Shown one piece after another: positions 1 through 64,000 of a DNA stretch of 64,000 nucleotides. A program made the position numbers and the translations under genes. The DNA is taken from the NCBI RefSeq assembly GCF_002288305.1, contig NZ_CP016779.1, positions 496,001 to 560,000 on the forward strand, read 5' to 3'. The notes beneath the pieces are model-generated. The model made no database searches. It was not told the origin of the DNA and was given only the letters and a program-made list of their open reading frames with translations. This DNA is from Candidatus Nanopelagicus abundans (lineage in GTDB: Bacteria > Actinomycetota > Actinomycetes > Nanopelagicales > Nanopelagicaceae). Each line of letters begins with the position of its first letter. The stretch's first letter is position 1.

Positions 1-251
1 CCATCGATATCGCGCTCCATAGTCATTTCAAACAAGATTGCGCCAACAATGCGATCGCTAGTAAAGACTGGGGATTTAATTAAACGAGAGCGCATCTTAT
101 GAATGAGATCAAACATTGCGGGCTCACCTGAGTACTCAGATTCATCTATGCCATAAAGTTTAAGTGCCTTTGGCGTACTACCACCGCTTTGATCAAGTGC
201 TGCGATAAATCCTTTGCCAGCCTTTACTTTTTCAAGCATATCTTTATTCAT
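1..251 (-). CDS. fda: Class I fructose-bisphosphate aldolase, N-terminal part (runs off the window)
   Basis: Translating the minus strand from an ATG at 251 gives 83 residues before the window edge. They begin [20 protein letters not shown] and continue with [10 protein letters not shown]. This is the N terminus of the bacterial single-domain class I aldolase (Fda type, as in staphylococci), which uses a lysine Schiff base to cleave fructose 1,6-bisphosphate to DHAP and glyceraldehyde 3-phosphate in the cytoplasm. The catalytic lysine lies outside the window. An AGAGGA ribosome binding site sits 5 nt before the ATG. A TATACT -10-like hexamer lies upstream at 333-338 on this strand, but I find no good -35, so the promoter is uncertain. 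The identity is firm from the N-terminal signature. Confidence 0.88.
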
Positions 252-361
252 AATTGTCCTCTTCACTCCGTTAATCAAAATTATTTGCCTGCACACATCA
301 TTGTTGGCAGTGCCTTAATCCTAGTAGATAGGAGTATAAATCTACAAAACAACCGTACTGG

Positions 362-1213
362 TTAGTTTTTTAAGAATTCAATTAGGCCCCCACTGGCCTG
401 TGCTAATCGCTTGTACTCAAGCATCTGTGGGTCAAGTGATTGCAAAGTTTTTATAAACTCAGCAGTAGCTTGTGGGTCTTCTTTAATCCATTTAAATGGT
501 TCACTTCGATTTCGAATTGTAAAAAGTAAAAACTGATTAGATTCTGATTTTGTTAGTGTTTGTCGCTCAGTGCGCCACCAGTAATCAGAAATCTCAACTT
601 TATGTGGCGTATAGGTTGGTTCATGCAACTCTTCGGTTTCATGCAGTGACCAGTTGCGCCGCCAAACTGGGCGTTCTGGTTTAATTTTATTAAAAGTATC
701 AACCATTAATGGCTGAAGTGCTCCGTGATATCCCGGTACCGGTTCGTGTATTGCATCAATATTTTTTCCAATTTTTTCAAGAAGTTTCCAACGAGAAGGA
801 AATATCACAACACCAGCAACTAAGTTCCAAGAGGAGTTTTCATAGGACAGTAAGCACAAATCTTCGGCAATAACCCGTGCTAATTGCACAAATGGATGAT
901 CTTCTAACAAGTTAACAGAAATACCTGTTGGTTTATGGGTTATCTGATCATCGTCAACCACATAATCTGAATGAAACTTACCTAGGTTATCTTTTAAAGC
1001 TCTTGCATAGGTAAGTGCGGCTTCTTCATATCCCGCTACTTCTTTGAAAACTATATTTCGTTTTGTTTCTAATAGCTCATTACGTTGCTTTAGTTGCTCT
1101 ACTAAATCTGATCCAACCTCAATCCAATTTGCAGGATCTAATTCACGCAAACCTAAACTTAATCGAAATGGTTTCCCATCTTTAGGTGGGGGATAGATGA
1201 ATCTGGTACTCAT
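362..1213 (-). CDS. Haem-dependent oxidative N-demethylase-like protein (DUF3445)
   Basis: A 283-residue protein with the signature stretches of the DUF3445/HDOD family: FPSRWKLLEKIG followed by HEPVPGY at about 138-162, RRNWSLHE at 185-192, RTERQTL at 214-220 and FTIR at 231-234. Characterised family members are haem-containing N-demethylases that act on small methylated amines, so a role in methylamine or other N-methyl nitrogen use is possible here. The substrate cannot be read from sequence. No signal peptide or membrane segment is visible, so it should be cytoplasmic. It starts 10 nt after the CCA end of tRNA-Val on the same strand. No Shine-Dalgarno sequence is present, but CATAAT sits exactly 6 nt before the ATG. 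Family assignment is good; in vivo role is unknown. Confidence 0.8.
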   Translation of the reverse strand: MSTRFIYPPPKDGKPFRLSLGLRELDPANWIEVGSDLVEQLKQRNELLETKRNIVFKEVAGYEEAALTYARALKDNLGKFHSDYVVDDDQITHKPTGISVNLLEDHPFVQLARVIAEDLCLLSYENSSWNLVAGVVIFPSRWKLLEKIGKNIDAIHEPVPGYHGALQPLMVDTFNKIKPERPVWRRNWSLHETEELHEPTYTPHKVEISDYWWRTERQTLTKSESNQFLLFTIRNRSEPFKWIKEDPQATAEFIKTLQSLDPQMLEYKRLAQASGGLIEFLKN

Positions 1214-1219
1214 TACGCA

Positions 1220-1225
1220 ATTATG
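1220..1225 (-). promoter_or_regulatory. Possible -10 element (CATAAT) for leaderless DUF3445 gene
   Basis: On the minus strand CATAAT is separated by 6 nt from the ATG at 1213. Its first two bases are the last two of the encoded tRNA CCA end. Either a promoter embedded at the tRNA 3' end makes a leaderless mRNA, or tRNA 3' processing releases an mRNA with a 10-nt leader. No clear -35 is seen. Confidence 0.35.
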
Positions 1226-1298
1226 GTGGACGATACTGGGATCGAACCAGTGACCCCTTCCATGTCAAGGAAGTACGCTACCGCTGCGCTAATCGTCC
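1224..1298 (-). tRNA. tRNA-Val (anticodon GAC), CCA encoded
   Basis: On the minus strand the 7-bp acceptor stem is GGACGAT/ATCGTCC, the anticodon stem CTTCC/GGAAG encloses the loop TTGACAT with anticodon GAC, and the T arm contains GGTTCGATCC. The discriminator A is followed by an encoded CCA at 1226-1224. It reads valine codons GUC and GUU. It is immediately upstream of the DUF3445 gene and may be co-transcribed with it. Confidence 0.95.
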
Positions 1299-1312
1299 GT
1301 AATTAAATTCTA

Positions 1313-1654
1313 CTAGCGACCGAAATCATCCTCAACACGTTCAATATCATCCTCGCCAAAGTAGCTACCAGTTTGTACTTCAATAAATATCAATTCAGTA
1401 TTTCCTGTGTTGTGCACTCGATGAAGCACGCCCTGAGGAACCGCAATCACAGAGCCGGGGGATATTGGTGAAATTTTTCCATCAAGGGTTACCTCACCCG
1501 TTCCTTGGGTGATATACCAATGCTCACTTCGTTTTTGATGGCGTTGATATGAAAGACGTTTACCAATTGCAACGTGAATTGATTTAACCTTGTATGTAGC
1601 GCCCTCTTGCAGCACCTCATACCTGCCCCAAGGCCGCTCTGATTTTTCTAGCAT
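1313..1654 (-). CDS. Stand-alone cupin mannose-6-phosphate isomerase (type II C-terminal domain)
   Basis: A 113-residue single cupin matching the C-terminal isomerase half of bifunctional type II enzymes (ManC/AlgA), here without the GDP-mannose pyrophosphorylase half. Diagnostic stretches are HQKRSEHWYI (39-48, metal-binding side chains), GTGEV (51-55), PQGVLHRVHN (73-82) and the terminal IEVQTGSYFGEDDIER (91-106). It should interconvert fructose 6-phosphate and mannose 6-phosphate, feeding mannose to PIM lipids and polysaccharides. It is transcribed divergently from a type I isomerase gene, with only 29 nt between the two start codons. There is no ribosome binding site, but a -10 hexamer lies 6 nt before the ATG, so the mRNA is probably leaderless. 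A regulatory or sugar-sensing cupin role cannot be excluded. Confidence 0.8.
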   Translation of the reverse strand: MLEKSERPWGRYEVLQEGATYKVKSIHVAIGKRLSYQRHQKRSEHWYITQGTGEVTLDGKISPISPGSVIAVPQGVLHRVHNTGNTELIFIEVQTGSYFGEDDIERVEDDFGR

Positions 1655-1683
1655 GGAAATACTTTAACCCCTAAACTACCAAC
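1655..1683. promoter_or_regulatory. Back-to-back leaderless promoters of the two isomerase genes
   Basis: The 29-nt space holds two outward-facing -10 elements. TAAAGT on the minus strand (1666-1661) is followed by 6 nt and then the cupin ATG. TAAACT on the plus strand (1672-1677) is followed by 6 nt and then the manA ATG. Transcription should start at or next to each A of ATG. Each -35 region would lie inside the opposite gene. No Shine-Dalgarno sequence is seen on either side. Confidence 0.55.
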
Positions 1684-2700
1684 ATGAGCAATTTAGAAGT
1701 TAAGCCCTCAAAATTACCCTCAAATCAATTCGACCATTTCTATAAGGGTGGTTATCGAATCGGTAAGTTGCGAAATGGCCCAGGTGGCCCGATGCGGCCG
1801 GAAGAGTGGATTGGTTCTACAACTACTAGATTTGGTGAATTAGTAAACGGACTTTCAAAGTTATCTGATGGCGGCTTGCTTAAAGATGCAGTTAACGCAG
1901 ATCCCAGTGCTTGGCTTGGTCAAAAGCATGTTGAAAAGTTTGGCGTCTCTACTGAGGTTTTAGTTAAGTTATTAGATCCAGATCAACGCCTGCCAGTTCA
2001 TTATCATCCAGATCAAAGATTTGCTAAAGAAAAGTTACATTTAAATCATGGCAAGACTGAAGCCTGGATTATTTTAGAGGCACCAGCGGGAGCACGGGTT
2101 GGACTTGGATTTAGCAAGCAGATGGATAAATCTGAGGTTGCCAAGTTAGTTAAGGCTCATGACTCAGATGCATTATTAGATTCATTGGTATTTAAAGAGG
2201 TAAAGCCAGGGGATGCGGTATTTGTTCCAGCAGGAGTTGCACACGCAATTGAGGCAGGAATTTTTGTATTAGAACTACAAGAGCCTACTGATCTGTCAAT
2301 TTTACTTGAGTGGGATGGCTTTGCAGTAGATGGAGATAAGGATGGTCATTTAAACCTTGGCTATGAAACAGCATTAGATGCGTTGAGATTATCACCATTA
2401 ACTAAAGCTGAAAATGATGAAATCTTTACTGGCTTTGATAGCTCCTCGCCAAAATCACACTCTATTTTTAAATCAGTTGCTAATCCGTTCTTTCGAGCAG
2501 ATTACTTAACAGGAGATGAGCAAAAAGTTGAGGCAGGATTTGGAATTTTCCTTTGTCTATCTGGTGAGGGTGAGTTAGTTTTTGAAAACTCTGGAAACCT
2601 TTCAGTTAAATCTGGGGATGCGGTAGTTATTCCGTTTGCTGCTGGATCTTTTACAGTTAGTAACTGTGTTGGAATTTTGTCGAGGCCTCCAGCTGCTTAA
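1684..2700 (+). CDS. manA: Mannose-6-phosphate isomerase, class I (cupin, zinc-dependent)
   Basis: A 338-residue type I phosphomannose isomerase. It shows the metal-binding LPVHYHPDQ (103-111) and HLNHGKTEAW (119-128), then PAGVAHAIEAG (182-192) that closes the active site, and a C-terminal cupin half. It interconverts mannose 6-phosphate and fructose 6-phosphate in the cytoplasm. The product supplies GDP-mannose for the PIM glycolipids made by the pgsA-pimA cluster about 6 kb downstream. It is divergent from a stand-alone type II isomerase cupin, so two unrelated enzymes for the same reaction are neighbours. The ATG at 1684 is chosen because a TAAACT -10 ends 6 nt before it and there is no upstream in-frame extension with a ribosome binding site. 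Confidence 0.88.
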   Translation: MSNLEVKPSKLPSNQFDHFYKGGYRIGKLRNGPGGPMRPEEWIGSTTTRFGELVNGLSKLSDGGLLKDAVNADPSAWLGQKHVEKFGVSTEVLVKLLDPDQRLPVHYHPDQRFAKEKLHLNHGKTEAWIILEAPAGARVGLGFSKQMDKSEVAKLVKAHDSDALLDSLVFKEVKPGDAVFVPAGVAHAIEAGIFVLELQEPTDLSILLEWDGFAVDGDKDGHLNLGYETALDALRLSPLTKAENDEIFTGFDSSSPKSHSIFKSVANPFFRADYLTGDEQKVEAGFGIFLCLSGEGELVFENSGNLSVKSGDAVVIPFAAGSFTVSNCVGILSRPPAA

Positions 2701-2706
2701 TAATTA

Positions 2707-2780
2707 TGGAGGTCGGAACGGGATTTGAACCCGTGTAGCGGGATTTGCAGTCCCGAGCCTCGCCTCTCGGCCATCCGACC
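2707..2780 (-). tRNA. tRNA-Cys (anticodon GCA), CCA encoded
   Basis: The minus strand folds with acceptor GGTCGGA/TCCGACC, anticodon stem CGGGA/TCCCG around CTGCAAA (anticodon GCA) and T arm GGTTCAAATCC. The discriminator base is U, as is typical for tRNA-Cys, followed by encoded CCA. It lies 40 nt downstream of tRNA-Gly on the same strand, so the two are probably co-transcribed. Its 3' end is 6 nt from the manA stop codon, and the two genes are convergent. Confidence 0.96.
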
Positions 2781-2820
2781 TAGCTTTGCTTTCGCAGATG
2801 AAACTTTATAACTCTTTGAG

Positions 2821-2893
2821 AGCGGACGACCGGGTTCGAACCGGCGACCTGAACCTTGGCAAGGTTCCGCGCTACCAACTGCGCTACGTCCGC
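2821..2893 (-). tRNA. tRNA-Gly (anticodon GCC), no encoded CCA
   Basis: The minus strand gives acceptor GCGGACG/CGTCCGC, anticodon stem GAACC/GGTTC with loop TTGCCAA (anticodon GCC) and T arm CGGTTCGAACCCG. The gene ends at the discriminator; the next bases are CTC, so CCA must be added post-transcriptionally. This differs from the encoded CCA of the neighbouring Cys and Val tRNAs. It reads GGC and GGU codons. Confidence 0.95.
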
Positions 2894-2907
2894 GAAGTGC
2901 GAGGTGA

Positions 2908-2938
2908 AATCTATCGCATCTAGGACTTGCCTGCACAA
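2908..2938 (-). promoter_or_regulatory. Possible promoter of the tRNA-Gly/Cys unit
   Basis: On the minus strand TTGTGC (2938-2933) and TAGATT (2913-2908) are 19 nt apart. They would start transcription a few bases before the tRNA-Gly 5' end at 2893. Both hexamers are imperfect, so this is tentative. Confidence 0.3.
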
Positions 2939-2972
2939 TTGAATATTAGCTACCAGCGGGCGGTGCTAGCGG

Positions 2973-2978
2973 TAGCGT
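2973..2978 (+). promoter_or_regulatory. -10 element (TAGCGT) for leaderless pabB
   Basis: TAGCGT is followed by 6 nt and the pabB ATG at 2985. There is no Shine-Dalgarno sequence in the 20 nt before the ATG. The element fits the leaderless pattern seen at other operon heads in this window. A -35 is not evident. Confidence 0.4.
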
Positions 2979-2984
2979 TCAAAC

Positions 2985-3971
2985 ATGGATAACACAGGTG
3001 CACTCTTTTGGATGGGTGATCGCCTTGCCAGTAATTGTGTTGAAATCTCAAATGATCCAAGCTCTCTTGCTAAGCCAGGATTTTGGGCAGTAGTAAATAC
3101 CTTTGAAGGTAAGTGGATCTGCGCAAGATTTGCAACAGTTATTAACGCTCCATTACCTGAAATGCCCTGGCAGGGAATAACTACACCTTGGTTATCATCT
3201 CAATCTAAAAGTACTTATGAAGATAATGTCAGATTAATTAAGGAAAAGATTGCTGATGGTGATATTTATCAAGTAAACCTTTGTCGCATTTTAAGCACAA
3301 ATTGTGATCAATCCCTACAAGGCCTTGCCGTTAATTTGCAATCAAATAATCCAGCTCCATTTGCTAGTTATCTTAAACTCGACGGAATTGAGATTGCCTC
3401 GGCTTCACCTGAATTATTTTTAGAGAAAAAAGATGCGGTGATTAAATCAACTCCGATTAAAGGAACTGCAAAGACAGATTCATTTGGTGAAAAAGACAGG
3501 GCTGAGAATGTAATGATTGTTGATTTAATGCGCAATGATTTTGGTGCAATTTGTGAGCCAGGAAGCGTGGATGTACCAAGACTACTTGCAACCCAATCTC
3601 ATCCAGGTTTGTTTCACTTAGTTTCTGATGTCGTAGGAAAATTACGGAAAGATGTCACTTGGCCAGATATTGCCAAAGCCCTCCTACCTGCAGGCTCAAT
3701 TAGTGGGGCGCCAAAATCATCCGCAATTAAAAGTATAAAACAAATTGAATCAGTAGAGCGTGGCCCATATTGTGGTGTTATTGGCTGGGTTGAAAATGAT
3801 CAAGCACTACTATCAGTTGGAATTAGAATATTTTGGTCATTAGCAGATGGGCAGATTAACTTTGGAACAGGTGCTGGTATTACCTATCAGAGTGATCCAA
3901 CAAGTGAATGGGAAGAGACGGCCCTTAAGGCAGCTCGCTTAATAGCTATTGCGTCCGGGGTATCAGTATGA
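2985..3971 (+). CDS. pabB: Aminodeoxychorismate synthase component I
   Basis: A 328-residue chorismate-binding enzyme. Visible motifs are SASPELF (139-145), STPIKGT (155-161), DLMRNDFG (180-187), PAGSISGAPK (235-244) and GAGITYQSDP (296-305). The PIKGT lysine is typical of PabB, where anthranilate synthase TrpE has PIAGT, so para-aminobenzoate synthesis is favoured. It makes 4-amino-4-deoxychorismate from chorismate for folate. The protein is short for the family (about 450) because the N-terminal non-catalytic part is reduced. No glutamine amidotransferase partner (PabA) is encoded nearby. The pabC start overlaps its stop by 4 nt, which supports one operon with the lyase. Confidence 0.87.
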   Translation: MDNTGALFWMGDRLASNCVEISNDPSSLAKPGFWAVVNTFEGKWICARFATVINAPLPEMPWQGITTPWLSSQSKSTYEDNVRLIKEKIADGDIYQVNLCRILSTNCDQSLQGLAVNLQSNNPAPFASYLKLDGIEIASASPELFLEKKDAVIKSTPIKGTAKTDSFGEKDRAENVMIVDLMRNDFGAICEPGSVDVPRLLATQSHPGLFHLVSDVVGKLRKDVTWPDIAKALLPAGSISGAPKSSAIKSIKQIESVERGPYCGVIGWVENDQALLSVGIRIFWSLADGQINFGTGAGITYQSDPTSEWEETALKAARLIAIASGVSV

Positions 3972-4738
3972 AGTTACTAGTTAACGGTGAAATACAAAGT
4001 GCTGCAGTAAGTTTGCCATATTCGCTAAGCCTGCTTAGAGGTGATGGCTTATTTGAAACAATCTTAACTGTTGATGAAAAAGTGATTGCTTGGCAAAGGC
4101 ATTACGATCGCTTAAGTAAGAGCGCTGAGAGATTACTAATTATGCTGCCAGCTAAGATAGATATTGAACTTGGTATTACCAAAATATTGCAAGGCTGCGT
4201 CGGGCAATCTCGAATGCGTCTTAGCGTGTTATCAGATGGCCAATGGTTTATAACAGTTGAACCAGAGACTATTTCAGATAAGCCAATTGCATTAATGCGG
4301 GCCATGGGCGTGAAGAGTTCAAATGCTTCTTTAAGTGGAGTTAAATCAATCTCTTATGGAGAATCACTTTTAGTAGTTAGAAATGCACAGCAGTTGGGAT
4401 TTGATGATGGGATTTTGTTAAATGAGAATGGTCATGTTGTTGAAACCGCTTTTTCTAATTTATTAATTCTTACCTCTGATGGTTGGCTAACCCCAGATCT
4501 AAAAACCGGATGTTTGCCAGGAATAACCAGGGAGCTTTTAATTAAATGGTTTGATGTGAAAGAGGGTCTATTTAACTTTGAGCAGCTGCTAGCGGCCAAG
4601 GCGGTGTATCTGACCTCATCAATTCGGTTAATTCAACCAGTTAGTAAGGTCGAAGATCAGTTGTTTGGTGAGAGTTTGATTGGAATTCAATTAATTACGC
4701 AATTTAGTCAGCGGCTATTTAGTAACATTAATCCATGA
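3968..4738 (+). CDS. pabC: Aminodeoxychorismate lyase (class IV PLP aminotransferase fold)
   Basis: A 256-residue fold-type IV PLP protein with GDGLFET (25-31), the probable PLP-binding lysine K126 in GVKSISYGES, and ETAFSNLL (159-166) before a phosphate-binding GCLPGITR loop. It should eliminate pyruvate from aminodeoxychorismate to give para-aminobenzoate, completing the step begun by PabB. It overlaps pabB by 4 nt and the next gene by 4 nt, so translation is probably coupled. A branched-chain or D-amino-acid aminotransferase has the same fold, but the pabB neighbour makes PabC the better call. Confidence 0.83.
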   Translation: MKLLVNGEIQSAAVSLPYSLSLLRGDGLFETILTVDEKVIAWQRHYDRLSKSAERLLIMLPAKIDIELGITKILQGCVGQSRMRLSVLSDGQWFITVEPETISDKPIALMRAMGVKSSNASLSGVKSISYGESLLVVRNAQQLGFDDGILLNENGHVVETAFSNLLILTSDGWLTPDLKTGCLPGITRELLIKWFDVKEGLFNFEQLLAAKAVYLTSSIRLIQPVSKVEDQLFGESLIGIQLITQFSQRLFSNINP

Positions 4739-5028
4739 GTCCAATCCTAAAAAGAGTTTTAGTTGGGGTAGTTGGTGGGCTGATCACAATACTTGGCGTG
4801 GTTGCATTAATCGCTCCTGGGCCTGGATGGTTAATTATTTTTGCTGGACTTGGAATCTTAGGTACTGAGTTTGCATGGGCAGCGAGAGCGTTGAAAACCG
4901 CAAAAGGTGTTGCAAATAGAGCTATTGATTCTACAAAGATTGCTAAGCGTCAGAAGTTGCTAATCTTTGCAGTAATTGCATTCACCGCACTAGCTTTACT
5001 AGTTATTTGGTATGGATATCTACGGTAA
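4735..5028 (+). CDS. Small PGPGW-motif membrane protein (TIGR02611 type)
   Basis: A 97-residue protein with two hydrophobic segments, about residues 8-42 (possibly hairpin-like) and 73-92, and the family motif APGPGW at 27-32. Proteins of this kind are conserved in Actinobacteria and have no established function. It begins on the last bases of pabC (4-nt overlap), so it is co-transcribed with the folate genes, but that may be incidental. It is the last gene before the separately promoted thrS. Confidence 0.72.
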   Translation: MSPILKRVLVGVVGGLITILGVVALIAPGPGWLIIFAGLGILGTEFAWAARALKTAKGVANRAIDSTKIAKRQKLLIFAVIAFTALALLVIWYGYLR

Positions 5029-5054
5029 TAACTCACCTTTACACTCCGCTTTGC

Positions 5055-5060
5055 TAACCT
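5055..5060 (+). promoter_or_regulatory. -10 element (TAACCT) for thrS
   Basis: TAACCT is followed by AGGGGT and then the thrS ATG at 5067, a 6-nt spacing that predicts a leaderless mRNA. The AGGGG could look like a ribosome binding site, but it would lie at or before the transcription start. No T-box or other leader structure fits in the 38-nt gap. Confidence 0.42.
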
Positions 5061-5066
5061 AGGGGT

Positions 5067-7061
5067 ATGTCTTCTCAGATCAAGATTTCCGTAGATGGTA
5101 AATCTATCCAGGTCGCCTCTGATCAACGACCAACTCATTTATTTGAAGGCAAAAATGACGTAGTAGTTTGCCGAATTAATGGTGAACTGGCAGATCTTTG
5201 GAGTGAGTTATCAGATGGAGATGTGGTTGAGTCAGTCTTAATTGATTCAGAGGATGGTTTAAATGTTCTGCGCCATTCAACTGCGCATGTTTTAGCTCAA
5301 GCAGTACAAGAAGTATTCGCAGATACAAAACTAGGTATTGGTCCACCTATACGAGATGGTTTCTATTATGACTTTGATCCAAAAAATCCATTCACGCCAT
5401 CTGACTTGGAAAAACTAGAAACTGCAATGCGAAAGATTGTTAAAGCTGGTCAACGCTTTAAAAGGCGAGTAGTTACTGAAAAAGAGGCACTTGCTGAATT
5501 AAAGAGTGAACCATATAAGTGCGAATTGATTGGCTTAAAATCAGTGAGTACTGAGGATGGATCTAATGTTGAAGTTGGTGGTGCTCAGTTAACAATTTAT
5601 GACAATCTAGGGCGAGATGGAAATGCTGTGTGGAGTGATCTGTGTCGTGGTCCTCATCTTCCCTCTACAAAACATATCCCAGCATTTAAGTTAATGAGAG
5701 CAGCTGGTGCATATTGGCGAGGATCTGAAAAAAATCCAATGCTACAAAGAATTTATGGAACTGCTTGGCCAACCCAGCAAGGGCAAGATGATTATCTAAA
5801 TATGCTGGCGGAAGCTGAAAAGCGTGATCACCGCAAGTTAGGTGCAGAGTTAGATCTATTTTCATTTCCAGAGGAAATTGGTTCAGGGCTTGCTGTATTT
5901 CATCCAAAGGGTGGAATCATTCGAAAGGTAATGGAGGACTACTCCAGAAAGCGACATGAAGAAGAAGATTATCAATTTGTTTACTCACCTCATTTAACAA
6001 AGGCATCATTATTTGAAACATCAGGGCACTTGCAGTGGTATGCCGACGGTATGTATCCGCCAATGGTGATGGATGAAGAATTTCATGCCGATGGCACAAT
6101 TAAAAAAGCTGGTCAAAAGTATTACATGAAGCCAATGAATTGCCCGTTTCATAACTTAATATATAAATCAACACCAAAGTCATACCGAGATCTACCACTT
6201 AGATTATTTGAATTTGGCACGGTATATCGTTATGAAAAATCAGGCGTAGTTCATGGCATAACTAGGGCACGCGGCTTTACCCAAGATGATGCTCATATCT
6301 ACTGCACCAAAGAGCAGATGGGTGATGAGTTAGATTCACTTCTAACCTTCGTACTTAACTTATTAAGAGATTATGGGTTAACAGATTTCTACTTAGAGTT
6401 ATCAACTAGAAATCCGGAAAAATCAGTTGGTGAAGATAAGGATTGGCAAGATGCCACTGAGGCACTACGCCTTGCTGCAGAGAAACAAAAACTAGAGTTA
6501 GTTTTAGATCCAGGTGGGGCAGCTTTTTATGGACCAAAGGTTTCAGTGCAGGCACGAGATGCAATTGGGCGAACTTGGCAGATGTCAACGATTCAAGTTG
6601 ATTTTCAATTACCACAACGTTTTGATTTAGGTTATGCAGCCTCTGATGGATCTAGTAAAGCCCCAGTAATGATTCACCGAGCTTTATTTGGTTCTATTGA
6701 AAGATTCTTTGGTGTTTTAACCGAGCACTATGCAGGTGCTTTCCCGCCATGGCTTGCCCCCGTTCAGGTGCGAGCTATTCCAGTTGCTGATTCATTTATT
6801 CCTTATCTTTCTGATGTTGTTAAAGAGTTTAAGAAGGCTGGTATTCGTGTCGATATTGATAGTTCAGATGATCGCATGCAGAAGAAGGTTAGAAATGCTC
6901 AACTTGAAAAGATTCCTTTTATGATGATTGCCGGGGATGAAGATGTAGCTGTGAAAGCGGTTTCTTTTAGGTATCGAAATGGTGAACAAAAAAATCAGAT
7001 TCCAATTAAAGATGCAATTGCTGAAGTTATAGCGATTGTTAAAGATCGTAAACAAATTTAA
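5067..7061 (+). CDS. thrS: Threonyl-tRNA synthetase
   Basis: A 664-residue class II synthetase of full length. The TGS domain (about 1-62) is followed by the editing domain with HSTAH (70-74) and CRGPH (193-197) that hydrolyses Ser-tRNA-Thr. The catalytic core contains [13 protein letters not shown] (351-363) with the zinc cysteine, and an anticodon-binding domain ends the protein. It charges tRNA-Thr in the cytoplasm. Its stop shares one base with the start of the HIT gene (TAATG). This thrS-HIT-pgsA order is conserved in Actinobacteria. Start choice rests on the conserved N terminus and the -10 hexamer 6 nt upstream. Confidence 0.97.
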
Positions 7062-7603
7062 TGTCAGATCAAGTAAATTCTGGTGGGGCAGGAATGCCAG
7101 ATAGTTGGCAAAGGCTTTGGGCTCCACATCGGATGTCCTACCTTGAAGGTGAAAATCGCCCACTTGCTGGAAATCAGATCTCTTGCCCGTTTTGCAGAAT
7201 CTCATCCCTATCTGATGAAGAGGCATTAATCGTTGCAAGAGGTAAAGAGGCATATGTTGTAATGAATCTTTACCCTTATAACGCAGGGCATTTATTAGTT
7301 TGTACATTTCGCCACGTAGCTGAATTACCGGAGCTAACAGAATCTGAGCGCAATGAGGTGCAAGCGTTAACCGTGCAAAGTATGAAGGTGCTGCGCAAGG
7401 TTAGTAATGCAGTTGGCTTTAACATTGGAATAAATCAGGGTGAGGTATCTGGCGCTGGTATTGCTGAACACTTTCACCAGCACATAGTTCCAAGATGGCG
7501 AGGTGATGCTAATTTTATGCCGATTATTGGTAAAACTAAGGTGATACCTAAGTTATTACAAGAAAGTAGAGAACAGCTATCTTCGGGTTGGAATCAGATC
7601 TAG
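7061..7603 (+). CDS. HIT-family nucleotide hydrolase/phosphorylase
   Basis: A 180-residue histidine-triad protein with the active-site HFHQHIV (137-143, His-x-His-x-His) and a CPFC pair at 42-45 in a probable metal-binding N-terminal loop. The C-terminal RWRGDANFMPIIG matches the actinobacterial diadenosine tetraphosphate (Ap4A) phosphorylase-like HIT proteins, such as the mycobacterial protein next to pgsA1. It should cleave dinucleoside polyphosphates. It is translationally coupled to thrS by TAATG, which is sensible because synthetases generate Ap4A. The exact activity (phosphorylase or hydrolase) is inferred from the family. Confidence 0.85.
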   Translation: MSDQVNSGGAGMPDSWQRLWAPHRMSYLEGENRPLAGNQISCPFCRISSLSDEEALIVARGKEAYVVMNLYPYNAGHLLVCTFRHVAELPELTESERNEVQALTVQSMKVLRKVSNAVGFNIGINQGEVSGAGIAEHFHQHIVPRWRGDANFMPIIGKTKVIPKLLQESREQLSSGWNQI

Positions 7604-8170
7604 GAAGTGCTTAATCTCAGCAATACCTAGTTTATTTTTTAATATCAGAGGTATCGCTGGAATTATTAAACCCTGTACAAATTGATCCCAACCACCTTCA
7701 GTTAGAGCATTATGTAACTCTTCCTTGAACTCTAAAACTAACTCGCGGTGTTCTACATCGCTAGAAATTTTACTTACCTTTGTATTTGAATAATCTGTAA
7801 TCATCTGGTCCTCAAGGTTAATTAGCGCAGTAGGTTCACCAGTGTCAGCATGAAGAACTAAGTAGGGGGTTAGAACTGGTTCTAACATTTTTCCAACAAT
7901 TGCGCTCATATCTTCAAAATCAACATCGCCATCTTCAAAATCTGTAACTACAACAATTGTTGGTATGTATAACTCTCTAAAAGTTATCCAATTCTTAACT
8001 ATGTTTGAATCAATTCCAGTCTTAGCACTAGCTATTACTACAACCACATCAGAGGTAATTAAGGAAGGATCATCGATTTGGGCTGCCGGAAGTCCTAGGG
8101 CAGCACAAATTGACTCATTATCAGCAGATATCCCAAGGATAAACCGTGCGTTAATTAGGTCGCCCATCAT
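7577..8170 (-). CDS. Degenerate EF-G-like GTPase domain protein lacking a P-loop
   Basis: A 197-residue protein that I align by eye with the second half of the G domain of the EF-G-like proteins found beside pgsA in other Actinobacteria. TSDVVVVIASAKTGID is at the position of the strand after switch II, IPTIVVVTDFED replaces the IPxxxVVNKxD guanine motif, and LVLHADTGEPTALINL fits the following G' insert. IIPAIPLILKNKLGI then LIP fits the SALTG-like loop that ends the domain. No GxxxxGKT P-loop and no canonical NKxD are present, and domains II-V are absent, so GTPase activity is unlikely. An upstream start at 8281 (234 residues) would cross the pgsA start. I prefer the ATG at 8170 (or 8167) because TAGGCT lies 5-8 nt upstream. 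Its 3' end overlaps the HIT gene by 27 nt (convergent). It may be a decaying gene or a repurposed scaffold. Confidence 0.55.
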   Translation of the reverse strand: MMGDLINARFILGISADNESICAALGLPAAQIDDPSLITSDVVVVIASAKTGIDSNIVKNWITFRELYIPTIVVVTDFEDGDVDFEDMSAIVGKMLEPVLTPYLVLHADTGEPTALINLEDQMITDYSNTKVSKISSDVEHRELVLEFKEELHNALTEGGWDQFVQGLIIPAIPLILKNKLGIAEIKHFLDLIPTRR

Positions 8171-8175
8171 TGGTA

Positions 8176-8185
8176 AGCCTACGAT
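8176..8185. promoter_or_regulatory. Overlapping divergent -10 elements (EF-G-like gene and pgsA)
   Basis: TACGAT at 8180-8185 on the plus strand is 7 nt before the pgsA ATG at 8193. TAGGCT at 8181-8176 on the minus strand is 5 nt before an ATG at 8170 and 8 nt before a second at 8167. The two hexamers share 2 bp, so one short AT-rich site could open for transcription in both directions. This also fixes the start of both genes. Confidence 0.4.
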
Positions 8186-8192
8186 GGGAATT

Positions 8193-8789
8193 ATGTTGCA
8201 GCGTTCATTACGTGTTCCTGTCGCCAAAATTATTGCCCCGTTTGTTAAAACCTTGGTCAAGTTAGGCGTTAGCGCCAACATGATATCTGCGGTGGGTGGG
8301 ATCGGATCGATCGCTAGCGCTCTTTATTTTTTCCCAAATGGAGAATTTTTTATAGGTGTAGTTTTTGTCTGCATATTTGTTTTATTTGATTTATTTGATG
8401 GCGCCGTTGCTCGCCAGTCAACTAAGGGTGTTAGTAAATGGGGAGCACTTCTTGACTCAACTTTAGATAGATTAAGTGATGCTGCAATATTACTTGGCGC
8501 GATGATTTACTATATTGATAAATCAGATCCATTAGTACCAGTGTTTTTGATTGCAGCTTTCACTTCATTTATGGTCTCATACATAAGAGCTAGAGCAGAA
8601 TCACTTGGGATCGAATGTAGTGGTGGGATTGCTGAAAGAAGTGAGAGATTAATTATTGCCCTTAGCGCATATGGGTTAACTGGCCTATCAGTTGATTATG
8701 CGATGAGTATTGGTATTTGGAGTGTTGCAATTCTATCTATCATCACAATACTGCAACGACTTATGATTGTTTATAAAGCGGTGAAGTAA
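8193..8789 (+). CDS. pgsA: CDP-alcohol phosphatidyltransferase (phosphatidylinositol phosphate synthase type)
   Basis: A 198-residue membrane enzyme carrying the CDP-alcohol phosphotransferase signature D66-x2-DG-x2-AR ... G84-x3-D88-x3-D92, whose aspartates bind metal and the CDP-diacylglycerol headgroup. About five to six hydrophobic segments follow the short N terminus. In Actinobacteria the copy in this gene order joins CDP-diacylglycerol to inositol 1-phosphate to make phosphatidylinositol phosphate, which feeds the next two genes. A longer frame opens at 7965, but its extra 76 residues are antisense to the EF-G-like gene and not family-like. The ATG at 8193 gives the usual length, with GGGA and a -10 element just before it. 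The next gene starts inside its stop codon (TAATG). Confidence 0.86.
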   Translation: MLQRSLRVPVAKIIAPFVKTLVKLGVSANMISAVGGIGSIASALYFFPNGEFFIGVVFVCIFVLFDLFDGAVARQSTKGVSKWGALLDSTLDRLSDAAILLGAMIYYIDKSDPLVPVFLIAAFTSFMVSYIRARAESLGIECSGGIAERSERLIIALSAYGLTGLSVDYAMSIGIWSVAILSIITILQRLMIVYKAVK

Positions 8790-9649
8790 TGTATTTGTTG
8801 TATTTATCTATTTGGAAAATAATTGGATTCCTACCGGAAAAATTAGCCTACAAGATCGCTAATCTGGTCTCAGATTTTACTTACCTTCGTAATGGTCGAA
8901 AAGTTCAGAGACTTCGTAGCAACTATAAGAGAGTACTGCCAGATCTAAGTAAAAGTGAGTTATCAAAACTAACTAAAGCGGGAATGAGATCATATTTAAG
9001 GTATTGGTTTGATACTTTTCGCCTTAATAAATGGAGTAAAGAGCGGATCATTAGTACTACAGAGGTAATTAGAGAAAATTTACTTCGCGATCCCATTAGT
9101 ACAAAACAAGGTTGCATTATTGCTTTACCTCACGCTGGAAATTGGGATCATGCAGCAGCTTATTTTTGTTCAACTGGGATTAATTTAACTGCGGTAGTTG
9201 AAGAATTAAAGCCAGAGGCAATATTTAGGAAGTTTTTAGATTATCGACAAAGCATTGGAATTGAACCAATTAGTCATAAAGAAAAAACTATTCCACTTCT
9301 TACCCAGCGTTTAAATGAAGGTAAACTAATAGCACTAGTTGCCGATCGAGATATGTCTAGAAATGGTATCGAAGTAGATTTTCTTGGAGCAGTCGCAAAA
9401 ATGCCAGCTGGACCTGCAATTTTAGCAATAACAACTGGGGCGCCTTTAATTACTGCTTACATTCGTTATACCGATAAGGGCATTAAGGTTATATTTGATA
9501 GAACTGTAGTGGTTCCTGATTCAGGTAGTGAAGATGAAAAGGTAAGAGTGGTAACTCAATCTATGGCTGATAATTTTGCAAAACATATTAAGGAATCACC
9601 AGTAGACTGGCACATGTTGCAACGGATTTGGATAGATGAAGAAAAGTAG
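8789..9649 (+). CDS. Phosphatidylinositol mannoside acyltransferase (LpxL/HtrB fold)
   Basis: A 286-residue acyltransferase with the HX4D catalytic motif PHAGNWD at 114-120 and the downstream VADRDM and DFLG stretches common to this family. It has a hydrophobic N-terminal segment for membrane association. The mycobacterial counterpart in this position (PatA) puts a palmitoyl group on the mannose of PIM1 or PIM2 at the cytoplasmic face. It is coupled to pgsA by a 1-nt overlap, and its last 14 nt overlap pimA, so the three lipid genes form one operon. Acyl chain preference cannot be inferred. Confidence 0.85.
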   Translation: MYLLYLSIWKIIGFLPEKLAYKIANLVSDFTYLRNGRKVQRLRSNYKRVLPDLSKSELSKLTKAGMRSYLRYWFDTFRLNKWSKERIISTTEVIRENLLRDPISTKQGCIIALPHAGNWDHAAAYFCSTGINLTAVVEELKPEAIFRKFLDYRQSIGIEPISHKEKTIPLLTQRLNEGKLIALVADRDMSRNGIEVDFLGAVAKMPAGPAILAITTGAPLITAYIRYTDKGIKVIFDRTVVVPDSGSEDEKVRVVTQSMADNFAKHIKESPVDWHMLQRIWIDEEK

Positions 9650-10796
9650 AATTGGCATGGTTTGCCCATACGGCTGGGATACGCCAGGTGGAGTACAAAC
9701 TCATATTCGTGAGTTAACTGAACATTTAATTACAGAAGGCCATCATGTATCAGTGCTTTCACCAGTAAGTGATGATTCACTTGAAATCGAAGATTACGTT
9801 GTAAATGCTGGTAAGCCTATTTCGATACCTATAAATGGTTCAGTGGCTAGGGTTTTATTTGGACCAATAGCTAGTTCAAGAGCTAAACAATGGATAGCCT
9901 CTGGTGATTTTGATTTACTACATTTACATGAGCCGGCAATTCCATCATTGTCATTGCTTGCTTGTTCAGCAGCTGAAGGGCCATTAGTTGGCACATTTCA
10001 TGTTTCAACACCAAAGAAGAAAGCAATATATGCAATTGGTCCGATTTTAGAACCAATTGTTGAAAAATTAACCGCCCGAATTGCAGTTAGTGAGTTAGCC
10101 AGGTCCACACTAAAAGATCATTTTGAAACAGATGCGGTTGTAATTCCAAATGGAATTGATGGACATAAGTATGCAAATGCTAAGAAATCTGCTGAATATA
10201 GTGGTGAAAACACTATTGGATTTATCGGAAGATTTGAGGAGCCTCGAAAAGGCTTACAGGTTCTACTTGATTCACTTCCAATTGTTGCAAGGTTTATTCC
10301 TGATGTTAAGTATTTAATCGCAGGACCAGGGGAAAGTAAGGATTACATTAAAAACATTGATCCACAGCTTCGTAATCGAATTAAGTTTTTAGGATTTCTT
10401 ACTGATGAAATGAAGGAGAGCTTTCTTAAATCAGTTAAAATATATGTTGCCCCAAATACTGGCGGTGAATCATTTGGAATTATTTTAACTGAAGCACTCT
10501 CTGCTGGAACCGCAGTAGTAGCAAGTGATATTCCAGCCTTTAAAGCGGTTTTAGAAAATGGTGATGCTGGTACCTTATTTACCAACGAAAATAGTGCAGA
10601 GCTTGCGAAGGTTCTAGTCGCACTACTTAGAGATGGCGAAAAGCGTGATAAATTATCTGAGAATGGAAAGTTAAGTGCTCAAAAATATGATTGGCAAGTT
10701 GTAGCTGAACAGATCGAAAATATCTATGAAATGGCAACTGCAGGTGGACAAAAAGTAAGTCTTTCATCTGAGACTAGATTTTGGAGCAGAAGATGA
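9636..10796 (+). CDS. pimA: Phosphatidyl-myo-inositol mannosyltransferase (GT4)
   Basis: A 386-residue GT-B glycosyltransferase. The N-terminal domain has PGGVQTH (17-23), the acceptor-side glycine loop. The C-terminal domain has GRFEEPRKGL (198-207) and NTGGESFG (274-281), with the EX7E-type nucleotide-sugar site in ESFGIILTEAL. In this operon the likely reaction is transfer of mannose from GDP-mannose to phosphatidylinositol (PIM1 formation) on the cytoplasmic side of the membrane. It overlaps the acyltransferase gene by 14 nt and the next gene by 4 nt. GDP-mannose supply is consistent with the mannose-6-phosphate isomerases near 1.3-2.7 kb. Confidence 0.85.
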   Translation: MKKSRIGMVCPYGWDTPGGVQTHIRELTEHLITEGHHVSVLSPVSDDSLEIEDYVVNAGKPISIPINGSVARVLFGPIASSRAKQWIASGDFDLLHLHEPAIPSLSLLACSAAEGPLVGTFHVSTPKKKAIYAIGPILEPIVEKLTARIAVSELARSTLKDHFETDAVVIPNGIDGHKYANAKKSAEYSGENTIGFIGRFEEPRKGLQVLLDSLPIVARFIPDVKYLIAGPGESKDYIKNIDPQLRNRIKFLGFLTDEMKESFLKSVKIYVAPNTGGESFGIILTEALSAGTAVVASDIPAFKAVLENGDAGTLFTNENSAELAKVLVALLRDGEKRDKLSENGKLSAQKYDWQVVAEQIENIYEMATAGGQKVSLSSETRFWSRR

Positions 10797-11299
10797 ACCT
10801 AGAGACCTTAAGTTTGGTATTAGCCATAGTTTTAATAGGTTGGTACTTATCTTTTTCTGCATCAAGATTAGATCGCTTACACCATCGAGTTGAAACATCA
10901 TGGGCAACTCTTGATTCACTACTTCAGCAAAGAGCAGCTCTTGCTCACCAAATTGTGCTTGTATCAAATCTAGATCCAGCAACTGCCTATTTAATTTCGA
11001 GTTCAGCTGCGGCTGCAAGGGATGCCAACATAGTAGAACGTTCGGCCGCAGAGAGTGTGCTCTCACAGGCATTAAAATTAGTTCAAAATGCTGCGCTAGA
11101 TAATTCACTTCAATTACCATCAGAGCTCTTGGTAGAACTATCTGATATTTCAAGCAAGGTGAAGTTAGCAATTAATATTCATTTAGAGTCGGTCAATGCG
11201 ACAAGGAATGTAAGGTCCAAGCCGTTAATTCGTTTATTCCGGTTAGCAGGAAAAGCACCTATTCCAGTTCGTTACGCATTTGAGGATGAAGTAGTGTGA
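10793..11299 (+). CDS. Membrane-anchored conserved protein, LemA-like, of the pim cluster
   Basis: A 168-residue protein with one N-terminal transmembrane segment (about 5-23). A predicted helical soluble part opens with RLDRLHHRVETSWATLDSLL, reminiscent of the LemA helix. The same kind of protein follows pimA in other Actinobacteria, where some homologues carry a C-terminal Nudix domain (as I recall for mycobacteria). No Nudix box is present here. Function is unknown; a helical membrane-attached adaptor is plausible. I chose the ATG at 10793, inside the pimA stop (ATGA), because GGAG lies 6 nt upstream. A TTG at 10781 would add four residues. The next gene starts on its stop codon. Confidence 0.65.
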   Translation: MNLETLSLVLAIVLIGWYLSFSASRLDRLHHRVETSWATLDSLLQQRAALAHQIVLVSNLDPATAYLISSSAAAARDANIVERSAAESVLSQALKLVQNAALDNSLQLPSELLVELSDISSKVKLAINIHLESVNATRNVRSKPLIRLFRLAGKAPIPVRYAFEDEVV

Positions 11300-12294
11300 A
11301 ATTAGCAAGACGCATCTTTCTATTAATCTCCTTAATGGTCGTACTCCTTTCAATTACAGGTGTAAATCGATTATTTGAATTAGCTAATTTTCAATTAAAG
11401 CCTGAGATAGAAAAAAATCTTTTTAACGGTCTGCCTGGTAGTAACAATCAGATATTGGCTGTAAAAATAGATGACTCAACTCCAGCACATCCACAAATTG
11501 GTGTCGAAGATGCTGATTTAGTTTATGTTGAACAGGTCGAGGGTGGCATAACCAGGCTTGCTGCCATTTACACATCAAAACTTCCGCCATTAATCGGGCC
11601 AGTACGATCTGCTCGTATATCTGATTTAGAAATACTTTCTCAATTTGGAAGAGTTGGTTTTGCATATAGCGGTGCACAATCAAAGATGCGACCAGTGATT
11701 GGTGCGGCAAATTTAGAAAATCTATCAGCAGAGCGAAACCCACCATCAATTTATGGAAAAGATCCAAATCGACCTGGGCCAGTAAACATGATCTTAAAAC
11801 CTGATCTTTTGCTTGAGAGAGCAAATGCTAATCCAAAGATCAGAATTGATACTGCGATAACGTCACCATTCATTTTTGGTGAACAGCCGGCAGCGGTGGC
11901 TATTACCTCATCTGTAAAAGTGAAGTGGCCAAGTGCTAGATATGAATTACGTTGGGATGTAGAAAGTAGTAAGTGGTTAATTTATTTTAACGACAAACCA
12001 AAACTAGCAGCATCAGGTCTTCATCTCTACGCTGATACAGCTATTATTCAAATTGTTTCAATCACGCCTTCAATTTATGGAGATAAATTTGGTGAGATAA
12101 CACCATTTAGTAAAACAACAGGCAGTGGTAAGGCAGTCCTACTTAGAGATGGTTTTGCCTATCCAGTAGATTGGCAGCGAAATCTTGAAAGTGATGTAAC
12201 TAGCTGGCGCAGTGCAGATGGTAAGGATGTGAAATTTAAGGCAGGTAAAATCTGGATACTTTTAACCGATAAGCCTCCAGTTTTAGCCCCATAA
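11296..12294 (+). CDS. DUF3048 (YerB-like) envelope protein
   Basis: A 332-residue protein with an N-terminal signal-anchor (about 7-23) and a DUF3048 domain. Recognisable segments are GVEDADLVYVEQVEGGITR (about 57-75), GPVRSARISDLEI and the later NMILKPDLLLE. YerB of Bacillus is a lipoprotein of this family. No lipobox cysteine is present here, so membrane anchoring by the N-terminal helix is likelier. The role is unestablished, although the domain is associated with the cell envelope. It starts with GTG overlapping the previous stop (GTGA) and is the last gene of the PIM operon; a short hairpin follows at its stop codon. Confidence 0.78.
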   Translation: MKLARRIFLLISLMVVLLSITGVNRLFELANFQLKPEIEKNLFNGLPGSNNQILAVKIDDSTPAHPQIGVEDADLVYVEQVEGGITRLAAIYTSKLPPLIGPVRSARISDLEILSQFGRVGFAYSGAQSKMRPVIGAANLENLSAERNPPSIYGKDPNRPGPVNMILKPDLLLERANANPKIRIDTAITSPFIFGEQPAAVAITSSVKVKWPSARYELRWDVESSKWLIYFNDKPKLAASGLHLYADTAIIQIVSITPSIYGDKFGEITPFSKTTGSGKAVLLRDGFAYPVDWQRNLESDVTSWRSADGKDVKFKAGKIWILLTDKPPVLAP

Positions 12295-12307
12295 GTGCTC
12301 ACTTATG
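12290..12307 (+). terminator. Perfect hairpin at the end of the PIM operon (weak terminator candidate)
   Basis: CATAAGT and ACTTATG form a perfect 7-bp stem around a GCTC loop, spanning the DUF3048 stop codon. No U-run follows, so it may instead stabilise the 3' end or assist Rho-dependent termination. Confidence 0.35.
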
Positions 12308-12353
12308 TGATCAAGACTTCATTTAAATGATTCCGCAGTGTGCAAGTAATTAG

Positions 12354-12359
12354 TAGAAT
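12354..12359 (+). promoter_or_regulatory. pdxS promoter -10 (TAGAAT)
   Basis: TAGAAT lies 28 nt before the pdxS ATG at 12388, leaving a leader of about 22 nt with GGGAGA as the ribosome binding site. The -35 position (TTCCGC, 17-nt spacing) is a poor match. Unlike many operon heads here, this gene appears to have a leader. The 93-nt gap holds no other feature besides the hairpin at its start. Confidence 0.4.
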
Positions 12360-12387
12360 GGGAGACTAGTTAATACAGGGAGAACGA

Positions 12388-13275
12388 ATGTCTAAGGAAA
12401 CAGGAACAGCACGAGTAAAACGCGGCATGGCAGAGATGCTAAAGGGCGGCGTAATTATGGATGTTGTAAATGTTGAGCAAGCAAAAATTGCCGAAGATGC
12501 AGGTGCAGTTGCGGTAATGGCGCTTGAGCGCGTACCAGCAGATATCCGTGCCCAAGGTGGCGTTGCGCGAATGTCTGATCCTGACATGATCAGCGCAATA
12601 CAAGCAGCTGTTTCTATCCCAGTAATGGCGAAAGCAAGAATTGGTCATTTTGTTGAAGCACAGATTTTACAAACACTTGGCGTGGATTACATCGATGAAT
12701 CTGAAGTTTTAACTCCGGCAGATTATGCAAATCATATTGATAAGTGGAATTTCACTATTCCATTTGTTTGCGGTGCTACAAATTTAGGCGAAGCACTTAG
12801 GCGAATTAATGAAGGCGCAGCAATGATCAGATCTAAGGGTGAAGCTGGCACCGGTGATGTTTCTAATGCAACGACACACATGCGAACTATTGCAGGTGAG
12901 ATTCGACGCCTTACTTCAATGCGCGAGGATGAGTTGTTTGTAGCTGCTAAAGAATTACAAGCACCTTATGAATTAGTTAAAGAGGTTGCAAGCACCGGAA
13001 AACTTCCGGTTGTGTTATTTACAGCAGGTGGCATTGCCACTCCAGCTGATGCAGCAATGATGATGCAATTAGGAGCAGATGGAGTTTTTGTTGGCTCTGG
13101 TATTTTCAAATCAGGAGATCCAGCAAAGCGCGCTGCAGCTTGTGTTAAGGCTGTTACATACTTTACCGATCCAAAAGTAATTGCAGATGCTTCACGCGGA
13201 TTAGGTGAGGCAATGGTTGGTATTAATGTTGCTGATATTCCAGTACCACACCGTCTTGCGGAGCGGGGCTGGTAG
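12388..13275 (+). CDS. pdxS: Pyridoxal 5'-phosphate synthase subunit PdxS
   Basis: A 295-residue TIM-barrel lyase that builds PLP from ribose 5-phosphate, glyceraldehyde 3-phosphate and ammonia. GGVIMDVVN (20-28, with the conserved Asp), [14 protein letters not shown] (79-92, with the Schiff-base lysine K82) and [12 protein letters not shown] late in the barrel are all intact. It forms a dodecamer capped by PdxT glutaminases. pdxT follows 2 nt downstream, so the pair is an operon. A ribosome binding site (GGGAGA) precedes the ATG. This deoxyxylulose-independent route is the usual one in Actinobacteria. Confidence 0.97.
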
Positions 13276-13277
13276 TT

Positions 13278-13883
13278 GTGAAAATTGGAGTACTTGCACT
13301 CCAAGGTGATGTTCGTGAACACATCCAGTCACTAAGTGATTGCGGGGTTGATGCACTTGCAGTTAAGACAAAGAGTGAAATAGAAAATATTTCAGCGCTA
13401 GTTATTCCAGGTGGTGAATCAACTACCATTGCAAAACTTGCTAGATCCTTTGATTTATTTGATCTGATTAAAGATCGTATAAAAGGCGGAATGCCAACTT
13501 ATGGATCTTGTGCCGGAATGATCTTGCTATCAGATGTGGTTGAAGATGCGATTATTGGCCAAGAAAGCTTTGGCGGAATTGATATGGTAGTTAAGCGCAA
13601 TGCTTTCGGCCGACAAGTAGATTCATTTGAAACTGATTTAAAATTTAAAGGAATTACTGATCCACCAGTTAGAGCAGTATTTATAAGAGCTCCTTGGGTT
13701 GAATCCGTTAGTGAAAATGTAGAAGTTTTAGCAGAGATTTCTGATTCATCAGGGCAGCGCCATCCAGTTGCAGTTAGACAAGGGCATTTGCTTGCCACTT
13801 CATTTCATCCAGAGCTAACTGGTGATAATAGAGTGCATAAATTTTTTGTTGAAAATATTTGCCGGCAAACGGTCAATTCCTAA
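13278..13883 (+). CDS. pdxT: Pyridoxal 5'-phosphate synthase glutaminase subunit PdxT
   Basis: A 201-residue class I amidotransferase that releases ammonia from glutamine for PdxS. PGGEST (44-49), the nucleophile C78 in YGSCAGM, and the C-terminal SFHPELT with the catalytic His-Glu pair are present. The start is a GTG 2 nt after the pdxS stop, giving the typical length. yebC follows after 17 nt, which suggests continued transcription. Confidence 0.95.
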
Positions 13884-13900
13884 GGCTTATTGGAGCAATA

Positions 13901-14656
13901 ATGAGTGGTCATTCCAAGTGGGCAACAACTAAACACAAGAAAGCAATAATTGATTCAAGGCGTGCTAAAAATTTTGCAAAATTAATTAAAGCAATTGAGG
14001 TATCGGCTAGATCTGGTGGCGCTGATGTTTCTGGTAATCCCACATTATTTGATGCAATAGCTAAAGCAAAAAAGAACTCAGTACCAGCTGACAACATTGA
14101 TCGTGCGGTAAAGCGTGGAGCAGGCCTTGAAACAGGTGGTAAAGAGTGGGAAACAATTATGTATGAGGGTTATGCAGCTGGCGGAGTTGCACTACTTATT
14201 GAGTGTTTATCAGATAATAGAAATCGAGCCGCATCTGATGTACGAGTTGCCGTAACAAGAAATGGTGGAAACATGGCAGATCCTGGTTCTGTCTCATACC
14301 TCTTTAATAGAAAAGGTGTAGTAATAGTTTCAAAGCAAGATGGAAAGGTAACTGAGGATAAATTACTTGAAGTAGTTCTAGATGCTGGCGCTGACGAGGT
14401 AAATGATCTGGGTGAATCTTTTGAGATTGTTGCCGAACCTGCAGATTTAGTTGCAGTGCGTACATCTTTACAAACTGCCGGTATTGATTATGACTCAGCT
14501 GAAACTTCATTTTTACCTACTATGTCAATACCTGTCGATGCGGATTCTGCAAAGAAGGTGTTTGATTTAATTGAGGCAATTGAGGAGCTAGATGATGTGC
14601 AAAACGTCTATGGCAACTTTGATGTTTCAGATGAAGTAATGGCGAGCCTTAGTTAG
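13901..14656 (+). CDS. yebC: YebC/TACO1-family translation or transcription factor
   Basis: A 251-residue protein beginning with the family's [14 protein letters not shown] and showing [11 protein letters not shown] near residue 66. YebC proteins are of two types; recent work links one to relief of ribosome stalling at proline-rich stretches and others to transcription control. I cannot assign the subtype from sequence alone. The frame is open upstream to 13859, but the ATG at 13901, preceded by TGGAGC, matches the conserved N terminus. The position between pdxT and ruvCAB is the standard actinobacterial order. Confidence 0.93.
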
Positions 14657-14674
14657 TATTTATTTAACGCTGAT

Positions 14675-14680
14675 TAGGCT
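14675..14680 (+). promoter_or_regulatory. -10 element (TAGGCT) for leaderless ruvCAB
   Basis: TAGGCT is followed by 6 nt and the ruvC ATG at 14687, and there is no Shine-Dalgarno sequence. It lies in the 30-nt gap after yebC, so the resolvase operon may have its own leaderless promoter in addition to read-through. No SOS box of the GAAC-N4-GTTC type is seen. Confidence 0.42.
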
Positions 14681-14686
14681 TTACTG

Positions 14687-15208
14687 ATGCGCGTGCTTGG
14701 TATCGATCCTGGTTTAACCAGATGCGGAATTGGAATTGTTGATTCAACTGGCCCACAAAAACTAGAGATGGTTGGCGTTGGTGTAATTAAAACTGATCCA
14801 GATGCGCCACTTGAGTTAAGACTATTTGAGTTAGAAAAAGAGATCCAAGTTTGGATTAAAAAATTTAAACCTGACGTGATTGCCGTTGAACGAGTTTTCT
14901 CACACCTAAATGTTAAAACTGCGATGGCAACCGGGCAGGCAGCCGGAGTGGCACTGCTACTTGCCGCAAAAGCAGGGATTCCAGTTGTAATGCACACACC
15001 AAGTGAGGTTAAAGCTGCTGTTACCGGTTCAGGTCGGGCTGATAAAAAACAGGTGGCAAACATGGTGAAGCGCCTACTTAAACTGCGAGAAATTCCAAAA
15101 CCAGTCGATAGTACTGATGCCTTAGCCCTTGCTATCTGCCATCATTGGCGAGGAGTAGGTAATGCCCGTTTAGCAACAGCAAAGAAAAAGGCGATTAAGA
15201 AACGATGA
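14687..15208 (+). CDS. ruvC: Holliday junction resolvase RuvC
   Basis: A 173-residue RNase H-like endonuclease that cuts Holliday junctions. The catalytic acidic residues are visible as D7 in GIDPG, E68 in AVERVF, and D141/D144 in DSTDALA. A basic C-terminal tail follows. The ruvA start overlaps its stop by 4 nt, and ruvB follows, giving the complete RuvABC resolvasome in one operon. Confidence 0.96.
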
Positions 15209-15792
15209 TTAGTTCAATTTCAGGCAAAGTGACAACTAAGACAAACAATTCAATTGTTGTTGAAGTTGGCGGAATTGGTGTTTTATTACAAGTTCCAAGC
15301 AGAGTAGCCACTGGGATAGTAATTGGTAATTTAGTAAATTTTCATACTTACCTAATTGTGAGAGAAGATGCGCTAACCCTTTATGGTTTCACTGAGATTA
15401 GTGAGCGGGATTTTTTTGAACTTTTATTGTCTGTTACTGGTGTTGGGCCAAAGGTTGCACAATCAATATTGGCAAGTTCTGATGCAACAGCAATAGCCTC
15501 AGCGATTATTTCTTCTAACCATAAACTTTTAGAATCTGTGCCTGGTCTTGGGAAAAAGGGTGCACAACGATTAGTACTAGAGCTTAAAGATAAAGTTGCC
15601 ACTTTTGCAGCAGGGGTAAGTAAGAGTAATTTGTCGATTACAAATCAAGTTGAAAATGCCCTACAAGGGTTAGGTTATTCAGCAAAAGAAGCTTCTGCGA
15701 TGATCACTGCTATTGCTAGTAATGAAAAAATTGATAAGTTAGACAAAGCTGAAATATTAAAGTTAGCACTTAAATCTGGAGTAAAAAAATAA
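15205..15792 (+). CDS. ruvA: Holliday junction DNA helicase subunit RuvA
   Basis: A 195-residue protein with an OB-fold N-terminal domain (about 1-62), a double helix-hairpin-helix region containing [11 protein letters not shown] and [13 protein letters not shown] that binds junction DNA, and a C-terminal UBA-like domain that contacts RuvB. It binds and opens Holliday junctions as a tetramer. It overlaps ruvC by 4 nt and shares one base with the ruvB start. Confidence 0.95.
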
Positions 15793-16847
15793 TGAGTGAT
15801 CGAATCATTGATCAAGGCTCAGATGATGCTGAACGAGTTGCTGAATTAGCTCTGCGCCCTAAAAATTTAACTGAATTTGTTGGACAAACTAGGGTAAGAG
15901 ATCAGTTAAACCTTTTACTTTCTGCTGCCAAAGAACGTAAATCTTGCGCAGATCACGTTTTATTTTCAGGTCCTCCTGGTCTTGGAAAAACTACGCTGGC
16001 AATGATTGTGGCAACTGAGATGGATTCACCGATTCGTATTACCTCAGGCCCGGCAATACAACATGCGGGTGATTTAGCTTCGATACTCTCATCATTAGTT
16101 GAGGGTGAAATTTTGTTTTTAGATGAAATTCATAGAATGTCTAGACCAGCGGAGGAGATGCTTTATTTAGCGATGGAGGATTTTCGAGTTGATGTAATTG
16201 TTGGCAAAGGCGCCGGTGCTACCTCAATTCCACTAGAGCTACCTCATTTCACTTTAGTAGGTGCAACAACTCGTGCTGGCTTATTACCAAGCCCGCTTAG
16301 AGATCGATTCGGCTTTACTGCGCAATTAGATTTTTATGATGCAGATGAACTTGCTCAGATAATTAAGCGAAGTGCAGATTTACTTGAGATTACGATAGAA
16401 CAGCCGGCGATAGTTGAGATTTCTTCAAGATCACGGGGGACACCGCGGGTAGCAAATAGATTACTTCGAAGAGTAAGAGATTATGCGCAAGTAAATAAAG
16501 AGAAAGTTGTGAAGTTAGAACATGCTCAAGCCGCACTTAAAATATATGAAGTTGATGAGATTGGTTTAGATCGGCTTGATAAAGCAGTTCTAACAGCGCT
16601 GATCAAAAACTTTAACGGTGGACCAGTTGGTGTTTCAACTCTAGCAATGGCAGTTGGTGAAGAGATTGAAACGATTGAATCATTAGCCGAACCATTTTTA
16701 GTTCGAATGGGGTTTTTAGCAAGAACTCCACGTGGTCGAGTTGCAACAGCCTCTGGCTGGGCCCATCTTGGTTTGAAAGCACCACTTTCTGCTCAGATAG
16801 GAACTGATGTGTCACTCTTTGATCAAGACCCTGATATCGCGCAATAA
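15792..16847 (+). CDS. ruvB: Holliday junction branch migration ATPase RuvB
   Basis: A 351-residue AAA+ motor. Walker A is [12 protein letters not shown] (59-70), Walker B DEIHRM (111-116), sensor 1 lies in VGATTRAG and the arginine finger region in LRDRFG. A winged-helix domain completes the C terminus. It drives branch migration on RuvA-bound junctions. It starts in the ruvA stop codon (TAATG). The 78 nt after it contain no yajC gene. Confidence 0.97.
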
Positions 16848-16911
16848 TTACTTAATTAGCGCATAAATTTCAGCAAGAAGTGTTGGATTTCTCAATAAAC
16901 ACACCTATCCC

Positions 16912-16917
16912 TAGAAT
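16912..16917 (+). promoter_or_regulatory. -10 element (TAGAAT) for secDF
   Basis: TAGAAT is 8 nt before the secD ATG at 16926 and no ribosome binding site is present between them, which predicts a leaderless or nearly leaderless mRNA. The rest of the 78-nt gap after ruvB holds no reading frame. Confidence 0.42.
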
Positions 16918-16925
16918 TACCCCAT

Positions 16926-18467
16926 ATGTCCGCTAATAAAATTGCCAATACTCAATCCCGAGCACTGCGAACAATTTCAATCGTGCTGCTATCGGTTCTA
17001 GCCTTTACTGGAGTTGCCTTCATATTAGGTGCTACATCATTTAAATTAGGCTTAGATTTGCAAGGCGGAACTAGCGTTACTTTGCAACCAAGAATTGAAG
17101 CTGGTCAAGCTGGAAAAGTAACTGCAGAATCAATTGATCAAGCAGTTGCGATTATTCGCCAACGTGTTAACTCACTAGGTGTTGCTGAATCTGAAGTTTC
17201 TGCTCAGGGCACTGGTGTTAATCGGCAAATAACTATTTCAGTACCTGGTGAGACTGGCAGACGAATTGTTGATTTAGTTGGTCAAACTGCTGAATTAAGA
17301 TTTCGCCCCGTTTTAGCAGAAGGGGCTGCAAATGCAACTACGGTTAGCGCCGATGCTGCAAATACAACCTTGCCAGCTGGAGTCACACCAGAATTAAATG
17401 CACAGTTTGCCGCACTGGATTGTACGAAGCCAGAAAATCGTCAAGGTGGGGGCGGAGATAATGAAGCAGTTGCAATTATTAGTTGTGATCGAGGTGGTAT
17501 TGCAAAGTATATTTTGGCACCAGCTGAAGTATTAGGTCGTCAAGTTACTAAGGCTTCATCTTTAATTGATCCGCAAGGCACCTCTGGTTGGTATGTAACT
17601 TTAGATTTTAATGGCGAAGGTAGTAGCAAATTTGGTGCTATGACAACTCGTGTAACAACACTTCCGCCGCCACAAAATCAAGCAGCAATTGTTTTAGATG
17701 GTTTGGTTTATTCTGCTCCAAGAATTAATGAGCCAATTAATAATGGAACCGCACAGATAACTGGAAATTTCTCCCAGATTGAAGCGCAAGATTTATCAAA
17801 TGTTTTAAAATATGGAGCTTTACCCCTTGCCTTTGATCGTGGTGAGGTTCAACAAATCTCACCTTCACTCGGTGCAGAGCAGCTTCGTGGTGGTTTAATC
17901 GCTGGAGCACTTGGTCTTTTATTAGTTATTGTTTATTCAGTACTTTACTATCGCGGGTTAGGAATAGTTTCTGTTGGTTCACTTCTATTAGCATCAGTAA
18001 TTGCATTACTATCATTTTTGCTATTAGGTGAGCTGATCGGATTTACTCTGACTTTAGCTGGTATTGCTGGCGCTATTGTTGCAATCGGAATTACAGCAGA
18101 CTCTTTTATTGTTTACTTTGAACGTATTAGAGATGAAGTTCGTGAAGGAAAGTCTCTTAAGTCAGCTGTTGAAACTGGCTGGACTAGGGCACGTCGAACT
18201 GTAATTGTTGCCGATGCTGTTTCTATGATCGCAGCCTTAACGCTTTACTTCTTTGCAGTAGGTGGTGTTAGAGGGTTCGCATTTACACTTGGCCTAACTA
18301 CGCTAATCGATCTAATCGTTGTCTTCTTCTTCACGAAGCCACTAGTAACTGTTTTAGCTAAGTTTCCATTTTTTAACGAGGGCCATGCACTCTCTGGTTT
18401 TTCAAGTAAGTCATTGGGAATTGTGCAAAAACAGGCAACTGCAACTGGAGGTGTAAGCAATGGCTAA
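16926..18467 (+). CDS. secD: Protein translocase subunit SecD
   Basis: A 513-residue RND-like membrane protein. The first transmembrane segment is near residues 17-36, followed by the hallmark LGLDLQGGTS (41-50). A large extracytoplasmic region runs to about 320, and five C-terminal transmembrane segments contain the GITADSFIVYFERIRDE motif. With SecF it uses the proton gradient to pull proteins through SecYEG. The secF start overlaps its end by 8 nt. YajC, normally encoded just upstream, is missing here. Confidence 0.96.
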   Translation: MSANKIANTQSRALRTISIVLLSVLAFTGVAFILGATSFKLGLDLQGGTSVTLQPRIEAGQAGKVTAESIDQAVAIIRQRVNSLGVAESEVSAQGTGVNRQITISVPGETGRRIVDLVGQTAELRFRPVLAEGAANATTVSADAANTTLPAGVTPELNAQFAALDCTKPENRQGGGGDNEAVAIISCDRGGIAKYILAPAEVLGRQVTKASSLIDPQGTSGWYVTLDFNGEGSSKFGAMTTRVTTLPPPQNQAAIVLDGLVYSAPRINEPINNGTAQITGNFSQIEAQDLSNVLKYGALPLAFDRGEVQQISPSLGAEQLRGGLIAGALGLLLVIVYSVLYYRGLGIVSVGSLLLASVIALLSFLLLGELIGFTLTLAGIAGAIVAIGITADSFIVYFERIRDEVREGKSLKSAVETGWTRARRTVIVADAVSMIAALTLYFFAVGGVRGFAFTLGLTTLIDLIVVFFFTKPLVTVLAKFPFFNEGHALSGFSSKSLGIVQKQATATGGVSNG

Positions 18468-19506
18468 GTATTCAGGATTAGGTGGTCGTTTATATCGCGG
18501 TGAGACTTCTGTAGATTTTATTGGTAAGAAAAAGATTTGGTATGCATTCTCTGGATTATTAATTCTTACCTCAGCTGCAACATTAATTACGCAAGGCTTA
18601 CATCTAGGAATCGAATTTAAAGGTGGTTCATCCTTTACAGTCACATCACAATCAGTTTCAGTAGCATCTGCTGAATCTGCAGTGCGAGATGCAGGTGTTA
18701 CGACACAAGTTATTGTTCAAAAAATTGGTAATGACAAAGTCAGGGTTCAAACTGATGCTTTAACACCAGCGCAGCAGACAGCTGTGGAAAGCAAGTTATC
18801 TACCAAATTTAATGTAAGTATTGATTCGATTGATTCGCAGATTATTGGCCCATCCTGGGGTGAAGAAATTACCCGTAAAGCACTTTATGGTTTATTTGGT
18901 TTTCTATTGGCGGTAATGCTTTACCTAGCAATGGCATTTGAATCAAAAATGGCAATCGCTGCGATCATTTCAGTTATTCATGACGTATTCATCACTGTTG
19001 GAATTTACGCATTAGTTGGGTTTGAGGTTACCCCTGCGACAGTCATTGGGTTCCTTACAATCTTAGGTTATTCACTATATGACACGGTAGTTGTATTTGA
19101 TAAGGTGCGTGAGAATACTAAAGGGATTGCTGCTAGCGGTAAGAGCACATACTCACAAGCTGCGAATCTGGCAGTTAATCAAACTTTAGTTCGTTCATTT
19201 AATACATCTTTAATTGCATTACTCCCAGTCGGTTCTATTCTTTTTGTTGGCGCTGGCCTACTTGGTGCTGGAACTCTTAAGGATCTTTCACTTGCTTTAT
19301 TTATTGGATTAGCAACCGGTACTTATTCTTCAATATTTATTGCAACACCAATTTTGGCAGCTCTACGTGAGCGCGAGCCGGCAATGCAAGCATTAGCCAA
19401 GCGAGTAGGAAATCGCGGTGATAAACCAGTAACTAATTCACCAGCAGCTTCGAGCCAATCAAGTGGTGGCCCGCGGAATCAACCTCGACGCAATCGTCGC
19501 CGTTAA
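18460..19506 (+). CDS. secF: Protein translocase subunit SecF
   Basis: A 348-residue partner of SecD. It has an N-terminal transmembrane segment, the LGIEFKGGSSF motif (about 49-59), a periplasmic-type loop, and a five-helix membrane domain with YSLYDTVVVFDKVRE. The tail (about 315-348) is hydrophilic and very basic with clustered arginines, which could contact ribosomes or lipid headgroups. It overlaps secD by 8 nt. In many Actinobacteria apt follows; here rel follows directly after 32 nt. Confidence 0.95.
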   Translation: MAKYSGLGGRLYRGETSVDFIGKKKIWYAFSGLLILTSAATLITQGLHLGIEFKGGSSFTVTSQSVSVASAESAVRDAGVTTQVIVQKIGNDKVRVQTDALTPAQQTAVESKLSTKFNVSIDSIDSQIIGPSWGEEITRKALYGLFGFLLAVMLYLAMAFESKMAIAAIISVIHDVFITVGIYALVGFEVTPATVIGFLTILGYSLYDTVVVFDKVRENTKGIAASGKSTYSQAANLAVNQTLVRSFNTSLIALLPVGSILFVGAGLLGAGTLKDLSLALFIGLATGTYSSIFIATPILAALREREPAMQALAKRVGNRGDKPVTNSPAASSQSSGGPRNQPRRNRRR

Positions 19507-19538
19507 TATTTTGTAATTAATAAGGCAGCCACAGTGCT

Positions 19539-21707
19539 ATGACAACACAAGAATTGTTAAAGCCGCTATCTGATGGATTAGCTCAATCTCACCCAGGATT
19601 TTCAAATAGTGATTTAGAAAAAGCCTTTATTGCCGCTGAAAAAGCCCATAGTGGTCAAATAAGAAAATCTGGTGAGGCATATATAACCCACCCAGTTGCT
19701 GTTGCTCAAATATTAATTGATCTAGGAATGGATCTACCAACTGTGATGGCTGCTCTTCTTCACGATACTGTCGAGGATACAACTTATTCAATTGAGCAAA
19801 TTAAAAGTGAGTTTGGGGAGGAAGTTACATCCCTAGTTGATGGGGTAACTAAATTAGACAAGTTAACTTACGGCCCAACTGCGGAAGCTGAGACACTTCG
19901 TAAAATGGTTGTGGCAATGTCTAGAGATATTAGAGTCCTAGTAATTAAATTAGCTGATCGTCTTCATAATGCAAGAACATGGGAGTTTATTGCTGCTGAG
20001 ACCGCTCAGCGTAAGGCTAGGGAAACCATAGATATATACGCACCCCTTGCACATCGCCTTGGAATGAATGCAATTAAGTGGGAGCTAGAAGACCTTTCAT
20101 TTAAAGTTTTAGAACCTAAAAAGTTTGAAGAAATTGAACGCTTAGTTGGGGAGCGATCACCAGCTCGTGATCAATTAACGCAAGAAGTAGTTACGGCAAT
20201 TGATCAAGACTTAAAACTAGAAGGCATAACAGCGCAGGTAAATGGCAGGCAAAAGCATTTTTATAGTGTTTATCAAAAGATGGTAGTTCGTGGTCGTGAA
20301 TTTAACGATATATATGACTTGGTAGGAATACGGATATTAGTTGAATCAGTTCGCGATTGTTATGGTGTTTTAGGTTCGATACACGCAAGGTGGAGCCCGG
20401 TACCGGGGCGGTTTAAAGATTACATTGCGATGCCAAAATTTAATCTATATCAGTCATTACACACCACAGTTATTGGCCCAAATGGTAAGGCTGTTGAAAT
20501 CCAAATTCGTACATCTGATATGCATACTAGAGCTGAGTTTGGAATTGCAGCACACTGGAAATATAAATCTAAAAATACCGAACCTGGCAAGAGTCCTGAG
20601 GTGCTCTGGCTTCGCCAGCTACATGAATGGCAGCAAGAAAGTGGTGACGTTAGTGATTTCCTAGAAACATTGCGATATGACCTGCGAACACCAGAAGTAT
20701 TTGTTTTTACACCTAAAGGAAGTGTGATTGCATTACCATCTGGTGCAACTCCAGTTGATTTTGCCTACGCGGTTCATACTGAAGTAGGTAATAAGTGCGT
20801 TGGAGCCAAAGTAAATGGAAAATTAGTTCCACTTGAATCCCACCTAGTAAATGGTGATGTTGTAGATGTTCTTACAAATAAAAATATTAATGCTGCCCCT
20901 AGCCATGATTGGCTTAACTTTGTTACCTCATCTCGCGCACGTTCGAAGATAAAGGCTTGGTTTTCAAAAGAGCGTAAAGAAGAAGCGATTGAAGCTGGTC
21001 AAGAGTCAATCTCTAGACAAATGAGAAAAGCTGGATTACCACTACAGAAAATTTTAGGTGGTCATGCACTTCTTGAATTAGCTCATGAGCTTCGATATGA
21101 AGACATCGAAAGCATGTATGAATCAGTAGGCAATGGTCATGTTTCAGCACATTCAGTAATTGAGAAGTTAATGGTCCTACTTGGTACAACTGATGCCCAT
21201 CCAGAAAATGATCTAACTCCATTAATTAATCCAGTAAAGCGTGAGCGAAAGAGTGTTACAGGAATTGATGTTGAAGGCGCTGGGGATGTATTAGTAAAAC
21301 TTGCAAGATGCTGTGCGCCTGTGCCTGGTGATCAAATTACGGGATTTATTACACGCGGCAGTGGCGTTTCTGTTCATAGAGCAGATTGTGTAAACATTGT
21401 TGATTTAAAAATTCACCAAGGTGATCGAATGGTAGTGGTTAAGTGGAATATGTCTGCTAAAAGCACGTTTTTAGTAAACATCCAGGTTCAAGCACTTGAT
21501 CGAGCACGATTGCTTTCAGATGTGACTAAGGCATTATCTGATCAGCACGTTAATATTTTAAGTGCTTCCGTTGTGACAAATAAAGATCAAACAGCAATTT
21601 GTAGATTCTCTTTTGAAATGGCAGATGCTTCACATCTGGATGCAGTACTAACTGCAGTTAGAGCAATTGAAGGTGTTTATGATGTAGATAGGGTATTTAA
21701 TAATTAG
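19539..21707 (+). CDS. rel: Bifunctional (p)ppGpp synthetase/hydrolase (Rel/SpoT family)
   Basis: A 722-residue stringent-response enzyme. The hydrolase HD domain has H51, HDTVEDT (75-81) and LADRLHNARTW. The synthetase domain has the GIRILVES and NLYQSLHTTV stretches. TGS (near 380-440), a zinc-type region with the CCAP motif, and a C-terminal ACT domain follow. Both catalytic domains look intact, so it should both make and degrade (p)ppGpp. Its 3' end overlaps the convergent DUF349 gene by 4 nt. No strong ribosome binding site precedes the ATG. Confidence 0.96.
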   Translation: MTTQELLKPLSDGLAQSHPGFSNSDLEKAFIAAEKAHSGQIRKSGEAYITHPVAVAQILIDLGMDLPTVMAALLHDTVEDTTYSIEQIKSEFGEEVTSLVDGVTKLDKLTYGPTAEAETLRKMVVAMSRDIRVLVIKLADRLHNARTWEFIAAETAQRKARETIDIYAPLAHRLGMNAIKWELEDLSFKVLEPKKFEEIERLVGERSPARDQLTQEVVTAIDQDLKLEGITAQVNGRQKHFYSVYQKMVVRGREFNDIYDLVGIRILVESVRDCYGVLGSIHARWSPVPGRFKDYIAMPKFNLYQSLHTTVIGPNGKAVEIQIRTSDMHTRAEFGIAAHWKYKSKNTEPGKSPEVLWLRQLHEWQQESGDVSDFLETLRYDLRTPEVFVFTPKGSVIALPSGATPVDFAYAVHTEVGNKCVGAKVNGKLVPLESHLVNGDVVDVLTNKNINAAPSHDWLNFVTSSRARSKIKAWFSKERKEEAIEAGQESISRQMRKAGLPLQKILGGHALLELAHELRYEDIESMYESVGNGHVSAHSVIEKLMVLLGTTDAHPENDLTPLINPVKRERKSVTGIDVEGAGDVLVKLARCCAPVPGDQITGFITRGSGVSVHRADCVNIVDLKIHQGDRMVVVKWNMSAKSTFLVNIQVQALDRARLLSDVTKALSDQHVNILSASVVTNKDQTAICRFSFEMADASHLDAVLTAVRAIEGVYDVDRVFNN

Positions 21708-23011
21708 CTTGTGTACTCAGTTAAACCTTTTTGGGCCTGTTCTAACCATTCTCTTCGTGCAGCTGCGGCTTCACGTGCCAACATAGCCTTTGCATTTTGC
21801 CCAGCAGCTTCTGCCTTCGCTGCTTGCTTTTCATAATTCTCAATTGCCTCAGCTAGTCCCTGAACAACCTTGTTAGCTTGCGCCTTAGCAGTTGGATCAC
21901 TCTTACGTTGGAAGTTTCTCTCTATCTCAGAAATCTCTTCTTCTACCTTTTTAATTCGCTTTTCAAATACATCACGTTTTTTGCGATCAGTCATACCAAT
22001 TTTCTGCCACTTACCCATTAAGTCATAGAAATTCTTTTTTGCAGATTTAAAATCAGAAATTGGCAGCAATGCTTCAAATTCAACAATTAATGCTTCACGC
22101 TTGATTAAATTTTCTGCCATTGATCCTTTGCGCTTTGCCATGTCAGCATTCTTGGCCGTAAAAAAAGTATCTTGAGAGGCTTTAAATCTACTCCACAACG
22201 CATCATCAGTTGTTTTTTTACCACGACCTGAGGCTTTCCATTGGTCCATTAATTCTTTAAAACGCTTTGCTGTATTTAACCAATCCTTTGAGTTAGCAAG
22301 ACTCTCGGCTTCTTTAACAATTACTTCTTTAGTTGATGCAACTGACTTTTGCTCAGAAGAAAGGTTTGCAAAGTGGGTACGCCGTCTCTTATCAAACTTA
22401 TTTCGCGATGATGAAAACCTCTTCCAAAGCGCTGCGTCATCTTTTTTATCTAGGCGAGGTGCTTTCTTCCAATCATCAAGTAAAACCTTTAATCTGGCAG
22501 TAGTTACTTTCCAGGCAACAGAGTCAATAAGTGTTTCAGCCTCTGCCACAATCTTTTCTTTAATAGCAGCAGCTTCAGTTTTGCGTGCTTGCTTTTCTAC
22601 CTGTTGCGCTGCTTTACGAGCTTGGTAGGCACCTTCATGCTCAACAATTAGTGCAGGAACTTTTTCCAGAGATTGCGCAAGATTTACTAGATCGCCAACG
22701 CCATTTAGTTCAGAAATTTGTATTCGTAATTTATTGACTGCTTCATGAGCATCACTGGGTACCATCGCACCAGATCTAATGCGTGCGGCTAGGAGCGCAA
22801 CTTCAGATGCTGCCATTTCAAATTTTTTAACAAAGTATGCAAGTGCTTCTTCACTGCTCTTACCAGGATATGAACCAACGGCTCGATCACCAGTGGGTGT
22901 AATTACGTAAACAGTGCCGTCTTCGCCAACTCGGCCAAATTTTGCAGGATCACCGATAAGTGCTGCAGCCGCCCCATTATTAGAAAGGGTAGGTGTTGAT
23001 ACATTCTCCAT
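21704..23011 (-). CDS. DUF349 repeat protein
   Basis: A 435-residue, highly charged, mostly helical protein. The N-terminal region (1-75) contains GRVGEDGTVYVITPTGDRAVGSYPG-like sequence typical of actinobacterial members. Three DUF349 repeats follow (about 160-230, 235-305 and 315-385), each with a tryptophan-rich W..LL..WK..P core. Long coiled-coil stretches are likely. Function is not established. It converges on rel with a 4-nt overlap, a frequent actinobacterial arrangement. A GAAAGG ribosome binding site is present on the minus strand before the ATG. Confidence 0.83.
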   Translation of the reverse strand: MENVSTPTLSNNGAAAALIGDPAKFGRVGEDGTVYVITPTGDRAVGSYPGKSSEEALAYFVKKFEMAASEVALLAARIRSGAMVPSDAHEAVNKLRIQISELNGVGDLVNLAQSLEKVPALIVEHEGAYQARKAAQQVEKQARKTEAAAIKEKIVAEAETLIDSVAWKVTTARLKVLLDDWKKAPRLDKKDDAALWKRFSSSRNKFDKRRRTHFANLSSEQKSVASTKEVIVKEAESLANSKDWLNTAKRFKELMDQWKASGRGKKTTDDALWSRFKASQDTFFTAKNADMAKRKGSMAENLIKREALIVEFEALLPISDFKSAKKNFYDLMGKWQKIGMTDRKKRDVFEKRIKKVEEEISEIERNFQRKSDPTAKAQANKVVQGLAEAIENYEKQAAKAEAAGQNAKAMLAREAAAARREWLEQAQKGLTEYTS

Positions 23012-23035
23012 GTTATGCCTTTCGTTGCGCGGTTT

Positions 23036-23099
23036 CTGTTGTTAACAGATCCCGTTATGGGTGGCGTAGTAATCGTTAGCTTTACGGGCTTTGATTACT
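23036..23099. repeat. Inverted repeats in the divergent DUF349/MBL intergenic region
   Basis: The 173-nt gap 23012-23184 is the longest non-coding stretch in the window. It contains CTGTT-GTT-AACAG (23036-23048) and a 7-bp inverted repeat AGTAATC/GATTACT (23068-23074 and 23093-23099) around an 18-nt loop. They could be operators or hairpins in the DUF349 leader. I see no tRNA or known riboswitch in the gap. Confidence 0.4.
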
Positions 23100-23184
23100 G
23101 TGTTTAGTGCTGACTAAAAGATAACCTAAGTACCTAAATTAGGGAAATCTGAACGAAAAAATGGTGATAAGTGGGGGGTGATTT

Positions 23185-23874
23185 TTGCTTATAGATCGAG
23201 TAGTTGCTGCCTACTTTGAAACAAATTGTTGGATCATGGCTACCGGCGCAGGTCAGGAAGCAATAATTGTTGATCCTGGTATTGGCAAGCCAAACTTAGT
23301 AAAAAGCATTGTTGAGAAAGTTCAAGAACATAATTTAAAGCCAGTTGCAGTTCTAATTACTCATGGGCATCTTGATCATATGTTTTCAGTATTACCGTTG
23401 ACAAAAGAGATACCAATGCGAACATATATAACTGGTTTAGATAGATTCTTGTTATCAGATCCAATGGGTGCATTAGATCGCGGGGGAGTTAGTCAGCAAC
23501 TAATTTCAGCATTTGGTTCAAATTTTAAAGAGCCAGATGATGTTGTTGAACTAGAAGATTTTTCACATTTTGAAGTAGCTGGATTAGATATTGGACCAAT
23601 ATTTGCACCAGGGCATACAAAAGGCTCAGTGGTTTTTACAGTAAATGATGAGCAACTAATTTCTGGGGATGTTCTATTTGCTGGTGGGATTGGAAGGACC
23701 GATTTACCAACTGGATCAGCCGCAGATATGCGCAAAACCTTACGGGAAAGAATTTTGACACTACCAGATGGCTTAAATGTCCTACCTGGGCATGGTGGGC
23801 AAACTACAATCGCCATTGAGCGTGTGAGAAATCCTTACCTGCAGAGTGATTTTCTAGATCAGATCGGGCGGTAG
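23185..23874 (+). CDS. MBL-fold hydrolase, glyoxalase II-like
   Basis: A 229-residue metallo-beta-lactamase-fold enzyme with the THGHLDHM metal motif (about 64-71), a second metal histidine in APGHTKGS, and a late GHGGQTT. It resembles the protein encoded between rel and hisS in other Actinobacteria, annotated as glyoxalase II-like. A thioester such as a lactoyl-thiol adduct is a possible substrate, but glutathione is normally absent in Actinobacteria, so the real substrate is unknown. It uses a TTG start with an unusually strong GGGGGG ribosome binding site. hisS starts 2 nt after its stop. Confidence 0.82.
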
Positions 23875-23876
23875 TT

Positions 23877-25139
23877 GTGAGTAAATTCCAAGCGCCCAAA
23901 GGAGTTAGTGAATATTTTCCGCCAAACTCGGCTTCATTTGAATATGTCAGAGATAAGTTACTTAAAAGCGCAAAGTTAGCTGGCTATGAATTAATAGAGT
24001 TACCAGTTTTTGAAGATACTGAGGTTTTTACTCGCGGTGTTGGGGAATCAACTGATGTAGTTAGTAAGGAAATGTATACCTTTGAAGATCGAGGTGGCCG
24101 CTCAATCACACTTCGACCTGAGGGAACTGCTGGTGTAATGCGCGCGGTTATAGAACATAATTTAGATCGAGGACAACTGCCAGTTAAACTTTTTTATACT
24201 GGGCCATTTTTTCGAGCCGAGCGGCCACAAGCCGGGCGTTATCGCCAGTTTTATCAGGTAGGAATTGAAGCAATTGGTTATAACGATCCAACAATTGATG
24301 TTGAAGTAATTGCGGTTGCCGATTCAGCCTTTAAAGCATTAGGACTAAAACAATATAAATTAAATATAACCTCTTTAGGGGATGCGAAAAGTAGAGATTC
24401 ACACCGTACGGATTTAGTAAAGTTTATTTCCACTCTAAAACTAGACGAAGCAACAATTGAGCGAGCAAAAATCAATCCTTTAAGACTATTTGATGATAAG
24501 CGTGATGAGATTAAATCCGCAATGGCTAAGGCGCCAATTCTCCTTGACTATTTAAGTTCTGAGAGTGCTGAGCATTTTGAAGAAGTTAAGCGTCTACTAT
24601 CTGAAATAAATATTGATTACGTAATAAATCCAAGGATGGTTAGAGGATTGGACTACTACACCGGAACAACCTTTGAATTTGATCACTCATTACTTGGCGC
24701 TCAATCTGGAATTGGCGGCGGCGGTCGATATGACGGATTAATGAGTTCATTAGGTGGATCTGATGTAAGTGGAATTGGATTCGGATTAGGTGTTGATCGA
24801 ATCTTGATGGCATGCCAAGCAGAAAATTGCTTACCAGCATCGATTAACCAATTGGATTTATTTATTGTGCCAATTACTGAAAAGGGAAAATCTTTAGGAT
24901 TTAAGTTAATTTCTGATTTGCGCACTGCAGGTATCGGTTGCGATATGGCCTACGGAGATCGAGGCTTAAAGGGTGGCATGAAAGCTGCTGATAAAAGTCA
25001 GGCACTTTATGCCCTAGTACTAGGTGATGATGAAGTTGTGAGCGGCAAATGTGAATTAAAATTAATGAGTAGTGGCGAAGTAATATCTAGTAACCTTACT
25101 GTTTCAGAACTAATTAATAGATTAGGAACAAAAAAGTAA
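23877..25139 (+). CDS. hisS: Histidyl-tRNA synthetase
   Basis: A 420-residue class II synthetase. Motif 2 lies in the [17 protein letters not shown] region, the histidine-specific motifs are [14 protein letters not shown] and GGGRYDGL, and an anticodon-binding domain follows. It charges tRNA-His. The start is a GTG 2 nt after the MBL gene, and aspS starts in its stop codon (TAATG), so the three form an operon. Confidence 0.96.
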
Positions 25140-26890
25140 TGCTTCGTACTCACGATGCCGGATCACTTAATGCAAAATCAGTTGCGACCAAGGTTGTGCT
25201 TGCAGGATGGGTTGCCAGAAGGCGAGATCATGGTGGGGTTGCTTTTATTGATTTACGCGACTCAACTGGAGCCGTGCAGGTTGTAATTAATGATGAAAAA
25301 ATTGCCGGTGAGCTAAGAGCAGAGTGGTGTGTTTTAATTACTGGAACGGTAAAACTTCGTCCATCAGGTAATGAAAATAAAGAAATTCCAACTGGTGAAA
25401 TCGAAGTAGTTTGTGAAAAGCTTGAGGTCTTAAGTGAAGCAGCAGCGCTACCTTTCCCGGTAGATAGTGGTGATATCGGTAATATTTCTGAAGAGGTGCG
25501 ACTTAAGTACCGCTACTTAGATTTACGAAGAGAAGGCCCGGCAAAAAATCTTAGATTACGTTCTAAAGTAACAACTGCAATTCGTGAGGTAATGTCAGAG
25601 GCAAATTTCCTTGAGATTGAAACACCTTATCTAACTCGTTCAACCCCCGAAGGAGCTAGAGACTTCTTAGTTCCAGTAAGACTTCAACCTGGGTCCTGGT
25701 ATGCACTTCCGCAGTCACCTCAATTGTTTAAACAATTACTAATGGTTGCTGGAATGGAAAGATATTATCAAATAGCTAGATGCTTTAGAGATGAAGATTT
25801 CAGAGCCGATCGCCAGCCTGAGTTTACTCAATTAGATATTGAGATCTCATTTGCAGACCAATCTGATGTAATTACAATTGCAGAAAAAGTTTTATCTCAA
25901 GTTTTCGAAAAAGTTGTTAATTATAAAATTCCTTTACCGATACCTCATATGACTTATCACGATGCGATGAAAGATTATGGTTCTGATAAACCAGATCTTA
26001 GATTCGAGAATAAGTTAGTTGATGTAACAGAGTTTTTTAAAGATACATCTTTTAGGGTATTTCAAGCAGAGTATGTTGGCGCGGTTGTAATGCCTGGTGG
26101 GGCTAGTTCTGCTAGAAGAGATCTTGATGCTTGGCAGGATTGGGCTAAAGCTCGAGGTGCAAAAGGTTTGGCTTACATTCTCGTGCAAGCAGATGGAATC
26201 CTTGCCGGACCAGTAGCGAAGAATCTTTCAGAAAGAGAGAGTGGTTCAATTGCCACAAAGGTAGGCGCAAAAAATGGAGATGCAATTTTCTTTGCCGCGG
26301 GTACAAAAGTGTCATCTCAGAATTTGCTAGGAGCGGTAAGGCTTGAGATTGCCTCTCGCTGTAATTTAATTGATGCTTCGGCTTGGAAATTTGTCTGGAT
26401 AGTTGACGCACCAATGTTTGAATTAATAGATTCTGAAAACTCAGCATCTGGTTGGACGGCAGTACATCATCCATTTACTGGACCAAAACCAGAGTTTGCC
26501 GATAGCTTTGATAAGCAACCTGGTGATGCTTTGGCATATGCGTATGACATAGTTTTAAATGGAAATGAAATTGGTGGGGGCTCTATTCGTATTCATCAAC
26601 GAGATGTACAACAACGAGTTTTCAAAACAATTGGCTTATCTCAATCTGAGGCAGAAAGTAAATTTGGATTTTTACTTGAAGCGTTTAATTACGGTCCACC
26701 ACCCCACGGTGGTATTGCCCTAGGGCTAGATCGTCTTGCCGCATTACTTGCTGGTGCTCAATCGATTCGTGAAGTTATAGCTTTTCCTAAGACTGCAAGT
26801 GGTGGCGATCCATTAACTGGTGCACCAACACCTATTACGCCAGCACAACGCAAAGAGACTGGGGTTGATACTCCAGCCGCTGCCAAGTAG
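25139..26890 (+). CDS. aspS: Aspartyl-tRNA synthetase (bacterial type)
   Basis: A 583-residue class II synthetase. It has an N-terminal OB-fold anticodon domain (about 1-105), catalytic motif 2 around [20 protein letters not shown], the bacterial GAD insertion (about 280-410) and motif 3 GIALGLDRL. Whether it is discriminating or also charges tRNA-Asn depends on whether gatCAB and asnS exist elsewhere, which cannot be seen here. It shares one base with hisS. Confidence 0.96.
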
Positions 26891-26906
26891 TCAACGGCTT
26901 TTCAGG

Positions 26907-26912
26907 TATCCT
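26907..26912 (+). promoter_or_regulatory. -10 element (TATCCT) before the DUF948-like gene
   Basis: TATCCT is 7 nt before the ATG at 26920 with no ribosome binding site between. This predicts a leaderless start of a transcript that would also cover alaS. A -35 is not clear. Confidence 0.4.
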
Positions 26913-26919
26913 TCCCAAT

Positions 26920-27231
26920 ATGGGTCCAGGTGGAATTGCAACAATAATCGCAGCATCTTCACTTGCAGTGATCGCTATAGCTATCGCATATACAGTATTT
27001 AGGCTTTCAAGAACTATTGATGAAGTCACAAAAACTATTGCGATGATCAATAGCCCAATAAAGAGCATAAGCAATGCAGGTAAGTCACTAGAGGCTCTGA
27101 TTAAGAAATTTACAAACGTAACCGGATCTTTTTTTGATGAGAACCCAATGGCCATGAAGGCAGCAACAGCTGTAGTTTCAGCAGCGAAACTAAAGAAAAA
27201 GGGTAAGAAAAAAAGTAAAGCGAAAGAGTAG
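26920..27231 (+). CDS. Small DUF948-like membrane protein
   Basis: A 103-residue protein with one N-terminal transmembrane segment (about 5-25), an amphipathic helix containing [20 protein letters not shown], and a lysine-rich C terminus (12 of the last 15 residues are K, G or S-type polar). This is the DUF948 pattern seen upstream of alaS in other Actinobacteria. Function is unknown. Its stop overlaps a GTG that could start alaS. Confidence 0.68.
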
Positions 27232-27233
27232 TG

Positions 27234-29915
27234 ATGGATTCAGTAGATATCCGCTCTAGGTGGCTTGATTTTTTTGAGTCAAAGAACTCGTTAAAACTTT
27301 CTCATACTGTTGTTCCCTCAGCCTCACTTATTGCAAGTGATCCAAATCTTTTATTAGTAAACGCGGGAATGGTACCGTTTAAACCCTTCTTCCTTGGTGA
27401 GGTAAAGCCACCGTATCAGCGAGCAACCTCTGTTCAAAAATGTGTAAGAACTTTAGATATCGATGAAGTTGGCAAAACAACGAGACATGCATCTTTCTTT
27501 CAGATGTGCGGAAACTTTTCATTTGGTGATTACTTCAAAGAGGGTGCTATTGCACTTGCTTGGGAGTTACTAACTAAATCGATATCAGATGGTGGATATG
27601 GATTTAGTGAGGATAAGTTATGGGTGACTGTTTATGAAGATGATGATGAGGCAGCAAACATTTGGCAAAAACAAGTTGGTGTACCAAAGAATCGTATTCA
27701 GCGCAGAGGCATGGCAGATAATTTTTGGTCAATGGGGGTGCCAGGTCCTTGTGGGCCTTGTTCTGAAATTTACTTTGATCGCGGGAGTGCTTATGGCAAA
27801 GAGGGTGGACCAATTGCTGATGAAGATAGGTATCTTGAAATTTGGAACTTAGTTTTTATGCAAAATATTAGGGGCGACGGCGGAGACAAAAATTCATTTC
27901 CAATTGTTGGAGAATTGCCTGCGAAAAATATTGATACTGGCTTAGGGCTTGAGCGCACTGCCGCCCTTTTGCAAGGTGTTGAAAATATATATGAAATTGA
28001 TACAACAAAGATGGTTTTAGATAAAGCGTCAGCTCTAACAAAAGTTAAATATGGAAAAGATGAAAAGTCAGATGTAGCACTTCGTGTAGTAGCAGATCAC
28101 GCACGAACAGCCATGATGCTAATTGGTGATGGCGTAACTCCAGGTAATGAAGGCCGCGGGTACGTATTACGGCGAATGATGCGGCGAACAATTAGAAATA
28201 TGCGGCTGCTCGGTTCACAAGATTTAGTTATTGGCGAGTTAATTAAAAGTTCAATTAAGGCGATGGGCCCACAGTATCCGGACCTAATTAGTGGATCTGA
28301 AAGAATTTTGGCAATTGCGCAGGCCGAAGAAGAAACTTTTACTCAGACCTTAAAAAGTGGAACTAGTATTTTTGATTTAGCTGCAACTCAATTAAAAAGT
28401 GAGAAGAGTAAATCCTTATCAGCGGATACAGCATTTAAACTACATGACACATATGGATTTCCATTTGATTTAACACTTGAGATGGCACGTGAGCAAGGTC
28501 TTGGTGTTGATGAGGTGGGATTCCGTAAGCTAATGAATGAGCAGAGAGATCGAGCCAAGGCAGATGCCAAAGCTAAGAAGAGTGGACACACAGATTTAAC
28601 AGAGTATCGAGCAATTGTAGATAAATCAGGCACCTCAAAGTTTGTTGGATATGAAAATATTTCTGCAGAAGCAACGATTACCGGTGTATTAGTTGATGGG
28701 AAAAGTGTTGCAGAAGCAAATATTGGTGCTGAGATTGAAATTACTTTAGATCGAACGCCATTTTATGCTGAAGGTGGTGGTCAATTAGCCGATGGTGGAA
28801 AAATTCAACTTTCTAATGGCGCTGTAATTCAAGTTGAAGATGTTCAGTCACCTCTGCCTGGTCTAATTGTTCATAGAGGAAGTGTGGTTAGCGGTGTTGT
28901 AAAGAGTGGCGCTCCAGTTGTTGCTGATATTGATTTAGAACGAAGATTAGCTATTTCTAGAGCACATACAGCAACGCATATGGTGCACAAAGCTTTTAGA
29001 GAAGCGTTAGGTGAGACGGCAACTCAAGCCGGATCTGAAAACGCACCAGGTCGATTCAGGTTTGATTTTCCTTCAACTAGCGCTGTTCCAATATCTGTAC
29101 TTAATGATGTTGAAAGTAGAGTTAATGAATTATTAATTGCTGACTTACAAGTACACGCTCAAGTAATGTCACAAGATGCCGCAAAAGCTATGGGAGCAAT
29201 AGCACTATTTGGTGAAAAGTATGGTGATCAGGTTCGAGTTGTTAGCGTTGGCGATTGGGCCAAGGAGTTATGCGGTGGCACACATGTGGCTCGCTCAGGC
29301 CAACTTGGGTTAGTAAAGCTTTTATCTGAGTCATCAATTGGTGCTGGTGTACGTAGAGTCGAAGCGCTTGTTGGGCACGATGCTTATCAATATCTTGCTC
29401 GCGAGCATGTATTACTGAATTCTTTGACTGAAATAATTAAAGGTGCGCGGGCAGATGAATTACCGCAGCGTATTTCTGAATTAGTTGAAAAAATGAAATC
29501 GATGGAGAAAGAGTTATCAGCTGTTCGAAGTGCAAAGGCGTTAGCAGCCACCTCACAAATAGCTAATAAAGCAAAGAAGGTTAGAGATATTAATTTAATT
29601 GTTGAGCAATTAGAAAGTGAAATAGCAGTTGATGACATGAGATCAATTGCAATTAATTTGCGAGAAAAAGTTAAGTCTGGTGTAGTGGTGCTTTCAACTA
29701 TCAATAGTGGTAAGCCCTTACTTGTCGCTGCAGTCTCACCTGAAGCGATTAAATTGGGAATTAAGGCAGGTGATTTAATAAAAATTGGTTCTGCAACCCT
29801 TGGCGGTGGCGGCGGTGGTAAAGACGACTTCGCACAAGGTGGTGGGGTAGATGTTCTAGCTATTTCAAAGGCACTCACTGAAATTACCAAGCTAATTGAG
29901 GGGAAAGTAAATTAA
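27234..29915 (+). CDS. alaS: Alanyl-tRNA synthetase
   Basis: An 893-residue class II synthetase with all domains: the catalytic core with [16 protein letters not shown], the editing domain with [16 protein letters not shown] (HxxxH) and CGGTH, a coiled coil near 730-800, and the C-terminal oligomerisation domain with [15 protein letters not shown]. It charges tRNA-Ala and clears Ser and Gly mischarges. A GTG at 27231 directly precedes the ATG at 27234; I use the ATG, but either is possible. It continues into ruvX after 14 nt. Confidence 0.96.
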
Positions 29916-29929
29916 AGATCGGACCGATA

Positions 29930-30382
29930 ATGAGTAAGCCTGTAGAAATTGGCCGAAGAGTTGGCTTTGATTTTGGAGATAAGCGGATCGGTGTTGCAAC
30001 TTCTGATCGTGAATCAATTTTAGTTTCACCCCATGCAACTATCTTAAATAATGAAAAATTAGTCGATAAATTATTAGAAATAGTAAAAGAAGTTGAACCA
30101 ATTTATATTGTTGTAGGTGATCCAAAGCATTTATCGGGGGAGGAAAGTGCGAAATCTGCAGATGTTGCTGAGTTTGCAATCTTATTAAAAAGTGTTTTTA
30201 AGGGTCCGATTTATTTTGTAGACGAGCGGCTTACTACCGCCAATTCTTATGCTCAAATGCGGGAAGTAGGAAAATCTGAAAGAGATAGTAAACATATTAT
30301 TGATCAAATTGCAGCTATAAATATATTAGAGAGTGCAATACTTAGTGAGAGATCTGGAACAGCAATAGGTAGGCTTATGTGA
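29930..30382 (+). CDS. ruvX: YqgF/RuvX family pre-16S rRNA nuclease
   Basis: A 150-residue RNase H-like protein with GFDFGDKRIGVATSD (13-27), VVGDPKHLSG and VDERLTT. In Escherichia coli YqgF trims the 16S rRNA 5' end; in mycobacteria RuvX acts as a Holliday junction resolvase, so either role is possible. It lies between alaS and mltG, the usual order, and its last codons overlap the mltG start by 4 nt. Confidence 0.92.
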   Translation: MSKPVEIGRRVGFDFGDKRIGVATSDRESILVSPHATILNNEKLVDKLLEIVKEVEPIYIVVGDPKHLSGEESAKSADVAEFAILLKSVFKGPIYFVDERLTTANSYAQMREVGKSERDSKHIIDQIAAINILESAILSERSGTAIGRLM

Positions 30383-31377
30383 GACGTTTAATTGGCATGT
30401 TACTTGGCTGTGTAACATTTTCTATATCCGCAGTGTTTATCCATAACGCGTTCCTACTTAATGACTATCGGGCTACTACGTCAGATCAAAAAGTTGAAAT
30501 CTTTATCGAACCTGGAGATAGTGGTACTGAAATAGCTCAGAAGCTTTATAAATCTGGAGTGATAAAAGTAAGTAAAGTTTTTTATAAAATTGCGATAAAT
30601 GAAAAGCGTGCTAAATCAATTTCTCCTGGAGTTCATGAGATTGATTTGAAAATATCATCTCGGGCAGCTTTTGAACAACTTCTTGATGGCAAACGCAATC
30701 GAGGTCTATTTGGGTTTAATGAGGGTTTACGAAAGAATGAAATATTAGATCTATTATCAAAATCAAATTTGGTTGAAGGCGTATTATCAAAAGATGTAAA
30801 ACCTGATAAAAAATATAACACTAATAATCTAGAAGGGTTTTTGTTTCCAGCTCAATATGCATTTATTCCTGGTTTAAGCACGGATAATGCAGTTCAACAA
30901 ATGGTTGATCGCTTTAATTTAGCGGCTAAAGCTAGCAAGATTGATCAAGGATATAGTGGCTTTACCCCGTATGAGCTTTTAACAATAGCGTCTATGTTAC
31001 AAGCAGAAGGTGATGAGCAAGATTTTTCAAAAATTGCTCGGGTTATTTATAACAGATTAAAAGTAGGCATGCCTTTGCAGATAAATGCAACAATTGATTA
31101 TGCGATGAATTTAAGAGGAAAAATTCGCTTGCCATATAAATTACTAGAAATAAAATCTCCTTATAACACTTACCGATATCGTGGATTGCCGCCAGGCCCA
31201 ATTGGAAATCCAGGTCAGGCTGCGTTAGAGGCTGCAGTTAATCCTGCAAACGGGCAGTGGCTCTACTATGTGACAGTGAAACCTAGTGACACTAGATTTA
31301 CAAAATCTTATGACGAATTCCTAGTTTGGGTAAGTGAGTTTAAGAAAAACGAAAAGGCAGGTTTGTTTAATGATTAA
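30379..31377 (+). CDS. mltG: Endolytic murein transglycosylase MltG
   Basis: A 332-residue YceG-type membrane protein. An N-terminal transmembrane helix (about 5-26) is followed by a LysM-like region and the catalytic domain with the glutamate in SMLQAEGDEQDF, ARVIYNRL, and the terminal LPPGPIGNPG. It cleaves nascent peptidoglycan strands and is a candidate terminator of glycan elongation. It starts with GTG on the ruvX stop and overlaps aroE by 8 nt. Confidence 0.93.
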   Translation: MRRLIGMLLGCVTFSISAVFIHNAFLLNDYRATTSDQKVEIFIEPGDSGTEIAQKLYKSGVIKVSKVFYKIAINEKRAKSISPGVHEIDLKISSRAAFEQLLDGKRNRGLFGFNEGLRKNEILDLLSKSNLVEGVLSKDVKPDKKYNTNNLEGFLFPAQYAFIPGLSTDNAVQQMVDRFNLAAKASKIDQGYSGFTPYELLTIASMLQAEGDEQDFSKIARVIYNRLKVGMPLQINATIDYAMNLRGKIRLPYKLLEIKSPYNTYRYRGLPPGPIGNPGQAALEAAVNPANGQWLYYVTVKPSDTRFTKSYDEFLVWVSEFKKNEKAGLFND

Positions 31378-32167
31378 GTTGGCGGTGGCTGGTTACCCAA
31401 TTAGCCATTCTCTCTCGCCCCTATTACATTCCACTGCTTACAAGATCCTTGGGGTAGAAGCAGAATTCTTAAGTGCTGAAATAAGTGAAGATAAGTTTGG
31501 TGATTATTATTTTGAAGCAAAAAATTCTGGGTATAGAGGCCTTGCATTAACTATGCCATTAAAGGAAATTTCAATTGGATTTGTGGATAGAGTTGACCCA
31601 GTTGCTAAGCAAATAACCTCTGTTAATACAATTATCTTTGAATCAACTGGAAGTATTGGTTTATCAACTGACTTGCTAGCTTTTAAAAACCTGCTTAAGC
31701 CATATTTTGGCAAGAAAATTGCGATTCTTGGTGCAGGCGGAACTGCTCGTGCTGCGATTGGTGCTTTAAGAGGAAGTGGTTCAGAACTTTCAATTTTAAC
31801 TAGATCTGTGACTCGCCATGATCAGTTACACGCCGCCGCAGTTGATTTAGATATTGAGTTTTTAGATTGGCATCGATTTGAAGAGATTCAAGATAGAGAT
31901 TTGATTATTTCTACTACACCTGCCGGTGCAACTGATGGACTTTCAATTATCTCAACAAAAGCAGATTTCTTTGAGGTTATTTACCACCCATGGCCCACTG
32001 AGCTAGCAAAGCGGTACCAGAATCTAGGAAGAAATGTAATTGGAGGACTATCTCTTCTAGTTGAGCAGGCACTATTTCAGATAAATTATTTTTCACAAAA
32101 AGAGTTTGATTTTGATGAAATGAGGAAAGAATTGCTTAAAGTCGCAAATGCGGCCGTTAAGGGTTAA
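31370..32167 (+). CDS. aroE: Shikimate dehydrogenase
   Basis: A 265-residue enzyme that reduces 3-dehydroshikimate to shikimate. GYPISHSLSPLLHS near the N terminus binds substrate, the lysine in MPLKE is catalytic, and LGAGGTARAAIGAL is the NADP-binding loop. The frame is open upstream to 31334, but the ATG at 31370 matches the family start and overlaps mltG by 8 nt. The remaining shikimate genes follow beyond a small prepilin peptidase gene. Confidence 0.94.
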   Translation: MIKLAVAGYPISHSLSPLLHSTAYKILGVEAEFLSAEISEDKFGDYYFEAKNSGYRGLALTMPLKEISIGFVDRVDPVAKQITSVNTIIFESTGSIGLSTDLLAFKNLLKPYFGKKIAILGAGGTARAAIGALRGSGSELSILTRSVTRHDQLHAAAVDLDIEFLDWHRFEEIQDRDLIISTTPAGATDGLSIISTKADFFEVIYHPWPTELAKRYQNLGRNVIGGLSLLVEQALFQINYFSQKEFDFDEMRKELLKVANAAVKG

Positions 32168-32182
32168 TCCACAACCATACTT

Positions 32183-32206
32183 TTAGAGATTTTAAATCTC
32201 TAACCT
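32183..32206 (+). promoter_or_regulatory. Perfect 21-bp palindrome over the -10 of the prepilin peptidase gene
   Basis: TTAGAGATTT and AAATCTCTAA, separated by one T, form a perfect inverted repeat at 32183-32203. It overlaps a TAACCT -10 element (32201-32206) that lies 6 nt before the ATG at 32213. The layout fits a repressor operator. It could also act as an RNA hairpin at the 3' end of the aroE transcript, but no U-run follows. Confidence 0.5.
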
Positions 32207-32212
32207 GCTGTA

Positions 32213-32587
32213 ATGGCAATTCAAATTCTTCTGTTACTTATGCTGACCTGGATGTCATTTTATGATATCCGCTTTCATTTAATCAGAAATATTGATTTAT
32301 TTGTTATTTTTTTGTTATTGATACCAAATTTGGGTAATTGGTTATTTGGTTGTTTAAATCTTTCTTTCTATCTATTGCTTAATATGGTAGCTAAAGGCGT
32401 AATAGGTGCAGGGGATATCAAGTTGTCGTTTTTATTAGCGTTACAGCTTGGTTCAGTTACTGCCTTGGTGAATTCGCTTTCTTTCACATGGATTCTTGGC
32501 GGTCTTTATGCATTAATAAGTAGATCACCTGCCATTGCCTTTGCGCCATTTATGATCTGTGGTACCTATTTAGCAAGAATTCTCTGA
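32213..32587 (+). CDS. Small A24-family prepilin peptidase-like protein
   Basis: A 124-residue integral membrane protein with about four hydrophobic segments. It carries the two aspartates of A24 aspartyl proteases, in SFYDIR near residue 17 and GAGDIKLS near residue 64 (GxGD). It lacks the N-terminal methyltransferase domain of full-length PilD. It could cleave type IV prepilin or Tad/Flp-type leader peptides, but no pilin or pilus assembly genes are in the window. It sits between aroE and aroC, where other Actinobacteria also carry a prepilin peptidase. The mRNA is probably leaderless, under a palindromic operator-like site. Confidence 0.75.
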   Translation: MAIQILLLLMLTWMSFYDIRFHLIRNIDLFVIFLLLIPNLGNWLFGCLNLSFYLLLNMVAKGVIGAGDIKLSFLLALQLGSVTALVNSLSFTWILGGLYALISRSPAIAFAPFMICGTYLARIL

Positions 32588-32664
32588 GTAAGAGGTTAAA
32601 TTGGCGGCGAGATAAGTATCTGATCTGAGAGAATACTCTTCTAAATATTGATTAGGGGAGTCTT

Positions 32665-33849
32665 GTGATTCGTTGGCTAACAGCAGGTGAATCACACGGT
32701 CCTGCTCTTTCAGCAATTATTGAGGGAATTCCTGCACATGTTCTCATCACTAGTAAAGATATTGACGCAGATTTATCTCGCCGCCGATTAGGTTTTGGCA
32801 GAGGTGCTCGTCAGAATTTTGAAGCTGACAAAATAACTATTACTGGCGGTATTCGACTTGGCATAACACAAGGTGGCCCAATTGCTATTCAAATTGCAAA
32901 TTCAGAGTGGCCCAAGTGGGAAAAAGTTATGAGTTCAGATCCTGTTCCTGAAGATGAAATTAAAGATCTTGCTCGAAATGCGCCTTTAACAAGGCCACGT
33001 CCTGGACATGCAGATTTAGTAGGGATGCAAAAATTTAATTTTTCTGATGCTAGACCCGTTTTAGAGAGGGCAAGTGCAAGAGAGACAGCGTCAAGAGTTG
33101 CACTAGGAGCGGTGGCTCGTGCTTTTCTCAAGCAGTCAGTTGGAATTGAAATATTAAGTCATGTGATTTCAATTGGTGAGGTCAGTGTGTCTGAAGATTA
33201 TTCATTACCTACCATTGCAGATCGAAATCGAATTGATGAGAACCCAGTGCGATGTGCTGATCAAAAAGTAAGTGAAGCAATTGTTAAAGAGATTGAAGCA
33301 GCCCATCGTGATGGAGACACACTTGGTGGTGTTGTTGAAGTTTTAGCTTATAACTTACCACCAGGATTAGGTTCTTATACACACTGGGATAAACGCCTAG
33401 ATGCAAAACTTGCTGGAGCAATGATGGGTATTCAAGCTATTAAAGGTGTAGAAATTGGTGACGGTTTCACAACTGCAAGACGGCGAGGCACTGTTGCTCA
33501 TGATGAAATTGAGAAGAACTCTAAAGGTGCAATTGCAAGGCGCACTGATCGAGCTGGTGGCACTGAAGGTGGAGTTAGTAACGGGGAAATTCTAAGAGTT
33601 AAGGTTGCAATGAAACCAATATCTACTGTTCCAAAAGCATTGGACACAATAGATGTAGCAACCGGTGAACCAGCTAAAGCAATTAATCAACGCTCAGATG
33701 TGTGCGCTGTTCCTGCCGCTGGAATTGTGGCAGAGGCTATGGCTGCTTTAGTACTGGCAGATGCAGTGCTTGAAAAATTTGGTGGTGATAGCTTGCAAGA
33801 GACTAAGCGAAACTTTGAGAACTACATAAAAACCTTAGATATAAAGTAA
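32665..33849 (+). CDS. aroC: Chorismate synthase
   Basis: A 394-residue FMN-dependent enzyme that makes chorismate from EPSP. All signatures are present: GESHGPAL (8-15), [39 protein letters not shown] and [16 protein letters not shown]. The start is a GTG preceded by AGGGGAG, so this gene is leadered. It shares one base with aroK (TAATG) and heads the aroC-K-B-Q run. Confidence 0.96.
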
Positions 33850-34364
33850 TGCTTACGAAAATCGTCTTAATCGGCCCACCGGGTGCGGGTAAATCCTCAG
33901 TAGGTCGTGCTTTATCTAAAGAGCTATCAATGCCATTTATTGATAGTGATAGTGAGGTTGAGAAAATAGCCGGTAAAAAGATTTCTGAAATTTTTGTTGA
34001 TGATGGTGAGCAGATATTTCGTAAAATGGAAGTTGATGTTGTTAGTAAATTACTCACGGACTTTTCCGGCGTTATTGCATTAGGTGGTGGTGCTCCAATT
34101 ACTGTAGAAACACAACATAAATTAGAGTCATGCGACTTTCCCATAGTATTCATTGATGTTTCAATTTCACAGGCAGCAAATAGAGTTGGATTTAATAAAG
34201 ATAGACCTCTACTTTTGATAAACCCTCGCCAGCAGTGGCTGAATTTAATGAATGATCGCCGGCCTATATATGAGCGACTTGCGACCGAAATTGTGTCTTC
34301 TGATAATAAGAAACCGGCAGAAGTTGCCAAAATTATTAGTGAAAAGCTAAAGAGTAAATTATGA
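33849..34364 (+). CDS. aroK: Shikimate kinase
   Basis: A 171-residue P-loop kinase that phosphorylates shikimate. Walker A is GPPGAGKSSVGRAL (9-22), DSDSEVE (34-40) binds shikimate and metal, GGGAP is in the core, and a NKDRPLL lid region follows. It is coupled to aroC by 1 nt and to aroB by 4 nt. Confidence 0.95.
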   Translation: MLTKIVLIGPPGAGKSSVGRALSKELSMPFIDSDSEVEKIAGKKISEIFVDDGEQIFRKMEVDVVSKLLTDFSGVIALGGGAPITVETQHKLESCDFPIVFIDVSISQAANRVGFNKDRPLLLINPRQQWLNLMNDRRPIYERLATEIVSSDNKKPAEVAKIISEKLKSKL

Positions 34365-35386
34365 AAATAATAAACGTAAAAGCTGAGCATAATTACCAGG
34401 TTGAAATAGGGGTTGAATTTTCAAGTGCGATCAAGCAAATATGTAATAACCATAGAAAAGTTTTGCTATTAGCCCCCGCCTCTCTTATAAAGCTATTTAA
34501 AATAAAAGAATCGAAAAATTTATTTCTACTTCCAACTCCAAATGGTGAGAGTCAAAAGAGTGCTCAGTTCTTAGATCGTATTTGGCGAAAAGCAGCATCC
34601 ATAGGATTGGAAAGATCAGATGCCATTATTGGATTTGGCGGGGGAGCTACTACCGATGTCGCCGGCTTTGCCGCTGCAACATGGCTTAGAGGGATAAGTT
34701 GGTATGCGATACCAACATCACTTGCCGGAATGGTTGATGCTGGTGTTGGCGGAAAAACCGGAATTAATTCTGGTGCCGGAAAGAATTTAATCGGGTCTTT
34801 TTATTCACCTAAAAAAGTATTTATAGATCCGCACTTTTTAGAAAGTCTACCCAAGCGGGATATCTCTGCTGGAATGGCAGAAGTAATTAAATGTGGCTTC
34901 ATTGCTGATTATAAGATTTTAAATCTTGTGCAAGAAGATATTTTGGATTATCCACAATTAATTTCTCGAGCCGTTAAAGTAAAGGCCGATGTTGTCTCTA
35001 AAGACTTTAAAGAGAGCAAACTTCGCGAGATTTTAAACTACGGTCATACCTTAGGACATGCGATTGAGAAAGATAGTAAGTATAAATTGCGCCATGGTGA
35101 GGCTGTAAGTATTGGAATGGTATTCGCGGCAGAATTGAGCAAAGAATTAAGTAATTTATCTGAGGTTGCGGTTTTGCTACATCGCGAACTGCTAAGAAAC
35201 TTTAATCTACCTCTGAGCTACAGCAGGAGTAGGTGGAATAGTTTGTCCGTATTGCTCATGCAGGATAAAAAGGTAAAGCAGTCTCGATTACGTTTTATTG
35301 GGATTAGCAAAATCGGGAAACCAGTCTGGTTAGAAGATGTTTCATTGAGCACCCTTGCAAAGGTATATGAGAGAATAAGCAAATGA
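34361..35386 (+). CDS. aroB: 3-dehydroquinate synthase
   Basis: A 341-residue NAD- and metal-dependent cyclase that makes 3-dehydroquinate from DAHP. GFGGGATTDVAGFAAATWLRG binds NAD and phosphate, VGGKTGIN and AEVIKCGFI line the active site, and NYGHTLGHAIE supplies metal histidines. It overlaps aroK and aroQ by 4 nt each, so the four aro genes are translationally coupled. Confidence 0.96.
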   Translation: MKIINVKAEHNYQVEIGVEFSSAIKQICNNHRKVLLLAPASLIKLFKIKESKNLFLLPTPNGESQKSAQFLDRIWRKAASIGLERSDAIIGFGGGATTDVAGFAAATWLRGISWYAIPTSLAGMVDAGVGGKTGINSGAGKNLIGSFYSPKKVFIDPHFLESLPKRDISAGMAEVIKCGFIADYKILNLVQEDILDYPQLISRAVKVKADVVSKDFKESKLREILNYGHTLGHAIEKDSKYKLRHGEAVSIGMVFAAELSKELSNLSEVAVLLHRELLRNFNLPLSYSRSRWNSLSVLLMQDKKVKQSRLRFIGISKIGKPVWLEDVSLSTLAKVYERISK

Positions 35387-35814
35387 AGATATTGATTCTA
35401 AATGGCCCTAATCTTTCTCGTCTTGATCTGCGGGAAAAAAGTTATTATGGTGATCTCGATTATGCTGGTTTGAGGAAAGCCATTGAATCAAAAGCCACCT
35501 CACTTGGAATTGATGTCGATGTTAAGCAGAGTGATAGTGAAAGTGAATTAATCTCTCTCCTACATGAGGCTGCAGATAAAAAGCAGCCAGTGATATTTAA
35601 TCCTGCAGCCTTTACTCATTATTCATATGCGATTCGGGATGCAGTGATAATGCTTAAAGCGCCCGTAATTGAAGTGCACCTATCAAATCCACTCTCTCGC
35701 GAAGAGTTCCGCCATACTTCGGTTATTAGCGGGGTAGTAAATGGAACAATTGCTGGGTTTGGCGTTGAGAGCTATCACCTTGCGCTAATTGCAATGCAAA
35801 AACTACTTGGCTAA
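35383..35814 (+). CDS. aroQ: 3-dehydroquinate dehydratase, type II
   Basis: A 143-residue type II dehydratase with LNGPNLSRL (5-13), the catalytic tyrosine in KSYYGD, NPAAFTHYSYAIRDAV and EVHLSNPLSREEFRHTS. It converts 3-dehydroquinate to 3-dehydroshikimate. It completes steps 2, 3, 5 and 7 of the pathway in this run, with step 4 (aroE) just upstream. EPSP synthase and DAHP synthase are not in the window. A 66-nt gap separates it from efp. Confidence 0.95.
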   Translation: MKILILNGPNLSRLDLREKSYYGDLDYAGLRKAIESKATSLGIDVDVKQSDSESELISLLHEAADKKQPVIFNPAAFTHYSYAIRDAVIMLKAPVIEVHLSNPLSREEFRHTSVISGVVNGTIAGFGVESYHLALIAMQKLLG

Positions 35815-35880
35815 CAAGGTAGGCTAGGCCAATAATTTTCTGGTAAATATCAGAGTTAATCATGTTTGGATGGGATAAAA

Positions 35881-36441
35881 ATGGCAACAACAAATGATCT
35901 TAAAAATGGCATGACCTTAAATATTGATGGTCAGCTTTGGAATGTTGTCGAGTTTCAACATGTTAAGCCTGGTAAAGGCGGAGCATTTGTTCGCACAAAA
36001 ATGAAATCAGTCCTCTCTGGCAAAGTTGTTGAAAAAACATTAAATGCTGGCGTAAAGGTTGAAGTTGCTTCAGTTGAAAAACGAGATATGCAATATCTCT
36101 ATAAAGATGGTGAAGATTTTATGTTTATGGATTCAACCAATTACGACCAAATTAGAATTAGCAAAGAAACTGTTGGCGATGCTGTTGATTACATGTTAGA
36201 AAACACTGATGCTATTGTTGCAATGCATGAAGGAAATCCACTTTTTATAGAATTACCTGCATCTGTTGAATTAAAAATTACTTATACTGAGCCAGGTTTA
36301 CAAGGTGATAGATCTTCCGGTGGTACAAAACCTGCAACAGTTGAAACTGGCATTACAGTTCAGGTTCCACTTTTCATTAAACAGGATGAAAAAGTATTAG
36401 TTGACACTCGAACCGGTGCTTATCTAGGTCGAGCAAACTAA
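35881..36441 (+). CDS. efp: Elongation factor P
   Basis: A 186-residue three-domain OB-fold protein. The tip loop is [12 protein letters not shown] (29-40), whose lysine enters the ribosomal P site to rescue proline stretches. No EpmA-type modifying enzyme is visible in the window. I chose the ATG at 35881, with GGATGGGAT upstream, over an open frame from 35866, because [11 protein letters not shown] is the family start. nusB follows after 2 nt. Confidence 0.95.
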
Positions 36442-36443
36442 AA

Positions 36444-36851
36444 GTGTCCGCGCGTAGTAAGGCTCGTAAACGGGCGCTTGATTTTTTATATGAAGCGGAT
36501 ATAAAAAAAGTTCAAGCATCAGATCTCTTTGGGGCTCGAGGAGCTACTGAACTATCGCAAGAACCCTACGTACTAACTCTCTTAACAGGGGTAGCTCAGC
36601 ATATAAACAAGATTGATGAATTAATTATTACATATGCGCAGGGTTGGGATATGGATCGAATGCCGCCAATTGACCGCAACATATTAAGGATTGCAATCTT
36701 TGAAATACTCTGGGCATCAGATATTGATCTTCAAGTAGCCTGTGATGAAGCAGTTGAGTTAGCAAAATCTATTTCAACTGATGAATCCTCTAGTTATATA
36801 AATGGCGTTTTAGGCCGAATCATTAAACTAAAGGATTCAATAGCATTCTAG
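36444..36851 (+). CDS. nusB: Transcription antitermination factor NusB
   Basis: A 135-residue all-helical RNA-binding protein. The N-terminal SARSKARKRALDFLYEADI and C-terminal MPPIDRNILRIAIFEI and SSSYINGVLGRI blocks define the family. With NusE it binds boxA RNA and supports rRNA transcription. The start is a GTG 2 nt after efp. Its stop codon lies in a terminator-like hairpin shared with the convergent bldD gene. Confidence 0.93.
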   Translation: MSARSKARKRALDFLYEADIKKVQASDLFGARGATELSQEPYVLTLLTGVAQHINKIDELIITYAQGWDMDRMPPIDRNILRIAIFEILWASDIDLQVACDEAVELAKSISTDESSSYINGVLGRIIKLKDSIAF

Positions 36852-36873
36852 GCTTTAATTAGCCCTAGTTTTT
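36848..36873 (+). terminator. Terminator candidate at the nusB/bldD junction
   Basis: CTAGGCT (36848-36854) pairs with AGCCCTAG (36861-36868) with one bulged C around TTAATT, followed by TTTTT. It would end the aro-efp-nusB transcript within the 3' end of bldD. On the minus strand no T-run follows, so it is one-directional. Confidence 0.5.
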
Positions 36874-37297
36874 CTAGTTCAGCAAGTAATTCCGGCTCTC
36901 CTTGTTGCGATAACATAGCCAAAAATTGTAGATCATTAACTCGTACTGTCAGTACCTGACCGTTCCAATCTTTGCGCCGATCGCAAATGCCTCGTGCAAA
37001 CCTTTGAATCGTGGATGAGTATTCACTTTGTTCTGCTGATAATTTAACTAGATCAAGTGCGATACTACGAGTGCTCACTTGTGGAGGTATATCAGGGAAT
37101 AACTCCGATACGGGTACTTGGTAAAAATCCATAAGCGAAATTGCTTTTTTTAAAGAGATTGCTCGGTCTGCCCTTTCATAAGAGCCGATTACAACCGCTT
37201 TCCATTTACCGTTTGAGTTTCGCTCTACATCTTGCAAGCTCCACCCTTTGGATTTTCTGATTATTCTTAGTCGATCTGCTGGGTTATTTTTGTTCAT
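36848..37297 (-). CDS. bldD: BldD-like transcription regulator with intact c-di-GMP motif
   Basis: A 149-residue regulator. The N-terminal helix-turn-helix (about 8-65, with WKAVVIGSYERADRAI matching Streptomyces BldD) is followed by a C-terminal domain that holds the c-di-GMP binding signature RxD-x8-RxxD, seen as R108-K-D110 and R119-V-N-D122. In Streptomyces, c-di-GMP dimerises BldD and it represses development genes; here the targets are unknown. It lies between nusB and pyrR, the standard actinobacterial position. Its 3' end overlaps nusB by 4 nt. It is probably leaderless: TAGCCT lies 6 nt before the ATG. Confidence 0.88.
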   Translation of the reverse strand: MNKNNPADRLRIIRKSKGWSLQDVERNSNGKWKAVVIGSYERADRAISLKKAISLMDFYQVPVSELFPDIPPQVSTRSIALDLVKLSAEQSEYSSTIQRFARGICDRRKDWNGQVLTVRVNDLQFLAMLSQQGEPELLAELEKLGLIKA

Positions 37298-37303
37298 TGC
37301 TAC

Positions 37304-37309
37304 AGGCTA
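37304..37309 (-). promoter_or_regulatory. -10 element (TAGCCT) for leaderless bldD
   Basis: On the minus strand TAGCCT ends 6 nt before the bldD ATG at 37297 with no ribosome binding site. The site faces away from the pyrR promoter about 50 nt further on. Confidence 0.42.
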
Positions 37310-37352
37310 ACCACACCTAGATTTTGATGATTTTAGATATCCACAGATCATC

Positions 37353-37361
37353 TGATACTAT
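37353..37361 (+). promoter_or_regulatory. Extended -10 promoter of the pyr operon
   Basis: TGATACTAT reads as an extended -10 (TGnTACTAT). Transcription would start near 37367-37369, exactly where the PyrR-type hairpin begins. The -35 region (TTAGAT at 37333-37338) is weak, as is common with extended -10 promoters. Confidence 0.45.
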
Positions 37362-37368
37362 TCGGCGA

Positions 37369-37405
37369 TTCCTTTAACGATCCGTCCCGAGAGGCGGCGA
37401 AGGAG
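37369..37405 (+). promoter_or_regulatory. PyrR-binding hairpin covering the pyrR ribosome binding site
   Basis: The outer stem pairs TTCCTTT (37369-37375) with GAAGGAG (37399-37405), which includes the Shine-Dalgarno sequence. The inner stem CCGTC/GGCGG presents a loop containing CCGAGA, giving the TCCnGnGAGGC pattern of PyrR-binding loops. In mycobacteria PyrR represses translation of its own mRNA by binding such a hairpin in the presence of UMP or UTP. The same mechanism would regulate this whole pyrimidine operon. Confidence 0.72.
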
Positions 37406-37411
37406 AAGTAA

Positions 37412-37933
37412 ATGGGTATTTTGCTATCTAGCAGCGACATAGATCGCGCACTTAAACGTATTTCACATGAAATCATTGAACATAATCAAGGTATTACTAA
37501 TTTAGTTTTAATGGGTATTCCTACCCGCGGCGCATTCCTTGCTGACCGCATCTCAACATTTATTACTGAGATTGAAGGAGAAGTTGCTACTGGAGTTTTA
37601 GATATAACCCTGCACCGCGATGACTTAAGGCTTCGTCCTCCTAAACCATTGCTACCAACTAGGGTGCCAGCCGGTGGTATTGAGGGTAAAGACTTAGTCA
37701 TAATCGATGATGTTCTCTTCTCAGGCCGCACGATAAGGGCAGCACTTGATGCTATTGGAGAGTTAGGAAGACCTAGAAGTGTTCAGCTAGCTGTTTTAGT
37801 CGACCGTGGCCATCGAGAGCTACCTATTCGGGCAGATTATGTTGGAAAAAATATTCCAACTGCCAAGAGTGAGAGCGTGAAAGTTCATCTTGCCGAGTAT
37901 GACAAGGAAGATCTTGTGGAGTTGATTAAATGA
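37412..37933 (+). CDS. pyrR: PyrR bifunctional regulator/uracil phosphoribosyltransferase
   Basis: A 173-residue phosphoribosyltransferase-fold protein. [18 protein letters not shown] (about 95-112) is the PRPP-binding loop, and [13 protein letters not shown] and [10 protein letters not shown] are family blocks. It binds pyr mRNA in response to uridine nucleotides and can salvage uracil weakly. It is the first gene of the pyrimidine operon and its own leader carries the predicted binding hairpin. pyrB starts on its stop codon (ATGA). Confidence 0.95.
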
Positions 37934-38880
37934 TTACAGGCCACCTACTTTCAGCAGCAGATCTGACAAAGGATGAAGCACTTAATTTATTGGCTACCGC
38001 TAAAGAATTAGCCGCAATTACCGATGGGCCAAATAAAAAACTACCAACTCTGCGTGGTAAAACAATCGTTAATCTATTTTTTGAAGACTCCACAAGAACA
38101 CGTATTAGTTTTGAGACAGCTGCTAAGAGATTATCAGCTGATGTAATCAATTTTTCAGCAAAAGGATCATCGATAAGTAAGGGTGAGAGTCTTAAAGATA
38201 CTGCTCAAACTTTGCAGGCTATGGGAGCAGATGCGGTTGTAATTAGACATGGAAGCAGTGGGGCAGCAAAGCGACTTGCAGACACACAGTGGATTCAAGC
38301 AGCGGTGATAAACGCTGGTGATGGCACTCATGAACACCCAACTCAGGCCTTACTTGACGCTTTTACAATCAAGCAGCACCTTGCTGAAAACAAAAAGGAT
38401 TTATCTGGGCTTAGAGTATTAATTGTTGGAGATATTCTTCATTCTAGAGTTGCTCGAAGTAATGTTTTACTACTTACTAAATTAGGCGCAGAAGTAGTCT
38501 TAGTAGCGCCACCAACATTATTACCAGTTGGAGTAAATGATTGGGCGGTCACAGTCTCTTATGATCTCGATAGTGAAATAGAAAAATGTGATGTTGTTAT
38601 GATGCTTAGAATCCAACTAGAGCGAATGGCAGATTCATTTTTTCCAACTGAGCGTGAATACTCTCGTCGGTATGGATTAAATAATTCAAGGCTTATGAAA
38701 CTAAAAAAGAATGCAATTGTTATGCACCCAGGCCCTATGAATCGGGGATTAGAAATATCAGCCGATAGCGCAGATGACTTAAAGTCAGTAATCGTTGATC
38801 AGGTAAAAAATGGTGTTTCAGTTCGAATGGCAGTCTTATATGAACTTCTTGGTGGCGCAGCATTGGTGGGTAGTAAATGA
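37930..38880 (+). CDS. pyrB: Aspartate carbamoyltransferase catalytic subunit
   Basis: A 316-residue transcarbamoylase that forms carbamoyl-aspartate. [13 protein letters not shown] (about 52-64) binds carbamoyl phosphate, [12 protein letters not shown] and the [10 protein letters not shown] block bind aspartate. No regulatory PyrI subunit is encoded, as expected for Actinobacteria. It overlaps pyrR and pyrC by 4 nt each. Confidence 0.96.
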
Positions 38881-40181
38881 TAAAAATTATAAATGCAAAG
38901 TTAGCCGATGGAAGTCTGGTTGATGTTGAAATACAAAATGGCTTGATTTCAAAAGTTAGTAAAGCGAGTGGTGGTAAGTCTGGTGAAGTAATTGATGCAA
39001 CGGGCAAAATGTTGCTGCCAGGATTAGTTGATCTTCATACTCACCTGCGTGAGCCAGGGCGAGAAGATGCTGAAACCGTTTTATCTGGCTCTACCTCAGC
39101 AGTAGCTGGTGGGTACACCGCAATATCTTCAATGGCGAATACAAACCCAGTTGCCGATACTGCCGGAGTTGTTGAACAAATATACAGACTTGGTAAAGAT
39201 GCTGGTTTGTGTGATGTAAATCCAATTGGCGCTGTTACAAAAGGTATTAAAGGTGAACAATTAGCTGAACTTGGTGCGATGGCTGATTCGATAGCAGCTG
39301 TAAGAATATTTAGTGATGATGGAAATTGTGTTGCTGATCCGCTAATCATGCGAAGAGCTTTAGAGTATGTAAAAACATATAACGGAATAATTGCTCAACA
39401 CGCACAAGAGCCAAGACTGACAATAAATGCTCAAATGAATGAAGGAAGTGTTTCAGCCCGAATAGGTTTACCAGGATGGCCAGCAATAGCTGAGGAAGCA
39501 ATTATCGCTAGGGATATCTTGTTAGCAGAGCATGTTCAATCTAGATTACATATTTGTCATGTTACGACCGCAGGTGGAGTTGAATTAATTCGATGGGCGA
39601 AGAAACGTGGTATTCAAGTTACTGCTGAAGTTACACCTCATCATCTACTTCTTACAGATGAACTAGTAGAAAATTATGATCCAATTTATAAAGTTAACCC
39701 ACCACTTCGAACCCAAAAAGATGTAATGGCGCTACGGGAAGGATTAGCCGAAGGTGTTATTGATGTGGTTGCGACAGATCATGCGCCTCACTCAGAAGAA
39801 TATAAGGATTGTGAGTGGCAGGCTGCAGCTTTTGGAATGCTCGGCCTTGAAACATCTCTATCTGTTGTCATTAAGACGATGATTGAAAGCAAGTTGATGG
39901 ATTGGTCACAATTAGTTGATCGAATGTCGGTGCGGCCAGCGCAGATTGCAGGTTATAAAACACAAGGCCAAAGTATTAAAGAAGGTAGTGTCGCTAATTT
40001 ACTATTATTAGATCCAAGTTCTAGCTGGCAGGTAGATAGAAATAAAATGAAATCAAAGAGTAGAAATACACCATTTCAGGGCATGACACTTCCTGGGGTT
40101 ATCACCGATGTGATCTATAACGGTAACTTCAGTATGAAATCAGGTAATGTCATGAGTGTGAATAGCGGTAATAATGGATAA
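38877..40181 (+). CDS. pyrC: Dihydroorotase
   Basis: A 434-residue type I dihydroorotase with the zinc motif [13 protein letters not shown] (about 53-65), further metal ligands in QHAQEP and HICHVTT, and ATDHAPHS (about 301-308). It closes carbamoyl-aspartate to dihydroorotate. All catalytic histidines look present, so it is not a pseudo-dihydroorotase partner. carA starts 8 nt before its end. Confidence 0.96.
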
Positions 40182-41322
40182 AAAATCATCTGCCTACCTT
40201 GTTTTAGATGATGGCCGTATTTTTGAGGGTTTATCTTGGGCAAAAGAGGGTGAAACATTTGGTGAAGCAGTATTTTCAACTGGCATGACCGGCTACCAAG
40301 AAACATTAACTGATCCTTCCTACCATAAACAGATTGTGATCATGACTGCGCCGCATATAGGCAATACCGGTGTTAATAAAAATGATGAAGAGTCTGAAAA
40401 GATTTGGGTATCTGGCTTTGTTGTAAGAAATCCTTCACCAACATCAAGTAATTGGCGAAGTGAAAAATCCCTTGAGCAAGAGTTAATTGATTCCGATGTG
40501 GTTGGTATTCAAGGCGTGGATACTCGAGCGATCACAAGGCATTTACGTGATCGAGGGGCAATGAGAGTCGGCATTTTTAGTAATACCGAACTTACAAAAG
40601 AAGAGATGGTAGTTAGAGTACGTAAGACCGCTCCAATGAGTGGGGCATTTCTAGCAGCAGATGTAACTACAAAGCAGCCCTACATTATTAACCCACCAAA
40701 AGGGGTTGTAACTAAATTTAAAGTTGCTGCAATTGATTTAGGTATTAAAGCTGCGACCCCAAAGGCAATGGCTAAATTAGGGATTCAAGTTCATGTCTTG
40801 CCACTTACCACCACCTTAGATCAGATAAAAGAATTAAATGTTGATGGTGTATTTCTTTCAAATGGTCCAGGAGATCCGGCCGCAATGGTTATAGTTGTTG
40901 AGTTAGTTAGAAGCGTTTTACTTGAGGAGATACCGTTTTTTGGAATTTGTTTTGGCCATCAAATTTTAGGCAGAGCTTTAGGATTTGAAACTTATAAATT
41001 ACCATTTGGGCATCGTGGAATTAATCAACCGGTGATTGACTTAACAACTGGGAAAGTTGAGATTACTGCGCATAATCATGGTTTTGCTGTGGCAGCGCCA
41101 AAAGAGGTTGAATTTCATACAGTTTATGGAAGTGGTCGAGTAAGTCATATTTCACTAAATGATTCAGTAGTTGAAGGGCTTGAAATGATTTCGATACCAG
41201 CTTTTTCAGTTCAGTACCATCCAGAATCTGCCGCCGGTCCACATGATGCTTCCTACCTGTTTGAAAGATTTGTTAAGTTAATGGAAAATCCCAGAATAGG
41301 TTTAAAGGATATTAATGCCTAG
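40174..41322 (+). CDS. carA: Carbamoyl-phosphate synthase small subunit
   Basis: A 382-residue glutaminase subunit. An N-terminal interface domain (with [16 protein letters not shown]) is followed by a class I amidotransferase with the nucleophile in FFGICFGHQ and the His-Glu pair in [12 protein letters not shown]. It delivers ammonia to CarB for both pyrimidines and arginine. It overlaps pyrC and carB by 8 nt each. Confidence 0.96.
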
Positions 41323-44300
41323 AGATAAATCTATTGAGAGCGTTTTAGTTATCGGAAGTGGGCCAATTGTTATTGGTCAAGCATGTGAATTTGATTATTC
41401 AGGAACACAAGCTTGTCGAGTTCTTCGTAGTGAGGGAATCAGGGTAATTTTAATTAACTCAAATCCTGCAACAATTATGACTGACCCAGAGTTTGCTGAT
41501 GCCACATATATAGAACCAATTACACCTGAGGTAATTGAGAAGATTTTAGATAAAGAGCGCCCTAGCGCTGTACTTGCTACTTTGGGAGGACAGACTGCAT
41601 TAAATGCTGCGATAACTCTTCATGAGCGTGGTTCATTTGAGAAGTATGGGACAAAGTTAATTGGAGCTGATGTTGAGGCAATTAGGCGTGGTGAAGATCG
41701 AGAAGTTTTCAAAAAGATAGTTGCACTTATCGGGGGAGAATCTGCAAAATCAAAGATTTGTCACACAATGAGTGATTGTCTTGCTGCTGCCCAGGAACTT
41801 AATTATCCAGTTGTAGTAAGACCTTCTTTCACCATGGGTGGGCTAGGTTCTGGAATTGCTTTTAATGAGCAAGACTTAAATCAAATTGCGGGCGCAGGTT
41901 TGCGTCATAGTCCAACAACTGAAGTATTACTTGAAGAATCAATTATTGGCTGGAAAGAGTATGAATTGGAAGTTATGCGTGATAATAAAGATAACGTTGT
42001 AATAGTTTGTAGTATTGAAAATGTTGACCCAATGGGAGTCCATACAGGTGATTCAATAACAGTAGCACCAGCAATGACGCTTACAGATGTCGAATATCAA
42101 AAGCTTCGAGACCTGTCTATCGCAATCATTCGCGAAGTTGGTGTTGCAACTGGTGGTTGTAATATCCAATTTGCTGTAAATCCAGTAGATGGTCGGATAA
42201 TTGTTATAGAGATGAATCCTAGAGTTTCAAGATCCTCAGCTCTTGCTTCAAAAGCCACAGGTTTTCCAATTGCAAAAATAGCAACAAAATTAGCTATCGG
42301 CTATACCTTAGATGAAATCGATAATGACATTACAAAATTAACTCCAGCATCATTTGAACCATCACTTGATTACGTAGTCGTTAAAGTGCCAAGGTTTGCT
42401 TTTGAAAAATTTCCAGAAGCTGATATTCGTTTGACTACAACAATGAAAAGCGTTGGCGAAGCAATGGCTATTGGACGAAGTTTTCCAGAAGCACTTCAGA
42501 AAGCCTTACGTTCACTTGAAAAATCTGGTGCTAGTTTTACTTGGAATGGCGGTGATTTAGCTACCTTAATGAAGCTGATCGCTACCCCCACAGAATTTAG
42601 GTTGCAGCAGCTGCAACTGGCAATGCATCTTGGGGCTAGTGTTGAACAAGTTTATGAAGTAACCAAGATAGATCCTTGGTTTTTGGAACAAATAAATCTG
42701 ATTAATCAAAAAGCAAAAGAAATCACATCTTCTGGTGAATTAACAAAGCAACTACTTAGATCTGCGAAAATGATGGGCTTCTCTGACCTGCAAATAGCAA
42801 CTCTGCGAAATGTAACTGAAGCTGAGATTAAGCTAGCTAGAAATACTTTTAATCTGCACCCAGTTTATAAAACAGTTGATACTTGCGCGGGTGAATTTGC
42901 AGCACTTACCCCTTATTATTACTCGGCATATGATGAGGAAAGTGAAGTTCTACCCAGGACTAAGCAAGCAGTAATTATTTTAGGAAGTGGCCCAAACCGG
43001 ATAGGCCAAGGTATTGAATTTGATTATTCATGTGTGCATGCTTCATTTGCATTACGAGATGCTGGCTATGAAACGATCATGATTAACTGCAACCCAGAGA
43101 CAGTTTCAACTGACTACGACACATCTGATCGACTTTATTTCGAACCATTAACTTTAGAAGATGTATTAGAAGTAATTGCGGCTGAAACTGCGGCTGGTCC
43201 AGTACTTGGAGTTATTGCTCAACTTGGAGGGCAAACTCCACTAGGACTTGCAAGAGGGTTAATGGAGGCTGGCGTTAAAATCCTGGGAACCTCACCAGAT
43301 GCAATTGATTTGGCAGAAGAACGAGGAGCATTTGGTGAAATTTTAAAAAATAATAATTTATCTGCTCCAAATTTCGGAATGGCTAACTCATATGATGAGG
43401 CAGCAAAGATTGCAAGCCAAATTGGCTACCCAATTCTCGTGCGGCCATCATATGTATTAGGTGGAAGAGGAATGGAAATTGTTTATGATGAAGAAACTCT
43501 TAGAGGATTTATCGAAAAAGCAACAGCAATTACTCCTAACCACCCAGTATTAATCGATAAGTTTTTAGATGATGCTATTGAAATTGATGTAGATGCTTTA
43601 TTTGATGGGGAAGAACTTTATTTAGCGGGGGTAATGGAACATATAGAAGAGGCTGGAGTTCATTCAGGTGATTCAGCATGCGTGATACCAAGCATCTCTT
43701 TAGAAAAGGAACAGCTTGTACAAATCAGACAAGCTACTGAAAAGATTGCAAAAGATGTTGGAGTTAGAGGATTAATTAACATTCAATTTGCAATTAGTGG
43801 TAGCCCGAAGAAGTTATATGTATTAGAAGCAAATCCACGAGCCTCTAGGACAGTCCCATTTGTTGCTAAAGCAACTGGTATTGCATTAGCTAAGGCTGCA
43901 GCTTTAATATCGACAGGTGTATCAATTGCTGATTTGCGCAAGGAGTTAATTTTGCCCAAGTCAGGTGATGGTCACGCAAATGGGGTTTCTGTAAAAGAAG
44001 CAGTATTACCATTTAATCGCTTTCGAAGAGTCGATGGCACAGGTGTTGACTCAGTCCTTGGTCCAGAAATGAAATCAACTGGTGAGGTAATGGGAATCGC
44101 AAATAACTTTGGACTAGCTTTTGCTAAAAGCCAAACTGCAGCGTTCGGGCCTTTACCAAAATCAGGTGCTGTATTTATTTCATTATCAGAGCGTGATAAA
44201 GAATCAGGCTGGCGAGCAGCTCGAGAGATGCATGAATTAGGTTTTAAAATTTATAGTACAGCTGGTACAAATCAATTCTTAAGTAGTAAGAACGTGCCAT

Positions 44301-44569
44301 CGGAGCTGGTGAGAAAAAATTCAGACCCAGGTTCTAATCAATTGTCAGCAAATGATGTTATTACAAAAGGATTAGTTCAATTAGTTATTAATACCCCACT
44401 TGGGCGAGGTTCAAGGCAGGATGGGTTTTTAATCCGAACTGCTGCAATTGCTCGGTCTGTCTCTTGCATAACTACTATCCCTGGTTTTAAAGCAGCAGTG
44501 GCTGGGATTGCAGCACTACAAAAAGATGAGTTTAGTATTAAATCCCTACAAGAGTGGATGAAGTCATGA
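41315..44569 (+). CDS. carB: Carbamoyl-phosphate synthase large subunit
   Basis: A 1084-residue full-length subunit with two tandem ATP-grasp halves. The first starts [20 protein letters not shown] and the second [20 protein letters not shown], each followed by its own carboxyphosphate or carbamate phosphorylation site. The last about 150 residues form the allosteric MGS-like domain (with [10 protein letters not shown]) that usually senses UMP and other effectors. It is sandwiched between carA and pyrK with 8- and 4-nt overlaps. Confidence 0.97.
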
Positions 44570-45411
44570 TTTCCCAAAAGATAAACCGCTCAGCAGTTCA
44601 AATTGATGCTGAAGTAATTAGTAATAAAAAAGTTGGGCCATATCATCATATGGTCTTTGCAGTTGGACAAGTTGCTGCTGCGTGCAAGCCTGGCAACTTT
44701 GTTGCAATATCAGTTGGAGGTTCCCAATCTGCTCTAATTTTACGTAGAGCTTTTGCGATATATAGAGCGTTAGATAAAGGGCCAATGGGCGGGAGTATTG
44801 AATTAGTTGTTGCAGCCCACGGTGAAGGAAGTAAATGGCTTTGTGCTAGAAATGTTGGAGACTTTGTTGATTTAGTTGGACCACTTGGTACCGCCTTTGG
44901 TGTGCCAACAACAAATGCAAACACGATGTTAATCGGTGGTGGCTACGGATCTGCTCCACTATTTGCTCTAGCTGAACTGCTAAAGAATCGTGGATGTCGA
45001 GTTGATATGGTGTTAGGAGCTAGCACAGCTAATAAAATTTATGCTCCACTTGAAGGAAAGCGAAGTGTTTCATCTTTAACTTTAACTACAGATGATGGAA
45101 GTGCTGGTATTCATGGGCAGATTAGTGAGGCAATACCTAGATTAATTCGTGAGTATAAAACTGAGGTTATTTACTCTTGCGGGCCAATGGGGATGTTATC
45201 TGCAATCGCAAAAATTGCCGAAGAGTTTGATATCTCACATCAATGTTCAGTTGAAGAGGCCATGGCATGCGGAATTGGTGTTTGTATGACATGTGTAGTT
45301 CCAATTAAGCATGAAGATGGTATAAAAATGGTTAGAACATGTATCGATGGGCCAGTAATGGACGGTTCTGAAATTATTTGGGATCGCAAATCAGTAATGG
45401 ATGCGTTGTAA
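44566..45411 (+). CDS. pyrK: Dihydroorotate dehydrogenase electron transfer subunit PyrK
   Basis: A 281-residue FAD/[2Fe-2S] subunit. RRAFAIY (60-66) matches the FAD-binding RxxS/AxY motif, GGGYGSAPL (124-132) the NAD site, and cysteines C235, C240, C243 and C259 fit the [2Fe-2S] cluster ligand spacing. It passes electrons from PyrD to NAD+, defining a class 1B enzyme. The ATG at 44566 lies on the carB stop (ATGA), so the longer frame from 44554 is not needed. pyrD follows after 2 nt. Confidence 0.92.
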
Positions 45412-45413
45412 AA

Positions 45414-46346
45414 ATGAGTACTTTAGATTTTTCAACAAAAATCGGTAGTAAAAGATTTTCAAATCCAATATTTACCGCCAGTGGTTGCGCTAGTTCAGGA
45501 AGTGAACTTGCTCAATTTTTTCCACTCACAGAAATTGGTGCCATCGTCACAAAATCAATTATGACTAAGCCTAGAACTGGGCGTATGACACCGCGAATGG
45601 CGGAGACACCAAGTGGCATGCTTAATTCAATTGGTTTGCAAGGTCCTGGTATTGATGTTTTTCTAGAAAAAGATATTCCTTGGCTAGTTTCCCAACAAGC
45701 AAAGATTATTGTTTCAATTGCAGGTGAAACCGTTGATGAGTATGGTGTTTTAGCAAGAAGGTTAAGAGCAGTTTCTGGAATAAGTGCAGTTGAGGTAAAT
45801 ATTTCTTGTCCAAATGTTGAAAATAGAGGGCAAGTCTTCGCCTGTCAGCCAGATACAGCAGTTGCAGTTATTGAGTCAGTTAGACGAAATATTGGGGGAG
45901 AGCTTCCAATTATCGCAAAGTTATCACCTGATGTAACTGATATTGTCGAAATTGCTGCTGCAGTTATAAATGCAGGTGTAGATTCTTTGGCGCTAATTAA
46001 TACACTCCTAGGTATGGTTATTGATACAAACACAATGAGACCAAAGTTGGCTGGTAAAACTGGTGGCTTATCAGGGCCTGCGATTAGACCAGTGGCAGTG
46101 CGTGCGATTTATCAGGTTCACCAAGCATTCCCAAATACTCCGATTGTAGGAATGGGCGGAGTTGCGTCCGGTCGAGATGCGCTGGAACTAATTTTAGCTG
46201 GGGCAAGCGCAGTGTCAGTTGGTACTGCAACTTTTGGCGATCCAACTGCAGTAATTAAAATTAAGAATCAATTAGCAGAGCTATTAACACAAAAAGGTTT
46301 TAACGATTTTCGTGATGCTATTGGGTTTGCACACAGAGGAATCTAA
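45414..46346 (+). CDS. pyrD: Dihydroorotate dehydrogenase, class 1B catalytic subunit
   Basis: A 310-residue FMN barrel. The catalytic base is C132 in NISCPNVENRG, which marks class 1 (class 2 enzymes use serine). GGLSGPAIRPVAVR and GMGGVASGRDALE bind FMN. With PyrK it oxidises dihydroorotate to orotate in the cytoplasm using NAD+. The frame is open upstream to 45378, but the ATG at 45414 gives the family N terminus. pyrF starts in its stop codon. Confidence 0.94.
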   Translation: MSTLDFSTKIGSKRFSNPIFTASGCASSGSELAQFFPLTEIGAIVTKSIMTKPRTGRMTPRMAETPSGMLNSIGLQGPGIDVFLEKDIPWLVSQQAKIIVSIAGETVDEYGVLARRLRAVSGISAVEVNISCPNVENRGQVFACQPDTAVAVIESVRRNIGGELPIIAKLSPDVTDIVEIAAAVINAGVDSLALINTLLGMVIDTNTMRPKLAGKTGGLSGPAIRPVAVRAIYQVHQAFPNTPIVGMGGVASGRDALELILAGASAVSVGTATFGDPTAVIKIKNQLAELLTQKGFNDFRDAIGFAHRGI

Positions 46347-47038
46347 TGACATTACCTATTATCCTTGCTCTAGACACGAAAGATATCCAGCAGGCAAAAT
46401 CTTGGATTAAAGCATCTAGTAACTTAATTGATCATTTTAAGGTGGGTCTTGAGTTCTATCTTAAGCATGGTTCAAATGGAATTAAGGAGTTACAAAAAGA
46501 TAGTGAATTTAATTTATTCCTGGATCTTAAGCTTTATGACATCCCAAATACCGTAAAGGGGGCAGTGGAATCTGTTGCCGATTTATCTCCTAAATTCCTA
46601 ACGATTCACGCTAGTGGTGGAAGTAAGATGATAAGTGCAGCAGCTAAAGCCTTACCGAAAGGTTCTATCACGGCTGTAACAGTGTTGACATCTTTTTCTG
46701 AAGAAGATTTTTCATTAATGGGTCAGAAATTAAATATAAATGAAACAACTAAAAACTGGGCTAGTAATGCTTTATCTGCAGGTGCTACCTCACTTGTGTG
46801 TTCTGCCTTTGAAGTTGGTCAACTTCGAAAACTTTCCAACTCCGCGGTTTTAATTACTCCTGGAGTTCGCGTAGAAGGTGATGATGTTGGCGATCAAGTG
46901 CGAGTCATGACACCTAAAGATGCACTTTCTGAAGGTGCTGACTTCGTCGTAATTGGTAGATCAATAACTGGCATGTGGGATGGTACAGATATGAAAATGC
47001 GAAAGAAGATTGAACAAATCGCAATCACTTTGGGGTAG
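46346..47038 (+). CDS. pyrF: Orotidine 5'-phosphate decarboxylase
   Basis: A 230-residue type 1 decarboxylase with LALDTKD at the N terminus, the catalytic lysine-aspartate array in FLDLKLYDIPNTV (about 58-70), and the phosphate-binding VIGRSITG near 208. It makes UMP. Many Actinobacteria have the longer type 2 enzyme, so a short type 1 form is worth noting. It shares one base with pyrD; the mIHF-gmk gene starts 2 nt later. Confidence 0.93.
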   Translation: MTLPIILALDTKDIQQAKSWIKASSNLIDHFKVGLEFYLKHGSNGIKELQKDSEFNLFLDLKLYDIPNTVKGAVESVADLSPKFLTIHASGGSKMISAAAKALPKGSITAVTVLTSFSEEDFSLMGQKLNINETTKNWASNALSAGATSLVCSAFEVGQLRKLSNSAVLITPGVRVEGDDVGDQVRVMTPKDALSEGADFVVIGRSITGMWDGTDMKMRKKIEQIAITLG

Positions 47039-47040
47039 CA

Positions 47041-47907
47041 ATGTTGCCCCCAAGATTAAGTAGTCGAGCACGGCGCAAGGCTGGGGAAAAAGCTGTATTA
47101 GCTCGCCAAGATCGTGCCAAGGTTAAAGAACAAGTTGCCTCTGGTGAATTATTCTTTTTTGATCTTTTTAAGGACGAGCGTAAATCAATTACACGAATGA
47201 AGTTGGTGGACTTGCTTCAGTCTGTGCCAGGAATTGGTCATGCTCGTGCTCAGATAATTTTTGAAAGAACAAAAATCTCACCATCGCGTAGAATTGGTGG
47301 TGTCGGGCATCGACAGATTGAGCTACTAAGGCAGGAGTTTCTTTTGATTAAAAACTCTCGCAAGAGTGGAAAACTACTAGTTGTTTCTGGGCCCAGTGGA
47401 GTCGGTAAAAGTACGATAACAAACCGATTGCGAGCAGATGAGCGATTTTGGATTTCTGTTTCAGTAACAACTCGATTGATGCGAACTGGTGAAGTGGACG
47501 GTATTGACTATATTTTTGTAGCTGAAGACAAATTTAACCAAATGATTAAAGACAATGATTTTCTTGAATGGGCTGATTTTGCTGGATCTAAATATGGAAC
47601 ACCAAAGAAAGCCGTTGATGAGGCATTGCAAGATGGCAAAAATGTGATTTTAGAGATTGAATTAAACGGCGCAAGACAAGTAAGAAAAAATTCCAAGAAT
47701 GCTATTTTGATATTTATTGAGCCTCCTTCTTGGGAGGAGTTAACTGCTCGATTGATTAATAGAGGAACAGAATCAGAGCAATCAACTCAGGCAAGGCTAG
47801 ATAGGGCGAAAGAGGAGCTATCAGCAGCAGCAGAATTTGATTATGTAGTGATAAATCACCAAGTAGAGCAATCGGTCGCTGAACTGGTATCTTTAGCCCT
47901 TCGCTAA
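47041..47907 (+). CDS. gmk: Actinobacterial integration host factor (mIHF) fused to guanylate kinase
   Basis: A continuous 288-residue frame. Residues 1-101 match mIHF: a basic N-terminal helix, MKLVDLLQSVPGIGHARAQ (a helix-hairpin-helix-like DNA contact) and ISPSRRIGGVGHRQ. Residues about 109-288 form guanylate kinase, with Walker A SGPSGVGKST (116-125), SVTTR and DYIFV, and a lid region. In most Actinobacteria these are two adjacent genes. Here no stop separates them. However, an in-frame TTG (codon 102, 47344) is preceded by AGGAG at 47333-47337 with 6-nt spacing, so a free kinase could also be made by internal initiation. The kinase phosphorylates GMP; mIHF compacts DNA. Whether the main product is fused is unknown. 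Confidence 0.88.
   Translation: MLPPRLSSRARRKAGEKAVLARQDRAKVKEQVASGELFFFDLFKDERKSITRMKLVDLLQSVPGIGHARAQIIFERTKISPSRRIGGVGHRQIELLRQEFLLIKNSRKSGKLLVVSGPSGVGKSTITNRLRADERFWISVSVTTRLMRTGEVDGIDYIFVAEDKFNQMIKDNDFLEWADFAGSKYGTPKKAVDEALQDGKNVILEIELNGARQVRKNSKNAILIFIEPPSWEELTARLINRGTESEQSTQARLDRAKEELSAAAEFDYVVINHQVEQSVAELVSLALR
47333..47346 (+). promoter_or_regulatory. Possible internal ribosome binding site and TTG start for Gmk
   Basis: AGGAG (47333-47337) is 6 nt upstream of an in-frame TTG (47344-47346). Initiation there would yield a 187-residue guanylate kinase of normal family length. It sits exactly at the boundary between the mIHF and kinase parts. Confidence 0.45.
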
Positions 47908-47934
47908 TCCGCATATTTTTTAAGGGGTACTTTA

Positions 47935-48213
47935 ATGACCAACCAAGCACTTGATGGGATTACTAATCCGCCAATTGATGCACTATTAGATAAAGCTGGC
48001 TCTAAATATAGTTTGGTTCTTTATGCAGCAAAGCGTGCTCGCCAGATTAATGCTTATTATTCACAACTTGGTGAGGGATTACTTGAGTATGTTGGCCCAC
48101 TTGTTGAGACATATGTCCATGAAAAACCGCTTTCAATTGCATTGCGTGAAATTAATGATGGTCTGTTAACCATCGAAAATTTAGAACCTAAGCCAACTGA
48201 CTCAGCTAGCTAA
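47935..48213 (+). CDS. rpoZ: RNA polymerase omega subunit
   Basis: A 92-residue omega subunit with [28 protein letters not shown] near the N terminus, the block that latches beta-prime. An AAGGGG ribosome binding site precedes the ATG, 27 nt after gmk. The gmk-rpoZ-coaBC-metK-priA order is standard in Actinobacteria. Confidence 0.94.
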
Positions 48214-48222
48214 AAACCTGCC

Positions 48223-49422
48223 ATGTTTCCCCGTGGTCGCAAACTACTACTTGGTGTAGCCGGAGGTATTTCGGCATACAAGTCATGTGACTTACTTCGA
48301 CGTTTACAAGACGAAGGATTTATTGTTGATGTTGTTCCAACACAAGCGAGTTTAAATTTTGTTGGTAAAGCAACTTGGGAAGCACTTTCAGGTCGAAAAG
48401 TAATTACTGATCTTTGGAGTGAAGTAGAAAATGTCCCGCACATTTCTATGGCGAAAGAGAATAATATAATTGTAATCGCGCCAACTACCGCAGATTTATT
48501 AGCCAAATTAGCATCAGGCCGTGCTGATGATCTACTTACAAATATAGTTTTAGCCTCTACAGCTCCAAAAATATTGGTTCCAGCAATGCATCCTGAGATG
48601 TGGAGTAACGCTGCAACAATTCAAAATGTAAAAATATTGCAAGATCGAGGATTCACCGTAATAACCCCAGGTGAAGGAAGAATGACTGGATCTGATTTCG
48701 GGGTAGGTCGATACCCAGAAACATCTAACATAATTGCTGAAGTTAATAAGCATCTGCCACAACTAGCAGATCTACTTGGCAGGAAAATCCTGATTACAGC
48801 TGGTGGAACTCGAGAGCCAATTGATCCAATTAGATTTATAGGAAACCGTTCATCTGGTAAGCAAGGTTTTGCTTTAGCAGTGGCTGCAGCAAGTCGGGGA
48901 GCACAGGTACATCTAGTAACCGCTAATACTGATCTGCCAAATGTTGAAGGAATTACTACAACTTTAGTAGAAACTGCGGAGCAAATGTCGGCAGTACTAG
49001 AGTTAGAATTTCCACATTCTGATGCATTAATTATGAGTGCGGCAGTGGCAGATGCAAAGGTTGCAAGTTATTCTGAGGCTAAAATAAGAAAAGAATCTCT
49101 TGATCGAGTCGATCTTGCAAAGAACCCAGATATTTTAAAATTACTTTCAGCAAACAAGAAATTAAATCAGGTAATCATCGGCTTTGCTGCAGAGACCTCA
49201 GAAGATTTAGTAATGCTAGAAGAAAGTGGACGCACTAAGTTAGCTAGCAAATCTCTTGATCTAATTTATGTTAATAATGTATCAAATGGCGCAGTATTTG
49301 GCAGTGATTTTACTCAAGGCTTAATAATTGACCGTAGTATGAATGTGATCAAGGTTCCAGAAATATCAAAGGACACGCTCTCGGATATATTACTTGATCA
49401 ATTAGTAAGCAAGTTAGGTTAA
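48223..49422 (+). CDS. coaBC: Bifunctional phosphopantothenoylcysteine decarboxylase/synthetase
   Basis: A 399-residue flavoprotein of coenzyme A synthesis. The CoaC half (1-about 185) has GGISAYKS and PAMHPEMW with the active-site region. The CoaB half has [22 protein letters not shown] and the conserved late K-KP region. It converts 4'-phosphopantothenate plus cysteine to 4'-phosphopantetheine, using CTP. It begins 9 nt after rpoZ and is followed by metK 4 nt later. Confidence 0.95.
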
Positions 49423-49426
49423 GTTC

Positions 49427-50617
49427 ATGAAAAATCGCTTATTCACTTCTGAATCTGTAACCGAAGGCCACCCAGACAAGATTGCAGATCAGATATCTGA
49501 TGCGATCCTTGATTCATTACTTAGCCAAGATGCTAAGAGTAGAGTCGCAGTTGAAACATTAATTACAACGGGGCAAGTACATGTTGCTGGTGAAGTCACA
49601 ACAAATGGCTATGCAGATGTCATGAATATTGTTAGGGATACTGTTCTAGAAATTGGCTACAACTCATCTGATAAGGGCTTTGATGGGAATAGCTGTGGTG
49701 TTTCAATATCAATCGGGCAGCAATCCCAAGATATAGCCCAAGGTATAAATGACGCATTTGAAAGTCGGGTTTCATCATCTGTTGACCCATTAGATCTGCA
49801 AGGCGCCGGTGATCAAGGCCTTATGTTTGGTTATGCCTGTAATGAAACCCCAGAACTTATGCCGCTACCTATTTCTCTTGCTCATAAATTTGCTCAGCAA
49901 TTAACTAAAGTTAGAAAAGATGGAACCTTGGAATACCTTAGACCTGACGGAAAGACTCAAGTAACGATTGAATACCAGGGTGATAAACCTGTTGCTTTAA
50001 ATACAATTGTTATTTCTTCGCAGCATTCTCCAGATGTTGATCTTGAAAAGAAATTAGCACCTGAGGTAAAGAAATTTGTGATTAATCCAATTATTAAAGA
50101 GTTAAACATTGATACAAAAAATGTTACGGTGTTCATAAACCCAACTGGTCGGTTTGTAATTGGTGGGCCAATGGGAGATGCTGGTTTAACCGGTAGAAAG
50201 ATTATTGTTGACACATACGGCGGTATGGCCCGTCATGGTGGAGGTGCATTTTCAGGCAAAGATCCATCAAAGGTTGATAGATCAGCAGCTTATGCGATGC
50301 GCTGGGTAGCAAAAAATGTTGTAGCTGCTGGACTTGCCGATCGCTGTGAGGTTCAAGTTGCTTATGCTATTGGTAAAGCAAAGCCTGTTGGTTTATTTAT
50401 TGAAACTTTTGGTACAGAAAAATTTGATGTATTAAAGATTTCACAGGCAGTAAATGAAGTTTTTGATCTTCGCCCAGCTGCTGTAATTCGCGATTTAAAC
50501 CTACTACGCCCAATTTATGCAAAAACCGCTGCTTATGGTCATTTTGGTAGAGAGCTGCCGGATTTTACTTGGGAAAAAACAGATCGAGCTTCTGCTCTTA
50601 AGGCACTAGTTAAATAA
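49427..50617 (+). CDS. metK: S-adenosylmethionine synthetase
   Basis: A 396-residue enzyme that makes SAM from methionine and [20 protein letters not shown] (9-25), [12 protein letters not shown] and [20 protein letters not shown] are all intact. Only 4 nt separate it from coaBC, so no SAM riboswitch is possible in front of it. Confidence 0.97.
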
Positions 50618-50620
50618 GCA

Positions 50621-52528
50621 GTGACTGCTCCACTAAAACTAAAGCAACAAAAATCTAATTCTGCCCATCGTGAGCAGGTTTTAATTTCAAAAAATCTTCC
50701 AGTAGCAAGTGTATTAGTTGAGACTCCTGTATCTCATTTAGAGGGAATTTATGACTATCTTATTCCGCAGCATCTTAATGAGAGCGCAACGGTTGGAAGT
50801 AAAGTATTAGTAGAGTTTGGAAGAGGTACTACCGAAGGTTTATTAGTAGGTAGAAAAGATAAAAGTGAACAAACTGTTCGTTTAAAACCAATTTTAGATT
50901 TAGCTTCACCTAGCGGATTAGTGAATTCTGATTTAATTAAACATATTGAACTTGCCCGCAATCGATTCGGGGGTAGTTTCTGGAGTATTTTAAAGTCTGC
51001 AATTCCTAGCCGAGTTGTTAAAGAAGAGAAGCTACTGACCGCGATTCTTGGAGAAAAAAAGATCATAAAATATGAATCCACTGCGCTAAGAGATCTGATT
51101 GGTAGAGCAGATTATGGCTTTTTAAATAGTATGGAGCGAATTAAATGGGGAATAAATTTCCCGATTACGGTTCACCCGGATCACTTTTTACTTGAGTTAA
51201 TAAAGGTTAGATCCCAGGTAGGTCAAGTACTATTACTTGTTCCAGATGAGAAGGATCTTGATCGGTTATCCATACCATTAGCCAGATTCTTTGGAAGTGA
51301 TTTGATAGAGATTGGCTCTCACCTAAATAAAAGCCTTAGGTATAGAAATTTTTTAGATGCTGCTTTTAACTCACCAAAAGTAATCCTTGCTACAAGAAGT
51401 GGGGCATTTACGCCATTATCACCTGGTGCCACAGTAATTGTGCTATCTGATTTAGATCAGTCACACTATGAATTACATGCACCAGGGTGGAACACTAGAG
51501 ATATAACGCTACTACGAGATCATCAAACATCATTAATATTTATTTCATCATCTCATTCACTAGAGATTTCAAGGTTAATTGATATTGGGTGGCTTGAGAA
51601 AAAGAGCTATCGCCAGAAAAATAATCTTAAATTTACAACAAATGAGATGGGTAACTCATTCATTGCTGCGATAAAAAAAGGCGTTACAAGTGGTAGCGCT
51701 TTGATATCGGTTGCTGAAAAAGGTTATGCAAATCTTTTTCTTTGCTCAAAATGTCGAAATACAGCAAGTTGTGATTGTGGAGGTAAGTTACAGATCCAAG
51801 AATCAAGAAACGTACCTACGTGCTATCTCTGTCAAAAGAAGTACCCAGAATGGAAATGTACTTTTTGTTCAGGTAATCGGCCGTTTGTAATCGCTAAGGG
51901 TATTGATCGAACTGCCGAAGAGATTGGTAAAGCAATACCAAAGTTTCCAATTCTAATATCATCTGGAAGTAAGCAAATTAAAAAATTGCCAATGGGTAAT
52001 TATATTGTAGTTGCAACACCAGGATCTGAGCCAAGTGAGCGATATAGTGCGGTTGCAATGCTAGATGGTGAAAAATTATTTAATCGTCCTTCATTGAGAT
52101 CTGAAGAGTTAGCAAAATTTGCCTGGTTCACACTCCTTAATATGGCTTCACAAGATTCTGAAATATTTCTCTCACTTCCAAATCACCACCCAGTTGTTCA
52201 AGCAATGCTGAAAATGGACCCATCATCAGCTGCCTCATATGAACTAAATAGTCGTAAGCAAGCTAAGTTGCCACCTTATTACCGAGTTGCAGCTGTTTCC
52301 GGGGATAACGCAGAGATATCTAAATTTACTGAAAATTTGAAAAATAGTGCGAGCAAATATGAAATAACTGGACCAGTAAAAATTGATAGTTATCAAAGCA
52401 AAATTCTTATTAGGGTAGAGCTAGAGCAAGCGCAGATACTAGTTGATCTATTAGATGACATAACTAAGGTGCAAGGTGTTAAATCTAGGAAGATTTTCAC
52501 GGTCCGGTTTGATCCGTTTGATCTTTAA
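50621..52528 (+). CDS. priA: PriA-like primosomal protein with degenerate helicase
   Basis: A 635-residue protein. The N-terminal DNA-binding domain is recognisable from VLVETPVSHLEGIYDYLIP onward. In the ATPase region the Walker A loop is missing, LLLVPDEKDL aligns with the VPEIGLT block, TRSGAFTP with TRSALFTP, and SDLDQSHYE replaces the DEEHD box. The zinc-binding cysteines are retained (LCSKCRNTASCDC ... CYLCQKKYPEWKCTFCSG, about 373-427). The protein should bind forks but not hydrolyse ATP, a known trait of actinobacterial PriA. The start is a GTG 3 nt after metK. Confidence 0.86.
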   Translation: MTAPLKLKQQKSNSAHREQVLISKNLPVASVLVETPVSHLEGIYDYLIPQHLNESATVGSKVLVEFGRGTTEGLLVGRKDKSEQTVRLKPILDLASPSGLVNSDLIKHIELARNRFGGSFWSILKSAIPSRVVKEEKLLTAILGEKKIIKYESTALRDLIGRADYGFLNSMERIKWGINFPITVHPDHFLLELIKVRSQVGQVLLLVPDEKDLDRLSIPLARFFGSDLIEIGSHLNKSLRYRNFLDAAFNSPKVILATRSGAFTPLSPGATVIVLSDLDQSHYELHAPGWNTRDITLLRDHQTSLIFISSSHSLEISRLIDIGWLEKKSYRQKNNLKFTTNEMGNSFIAAIKKGVTSGSALISVAEKGYANLFLCSKCRNTASCDCGGKLQIQESRNVPTCYLCQKKYPEWKCTFCSGNRPFVIAKGIDRTAEEIGKAIPKFPILISSGSKQIKKLPMGNYIVVATPGSEPSERYSAVAMLDGEKLFNRPSLRSEELAKFAWFTLLNMASQDSEIFLSLPNHHPVVQAMLKMDPSSAASYELNSRKQAKLPPYYRVAAVSGDNAEISKFTENLKNSASKYEITGPVKIDSYQSKILIRVELEQAQILVDLLDDITKVQGVKSRKIFTVRFDPFDL

Positions 52529-52542
52529 GTCGATCACTGAAG

Positions 52543-52548
52543 TATCAT
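52543..52548 (+). promoter_or_regulatory. -10 element (TATCAT) for leaderless def-fmt-rsmB
   Basis: TATCAT is followed by 6 nt and the def ATG at 52555, with no ribosome binding site. It lies in the 26-nt gap after priA. A TTGATC (52518-52523) could serve as a -35 at 19-nt spacing but is weak. Confidence 0.45.
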
Positions 52549-52554
52549 AAGCAC

Positions 52555-53115
52555 ATGGCAATTCAACCAATTAGATTATTTGGCGACCCAGTATTGGTTA
52601 CCCCAGCAAGTGAGGTAGTTAATTTTGATAAAGAACTACGTCAATTAGTCGCTGATTTAACTCAAACAATGCAGGCAGCGCCTGGAGCTGGGTTGGCTGC
52701 TCCACAAATTGGTGTACCACTTCGGGTATTTGTCTGGGATATAAATGATGAAATAGGTCATCTTATTAACCCCTCACTTGATCTAAGCGCGGAGATTCAA
52801 GATGGCGAAGAAGGATGTTTATCATTTCCAAATTTAGTTTACGATACACCTCGAGCATTTAAAGCAGTTGCAAAAGGTTTTAATATGCACGGCGATCCAG
52901 TTGTCATCGAAGGCACAGAGCTTTTGGCAAGATGCTTACAACATGAAACTGATCACTTAGATGGTGTTCTATTTATTGATCGAATGAACTCTGAGCAGCG
53001 AAAACTAGCAATGAAAGAAATAAGAGAGTCGGAATGGTTTGGTGTTGCCACTGAGGGTGGAAAATCACCAATAGTAAAAGTTTCCCCCCATACAACATTT
53101 GGTTTAGGTCTTTAA
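52555..53115 (+). CDS. def: Peptide deformylase
   Basis: A 186-residue metalloenzyme with the three canonical motifs GAGLAAPQ (44-51), EGCLSFP (86-92) and QHETDHL (129-135). It removes the formyl group from nascent proteins. Its neighbour fmt adds the formyl group to Met-tRNA, so the cycle is encoded by adjacent genes. The mRNA is probably leaderless. Confidence 0.96.
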   Translation: MAIQPIRLFGDPVLVTPASEVVNFDKELRQLVADLTQTMQAAPGAGLAAPQIGVPLRVFVWDINDEIGHLINPSLDLSAEIQDGEEGCLSFPNLVYDTPRAFKAVAKGFNMHGDPVVIEGTELLARCLQHETDHLDGVLFIDRMNSEQRKLAMKEIRESEWFGVATEGGKSPIVKVSPHTTFGLGL

Positions 53116-53119
53116 TACT

Positions 53120-54040
53120 TTGAAATTATTAGTTGCTTCATCATCTCCGGTGGCCAAGCCGCTCATCACTGCATTAATTGCTAGTAATAAACATGAGTTT
53201 GGTGGATTAATAACTAATCCAGATAAAGCCACGGGTCGTGGCATGCAAATTGAGGCTAATGAGCTGGCACTTTGGGCATCTTCAGAAAAGATTTCTATAA
53301 GTAAACCAGAATCAAATAATGATTTAAAGTCTCTTCTTTTGTCAGCAAAGACCGATCTAGTAATAACAATTGCCTATGGAAAATTAATTCCCCAGGATCT
53401 TTTGCAACTACCAAAATATGGCTGGATAAATGTTCATTTTTCTAAGCTTCCAAAATGGCGAGGAGCAGCACCAGTTCAATGGGCAATTCTTTCAGGTGAT
53501 AAAACTAGTGGAATAACAGTTTTCCAACTTGATAAGGGTATGGACACAGGTCCAACTTATTTAACTCATGAGATTGACATTAATCCAATGGAAAGATCTG
53601 ATGAGTTGTTAGATCGGTTGAGTGTAATAGGTGCTGATCTTGCAATAAAAACAGTTGATCTAATTTCTCAAAATGTGCCACCTTCACCACAATCAGATAC
53701 AGACGCGTCACTTGCACCAAAATTTAAAAAGAGCGATGGAAAACTTGATTGGAGTATGCAAATTGACCAAATTTTAAATCAATATAGAGCATTAGCCGCC
53801 AATCCAGGGGTCTGGACGATGCTTGGTGATTTACGGCTAAAGATTGATGGACTACGAATTTCCTATGGGATGGAAAAAATTGCACCATGTTCTGTTGCTA
53901 TTGAAGGTGAAAAACTATTTATTGGAGCAGCAAATGGAGTTATTGAAATTGAAAAGTTAACTCCAGCAGGCCGTAATCAAATGAGTGCAGGGGAGTTTAT
54001 TAGAGGACTTACAAATCGGGAAGGTTTATCAGTTGGGTAA
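53120..54040 (+). CDS. fmt: Methionyl-tRNA formyltransferase
   Basis: A 306-residue enzyme with the formyltransferase domain containing NVHFSKLPKWRGAAPVQWAI and DKGMDTGP, the folate-binding region, and a C-terminal tRNA-binding OB-like domain. It uses 10-formyl-tetrahydrofolate. The start is TTG, 4 nt after def. Its last 8 nt overlap the likely rsmB start. Confidence 0.94.
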   Translation: MKLLVASSSPVAKPLITALIASNKHEFGGLITNPDKATGRGMQIEANELALWASSEKISISKPESNNDLKSLLLSAKTDLVITIAYGKLIPQDLLQLPKYGWINVHFSKLPKWRGAAPVQWAILSGDKTSGITVFQLDKGMDTGPTYLTHEIDINPMERSDELLDRLSVIGADLAIKTVDLISQNVPPSPQSDTDASLAPKFKKSDGKLDWSMQIDQILNQYRALAANPGVWTMLGDLRLKIDGLRISYGMEKIAPCSVAIEGEKLFIGAANGVIEIEKLTPAGRNQMSAGEFIRGLTNREGLSVG

Positions 54041-55361
54041 GCCAAATCCAAGCCAATCTAGGTTAGTAGCTTATGAATTGGTTTATCAGGTAAATCGTGA
54101 TGGGGCATATGCAAATATAAGATTGCCCGAATTACTTTCAAAATCTAAGATGGAGAAAGCTGATAAGGCATTTACTACCGAATTATCATATGGAACATTA
54201 CGCATGCAGGGAAGACATGACTACATCGCAACAAAGTATATTGATAGGAAATTTTCTGAAGTCGATCCAAAGATTCAAGATTTGCTGCGGATTGGAATTC
54301 ACCAAATTACCCAAATGCGAGTGGCAGATCATGCTGCTGTCTCTGAAACGGTTGAAGTTGCAAAACTAGTTGCAGGAGAATCAAAAGCATCTTACGTAAA
54401 CGCAGTTTTAAGAAAAGTAACAGCATCTAGTAATGACTTAGTCGAATTATCTAATTTGCCTAACTTAGAGAGGCTTTCGATTTCGTATTCACATCCAGAA
54501 TGGATCATTTCTTCATTCTATGATCAACTTAAGGATTGGGCAGAGGTTGAAAAACTATTAGCTGCTAATAATCTTCCAGCAGCTCCCGATATAGTTGCTT
54601 GGCCTGGCAAGTCATCAACTACTGAGTTAGTTCAACTAGGAGCTACCCAAATTCCTGGGTTTAGTAATGCCGCAAATTTAGATGGCATACCATCGGAGTT
54701 TGATCCAATAATTCAACGCAGAGCAGGTGTGCAAGATCGTGGATCACAAATTGTTGTTGAAAATTTTCTAACAACTGCAACTATTGGTCAATCTTGGCTA
54801 GATATGTGTGCTGGGCCTGGTGGCAAAGCTGCATATCTTTTTCACTCCCTTTCTCAGAAAGATACAACCGCAACATTTTTAGCTAATGAGCCAATTCCAC
54901 ATCGTGCAGAACTAGTTAAAAGGGTAGTTAATAATCAGCAAGTAGTTAGTTTTGATGCAACAGATCCAGATAACTTTTCTTCAACCTTTGATCGGATATT
55001 AGTTGATGCCCCATGCACAGGACTAGGTGCACTTCGTAGAAGACCTGAGGCCAGATGGCGGAAAAGCATAAATGATTTAAAAGAATTAGTTACCTTACAG
55101 CGAAATCTTTTAACTAGCGCATACAAATTACTAAATCCAAATGGGATAATCGCATATGTAACTTGCTCACCTCATATTGCTGAGACAAAAGGTCAGGTTC
55201 TTGATTTTCTAGCTCGCCACAAAGATATGAGCATTCTGCCGTTAAGCACTCTGGCTGATGCTCACAAACAAGGGGTGCTTAAAGATGGAACAATGCAACT
55301 TTGGACACACCAAGACCAATCTGATGGAATGTTTATGGTCTTATTCAAAAAGGTGGGTTAA
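54033..55361 (+). CDS. rsmB: 16S rRNA (cytosine-967 C5)-methyltransferase RsmB
   Basis: A 442-residue methyltransferase with an N-terminal NusB-like RNA-binding domain (about 8-135), the SAM site in LDMCAGPGGKAAYL, and the catalytic cysteines in DAPCTGLGALRRRPE and YVTCSPH. It methylates small-subunit rRNA. The frame is open from 53985, but that would put 16 extra residues in fmt. I prefer TTG at 54033, preceded by AAGG, giving an 8-nt overlap. rpe follows after 8 nt. Confidence 0.92.
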   Translation: MGKPNPSQSRLVAYELVYQVNRDGAYANIRLPELLSKSKMEKADKAFTTELSYGTLRMQGRHDYIATKYIDRKFSEVDPKIQDLLRIGIHQITQMRVADHAAVSETVEVAKLVAGESKASYVNAVLRKVTASSNDLVELSNLPNLERLSISYSHPEWIISSFYDQLKDWAEVEKLLAANNLPAAPDIVAWPGKSSTTELVQLGATQIPGFSNAANLDGIPSEFDPIIQRRAGVQDRGSQIVVENFLTTATIGQSWLDMCAGPGGKAAYLFHSLSQKDTTATFLANEPIPHRAELVKRVVNNQQVVSFDATDPDNFSSTFDRILVDAPCTGLGALRRRPEARWRKSINDLKELVTLQRNLLTSAYKLLNPNGIIAYVTCSPHIAETKGQVLDFLARHKDMSILPLSTLADAHKQGVLKDGTMQLWTHQDQSDGMFMVLFKKVG

Positions 55362-55369
55362 ATAGGAGC

Positions 55370-56053
55370 ATGGGAAGTGATGGAAGAATCTTAATTAATC
55401 CAAGTATTCTTAACGCTAATTTTGATGATTTGGAAAATGAAATAAGTAAAGTATCCGCAGTCTCTGATGCTATTCATCTTGACATAATGGATAATAAATT
55501 TGTCCCAAACTTTACTTTTGACTTCAAGCGGGCGATAGAAATAATTGAGTTTTCAAAATTACCAATAGATGCTCATTTAATGATTGAAGACCCAGATACT
55601 ATTGCACCTAAATACGCCCAATCGGGTTGTAAATCTGTTTCATTTCACTTTGAAGCCGCTAAAAACTGCCGCCAAACAATCGCAGATATCAAGTCAAATG
55701 GTGCAAAAGTAGGAATTGCAATTAAACCGGCTACGCCATTATCTGCAATTGAGGAATTTATAGATGAAATTGATATGTTGGTAGTTATGACTGTTGAACC
55801 AGGTTTTGGGGGCCAAACTTTTATGAGTGATCAGATGTTAAAAGTTTCACAAGCTAGATCAAAAATTAATTCAAGCAAGGGTGAGCCAGTGATACTGCAG
55901 GTAGATGGTGGTATATCCCTTTCAACTATTGCAGAAGCTGCTTTAGCTGGAGCTAACTGCTTTGTTGCTGGTAGTGCAGTTTATAAGGATGCAAATCCCG
56001 CACAAATAGTTACCAAACTACGTGAGTTAGCAAAAAATAGTTTTAATATTTAA
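55370..56053 (+). CDS. rpe: Ribulose-phosphate 3-epimerase
   Basis: A 227-residue TIM-barrel epimerase. Key blocks are INPSILNANF (9-18), HLDIMDNKFVPNFTF with metal ligands, VMTVEPGFGGQ and VDGGIS. It interconverts ribulose and xylulose 5-phosphate in the pentose phosphate pathway. An AGGAG ribosome binding site precedes the ATG. Its end overlaps the convergent serB gene by 4 nt. Confidence 0.95.
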   Translation: MGSDGRILINPSILNANFDDLENEISKVSAVSDAIHLDIMDNKFVPNFTFDFKRAIEIIEFSKLPIDAHLMIEDPDTIAPKYAQSGCKSVSFHFEAAKNCRQTIADIKSNGAKVGIAIKPATPLSAIEEFIDEIDMLVVMTVEPGFGGQTFMSDQMLKVSQARSKINSSKGEPVILQVDGGISLSTIAEAALAGANCFVAGSAVYKDANPAQIVTKLRELAKNSFNI

Positions 56054-57222
56054 TCTGATAATCCCATTAGTAGCAGCACTGCAGAAAGATCTGATCCACT
56101 AATTGTGGTGGCCGCCGCCGCTGCAACCTTAGCCTTTGCATTAAATGCAATACCAAGACCAGCTGCTTGAATCATATCCAAATCATTTGCGCCATCTCCG
56201 ATTGCGACAGTCTGAGACATCGGAATTCCCTCATTTTTTGCAAAAGTAATTAATGCATCTAATTTTGCAGACCTATCAATGATTACACCCTCAAGTTTTC
56301 CAGTTAGTTTTCCATCAATAATCTCTAATTTATTAGCTTTATAGAAGTCAATTTTTAACTCTTTTAGAATTGGTTCAATTACATCTATAAATCCACCCGA
56401 TACAACTCCCACCTTATGGCCCTTTAAATGGAGTGTTTGAATTAATTTTTCAGCCCCTTGCGTCAAAGTGATTTCACTTCTAACCGCTGAAAGCATAGAT
56501 TCATTTAGCCCGGTAAGTAATGAAACTCGCGCTTGCAGTGATTGGGTAAAATCCATTTCACCAGCCATCGCCTTTTCAGTAATCGCTGAAACTTCCTTAG
56601 CCATACCTGCTTTTGCAGCGAGTAAGTCAATTACTTCCTGCGCAATAAGTGTTGAATCCATGTCAAGCATCACTAATCTTTTAGCACTTCGCATACCACT
56701 ACCTTGCTCCACAGCTAGATCTATCTTATGAGATATAGCAACTACAGCTAGTAACTTTTGAACTTCTTTAATTGATTTATCTGGACAATAAATATCAATT
56801 TCAATCGCTGTCAACGGATTAGTCGAGGTTCGCCTGATTGCAGTTATATTTGCATTAATCTTTGAAAGCTCAGCAGCGACTACAGCAACTGATTTTGGTT
56901 TCAGAGCATCAGAGATAATTACAACATGTAGGTTTGAAGATACCTCTGGATGATTTTGCTCAGGAGTGAAGTCAATTGCAATATCAAGTCCTACTTCTTT
57001 TTCAAGTAACTCTAAATCTGCGGCAACTGCTGCGGCATGAGATTCATTTAAGCCAATTAAAACTGTCAAAATAAGGCGGCCTCGAATTACTAGTTGCTCG
57101 ATATCTAGAATTGAAATTGAAAACTCTGACAGCAAAGACATCAACTTTTCGGTAATTCCAGGTCTATCTTCGCCTGAGACTAGAATTAGCCCGGTAAAGG
57201 CTGAGGTATTTTTATTCGGCAT
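56050..57222 (-). CDS. serB: Phosphoserine phosphatase with two ACT-type domains
   Basis: A 390-residue protein. Two ACT-like sensory domains (about 12-85 and 97-170) precede a HAD phosphatase with the catalytic D187-M-D189-S-T191, a second motif VGVVSGGFID and the late GDGANDLDMI. It makes serine from phosphoserine. Actinobacterial SerB of this architecture is feedback-inhibited by serine through the ACT domain. Expression is probably leaderless: TAATCT lies 6 nt before the ATG. It is divergent from the ABC ATPase gene and convergent with rpe. Confidence 0.93.
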   Translation of the reverse strand: MPNKNTSAFTGLILVSGEDRPGITEKLMSLLSEFSISILDIEQLVIRGRLILTVLIGLNESHAAAVAADLELLEKEVGLDIAIDFTPEQNHPEVSSNLHVVIISDALKPKSVAVVAAELSKINANITAIRRTSTNPLTAIEIDIYCPDKSIKEVQKLLAVVAISHKIDLAVEQGSGMRSAKRLVMLDMDSTLIAQEVIDLLAAKAGMAKEVSAITEKAMAGEMDFTQSLQARVSLLTGLNESMLSAVRSEITLTQGAEKLIQTLHLKGHKVGVVSGGFIDVIEPILKELKIDFYKANKLEIIDGKLTGKLEGVIIDRSAKLDALITFAKNEGIPMSQTVAIGDGANDLDMIQAAGLGIAFNAKAKVAAAAATTISGSDLSAVLLLMGLSD

Positions 57223-57228
57223 TGGCTC

Positions 57229-57264
57229 AGATTAACCATATTTGGCGCAATCACGGGGTATCTT
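57229..57264. promoter_or_regulatory. Divergent -10 elements for serB and the ABC ATPase gene
   Basis: On the minus strand TAATCT (57234-57229) is 6 nt before the serB ATG. On the plus strand TATCTT (57259-57264) is 8 nt before the ABC ATPase ATG at 57273. Neither start has a ribosome binding site. Both transcripts are predicted to be leaderless or nearly so. Confidence 0.42.
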
Positions 57265-57272
57265 TCTTTCCT

Positions 57273-58055
57273 ATGAGCGCAATATTGGAGTTATCAGATA
57301 TCAGCGTGCGCAGAGGTGATCGCGTAATTCTCGGTCCTCTTAATTGGCAAGTGCTTGAAGGTGAGCGTTGGGTTATTTTGGGTCCAAATGGGGCGGGGAA
57401 AACAACTCTTCTACAAATTTGTTCATCCTTAATTCACCCGACCACTGGTGAGATAAATATTTTAGGGGAGAAACTGGGAAAGGTAGATGTTTTTGAATTG
57501 CGAACAAGAATTGGATTAACCTCTTCAGCATTAGTTGAGCAACTCCCACCGGATGAGTTAGTTATGGATGTGGTACTAACTGCAGCTTATGCAATGCTTG
57601 GAAGATGGCAAGAAAAATATGACTTATGGGATGAATCAAGAGCCATGGCACTGTTAACTGCGTTAGGCGTACGCGAGTTAGGTGAGCGCTTATTTGGTTC
57701 CCTAAGTGAAGGTGAGAAAAAGCGAGTACAAATTGCTAGAGCATTAATGGCAGACCCTGAGTTATTACTCCTTGATGAGCCAGCCTCATCATTAGATCTT
57801 GGAGGCAGGGAGGATCTGCTTAGAAGAATCGAATCACTTTCTAAAGATCCTTTAGCTCCGGCAACAGTTATTGTCACCCACCATATTGAAGAGATTCCTG
57901 TTGGAACTACGCATGCATTGTTACTGCGCGAAGGTGCTGTAGTAGCACAAGGGGAGGTGGCATCGGTAATAACTGATCAAAATCTAACTCAGGCTTATGG
58001 GCTGGCCATAACTGTTCAAAATGAAGGTGGTCGGTTCTTCGCTCGTGCTCGTTAA
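57273..58055 (+). CDS. ABC transporter-type ATP-binding protein (orphan, ModF/YlmA-like)
   Basis: A 260-residue single ABC ATPase with Walker A GPNGAGKTT (37-45), signature LSEGEKKRVQIARAL and Walker B LLLLDEPASSLD. No permease or binding-protein gene is nearby. The arrangement serB-ABC is seen in other Actinobacteria. It could serve an unlinked transporter or act as a soluble ATPase; substrate is unknown. The frame is open from 57222, but the ATG at 57273, with a -10 8 nt before it, matches family N termini. ung begins inside its 3' end. Confidence 0.82.
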   Translation: MSAILELSDISVRRGDRVILGPLNWQVLEGERWVILGPNGAGKTTLLQICSSLIHPTTGEINILGEKLGKVDVFELRTRIGLTSSALVEQLPPDELVMDVVLTAAYAMLGRWQEKYDLWDESRAMALLTALGVRELGERLFGSLSEGEKKRVQIARALMADPELLLLDEPASSLDLGGREDLLRRIESLSKDPLAPATVIVTHHIEEIPVGTTHALLLREGAVVAQGEVASVITDQNLTQAYGLAITVQNEGGRFFARAR

Positions 58056-58677
58056 CTTAGCAGCACTACTTCCTAAACCTTGGCATGACCTAATTGATTT
58101 AAAGCTTTTAAAAGATATCTCAAAAAAATTAACAGATGATTTTATTCCTTCTAAAGATAGTATTTTCAGATGTTTAGAGTTAGAACCTAGTGAGGTAAAA
58201 GTTGTAATACTTGGCCAGGATCCTTATCCAAACCCAACCCATGCAATGGGGTTAGCCTTTTCAGTAAATAGCTCAATTAAACCCCTACCAGCCTCATTAA
58301 ATAATATTTTTAAAGAATTGGATTCTGACTTAGGTATTAAGAGAAGTAATGGCGATCTAAGTGAATGGGCTTCCCAGGGCGTGCTATTACTTAATCGATC
58401 CCTGACTGTAATTCCAAAACTCTCTGACTCACACTCTGATATTGGCTGGCATGAATTTACTGAAGTGGTTATAAGAGTAGTTGCAGCAAGGGGAGCGATT
58501 GGAGTTTTATGGGGAAAGCAAGCACAGGATCTAGGTAAATTATTTAACCAATTAGATCAGTTTTCTTCACCACACCCAAGCCCACTTTCAGCTTATCGAG
58601 GGTTTTTCGGTTCTAAGCCTTTTAGTAAAGTTAATAATAGATTGATAGAAAAAGGTTTAACTCCCATTAAATGGTAA
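58021..58677 (+). CDS. ung: Uracil-DNA glycosylase
   Basis: A 218-residue family 1 UDG with the water-activating GQDPYPNPTHAMG (65-77), LLLNRSLTV and the DNA-minor-groove loop HPSPLSAYRGFFG near 183. It removes uracil from DNA, useful in an AT-rich genome exposed to deamination. The ATG at 58021 overlaps the ABC ATPase gene by 35 nt. A GTG at 58045 is an alternative start that would remove eight residues; neither has a strong ribosome binding site. A strong hairpin terminator begins at its stop codon. Confidence 0.92.
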   Translation: MKVVGSSLVLVNLAALLPKPWHDLIDLKLLKDISKKLTDDFIPSKDSIFRCLELEPSEVKVVILGQDPYPNPTHAMGLAFSVNSSIKPLPASLNNIFKELDSDLGIKRSNGDLSEWASQGVLLLNRSLTVIPKLSDSHSDIGWHEFTEVVIRVVAARGAIGVLWGKQAQDLGKLFNQLDQFSSPHPSPLSAYRGFFGSKPFSKVNNRLIEKGLTPIKW

Positions 58678-58705
58678 AGGGGCGCACCATAAGATGCGCC
58701 CCTTT
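58676..58705. terminator. Strong bidirectional Rho-independent terminator
   Basis: AAAGGGGCGCA (58676-58686) and TGCGCCCCTTT (58695-58705) form an 11-bp stem with an 8-nt loop. The flanking A and T tracts make it work in both directions. It separates convergent ung and the purine permease gene, and is the clearest terminator in the window. Confidence 0.9.
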
Positions 58706-58716
58706 GTTTAATTAAC

Positions 58717-60153
58717 TTATGCAGTCCAAATATTAATTGGTGATTGCAAGAAGTAAACCATAAATAGACCAGAAACGAGCCACATCAAAGGATGAATTTC
58801 CTTAGTGCGACCCTGGAATAGTCTAATTACAACATATGAAACAAATCCTGCTCCGATACCTACAGAAATATTGTAAGTAAATGGCATCAAGATAATGATT
58901 AAAAATGCCGGAATAGCGATTCCAAAATCATCCCAATCAATTCCCTTAATCTGAGTCATCATTAAGAAGCCAACGATGATTAGAGCAGGAGTTGCAGCCT
59001 CGTAAGGAATCACTGCAACTAGTGGAGCTAGGAATGTAGTGAGCAGGAATAGAACTCCGGTTACAACTGAAGCAAGACCAGTCTTGGCACCTTCGCCAAC
59101 ACCGGCAGCTGATTCAATGTATGAAGTATTAGATGAAACTGAACCAGCACCGCCAGCAGCAGCTGCGATTGAGTCAACTAGAAGGATGCGCTCAGCACCT
59201 TCTACATTTCCATCACGGTCTACTAAGCCAGCTTGCTTACCAATCGCAGTCATCGTTCCCATGGTGTCAAAGAAGTCCGCTAGTAATAATGTAAATACTA
59301 GAAGAAGTGCAGCGACTAGTGAGATTCGATCAAATCCACCTAAAATATTGAAATCACCAATGATGTCAAACTTAGGAGTAGCAGCAATCGCTTCAGGCAT
59401 TGCAGGTACGTTTAAGTTCCAACCCTTTGGATTTACTGCTCCTGTTGCTCCGTTAAATAGTGGACCAATCTTGAAAGCAGATTCAACAGCTATTGCAAGA
59501 GCGGTTGAGGTAACAATTCCAATTAGAAGTGCACCTTTAACCTTCTTAACAGTAAGGCCGATCATTAAGAACAAACCAAATGCAAAGACAACAACTGGCC
59601 AACCTACAAGGTTTCCGTTATCGCCTAGAGTTACAGGTACTGGACCAGCTCCGGTTCTACGAACGAAACCAGCATCAACTAGTCCGATAAGGGCTATGAA
59701 TAAGCCAATACCTACTGAGATAGCGATCTTTAATTGGCTTGGTACAGCTTTGAATACCGCAATACGGAATCCAGTTAGTACCAGAATTAAAATAATTATG
59801 CCTTCAAGGACTACAAGTCCCATGGCATCTGCCCAACTCATTTTGGATGCAATACCAACTGCAACAAAGGTATTTAAACCTAAGCCGGTTGCTATGGCTA
59901 ATGGAAAGTTAGCGACTACGCCCATCAGGATGGTCATAACGCCAGCAATAAGAGCGGTAGCAGCTGCAACTAATGCAAGATTAGGAGCATCGCCTCCGCC
60001 TATGTATTTACCATCAGCATCTTTCGCAAGACCGATGATGAGTGGATTTAGCGCAACTATGTATGCCATTGTGAAAAATGTGACGACTCCGCCACGAATT
60101 TCCCGACCTACGGTTGAGCCACGCTGACTGATTTTAAAGAAGCTATCAAGCAT
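58717..60153 (-). CDS. NCS2/AzgA-family purine permease
   Basis: A 478-residue membrane protein with about 12-14 hydrophobic segments. The N-terminal TFFTMAYIVALNPLII, GLGLNTFVAVG and later DFFDTMGTMTAIGKQAG are hallmarks of the AzgA/PbuG branch, whose characterised members import hypoxanthine, adenine or guanine with protons. The exact base is not predictable. An AGAAGGG ribosome binding site precedes the ATG, in a leader with two small hairpins. It is convergent with ung across a terminator. Confidence 0.88.
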   Translation of the reverse strand: MLDSFFKISQRGSTVGREIRGGVVTFFTMAYIVALNPLIIGLAKDADGKYIGGGDAPNLALVAAATALIAGVMTILMGVVANFPLAIATGLGLNTFVAVGIASKMSWADAMGLVVLEGIIILILVLTGFRIAVFKAVPSQLKIAISVGIGLFIALIGLVDAGFVRRTGAGPVPVTLGDNGNLVGWPVVVFAFGLFLMIGLTVKKVKGALLIGIVTSTALAIAVESAFKIGPLFNGATGAVNPKGWNLNVPAMPEAIAATPKFDIIGDFNILGGFDRISLVAALLLVFTLLLADFFDTMGTMTAIGKQAGLVDRDGNVEGAERILLVDSIAAAAGGAGSVSSNTSYIESAAGVGEGAKTGLASVVTGVLFLLTTFLAPLVAVIPYEAATPALIIVGFLMMTQIKGIDWDDFGIAIPAFLIIILMPFTYNISVGIGAGFVSYVVIRLFQGRTKEIHPLMWLVSGLFMVYFLQSPINIWTA

Positions 60154-60176
60154 GGAATTTACCCTTCTGTTTTTTT

Positions 60177-60216
60177 AACATGGTGTTTTCGACATGTTGT
60201 CAGATTCGGTCCGACA
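60177..60216 (-). promoter_or_regulatory. Two small hairpins in the permease leader
   Basis: On the minus strand TGTCGGA/TCTGACA (60216-60198, one G-U pair, 5-nt loop) is followed by AACATG/CATGTT (60198-60177). They lie 24-63 nt before the permease ATG. The purine-riboswitch core sequence is not present, so this is not a known class. They might be a regulatory leader or chance folds. Confidence 0.3.
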
Positions 60217-60245
60217 AGCCGAGGGGGATAAGAGAAATCTATTGG

Positions 60246-60953
60246 CTACTTGACGGTAAGACGGTCTACGACACCTAAAGAAATGGCTACTGATTGCCCG
60301 ATTAGGAGCGCAAATAGGGCGGTTCCGATTCCAACTGTGCCTCCTAGGAGGGCTCCAATGATTAGCGCAATTAATTCAATGCCTAGCCTTACCCTGCCAA
60401 CTCGTATCCCGGTCCTATAGTGCAAACCGGTCATAAGGCCATCTCGTGGGCCAGTGCCTAATCCGCAGGTAATGTATAAAGCAGATCCAACTCCAACAAG
60501 TGCAATTCCAAAAAATATGTAAAAATATTTCAAAGCTAAATTATTAACCTCTGGTATAAAAGCTAATCCGATTTCAATCGCTGCTGCAATCACAATAATG
60601 TTTGCCAAGGTGCCTAATCCTGGTTTTTGTCTAAGTGGAATCCAAAGCGCTAGTACAGTTAGAGAGATAAAGAAAGTCGCTTCTCCAATACTAAGTGGGG
60701 TATTTAAAGATATACCTTGAGCTAGTACTGACCAGGGTGCATTACCAAGTCCGGTGATTATAAGAAGTGAATCACCTATTCCAAATATGAATAGTCCAAA
60801 AATTAGAATAAAAATTCTTTGAATATGCTTACTTCCGCTACCAATTGACCAAGTTGAATCCGCACGCCAGGGAGTAATTGGAATTGTGCGTGAAGGTCGT
60901 AGCATCTGTACAAACTTATTTGCAGGTTTTTCGCTATCTGATGCCTTATTCAC
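60246..60953 (-). CDS. YczE/YyaS/YitT-family integral membrane protein
   Basis: A 235-residue protein with a 35-40-residue hydrophilic N terminus and about five transmembrane helices. GLGNAPWSVLAQGI (about 68-81) and GLGTGPRDGLMTGL (about 164-177) are the internal duplicate family motif. Family members such as YczE have no settled biochemical function; transport or regulation of it has been suggested. It lies upstream of the permease gene on the same strand (92-nt gap) and divergent from uppP. Confidence 0.75.
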   Translation of the reverse strand: MNKASDSEKPANKFVQMLRPSRTIPITPWRADSTWSIGSGSKHIQRIFILIFGLFIFGIGDSLLIITGLGNAPWSVLAQGISLNTPLSIGEATFFISLTVLALWIPLRQKPGLGTLANIIVIAAAIEIGLAFIPEVNNLALKYFYIFFGIALVGVGSALYITCGLGTGPRDGLMTGLHYRTGIRVGRVRLGIELIALIIGALLGGTVGIGTALFALLIGQSVAISLGVVDRLTVK

Positions 60954-60995
60954 TGATAAACTCTATCAAAACAAACAGCTAAAGACGGGTTCATT

Positions 60996-61859
60996 TTGGA
61001 TTTTACATACGGTCAAGCAATCATAATTGGCTTTATTCAGGGAATAACTGAACTTTTTCCTATTTCAAGTCTTGGGCACGCAATATTAATTCCAGCCTGG
61101 ATAGGCGGTTCATTTCGAGAATTTATAAGTGAAGAAAATCAATCATATTTATTAATCACTATCGCTATGCATTTAGCAAGTTCTGTTGCATTATTTCTAG
61201 TATTCCGTAAACGTTGGATTGGGCTGATAAGCGGAAGTTTTAAAGCAGTTGCTACAAGAAACTATCAAAGCACTCCATTTAGAGTTCTTAGCTATATTGT
61301 TATCGCCACAATTCCGGTTGGAGTTTTAGGATTAGTTTTCGCAGATTATTTTCAAAGTATTTTTGGCAATCCCGCATACTCTGCGTTATTTCTAACTCTA
61401 AATGGCCTTCTACTTATTGGCGCAGAAAGATTATCCAGATCCAATGTAGCTCATGAGTTTCATGACTCTGATGCTGAAATTGATCACCGTGTAAATGCCA
61501 AAACAGCACTAGCAATTGGCTTTGGCCAAAGCCTGGCGCTCTTTGCCGGTATTAGTCGATTTGGCGTAACAATGAGTGCTGGATTAATAAGAAAACTCAG
61601 TCACTCAGTTGCCTCAGATTTTGCATTTTTGCTTTCATTACCTGTCATCATCGGAGCATCGATTATTAAACTACCTGAGCTATTTACAACCGATGCCAAG
61701 GATTTGCTCGGTCAAATTTTAGTCGGTTCAATTATTTCATTCATCGCTACTTATTTCAGTGTCACGTTTTTGGTCCGTTGGTTTAAAACTAAAACGCTGT
61801 ACCCATTTGCTTTTTACTGTTTATTTGCTGGAATTATTTCTTTTATAAGGTTTGCCTAG
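60996..61859 (+). CDS. uppP: Undecaprenyl-diphosphatase (UppP/BacA)
   Basis: A 287-residue membrane enzyme. GFIQGITELFPISSLGHAIL (about 12-31) contains the conserved E and the SS-GH loop, and GISRFGVTMSAG is the second conserved block. It recycles undecaprenyl diphosphate to the monophosphate carrier for peptidoglycan. Most family members have SSSGH; the leucine in SSLGH is a mild variant. The TTG at 60996 is the best start for the family N terminus, although its ribosome binding site is weak. The DUF554 gene starts directly after its stop. Confidence 0.9.
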   Translation: MDFTYGQAIIIGFIQGITELFPISSLGHAILIPAWIGGSFREFISEENQSYLLITIAMHLASSVALFLVFRKRWIGLISGSFKAVATRNYQSTPFRVLSYIVIATIPVGVLGLVFADYFQSIFGNPAYSALFLTLNGLLLIGAERLSRSNVAHEFHDSDAEIDHRVNAKTALAIGFGQSLALFAGISRFGVTMSAGLIRKLSHSVASDFAFLLSLPVIIGASIIKLPELFTTDAKDLLGQILVGSIISFIATYFSVTFLVRWFKTKTLYPFAFYCLFAGIISFIRFA

Positions 61860-62594
61860 ATGTTTGCCGGAGCTGGGACAGTCTTAAATATCTTAACAAT
61901 TGTTATTGGTGGCGCCCTTGGTGTATTTATTGGTGCAAAGATTAGTGAAAAATTAAGAAACTTAGTTACTGATGTATTAGGTTGTGTAACAATTATATCG
62001 GCTGCTGATGCACTCTCAGCTTATTGGGATGTTGAACTTCAAGAATCTATGCCAAAGGGATGGGTAATTTTGGTCGTAATTTTTTCCTTATTAGTTGGAG
62101 CATTAATCGGATCTGCTCTTGCTATTGAGGATAGGCTTGAATTTTTAGGCAATAAATTAAAGAGTAGGTTTAGTAAAAATGGTAGTTCATACTTTGTTGA
62201 AGGTTTTGTATCTGCTTCTTTAATTTTTGCAATTGGTCCACTGGCAATTTTAGGAAGTATTTCAGATGGGATGGGGACTGGTATTGATCAATTAGTTCTG
62301 AAGAGCACCCTTGATGGTTTTGCCGCATTAGCATTCGCCGCATCCCTTGGGTGGGGAGTTGCTCTTTCAGCGCTTCCAGTCGGTATTTACCAATTTGCAT
62401 GGACAGCAGTTGGGTTATTTCTTGGCGCAATTTTAACTAATTACCAAGTAGCAGCAATGACAGCTGTTGGCGGAATTTTATTGATTGGAATCTCTCTAAG
62501 ATTACTTAGAATTAAACAAATAGCGGTAGGAAATTTATTACCCGCTCTAGCTTTGGCTCCTTTATTTGCCCTAGCAGCTCATCAATTTGTTTAA
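61860..62594 (+). CDS. DUF554 membrane protein
   Basis: A 244-residue protein with about seven transmembrane segments. The opening GAGTVLNILTIVIGGALGVFIG, the middle GFVSASLIFAIGPLAILGSI and the LGWGVALSALPVGIYQ stretch match DUF554 (YdfK/YqgA). Function is unknown; a channel or transporter is possible. It begins at the base after the uppP stop, so it is co-translated with uppP. Its end overlaps the convergent dehydrogenase gene by 4 nt. Confidence 0.8.
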   Translation: MFAGAGTVLNILTIVIGGALGVFIGAKISEKLRNLVTDVLGCVTIISAADALSAYWDVELQESMPKGWVILVVIFSLLVGALIGSALAIEDRLEFLGNKLKSRFSKNGSSYFVEGFVSASLIFAIGPLAILGSISDGMGTGIDQLVLKSTLDGFAALAFAASLGWGVALSALPVGIYQFAWTAVGLFLGAILTNYQVAAMTAVGGILLIGISLRLLRIKQIAVGNLLPALALAPLFALAAHQFV

Positions 62595-63631
62595 AAGGTT
62601 TTAGCGTCGATTACAAATCGATATTTAACATCGCTCGCTACGGTTCGATCGTAGGCGGTATTTATATAGTCGGACTTAATTACCTCAACATCGCTAACAA
62701 TATTATGCTCACCGCAGAAATTTAGCATTTGCTGCAGTTCAGCCATACCACCAATCATTGAACCAGCTAGTGATCTTCTTTGGCCCAGTAATGTGCCAGC
62801 ATTAATTGCATAAGGCTTTCCAGGAAGTCCGATTACTACCAAGGTTCCATCTAGTTTAAGCATTTGTAAATATGGCTCTAGGTCAAGATCTGCTGAAACT
62901 GTATTAAGAATTAAATCAAAACTTTGCTTTAATTTATCAAGCTCTTTTATATCTTTAGTAACAATAAAATGATCGGCTCCCATTGCTTTTGCATCTGCTT
63001 CTTTTTCAGGAGAGTGGGAGAAAACCGTTGTCTGTGCTCCTAAGGCATGAGCAAACTTAACTCCCATATGTCCTAAACCACCAAGACCCATAATTCCAAC
63101 TTTTTTACCAGGTCCTGCATTCCAATTTTTTAGTGGGGAGTAGAGAGTAACTCCGGCACACATAAGGGGTGCAACACCAGATAATTCTAAGTTTGATGGG
63201 ACATGGACCGCGTAATCCTCATCAATTACAAACTTATCTGAATAACCACCAAATGCAATAGTTTTTCCATCTCGCTCTAAAGCGTTATAGGTACCAGTCA
63301 TGCCTTCAACACAATATTGCTCAAGCCCTGCGCCACAGCTTGCACAATTTTTACAAGAGTCGATAAAAACTCCTACCCCGATTAATTCTCCAACTTTAAA
63401 TTTACTAACCTGTGAACCAATCTCGATTACTTTCCCAACGATCTCATGTCCTGGCACCATTGGAAATATTGCAGGACCCCATTCCTCGCGTGCTTGATGG
63501 ATATCAGAGTGACAAATACCTGAATAGTAAATATCTAAAGCGACATCTCGCGGACGAAGTGAGCGTCTCTCAAATTCAAAATCTGCTAGTGGTGCTTTTG
63601 CTGAAGTTACCGCATATCCTCGAGTTTTCAT
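62591..63631 (-). CDS. Zinc-dependent NADP alcohol dehydrogenase (YjgB/cinnamyl alcohol type)
   Basis: A 346-residue medium-chain dehydrogenase. The catalytic zinc site is C37 in GICHSD and GHE (about 62-64), four cysteines in CKNCASCGAGLEQYC hold the structural zinc, and GLGGLGHMGVKFA is the nucleotide loop. The GICHSDIH and MCAGVTLYSPLKN blocks place it in the aldehyde reductase group (YahK/Ahr), which reduces broad aldehydes with NADPH. An AGGAG ribosome binding site overlaps the stop codon of tdk upstream, suggesting an operon. Confidence 0.87.
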   Translation of the reverse strand: MKTRGYAVTSAKAPLADFEFERRSLRPRDVALDIYYSGICHSDIHQAREEWGPAIFPMVPGHEIVGKVIEIGSQVSKFKVGELIGVGVFIDSCKNCASCGAGLEQYCVEGMTGTYNALERDGKTIAFGGYSDKFVIDEDYAVHVPSNLELSGVAPLMCAGVTLYSPLKNWNAGPGKKVGIMGLGGLGHMGVKFAHALGAQTTVFSHSPEKEADAKAMGADHFIVTKDIKELDKLKQSFDLILNTVSADLDLEPYLQMLKLDGTLVVIGLPGKPYAINAGTLLGQRRSLAGSMIGGMAELQQMLNFCGEHNIVSDVEVIKSDYINTAYDRTVASDVKYRFVIDAKTF

Positions 63632-63637
63632 GTTCTC

Positions 63638-64000
63638 CTAGTTGTTAAATGGAAGTGATTGTTCACTTGCCGGGTTAGAAACCTTTGAAGTTACATTTCT
63701 CATATGATGCCTTCGACAGAGTACTTCATAGGCAACAGTTGAAGCAGTACTTACATCACCAACTACAACCTGTTCACCTTCAGTCACCATCTTGCCATTT
63801 ATGGTTCGAGCGTTGTGTGTAGCTCGTTCACCACACCAACATAGTGCTTCAACCTGCAGTGTTTGAACTCGATCAGCTAACTCAACTAAGCGAGCACTAC
63901 CTGGAAATAGTTTAGTTCTAAAGTCAGAGAGGATTCCAAATGCGTATACATCGATTCCAAGTCCGTCTACAATTTTTGCTAACTGCTCTATTTGCTCTGG
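63638..64000 (-). CDS. tdk: Thymidine kinase, C-terminal part (starts outside the window)
   Basis: The last 120 residues of a type II thymidine kinase. YAFGILSDFRTKLFPGSARL is the lasso-adjacent region, CWCGERATHNAR and CRRH provide the four zinc ligands, and GEQVVVGDVS fits the thymidine-binding loop. It phosphorylates thymidine for salvage. The Walker A motif and the N terminus lie beyond the window edge. The stop codon overlaps the ribosome binding site of the dehydrogenase gene downstream. Confidence 0.9.
   Translation of the reverse strand, partial: PEQIEQLAKIVDGLGIDVYAFGILSDFRTKLFPGSARLVELADRVQTLQVEALCWCGERATHNARTINGKMVTEGEQVVVGDVSTASTVAYEVLCRRHHMRNVTSKVSNPASEQSLPFNN

Follow-up and report, generated by a model that had tools for sequence, protein, structure and literature searches.

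A conserved promoter box of a putative DNA-uptake and recombination regulon precedes a prepilin peptidase gene of Candidatus Nanopelagicus abundans

The aroE-pilD-aroC locus

We analysed a stretch of 64,000 nucleotides, referred to as the window, from the genome of Candidatus Nanopelagicus abundans (G000; 1.16 Mb, one contig, 99.92% complete). At the locus described here, a gene for a small A24 prepilin peptidase, pilD, lies between the shikimate pathway genes aroE and aroC. The intergenic DNA before pilD contains a conserved box, a palindrome and a -10 element. For the coordinates of all features see Table 1.

Table 1. Features of the aroE-pilD-aroC locus (positions in the window)
Feature	Position	Strand	Remarks
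aroE	31370..32167	+	start codon predicted
Box TAATCCACA	32165..32173	+	putative activator-type box; consensus T-W-W-T-N-C-A-C-A-G; TCCACA conserved before pilD
Palindrome	32183..32203		TTAGAGATTT-T-AAATCTCTAA; spacer between box and -10 element; not conserved
-10 element TAACCT	32201..32206	+	separated from the box by 27 nt and from the ATG (32213) by 6 nt
pilD, pilD-type A24 prepilin peptidase, 124 aa	32213..32587	+	probably leaderless; both Asp motifs kept
aroC, chorismate synthase	32665..33849	+	

The pilD product matches PF01478 over the full length of the model with an E-value of 7.5e-4 and 20.4 bits, below the gathering score of 26.5 bits. Its two Asp motifs, YD and GAGD, are present and align with those of the congeners; their aspartates are presumably the catalytic residues of A24 peptidases. 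A search of G000 with the protein returned only pilD itself. The closest relatives of the neighbouring aroC are Nanopelagicaceae sequences. Among 94 usable loci (duplicates included), a gene between aroE and aroC is present in 87 and absent in 7. The preliminary description of this DNA had regarded the pathway context of pilD as unrelated to pili. The recurrence of the intervening gene speaks against this view, and so does the promoter box, which pilD has in common with tad pilus and DNA-uptake genes.

The box at pilD and at other genes

The first three bases of the box TAATCCACA are the stop codon of aroE, and in most relatives TCCACA stands directly past this stop codon. Removal of redundancy among the 87 pilD loci, at 75% identity over a 60-nt stretch, left 70 non-redundant promoters. 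TCCACA is their commonest 6-mer and occurs in 53 of them (shuffled sequences: mean 0.99, maximum 4). It was found in none of the 7 loci without the intervening gene and in none of 42 control stretches before aroC. The full arrangement, TCCACA-N27-30(37)-TANNNT-N5/6-start, fits 52 of the 70 loci and is missing from the other 18; shuffles gave a mean of 0.07 and a maximum of 1. Within the 52, the gap between the box and TANNNT is 27 nt (8 loci), 28 nt (23), 29 nt (17), 30 nt (2) or 37 nt (2). The -10 element is followed by 6 nt to the start codon in 50 loci and by 5 nt in 2, and this short distance makes it probable that the gene is leaderless, as had been supposed. In four loci (L042, L072, L077 and L081) a variant, (T/A)TAACCACAG or TAACCACAG, is located at the aroE stop codon in place of TAATCCACAG.

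The box alone is uninformative on the scale of the G000 genome, because ATCCACA with a gap of 24-30 nt to a -10 element was matched 5 times, while the reversed control was matched 10 times. The evidence for the box as a candidate regulatory element is carried by orthology and fixed spacing. Two further genes of the window (2932-2990 and 37462-37513) carry TGCACA or TTCACA, spaced in much the same way from a -10 element and a start codon, which could be chance.

The same box was observed at other genes of the genus. After dropping starts that were not covered by the match, 22 of 24 dprA, 14 of 15 tadA and 14 of 17 comEA starts were usable. TNCACA is located 49-51 nt before comEA at all 14 starts and 48-51 nt before dprA at 18 of 22. 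For tadA it lies 34-62 nt upstream at 11 of 14 starts, 8 of them with a distance of 38-40 nt and 3 with distances of 50, 59 and 60 nt; the starts with 59 and 60 nt have a TTCACAG nearer to the start codon. Shuffles for these three counts gave means of 0.5-0.7 and a maximum of 3. Within the counted ranges the box is missing at 4 of the 22 dprA and 3 of the 14 tadA starts. The dprA boxes read TAATNCACA(G) with a free position 5 (T in 11, A in 6, C in 1). Those of tadA resemble them, again with a free position 5 (C in 5, A in 3, T in 2, G in 1). The comEA boxes are NTTTCCACA in 13 cases and ATATCCACA in one. In G000 itself the dprA promoter consists of TAATACACAGG, a gap of 38 nt, TAGGTT, 6 nt and GTG.

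We located recA in 3 of the 7 stretches taken for it (G000, G001 and G002), and the box is present in all three. Here TCCACAG lies 39, 40 and 40 nt, respectively, before TACCTT, with GTCAG in between. Since the recA start codon is further downstream, recA is not leaderless from this -10 element. The distances from the box to the start codon fall into two classes one helical turn apart, about 39 nt (pilD, most tadA) and about 50 nt (comEA, dprA). The recA box, 39-40 nt before its -10 element, is placed as in the second class. Because the same box precedes uptake and recombination genes, the most fitting reading of pilD is that it encodes the prepilin peptidase of what may be a DNA-uptake regulon.

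Of 118 genomes of the class, 115 contain ComEC. We took 40 upstream stretches, 7 from the same family and 33 from other families, and located ComEA by an iterated HMM search in 38 of them. Enough upstream sequence was available at 32 of these 38 loci, 25 outside the family and 7 inside the family but outside the genus. Outside the family TCCACA is the top 6-mer before comEA, with 20 of 25 loci; as controls, the interior of comEA contains it at 1 of 25 loci and DNA farther upstream at 0 of 25. The full comEA spacing (N38-42, TANNNT, N6-7, in-frame start) is present at 12 of the 25 loci. In the family stretches outside the genus, TCCACA precedes comEA in only 1 of 7, a figure obtained as the difference of two counts. 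An A24 gene upstream of aroC occurs in 8 of the 33 other-family genomes according to an iterated HMM search (7 of 33 with a strict expression). TCCACA is found at 3 of these 8 genes, in 2 cases with a comEA-like gap of 39-40 nt.

A class-wide scan with TCCACA-N38-40-TASNNT-N6-7-RTG yielded 82 matches in 33 genomes, compared to 12 for the reversed pattern. Of these, 79 were examined (70 loci read and 9 in earlier stretches), and 66 frames of at least 60 aa were taken to Pfam. Of the 82 matches, 37 stand before genes for uptake, pili, recombination or repair or before DUF222 genes, and 42 before unrelated or unnamed genes. The com locus accounts for 15 of the former, 13 before comEA and 2 (G034 and G037) before what its position suggests is comEC. 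Four matches precede RecA and three A24 peptidase genes, and there are two each for DnaG, the AP endonuclease family, probable RecN-like proteins (SMC_N or AAA_23) and probable RadA-like proteins (AAA_25 with a zinc ribbon). The others are one Flp assembly protein (CpaB/RcpC), one PD-(D/E)XK nuclease and five DUF222 genes.

Loss of the uptake machine

G000 has no match to PF03772 (ComEC) or to PF00437 (T2SSE, the family of TadA). Over the cut-off, PF03772 is found in 17 and PF00437 in 16 of the 25 genus genomes, most of which are incomplete. DprA is encoded in G000 and in 24 of the 25 genomes. The com-locus DNA of the relative G024 has no counterpart in G000 until the end of comEC, where the match sets in. 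In G000 an hflX-like gene is followed by a comEC remnant of about 24 terminal codons and then by a holA-like gene (names of both genes assigned by eye). This comEC remnant is situated on the minus strand at about G000:C1:756667-756743, within L155 (G000:C1:754500-758500), and is perhaps kept as a leader of the holA-like gene that it precedes. The tad operon is cleanly absent beside an argG-like gene (L156, G000:C1:925290-925485). Between the argG-like gene and the next conserved gene there are 195 bases in G000 and about 3 kb containing the tad genes in the relative G014. A further frame of 163 aa lies upstream of tadA on the minus strand of L109 (2434-2925) and appears by eye to be degenerate-GGDEF-like; it was lost from G000 along with the tad operon.

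While comEA-comEC and the tad operon are gone from G000, pilD, dprA and recA are retained, each with its box. As judged by the unmatched T2SSE and the missing tad operon, no pilus substrate for the peptidase was found in G000. The preliminary description had called pilD an orphan. It does look orphaned here because G000 lost the other genes.

A decay of pilD after the loss of the pilus is not supported. Compared to the gene of the nearest relative, G024, pN is 0.266 and pS 0.72, and the identity to the outgroup G017 is 54.0% for G000 and 50.0% for G024, so that pilD changes no faster in G000 than in G024 (many values in the dN/dS comparison are saturated). Either the machine was lost recently or the peptidase still serves another substrate.

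ComEC and a T2SSE match over the cut-off are also lacking in G006, G008, G015, G016 and G018. Since G006 is 92% complete and retains pilD and dprA, the uptake machine may have disappeared on more than one occasion in the genus.

Proposed mechanism and candidate factors

Judged from the sequence comparisons, the 9-10 bp activator box T-W-W-T-N-C-A-C-A-(G), and not the palindrome, is probably the functional promoter element of an uptake and recombination regulon. One element is common to the uptake, pilus, dprA and recA promoters, as in a competence regulon. It precedes these genes at set distances and therefore appears to mark a single regulon. From the observed motif, spacing, gene set and losses we infer protein binding at the box, activation and joint expression of the genes. 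A putative factor bound at the box would activate RNA polymerase at the pilD promoter. The target promoter would be leaderless, with a -10 element and no recognised -35 element, and the polymerase would be recruited by the box-bound activator, which could act from either of two helical phases, with about 10-11 bp between them. The products expressed together would serve DNA uptake (pilus, prepilin peptidase, ComEA/EC), protection of the incoming strand (DprA) and recombination (RecA).

Late competence regulons in Bacillus (ComK) and Streptococcus (ComX/SigX) are built on one signal-dependent promoter type. The proposed regulon is similar to these in having one promoter type before the genes of an uptake channel, a pilus-like machine, dprA and recA. 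It differs in its single box of 9-10 bp, its two fixed helical phases and its leaderless promoters. The available text of a 2026 study of Micrococcus luteus also describes the Bacillus and Streptococcus regulons, states that M. luteus is without ComK and ComX, and notes that the upstream signals of competence and the regulatory cascade remain to be identified (PMC12849477). The box bears on the way in which Actinomycetota turn on natural transformation. A search of the open-access literature, with most subscription papers outside its scope, found no prior account of the box, and as far as these searches show the conserved competence-and-recombination box is new. Standing at precise distances before comEA, dprA, the gene of the pilus ATPase, the prepilin peptidase gene and recA, it offers a bait for the regulator and a small mutation with which regulation can be tested. 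It also accounts for a gene that seems to be an orphan, since the genes of the set that outlasted the loss of the uptake channel and the pilus in this streamlined freshwater bacterium still bear the same presumed switch.

DnaA is one candidate for the factor that reads the box. DnaA boxes span nine bases, the fifth of which is free, as in TTATNCACA. If the box were such a site, DnaA would activate the uptake and recombination genes and thereby couple competence to the state of replication. We regard this as possible rather than probable. The box shares the nine bases ending in NCACA and the free fifth base with DnaA sites at oriC and with those at which DnaA acts as a transcription factor. High-affinity DnaA boxes are listed in the available text of PMC4285127. 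The pilD box TAATCCACA has a single mismatch to TTATNCACA, at position 2, and is thus within one mismatch of it. The comEA boxes, NTTTCCACA in 13 of 14, match TTTTCCACA, and sites near dnaA of the genus read TTATCCACA and TTATACACA. In 3 of 3 genus genomes, moreover, no protein other than DnaA has the DnaA-type DNA-binding domain. The main difficulty is position 2. It is T, as in origin boxes, at all 14 comEA sites, but A at 15 of 18 dprA and 9 of 11 tadA sites; the new box usually has A at dprA, tadA and pilD and C in other families. At com sites outside the family T occupies this position in 5 of 31 cases, versus 47 of 85 for sites in dnaA regions, the latter count including coding sites and using 9 of 20 stretches (11 were without a DnaA signature or enough sites). 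Furthermore, the new boxes are single and stand at a fixed distance from the -10 element, unlike DnaA boxes, and no paper linking DnaA with com genes was found in the open-access literature.

Alternatively, the box might be an upstream element within the PafBC (P1) promoter of the DNA-damage response, with PafBC or a partner controlling the uptake genes. The available text of PMC5656591 gives the P1/PafBC consensus as tTGTCRgtg-8nt-TannnT. The two systems have an overlapping gene set (recA, repair genes) and a TANNNT -10 element. TGTCRG is present in 17 of 72 class-wide matches, and in 13 of 72, including recA and AP endonuclease genes, it stands together with the box at the offset of the P1 consensus; the GTCAG at the three recA promoters points in the same direction. 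However, TGTCRG is absent from the pilD spacer of the window and, at the P1 offset, from 59 of the 72 matches, and PafBC is placed at the -26 motif in the available text of PMC11804915, where TCCACA does not occur. This reading of the box is therefore doubtful. All five DUF222 genes with the box carry TGTCRG at the P1 offset; four of them (L297, L330, L331 and L332) belong to one genome, G046, and the fifth is at L325.

A combined model can be put forward tentatively. A DnaA-box-like element, read by DnaA or by a factor with a similar code, might be a class-wide master switch of transformation that links the replication state to uptake and recA. At the uptake genes it would act on its own, and at recA next to a site of the ssDNA-sensing PafBC.

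The palindrome fills a spacer of conserved length and unconserved sequence between the box and the -10 element. The preliminary description was accurate as to its form. It is perfect, with 10-bp arms and one central base, and its right arm overlaps the TAA of the -10-like TAACCT. No other perfect inverted repeat of the window reaches arms of 10 or more when the loop is limited to 0-1. The dedicated repressor postulated on this basis, a species-specific protein whose operator would block the -10 element of pilD, is very unlikely. Perfect 10-bp arms over a -10 element, inside a promoter, are what such an operator could look like. Sequences as long as the window, simulated with a first-order Markov model, contained a mean of 0.15 such repeats, with at least one in 6 of 40, so the palindrome is only mildly unusual. 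The conservation expected of an operator is lacking: in the set of 20 distinct aroE-pilD intervals of the genus (that of the window and 19 others), an inverted repeat with arms of 10 is found in none of the 19 others, where the longest arms are 8 (all A/T), 7 and 7, and the arms therefore fail the conservation test named in the preliminary description. In the G000 genome the palindrome is present once, even with up to 3 mismatches allowed, and because it is single-copy no regulator gene carries the same site.

A 3' hairpin of aroE, acting as a terminator or RNA end, is the least credible reading, since the possible 9-bp stem with a 3-nt loop, 16 nt past the aroE stop codon (-9.6 kcal/mol, z -1.7), is equalled by 13 of 200 shuffles, is followed by no T run, coincides with no called terminator-like site and is not conserved among the congeners. 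The palindrome is real and probably ordinary; chance is enough to explain it, and a function is unsupported. In two loci (L033 and L068), where the box is absent, similar dyads, CTCATCCCAAAGGATGAG and CTCATCCCATGGGATGA, are located in its place just past the aroE stop codon.

Follow-up and report, generated by a model that had tools for sequence, protein, structure and literature searches.

Candidatus Nanopelagicus abundans encodes the nucleoid protein mIHF and guanylate kinase (Gmk) in a single gene, located in the window that was analysed (64,000 bp of contig NZ_CP016779.1). Based on codon-level comparison with related genomes, this gene probably (a likelihood of roughly three in four, 0.77) specifies two products, the mIHF-Gmk fusion and a free Gmk that would be initiated at an internal start codon.

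The fused reading frame and its domains

The locus displays the following features:

47041..47907, + strand: fused mIHF-Gmk open reading frame, 288 codons plus stop, uninterrupted
47041..47340, + strand: mIHF domain with an H2TH-type predicted DNA-binding fold, codons 1-100, matched by NF041260
47353..47370, + strand: interdomain linker, codons 105-110, a low-confidence stretch of the AlphaFold model
47368..47895, + strand: guanylate kinase domain, codons 110-285, matched by TIGR03263

The NCBIfam model actino_IHF (NF041260) matches residues 4-100 with 83.8 bits (cut-off 60) over positions 3-101 of its 102, and the equivalog model guanyl_kin (TIGR03263) matches residues 110-285 with 231.9 bits (cut-off 160). 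The Pfam models H2TH_5 and Guanylate_kin agree with this assignment, and each has a single match in the 1.16 Mb one-contig genome, in both cases inside the fused frame. A second gmk or mihF was looked for elsewhere in the genome and none was found; one HU-type protein is also encoded. The earlier note, made from the window's letters, had read mIHF and Gmk as one 288-codon frame, and the open frame together with both curated domain models bears this out. The gene order is pyrF-mihF-gmk-rpoZ-coaBC-metK, the names of the neighbours being read from their translations. In Mycobacterium tuberculosis mihF, gmk and rpoZ are also consecutive, and complementation of a mihF deletion required gmk and rpoZ along with mihF (PMC6155035).

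Substitution rates show purifying selection on both domains, with dN/dS values of 0.00-0.10 in the six pairs compared (0.00-0.09 for mIHF). Among 32 fused sequences, the mIHF residues R22, R25, G66, R83, G87, G89 and Q92 are invariant and R84 is present in at least 90%, while in the kinase the P-loop G117-S124, the S139-R148 motif, Y157, E176 and Y185-T187 are largely invariant. The mIHF part matches PDB entries 4itq (sIHF) and 6tob (mIHF) by sequence, and the best PDB fold match of the kinase part is M. tuberculosis Gmk (1z8f, TM-score 0.88 on the target). Both folds are visible in the AlphaFold model of the fusion, which has a mean pLDDT of 89.4 and a pTM of 0.61, a combination of high pLDDT and low pTM that would be expected of two domains lacking a fixed orientation. 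The last mIHF helix spans residues 90-104, the block 101-110 has a mean pLDDT of 62, and the first Gmk strand begins at residue 112; the residues of the linker differ freely among species. The Gmk part is presumably active on GMP, since it is the only Gmk found in the genome.

With the actinobacterial IHF proteins (mIHF Rv1388 and sIHF SCO1480) the mIHF part shares a full-length domain, the H2TH fold with its conserved Arg pair (R83-R84) and G-x-G, and an operon position ahead of gmk and rpoZ. Unlike these proteins, it is missing its own stop codon and carries a C-terminal guanylate kinase, and the number of its chains can at most equal that of Gmk. The kinase part, like bacterial guanylate kinases such as M. 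tuberculosis Rv1389, has a complete domain with the P-loop and the conserved catalytic residues; it differs from Rv1389 in being fused to an N-terminal nucleoid protein and in that a free form would arise only via the putative internal initiation.

Distribution of the fusion

All 21 loci that were read from the same genus (g1) are fused in frame; four further members without a match are genomes that are 62-71% complete. Across the family, 114 fused loci were read from eleven genera (g1, g18-g20, g25-g29, g32 and g33), and six genera (g21, g22, g23, g24, g30 and g31) possess mIHF and Gmk as separate genes. The earlier note had named two findings that would dissolve the fusion, namely close relatives that all have two genes and a stop codon hidden by a sequencing error. 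The close relatives are all fused. A sequencing or assembly error could be imagined insofar as some members of a sister lineage (g24, with TAG-ATG at the junction) are a single stop codon away from the fused state, yet no stop is seen in the 21 loci of g1 or in the many other independent assemblies that are fused, complete genomes among them, and we reject this explanation as having a practically negligible probability.

In a tree built from pyrD, pyrF, mihF, gmk, rpoZ, coaBC, metK and priA, split genera form the base of the family. Above them lie a fused clade (g27, g28, g32 and g33), a mixed clade in which g24 and g31 are split and g29 is fused, and a further fused clade that holds the window's genus. 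By parsimony (a hand count on the tree), a single fusion followed by later splits within the family requires the same number of steps as several fusions. In some members of g24 (L042, L043, L089 and L090) the gmk ATG comes immediately after the mihF stop TAG and shares its frame; either a single base change separates these genes from fusion, or they have come apart only recently. In the g29 fusions (L045 and L048) the linker is 24-29 residues long, and an ATG or GTG stands at the corresponding position but lacks a clear Shine-Dalgarno sequence.

In the rest of the class, most genomes keep mIHF and Gmk as two genes. Fusions were also found in two MAGs labelled Candidatus Nanopelagicales and placed outside the window's family in the tree (L174:9001-9873 and L195:9001-9840), and in five high-GC genomes of one other family (f33; L322-L326), whose linker holds no plausible start codon. 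Each of these five genomes has a single match to the fusion profile, and no second gmk was seen in them. Pure fusions elsewhere in the class are of separate origin; the fusion is thus recurrent, and a fused kinase can serve as the sole Gmk. Our literature search found no paper describing an mIHF-Gmk fusion. The fusion is not unique, being widespread in the family and recurring in the class.

A putative internal start at the domain boundary

The earlier note had also pointed to an in-frame TTG behind an AGGAG at the domain boundary, and had suggested that the locus may produce both a fused and a free kinase. The sequence elements are present with the spacing it gave:

47333..47337, + strand: AGGAG, Shine-Dalgarno sequence of the putative internal start, 6 nt ahead of the TTG
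47344..47346, + strand: TTG, putative internal start of a free Gmk of 187 residues, codon 102, conserved at the codon level

The comparative data lend strong support to the second product, as the start switches between codons 102 and 103 and alternates among TTG, GTG and ATG. Ten g1 loci have a codon other than ATG at 103, and in every one of them codon 102 is TTG; the other eleven have ATG at 103, and only one of these also has TTG at 102. Over the 78 loci of g1, g18, g19 and g26, codon 102 or 103 is ATG, GTG or TTG in 73. Where codon 103 is not ATG, 53 of the 57 Leu/Val codons at position 102 are TTG or GTG, and where it is ATG, this holds for 1 of 11, i.e. codon 102 is then free (Fisher p 5e-11 for the dependence between the two codons, uncorrected for relatedness). 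The TTG/GTG share at codon 102 is the highest of 50 Leu/Val columns (the next reaches 58%, and the gene-wide share is about 20%), and Glu99 is encoded by GAG in 92% of cases versus 53% gene-wide, the top value of 19 Glu columns. On a tree of 77 loci, ATG at codon 103 changed at least six times and residue 102 (L, V, M or I) at least nine times, and because of these repeated changes at both codons the pattern is not one inherited accident; despite them, only five tips have no start at either codon. These five startless loci all belong to g26, in three lineages, and GGAG is present in one of them versus 21 of the 25 g26 loci with a start. In g18 and g19, a TTG or GTG start is kept in 27 of 27 loci and GGAG is missing in 24 of the 27; initiation in these two genera would rest on a weaker site.

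A product starting at codon 102 would have eight residues ahead of Gly110, comparable to the N termini of the free kinases in the split sister genera, where Gmk starts a similarly short distance ahead of the GKL(I/L)V strand.

Pairing energies were computed against the 16S 3' end found in this genome (GGATCACCTCCTTTCT), and background rates were taken from the window itself (64 kb) and from the loci that had been retrieved. At the window locus, the duplex of the internal site reaches -8.3 kcal/mol versus -5.6 kcal/mol for the annotated start, and throughout g1 the internal Shine-Dalgarno sequence is the stronger one (21 of 21 loci, mean -9.5 versus -2.1 kcal/mol). Of the 538 in-frame internal start codons that the window contains, 9 (1.7%) reach a value of -8.3, as do just 7% of its first starts. 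GGAG lies inside codons 97-99 in 20 of the 21 g1 loci. Shuffling synonymous codons in g1 revealed a moderate excess only (the mean fraction of shuffles with an equally strong site was 0.16), because a purine-rich stretch already follows from the conserved protein motif (Q/E/K)E; since part of the Shine-Dalgarno strength thus comes from the protein sequence, more weight attaches to the codon switch between 102 and 103. Together, the in-frame start and its Shine-Dalgarno sequence are conserved beyond the constraint on the protein.

These data bear directly on the explanation that the fusion is the sole product, with the internal start and its Shine-Dalgarno sequence being relics of the separate gmk or by-products of the protein sequence. 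Most of g28, some of g27 and the five genomes of the other family hold stable fused homologues that lack an internal start, so that the fused kinase is sufficient in them, and the motif (Q/E/K)E-F accounts for part of the purine-rich stretch. A relic would decay, however: with dS exceeding 1 in most pairs, synonymous sites have reached saturation, and TTG or GTG is nonetheless retained at the frequency given above and released once an ATG adjoins. We therefore consider this explanation unlikely, though it is the one among the rivals that deserves most weight.

The clade of g27 and g28 and the class-level fusions display no convincing internal start. In the Planktophila-like g27 loci (e.g. L073 and L101) an ATG directly follows Glu-Phe in 20 of 26, and a good Shine-Dalgarno sequence is missing; this ATG may be a relic, a consequence of protein constraint or a Shine-Dalgarno-independent start. 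An internal start is not claimed for g27, as the Shine-Dalgarno signal is no better than background.

Other nucleotide-level signals

In a sliding scan for synonymous constraint, the internal start ranked below codons 83-84 and the gene's 3' end. The first of these regions corresponds to the following element:

47287..47294, + strand: CGTAGAAT, CGT-AGA-AT at mIHF codons 83-85 (containing TAGAAT, -10-like), conserved at the nucleotide level

In g1, codon 83 is CGT in 21 of 21 loci and codon 84 is AGA in 20 of 21, versus an arginine usage of about 15% and 30% for these codons, and CGT AGA is present in nearly all g1 and g18 loci and in many of g26 and g27. The TAGA core is missing from all five startless loci of the clade g1/g18/g19/g26, and the block and the internal start tend to co-occur (p 0.0007, uncorrected for relatedness). 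TAGAAT has no recognisable -35 element, and a consensus scan found no sigma-70 promoter in the region; as a sequence-based suggestion, the block is a possible internal gmk promoter.

The presence of this block about 50 nt upstream, and its tendency to be missing where the start is missing, would fit an explanation in which the constraint at codons 102/103 and upstream of them stems not from translation but from some other signal in the DNA or RNA, for instance an operator or promoter within mihF. The pattern is nevertheless that of a start codon (NTG with a free first base, a shift by exactly one codon, a fixed distance to the Shine-Dalgarno sequence), the gene has no Rfam match, and a promoter lying further upstream would be an addition to a gmk start, not a substitute for it, which makes this explanation distinctly improbable.

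At the other end of the gene, the last eight codons, GAACTGGTATCTTTAGCCCTTCGC (47881-47904), are nearly invariant at the nucleotide level in g1, and CTGGTATCCTTRGC at the gmk end recurs family-wide, split genera included. This block is possibly a promoter of the extended -10 type for rpoZ.

A proposed model for two products and its meaning

In the two-product reading, translation from 47041 would yield the 288-residue mIHF-Gmk fusion, in which a short linker connects the last mIHF helix to the kinase, and initiation at the TTG (47344), directed by AGGAG, would yield the free Gmk of 187 residues with an N terminus of normal length. The arrangement most likely originated by loss of the mIHF stop codon in the tight operon pyrF-mihF-gmk-rpoZ, with the old gmk start being kept, and in the window's genus and its neighbours selection would maintain an internal start, placed at either codon 102 or codon 103. 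The supply of Gmk would thereby become independent of full-length translation from a poorly matched upstream start, and a safe supply is the simplest reason for the retention of the internal start. The production of both proteins, and Gmk dosage as its reason, are inferences from the comparative evidence.

In-frame internal starts that give rise to a shorter protein are a known class of bacterial genes, e.g. infB. The mIHF-Gmk gene has in common with this class a second Shine-Dalgarno sequence and start within a longer frame and a product consisting of the C-terminal domain; it differs in being an apparent fusion of former neighbours, with the internal start at the old gene boundary, and in that the evidence is comparative.

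Separate proteins could also be obtained if the fusion were translated and then cut by a protease into mIHF and Gmk. The linker (residues 105-110) is the least certain stretch of the AlphaFold model, and mIHF of relatives is an abundant free protein, belonging to the ten most abundant proteins of M. tuberculosis (PMC6155035); a conserved cleavage motif is absent, however, and the linker residues vary between species, so that cleavage seems very improbable. With a fusion and internal initiation, the number of mIHF molecules can never exceed that of Gmk. The fusion itself may act as a tether, serve dosage or represent neutral streamlining. A more specific and rather unlikely proposal is that the full-length product serves to localise the making of GTP, or the control of this process, at the nucleoid, and that the internal start together with an internal promoter at codons 83-85 determines the proportions of fused and free kinase.

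The gene, which occurs in a family of bacteria abundant in fresh water, unites an essential nucleotide kinase with a nucleoid protein whose essentiality has been shown in M. tuberculosis, and it carries the warning that annotation will miss the free kinase. Since separate lineages have the fusion, some with an internal start and some lacking it, the family forms a natural series of separate genes, fused genes with an internal start and fused genes without one, which allows one to ask how neighbours in an operon fuse while the dose of each product is kept. If the fused form matters functionally, it would link chromosome organisation to the supply of guanine nucleotides.
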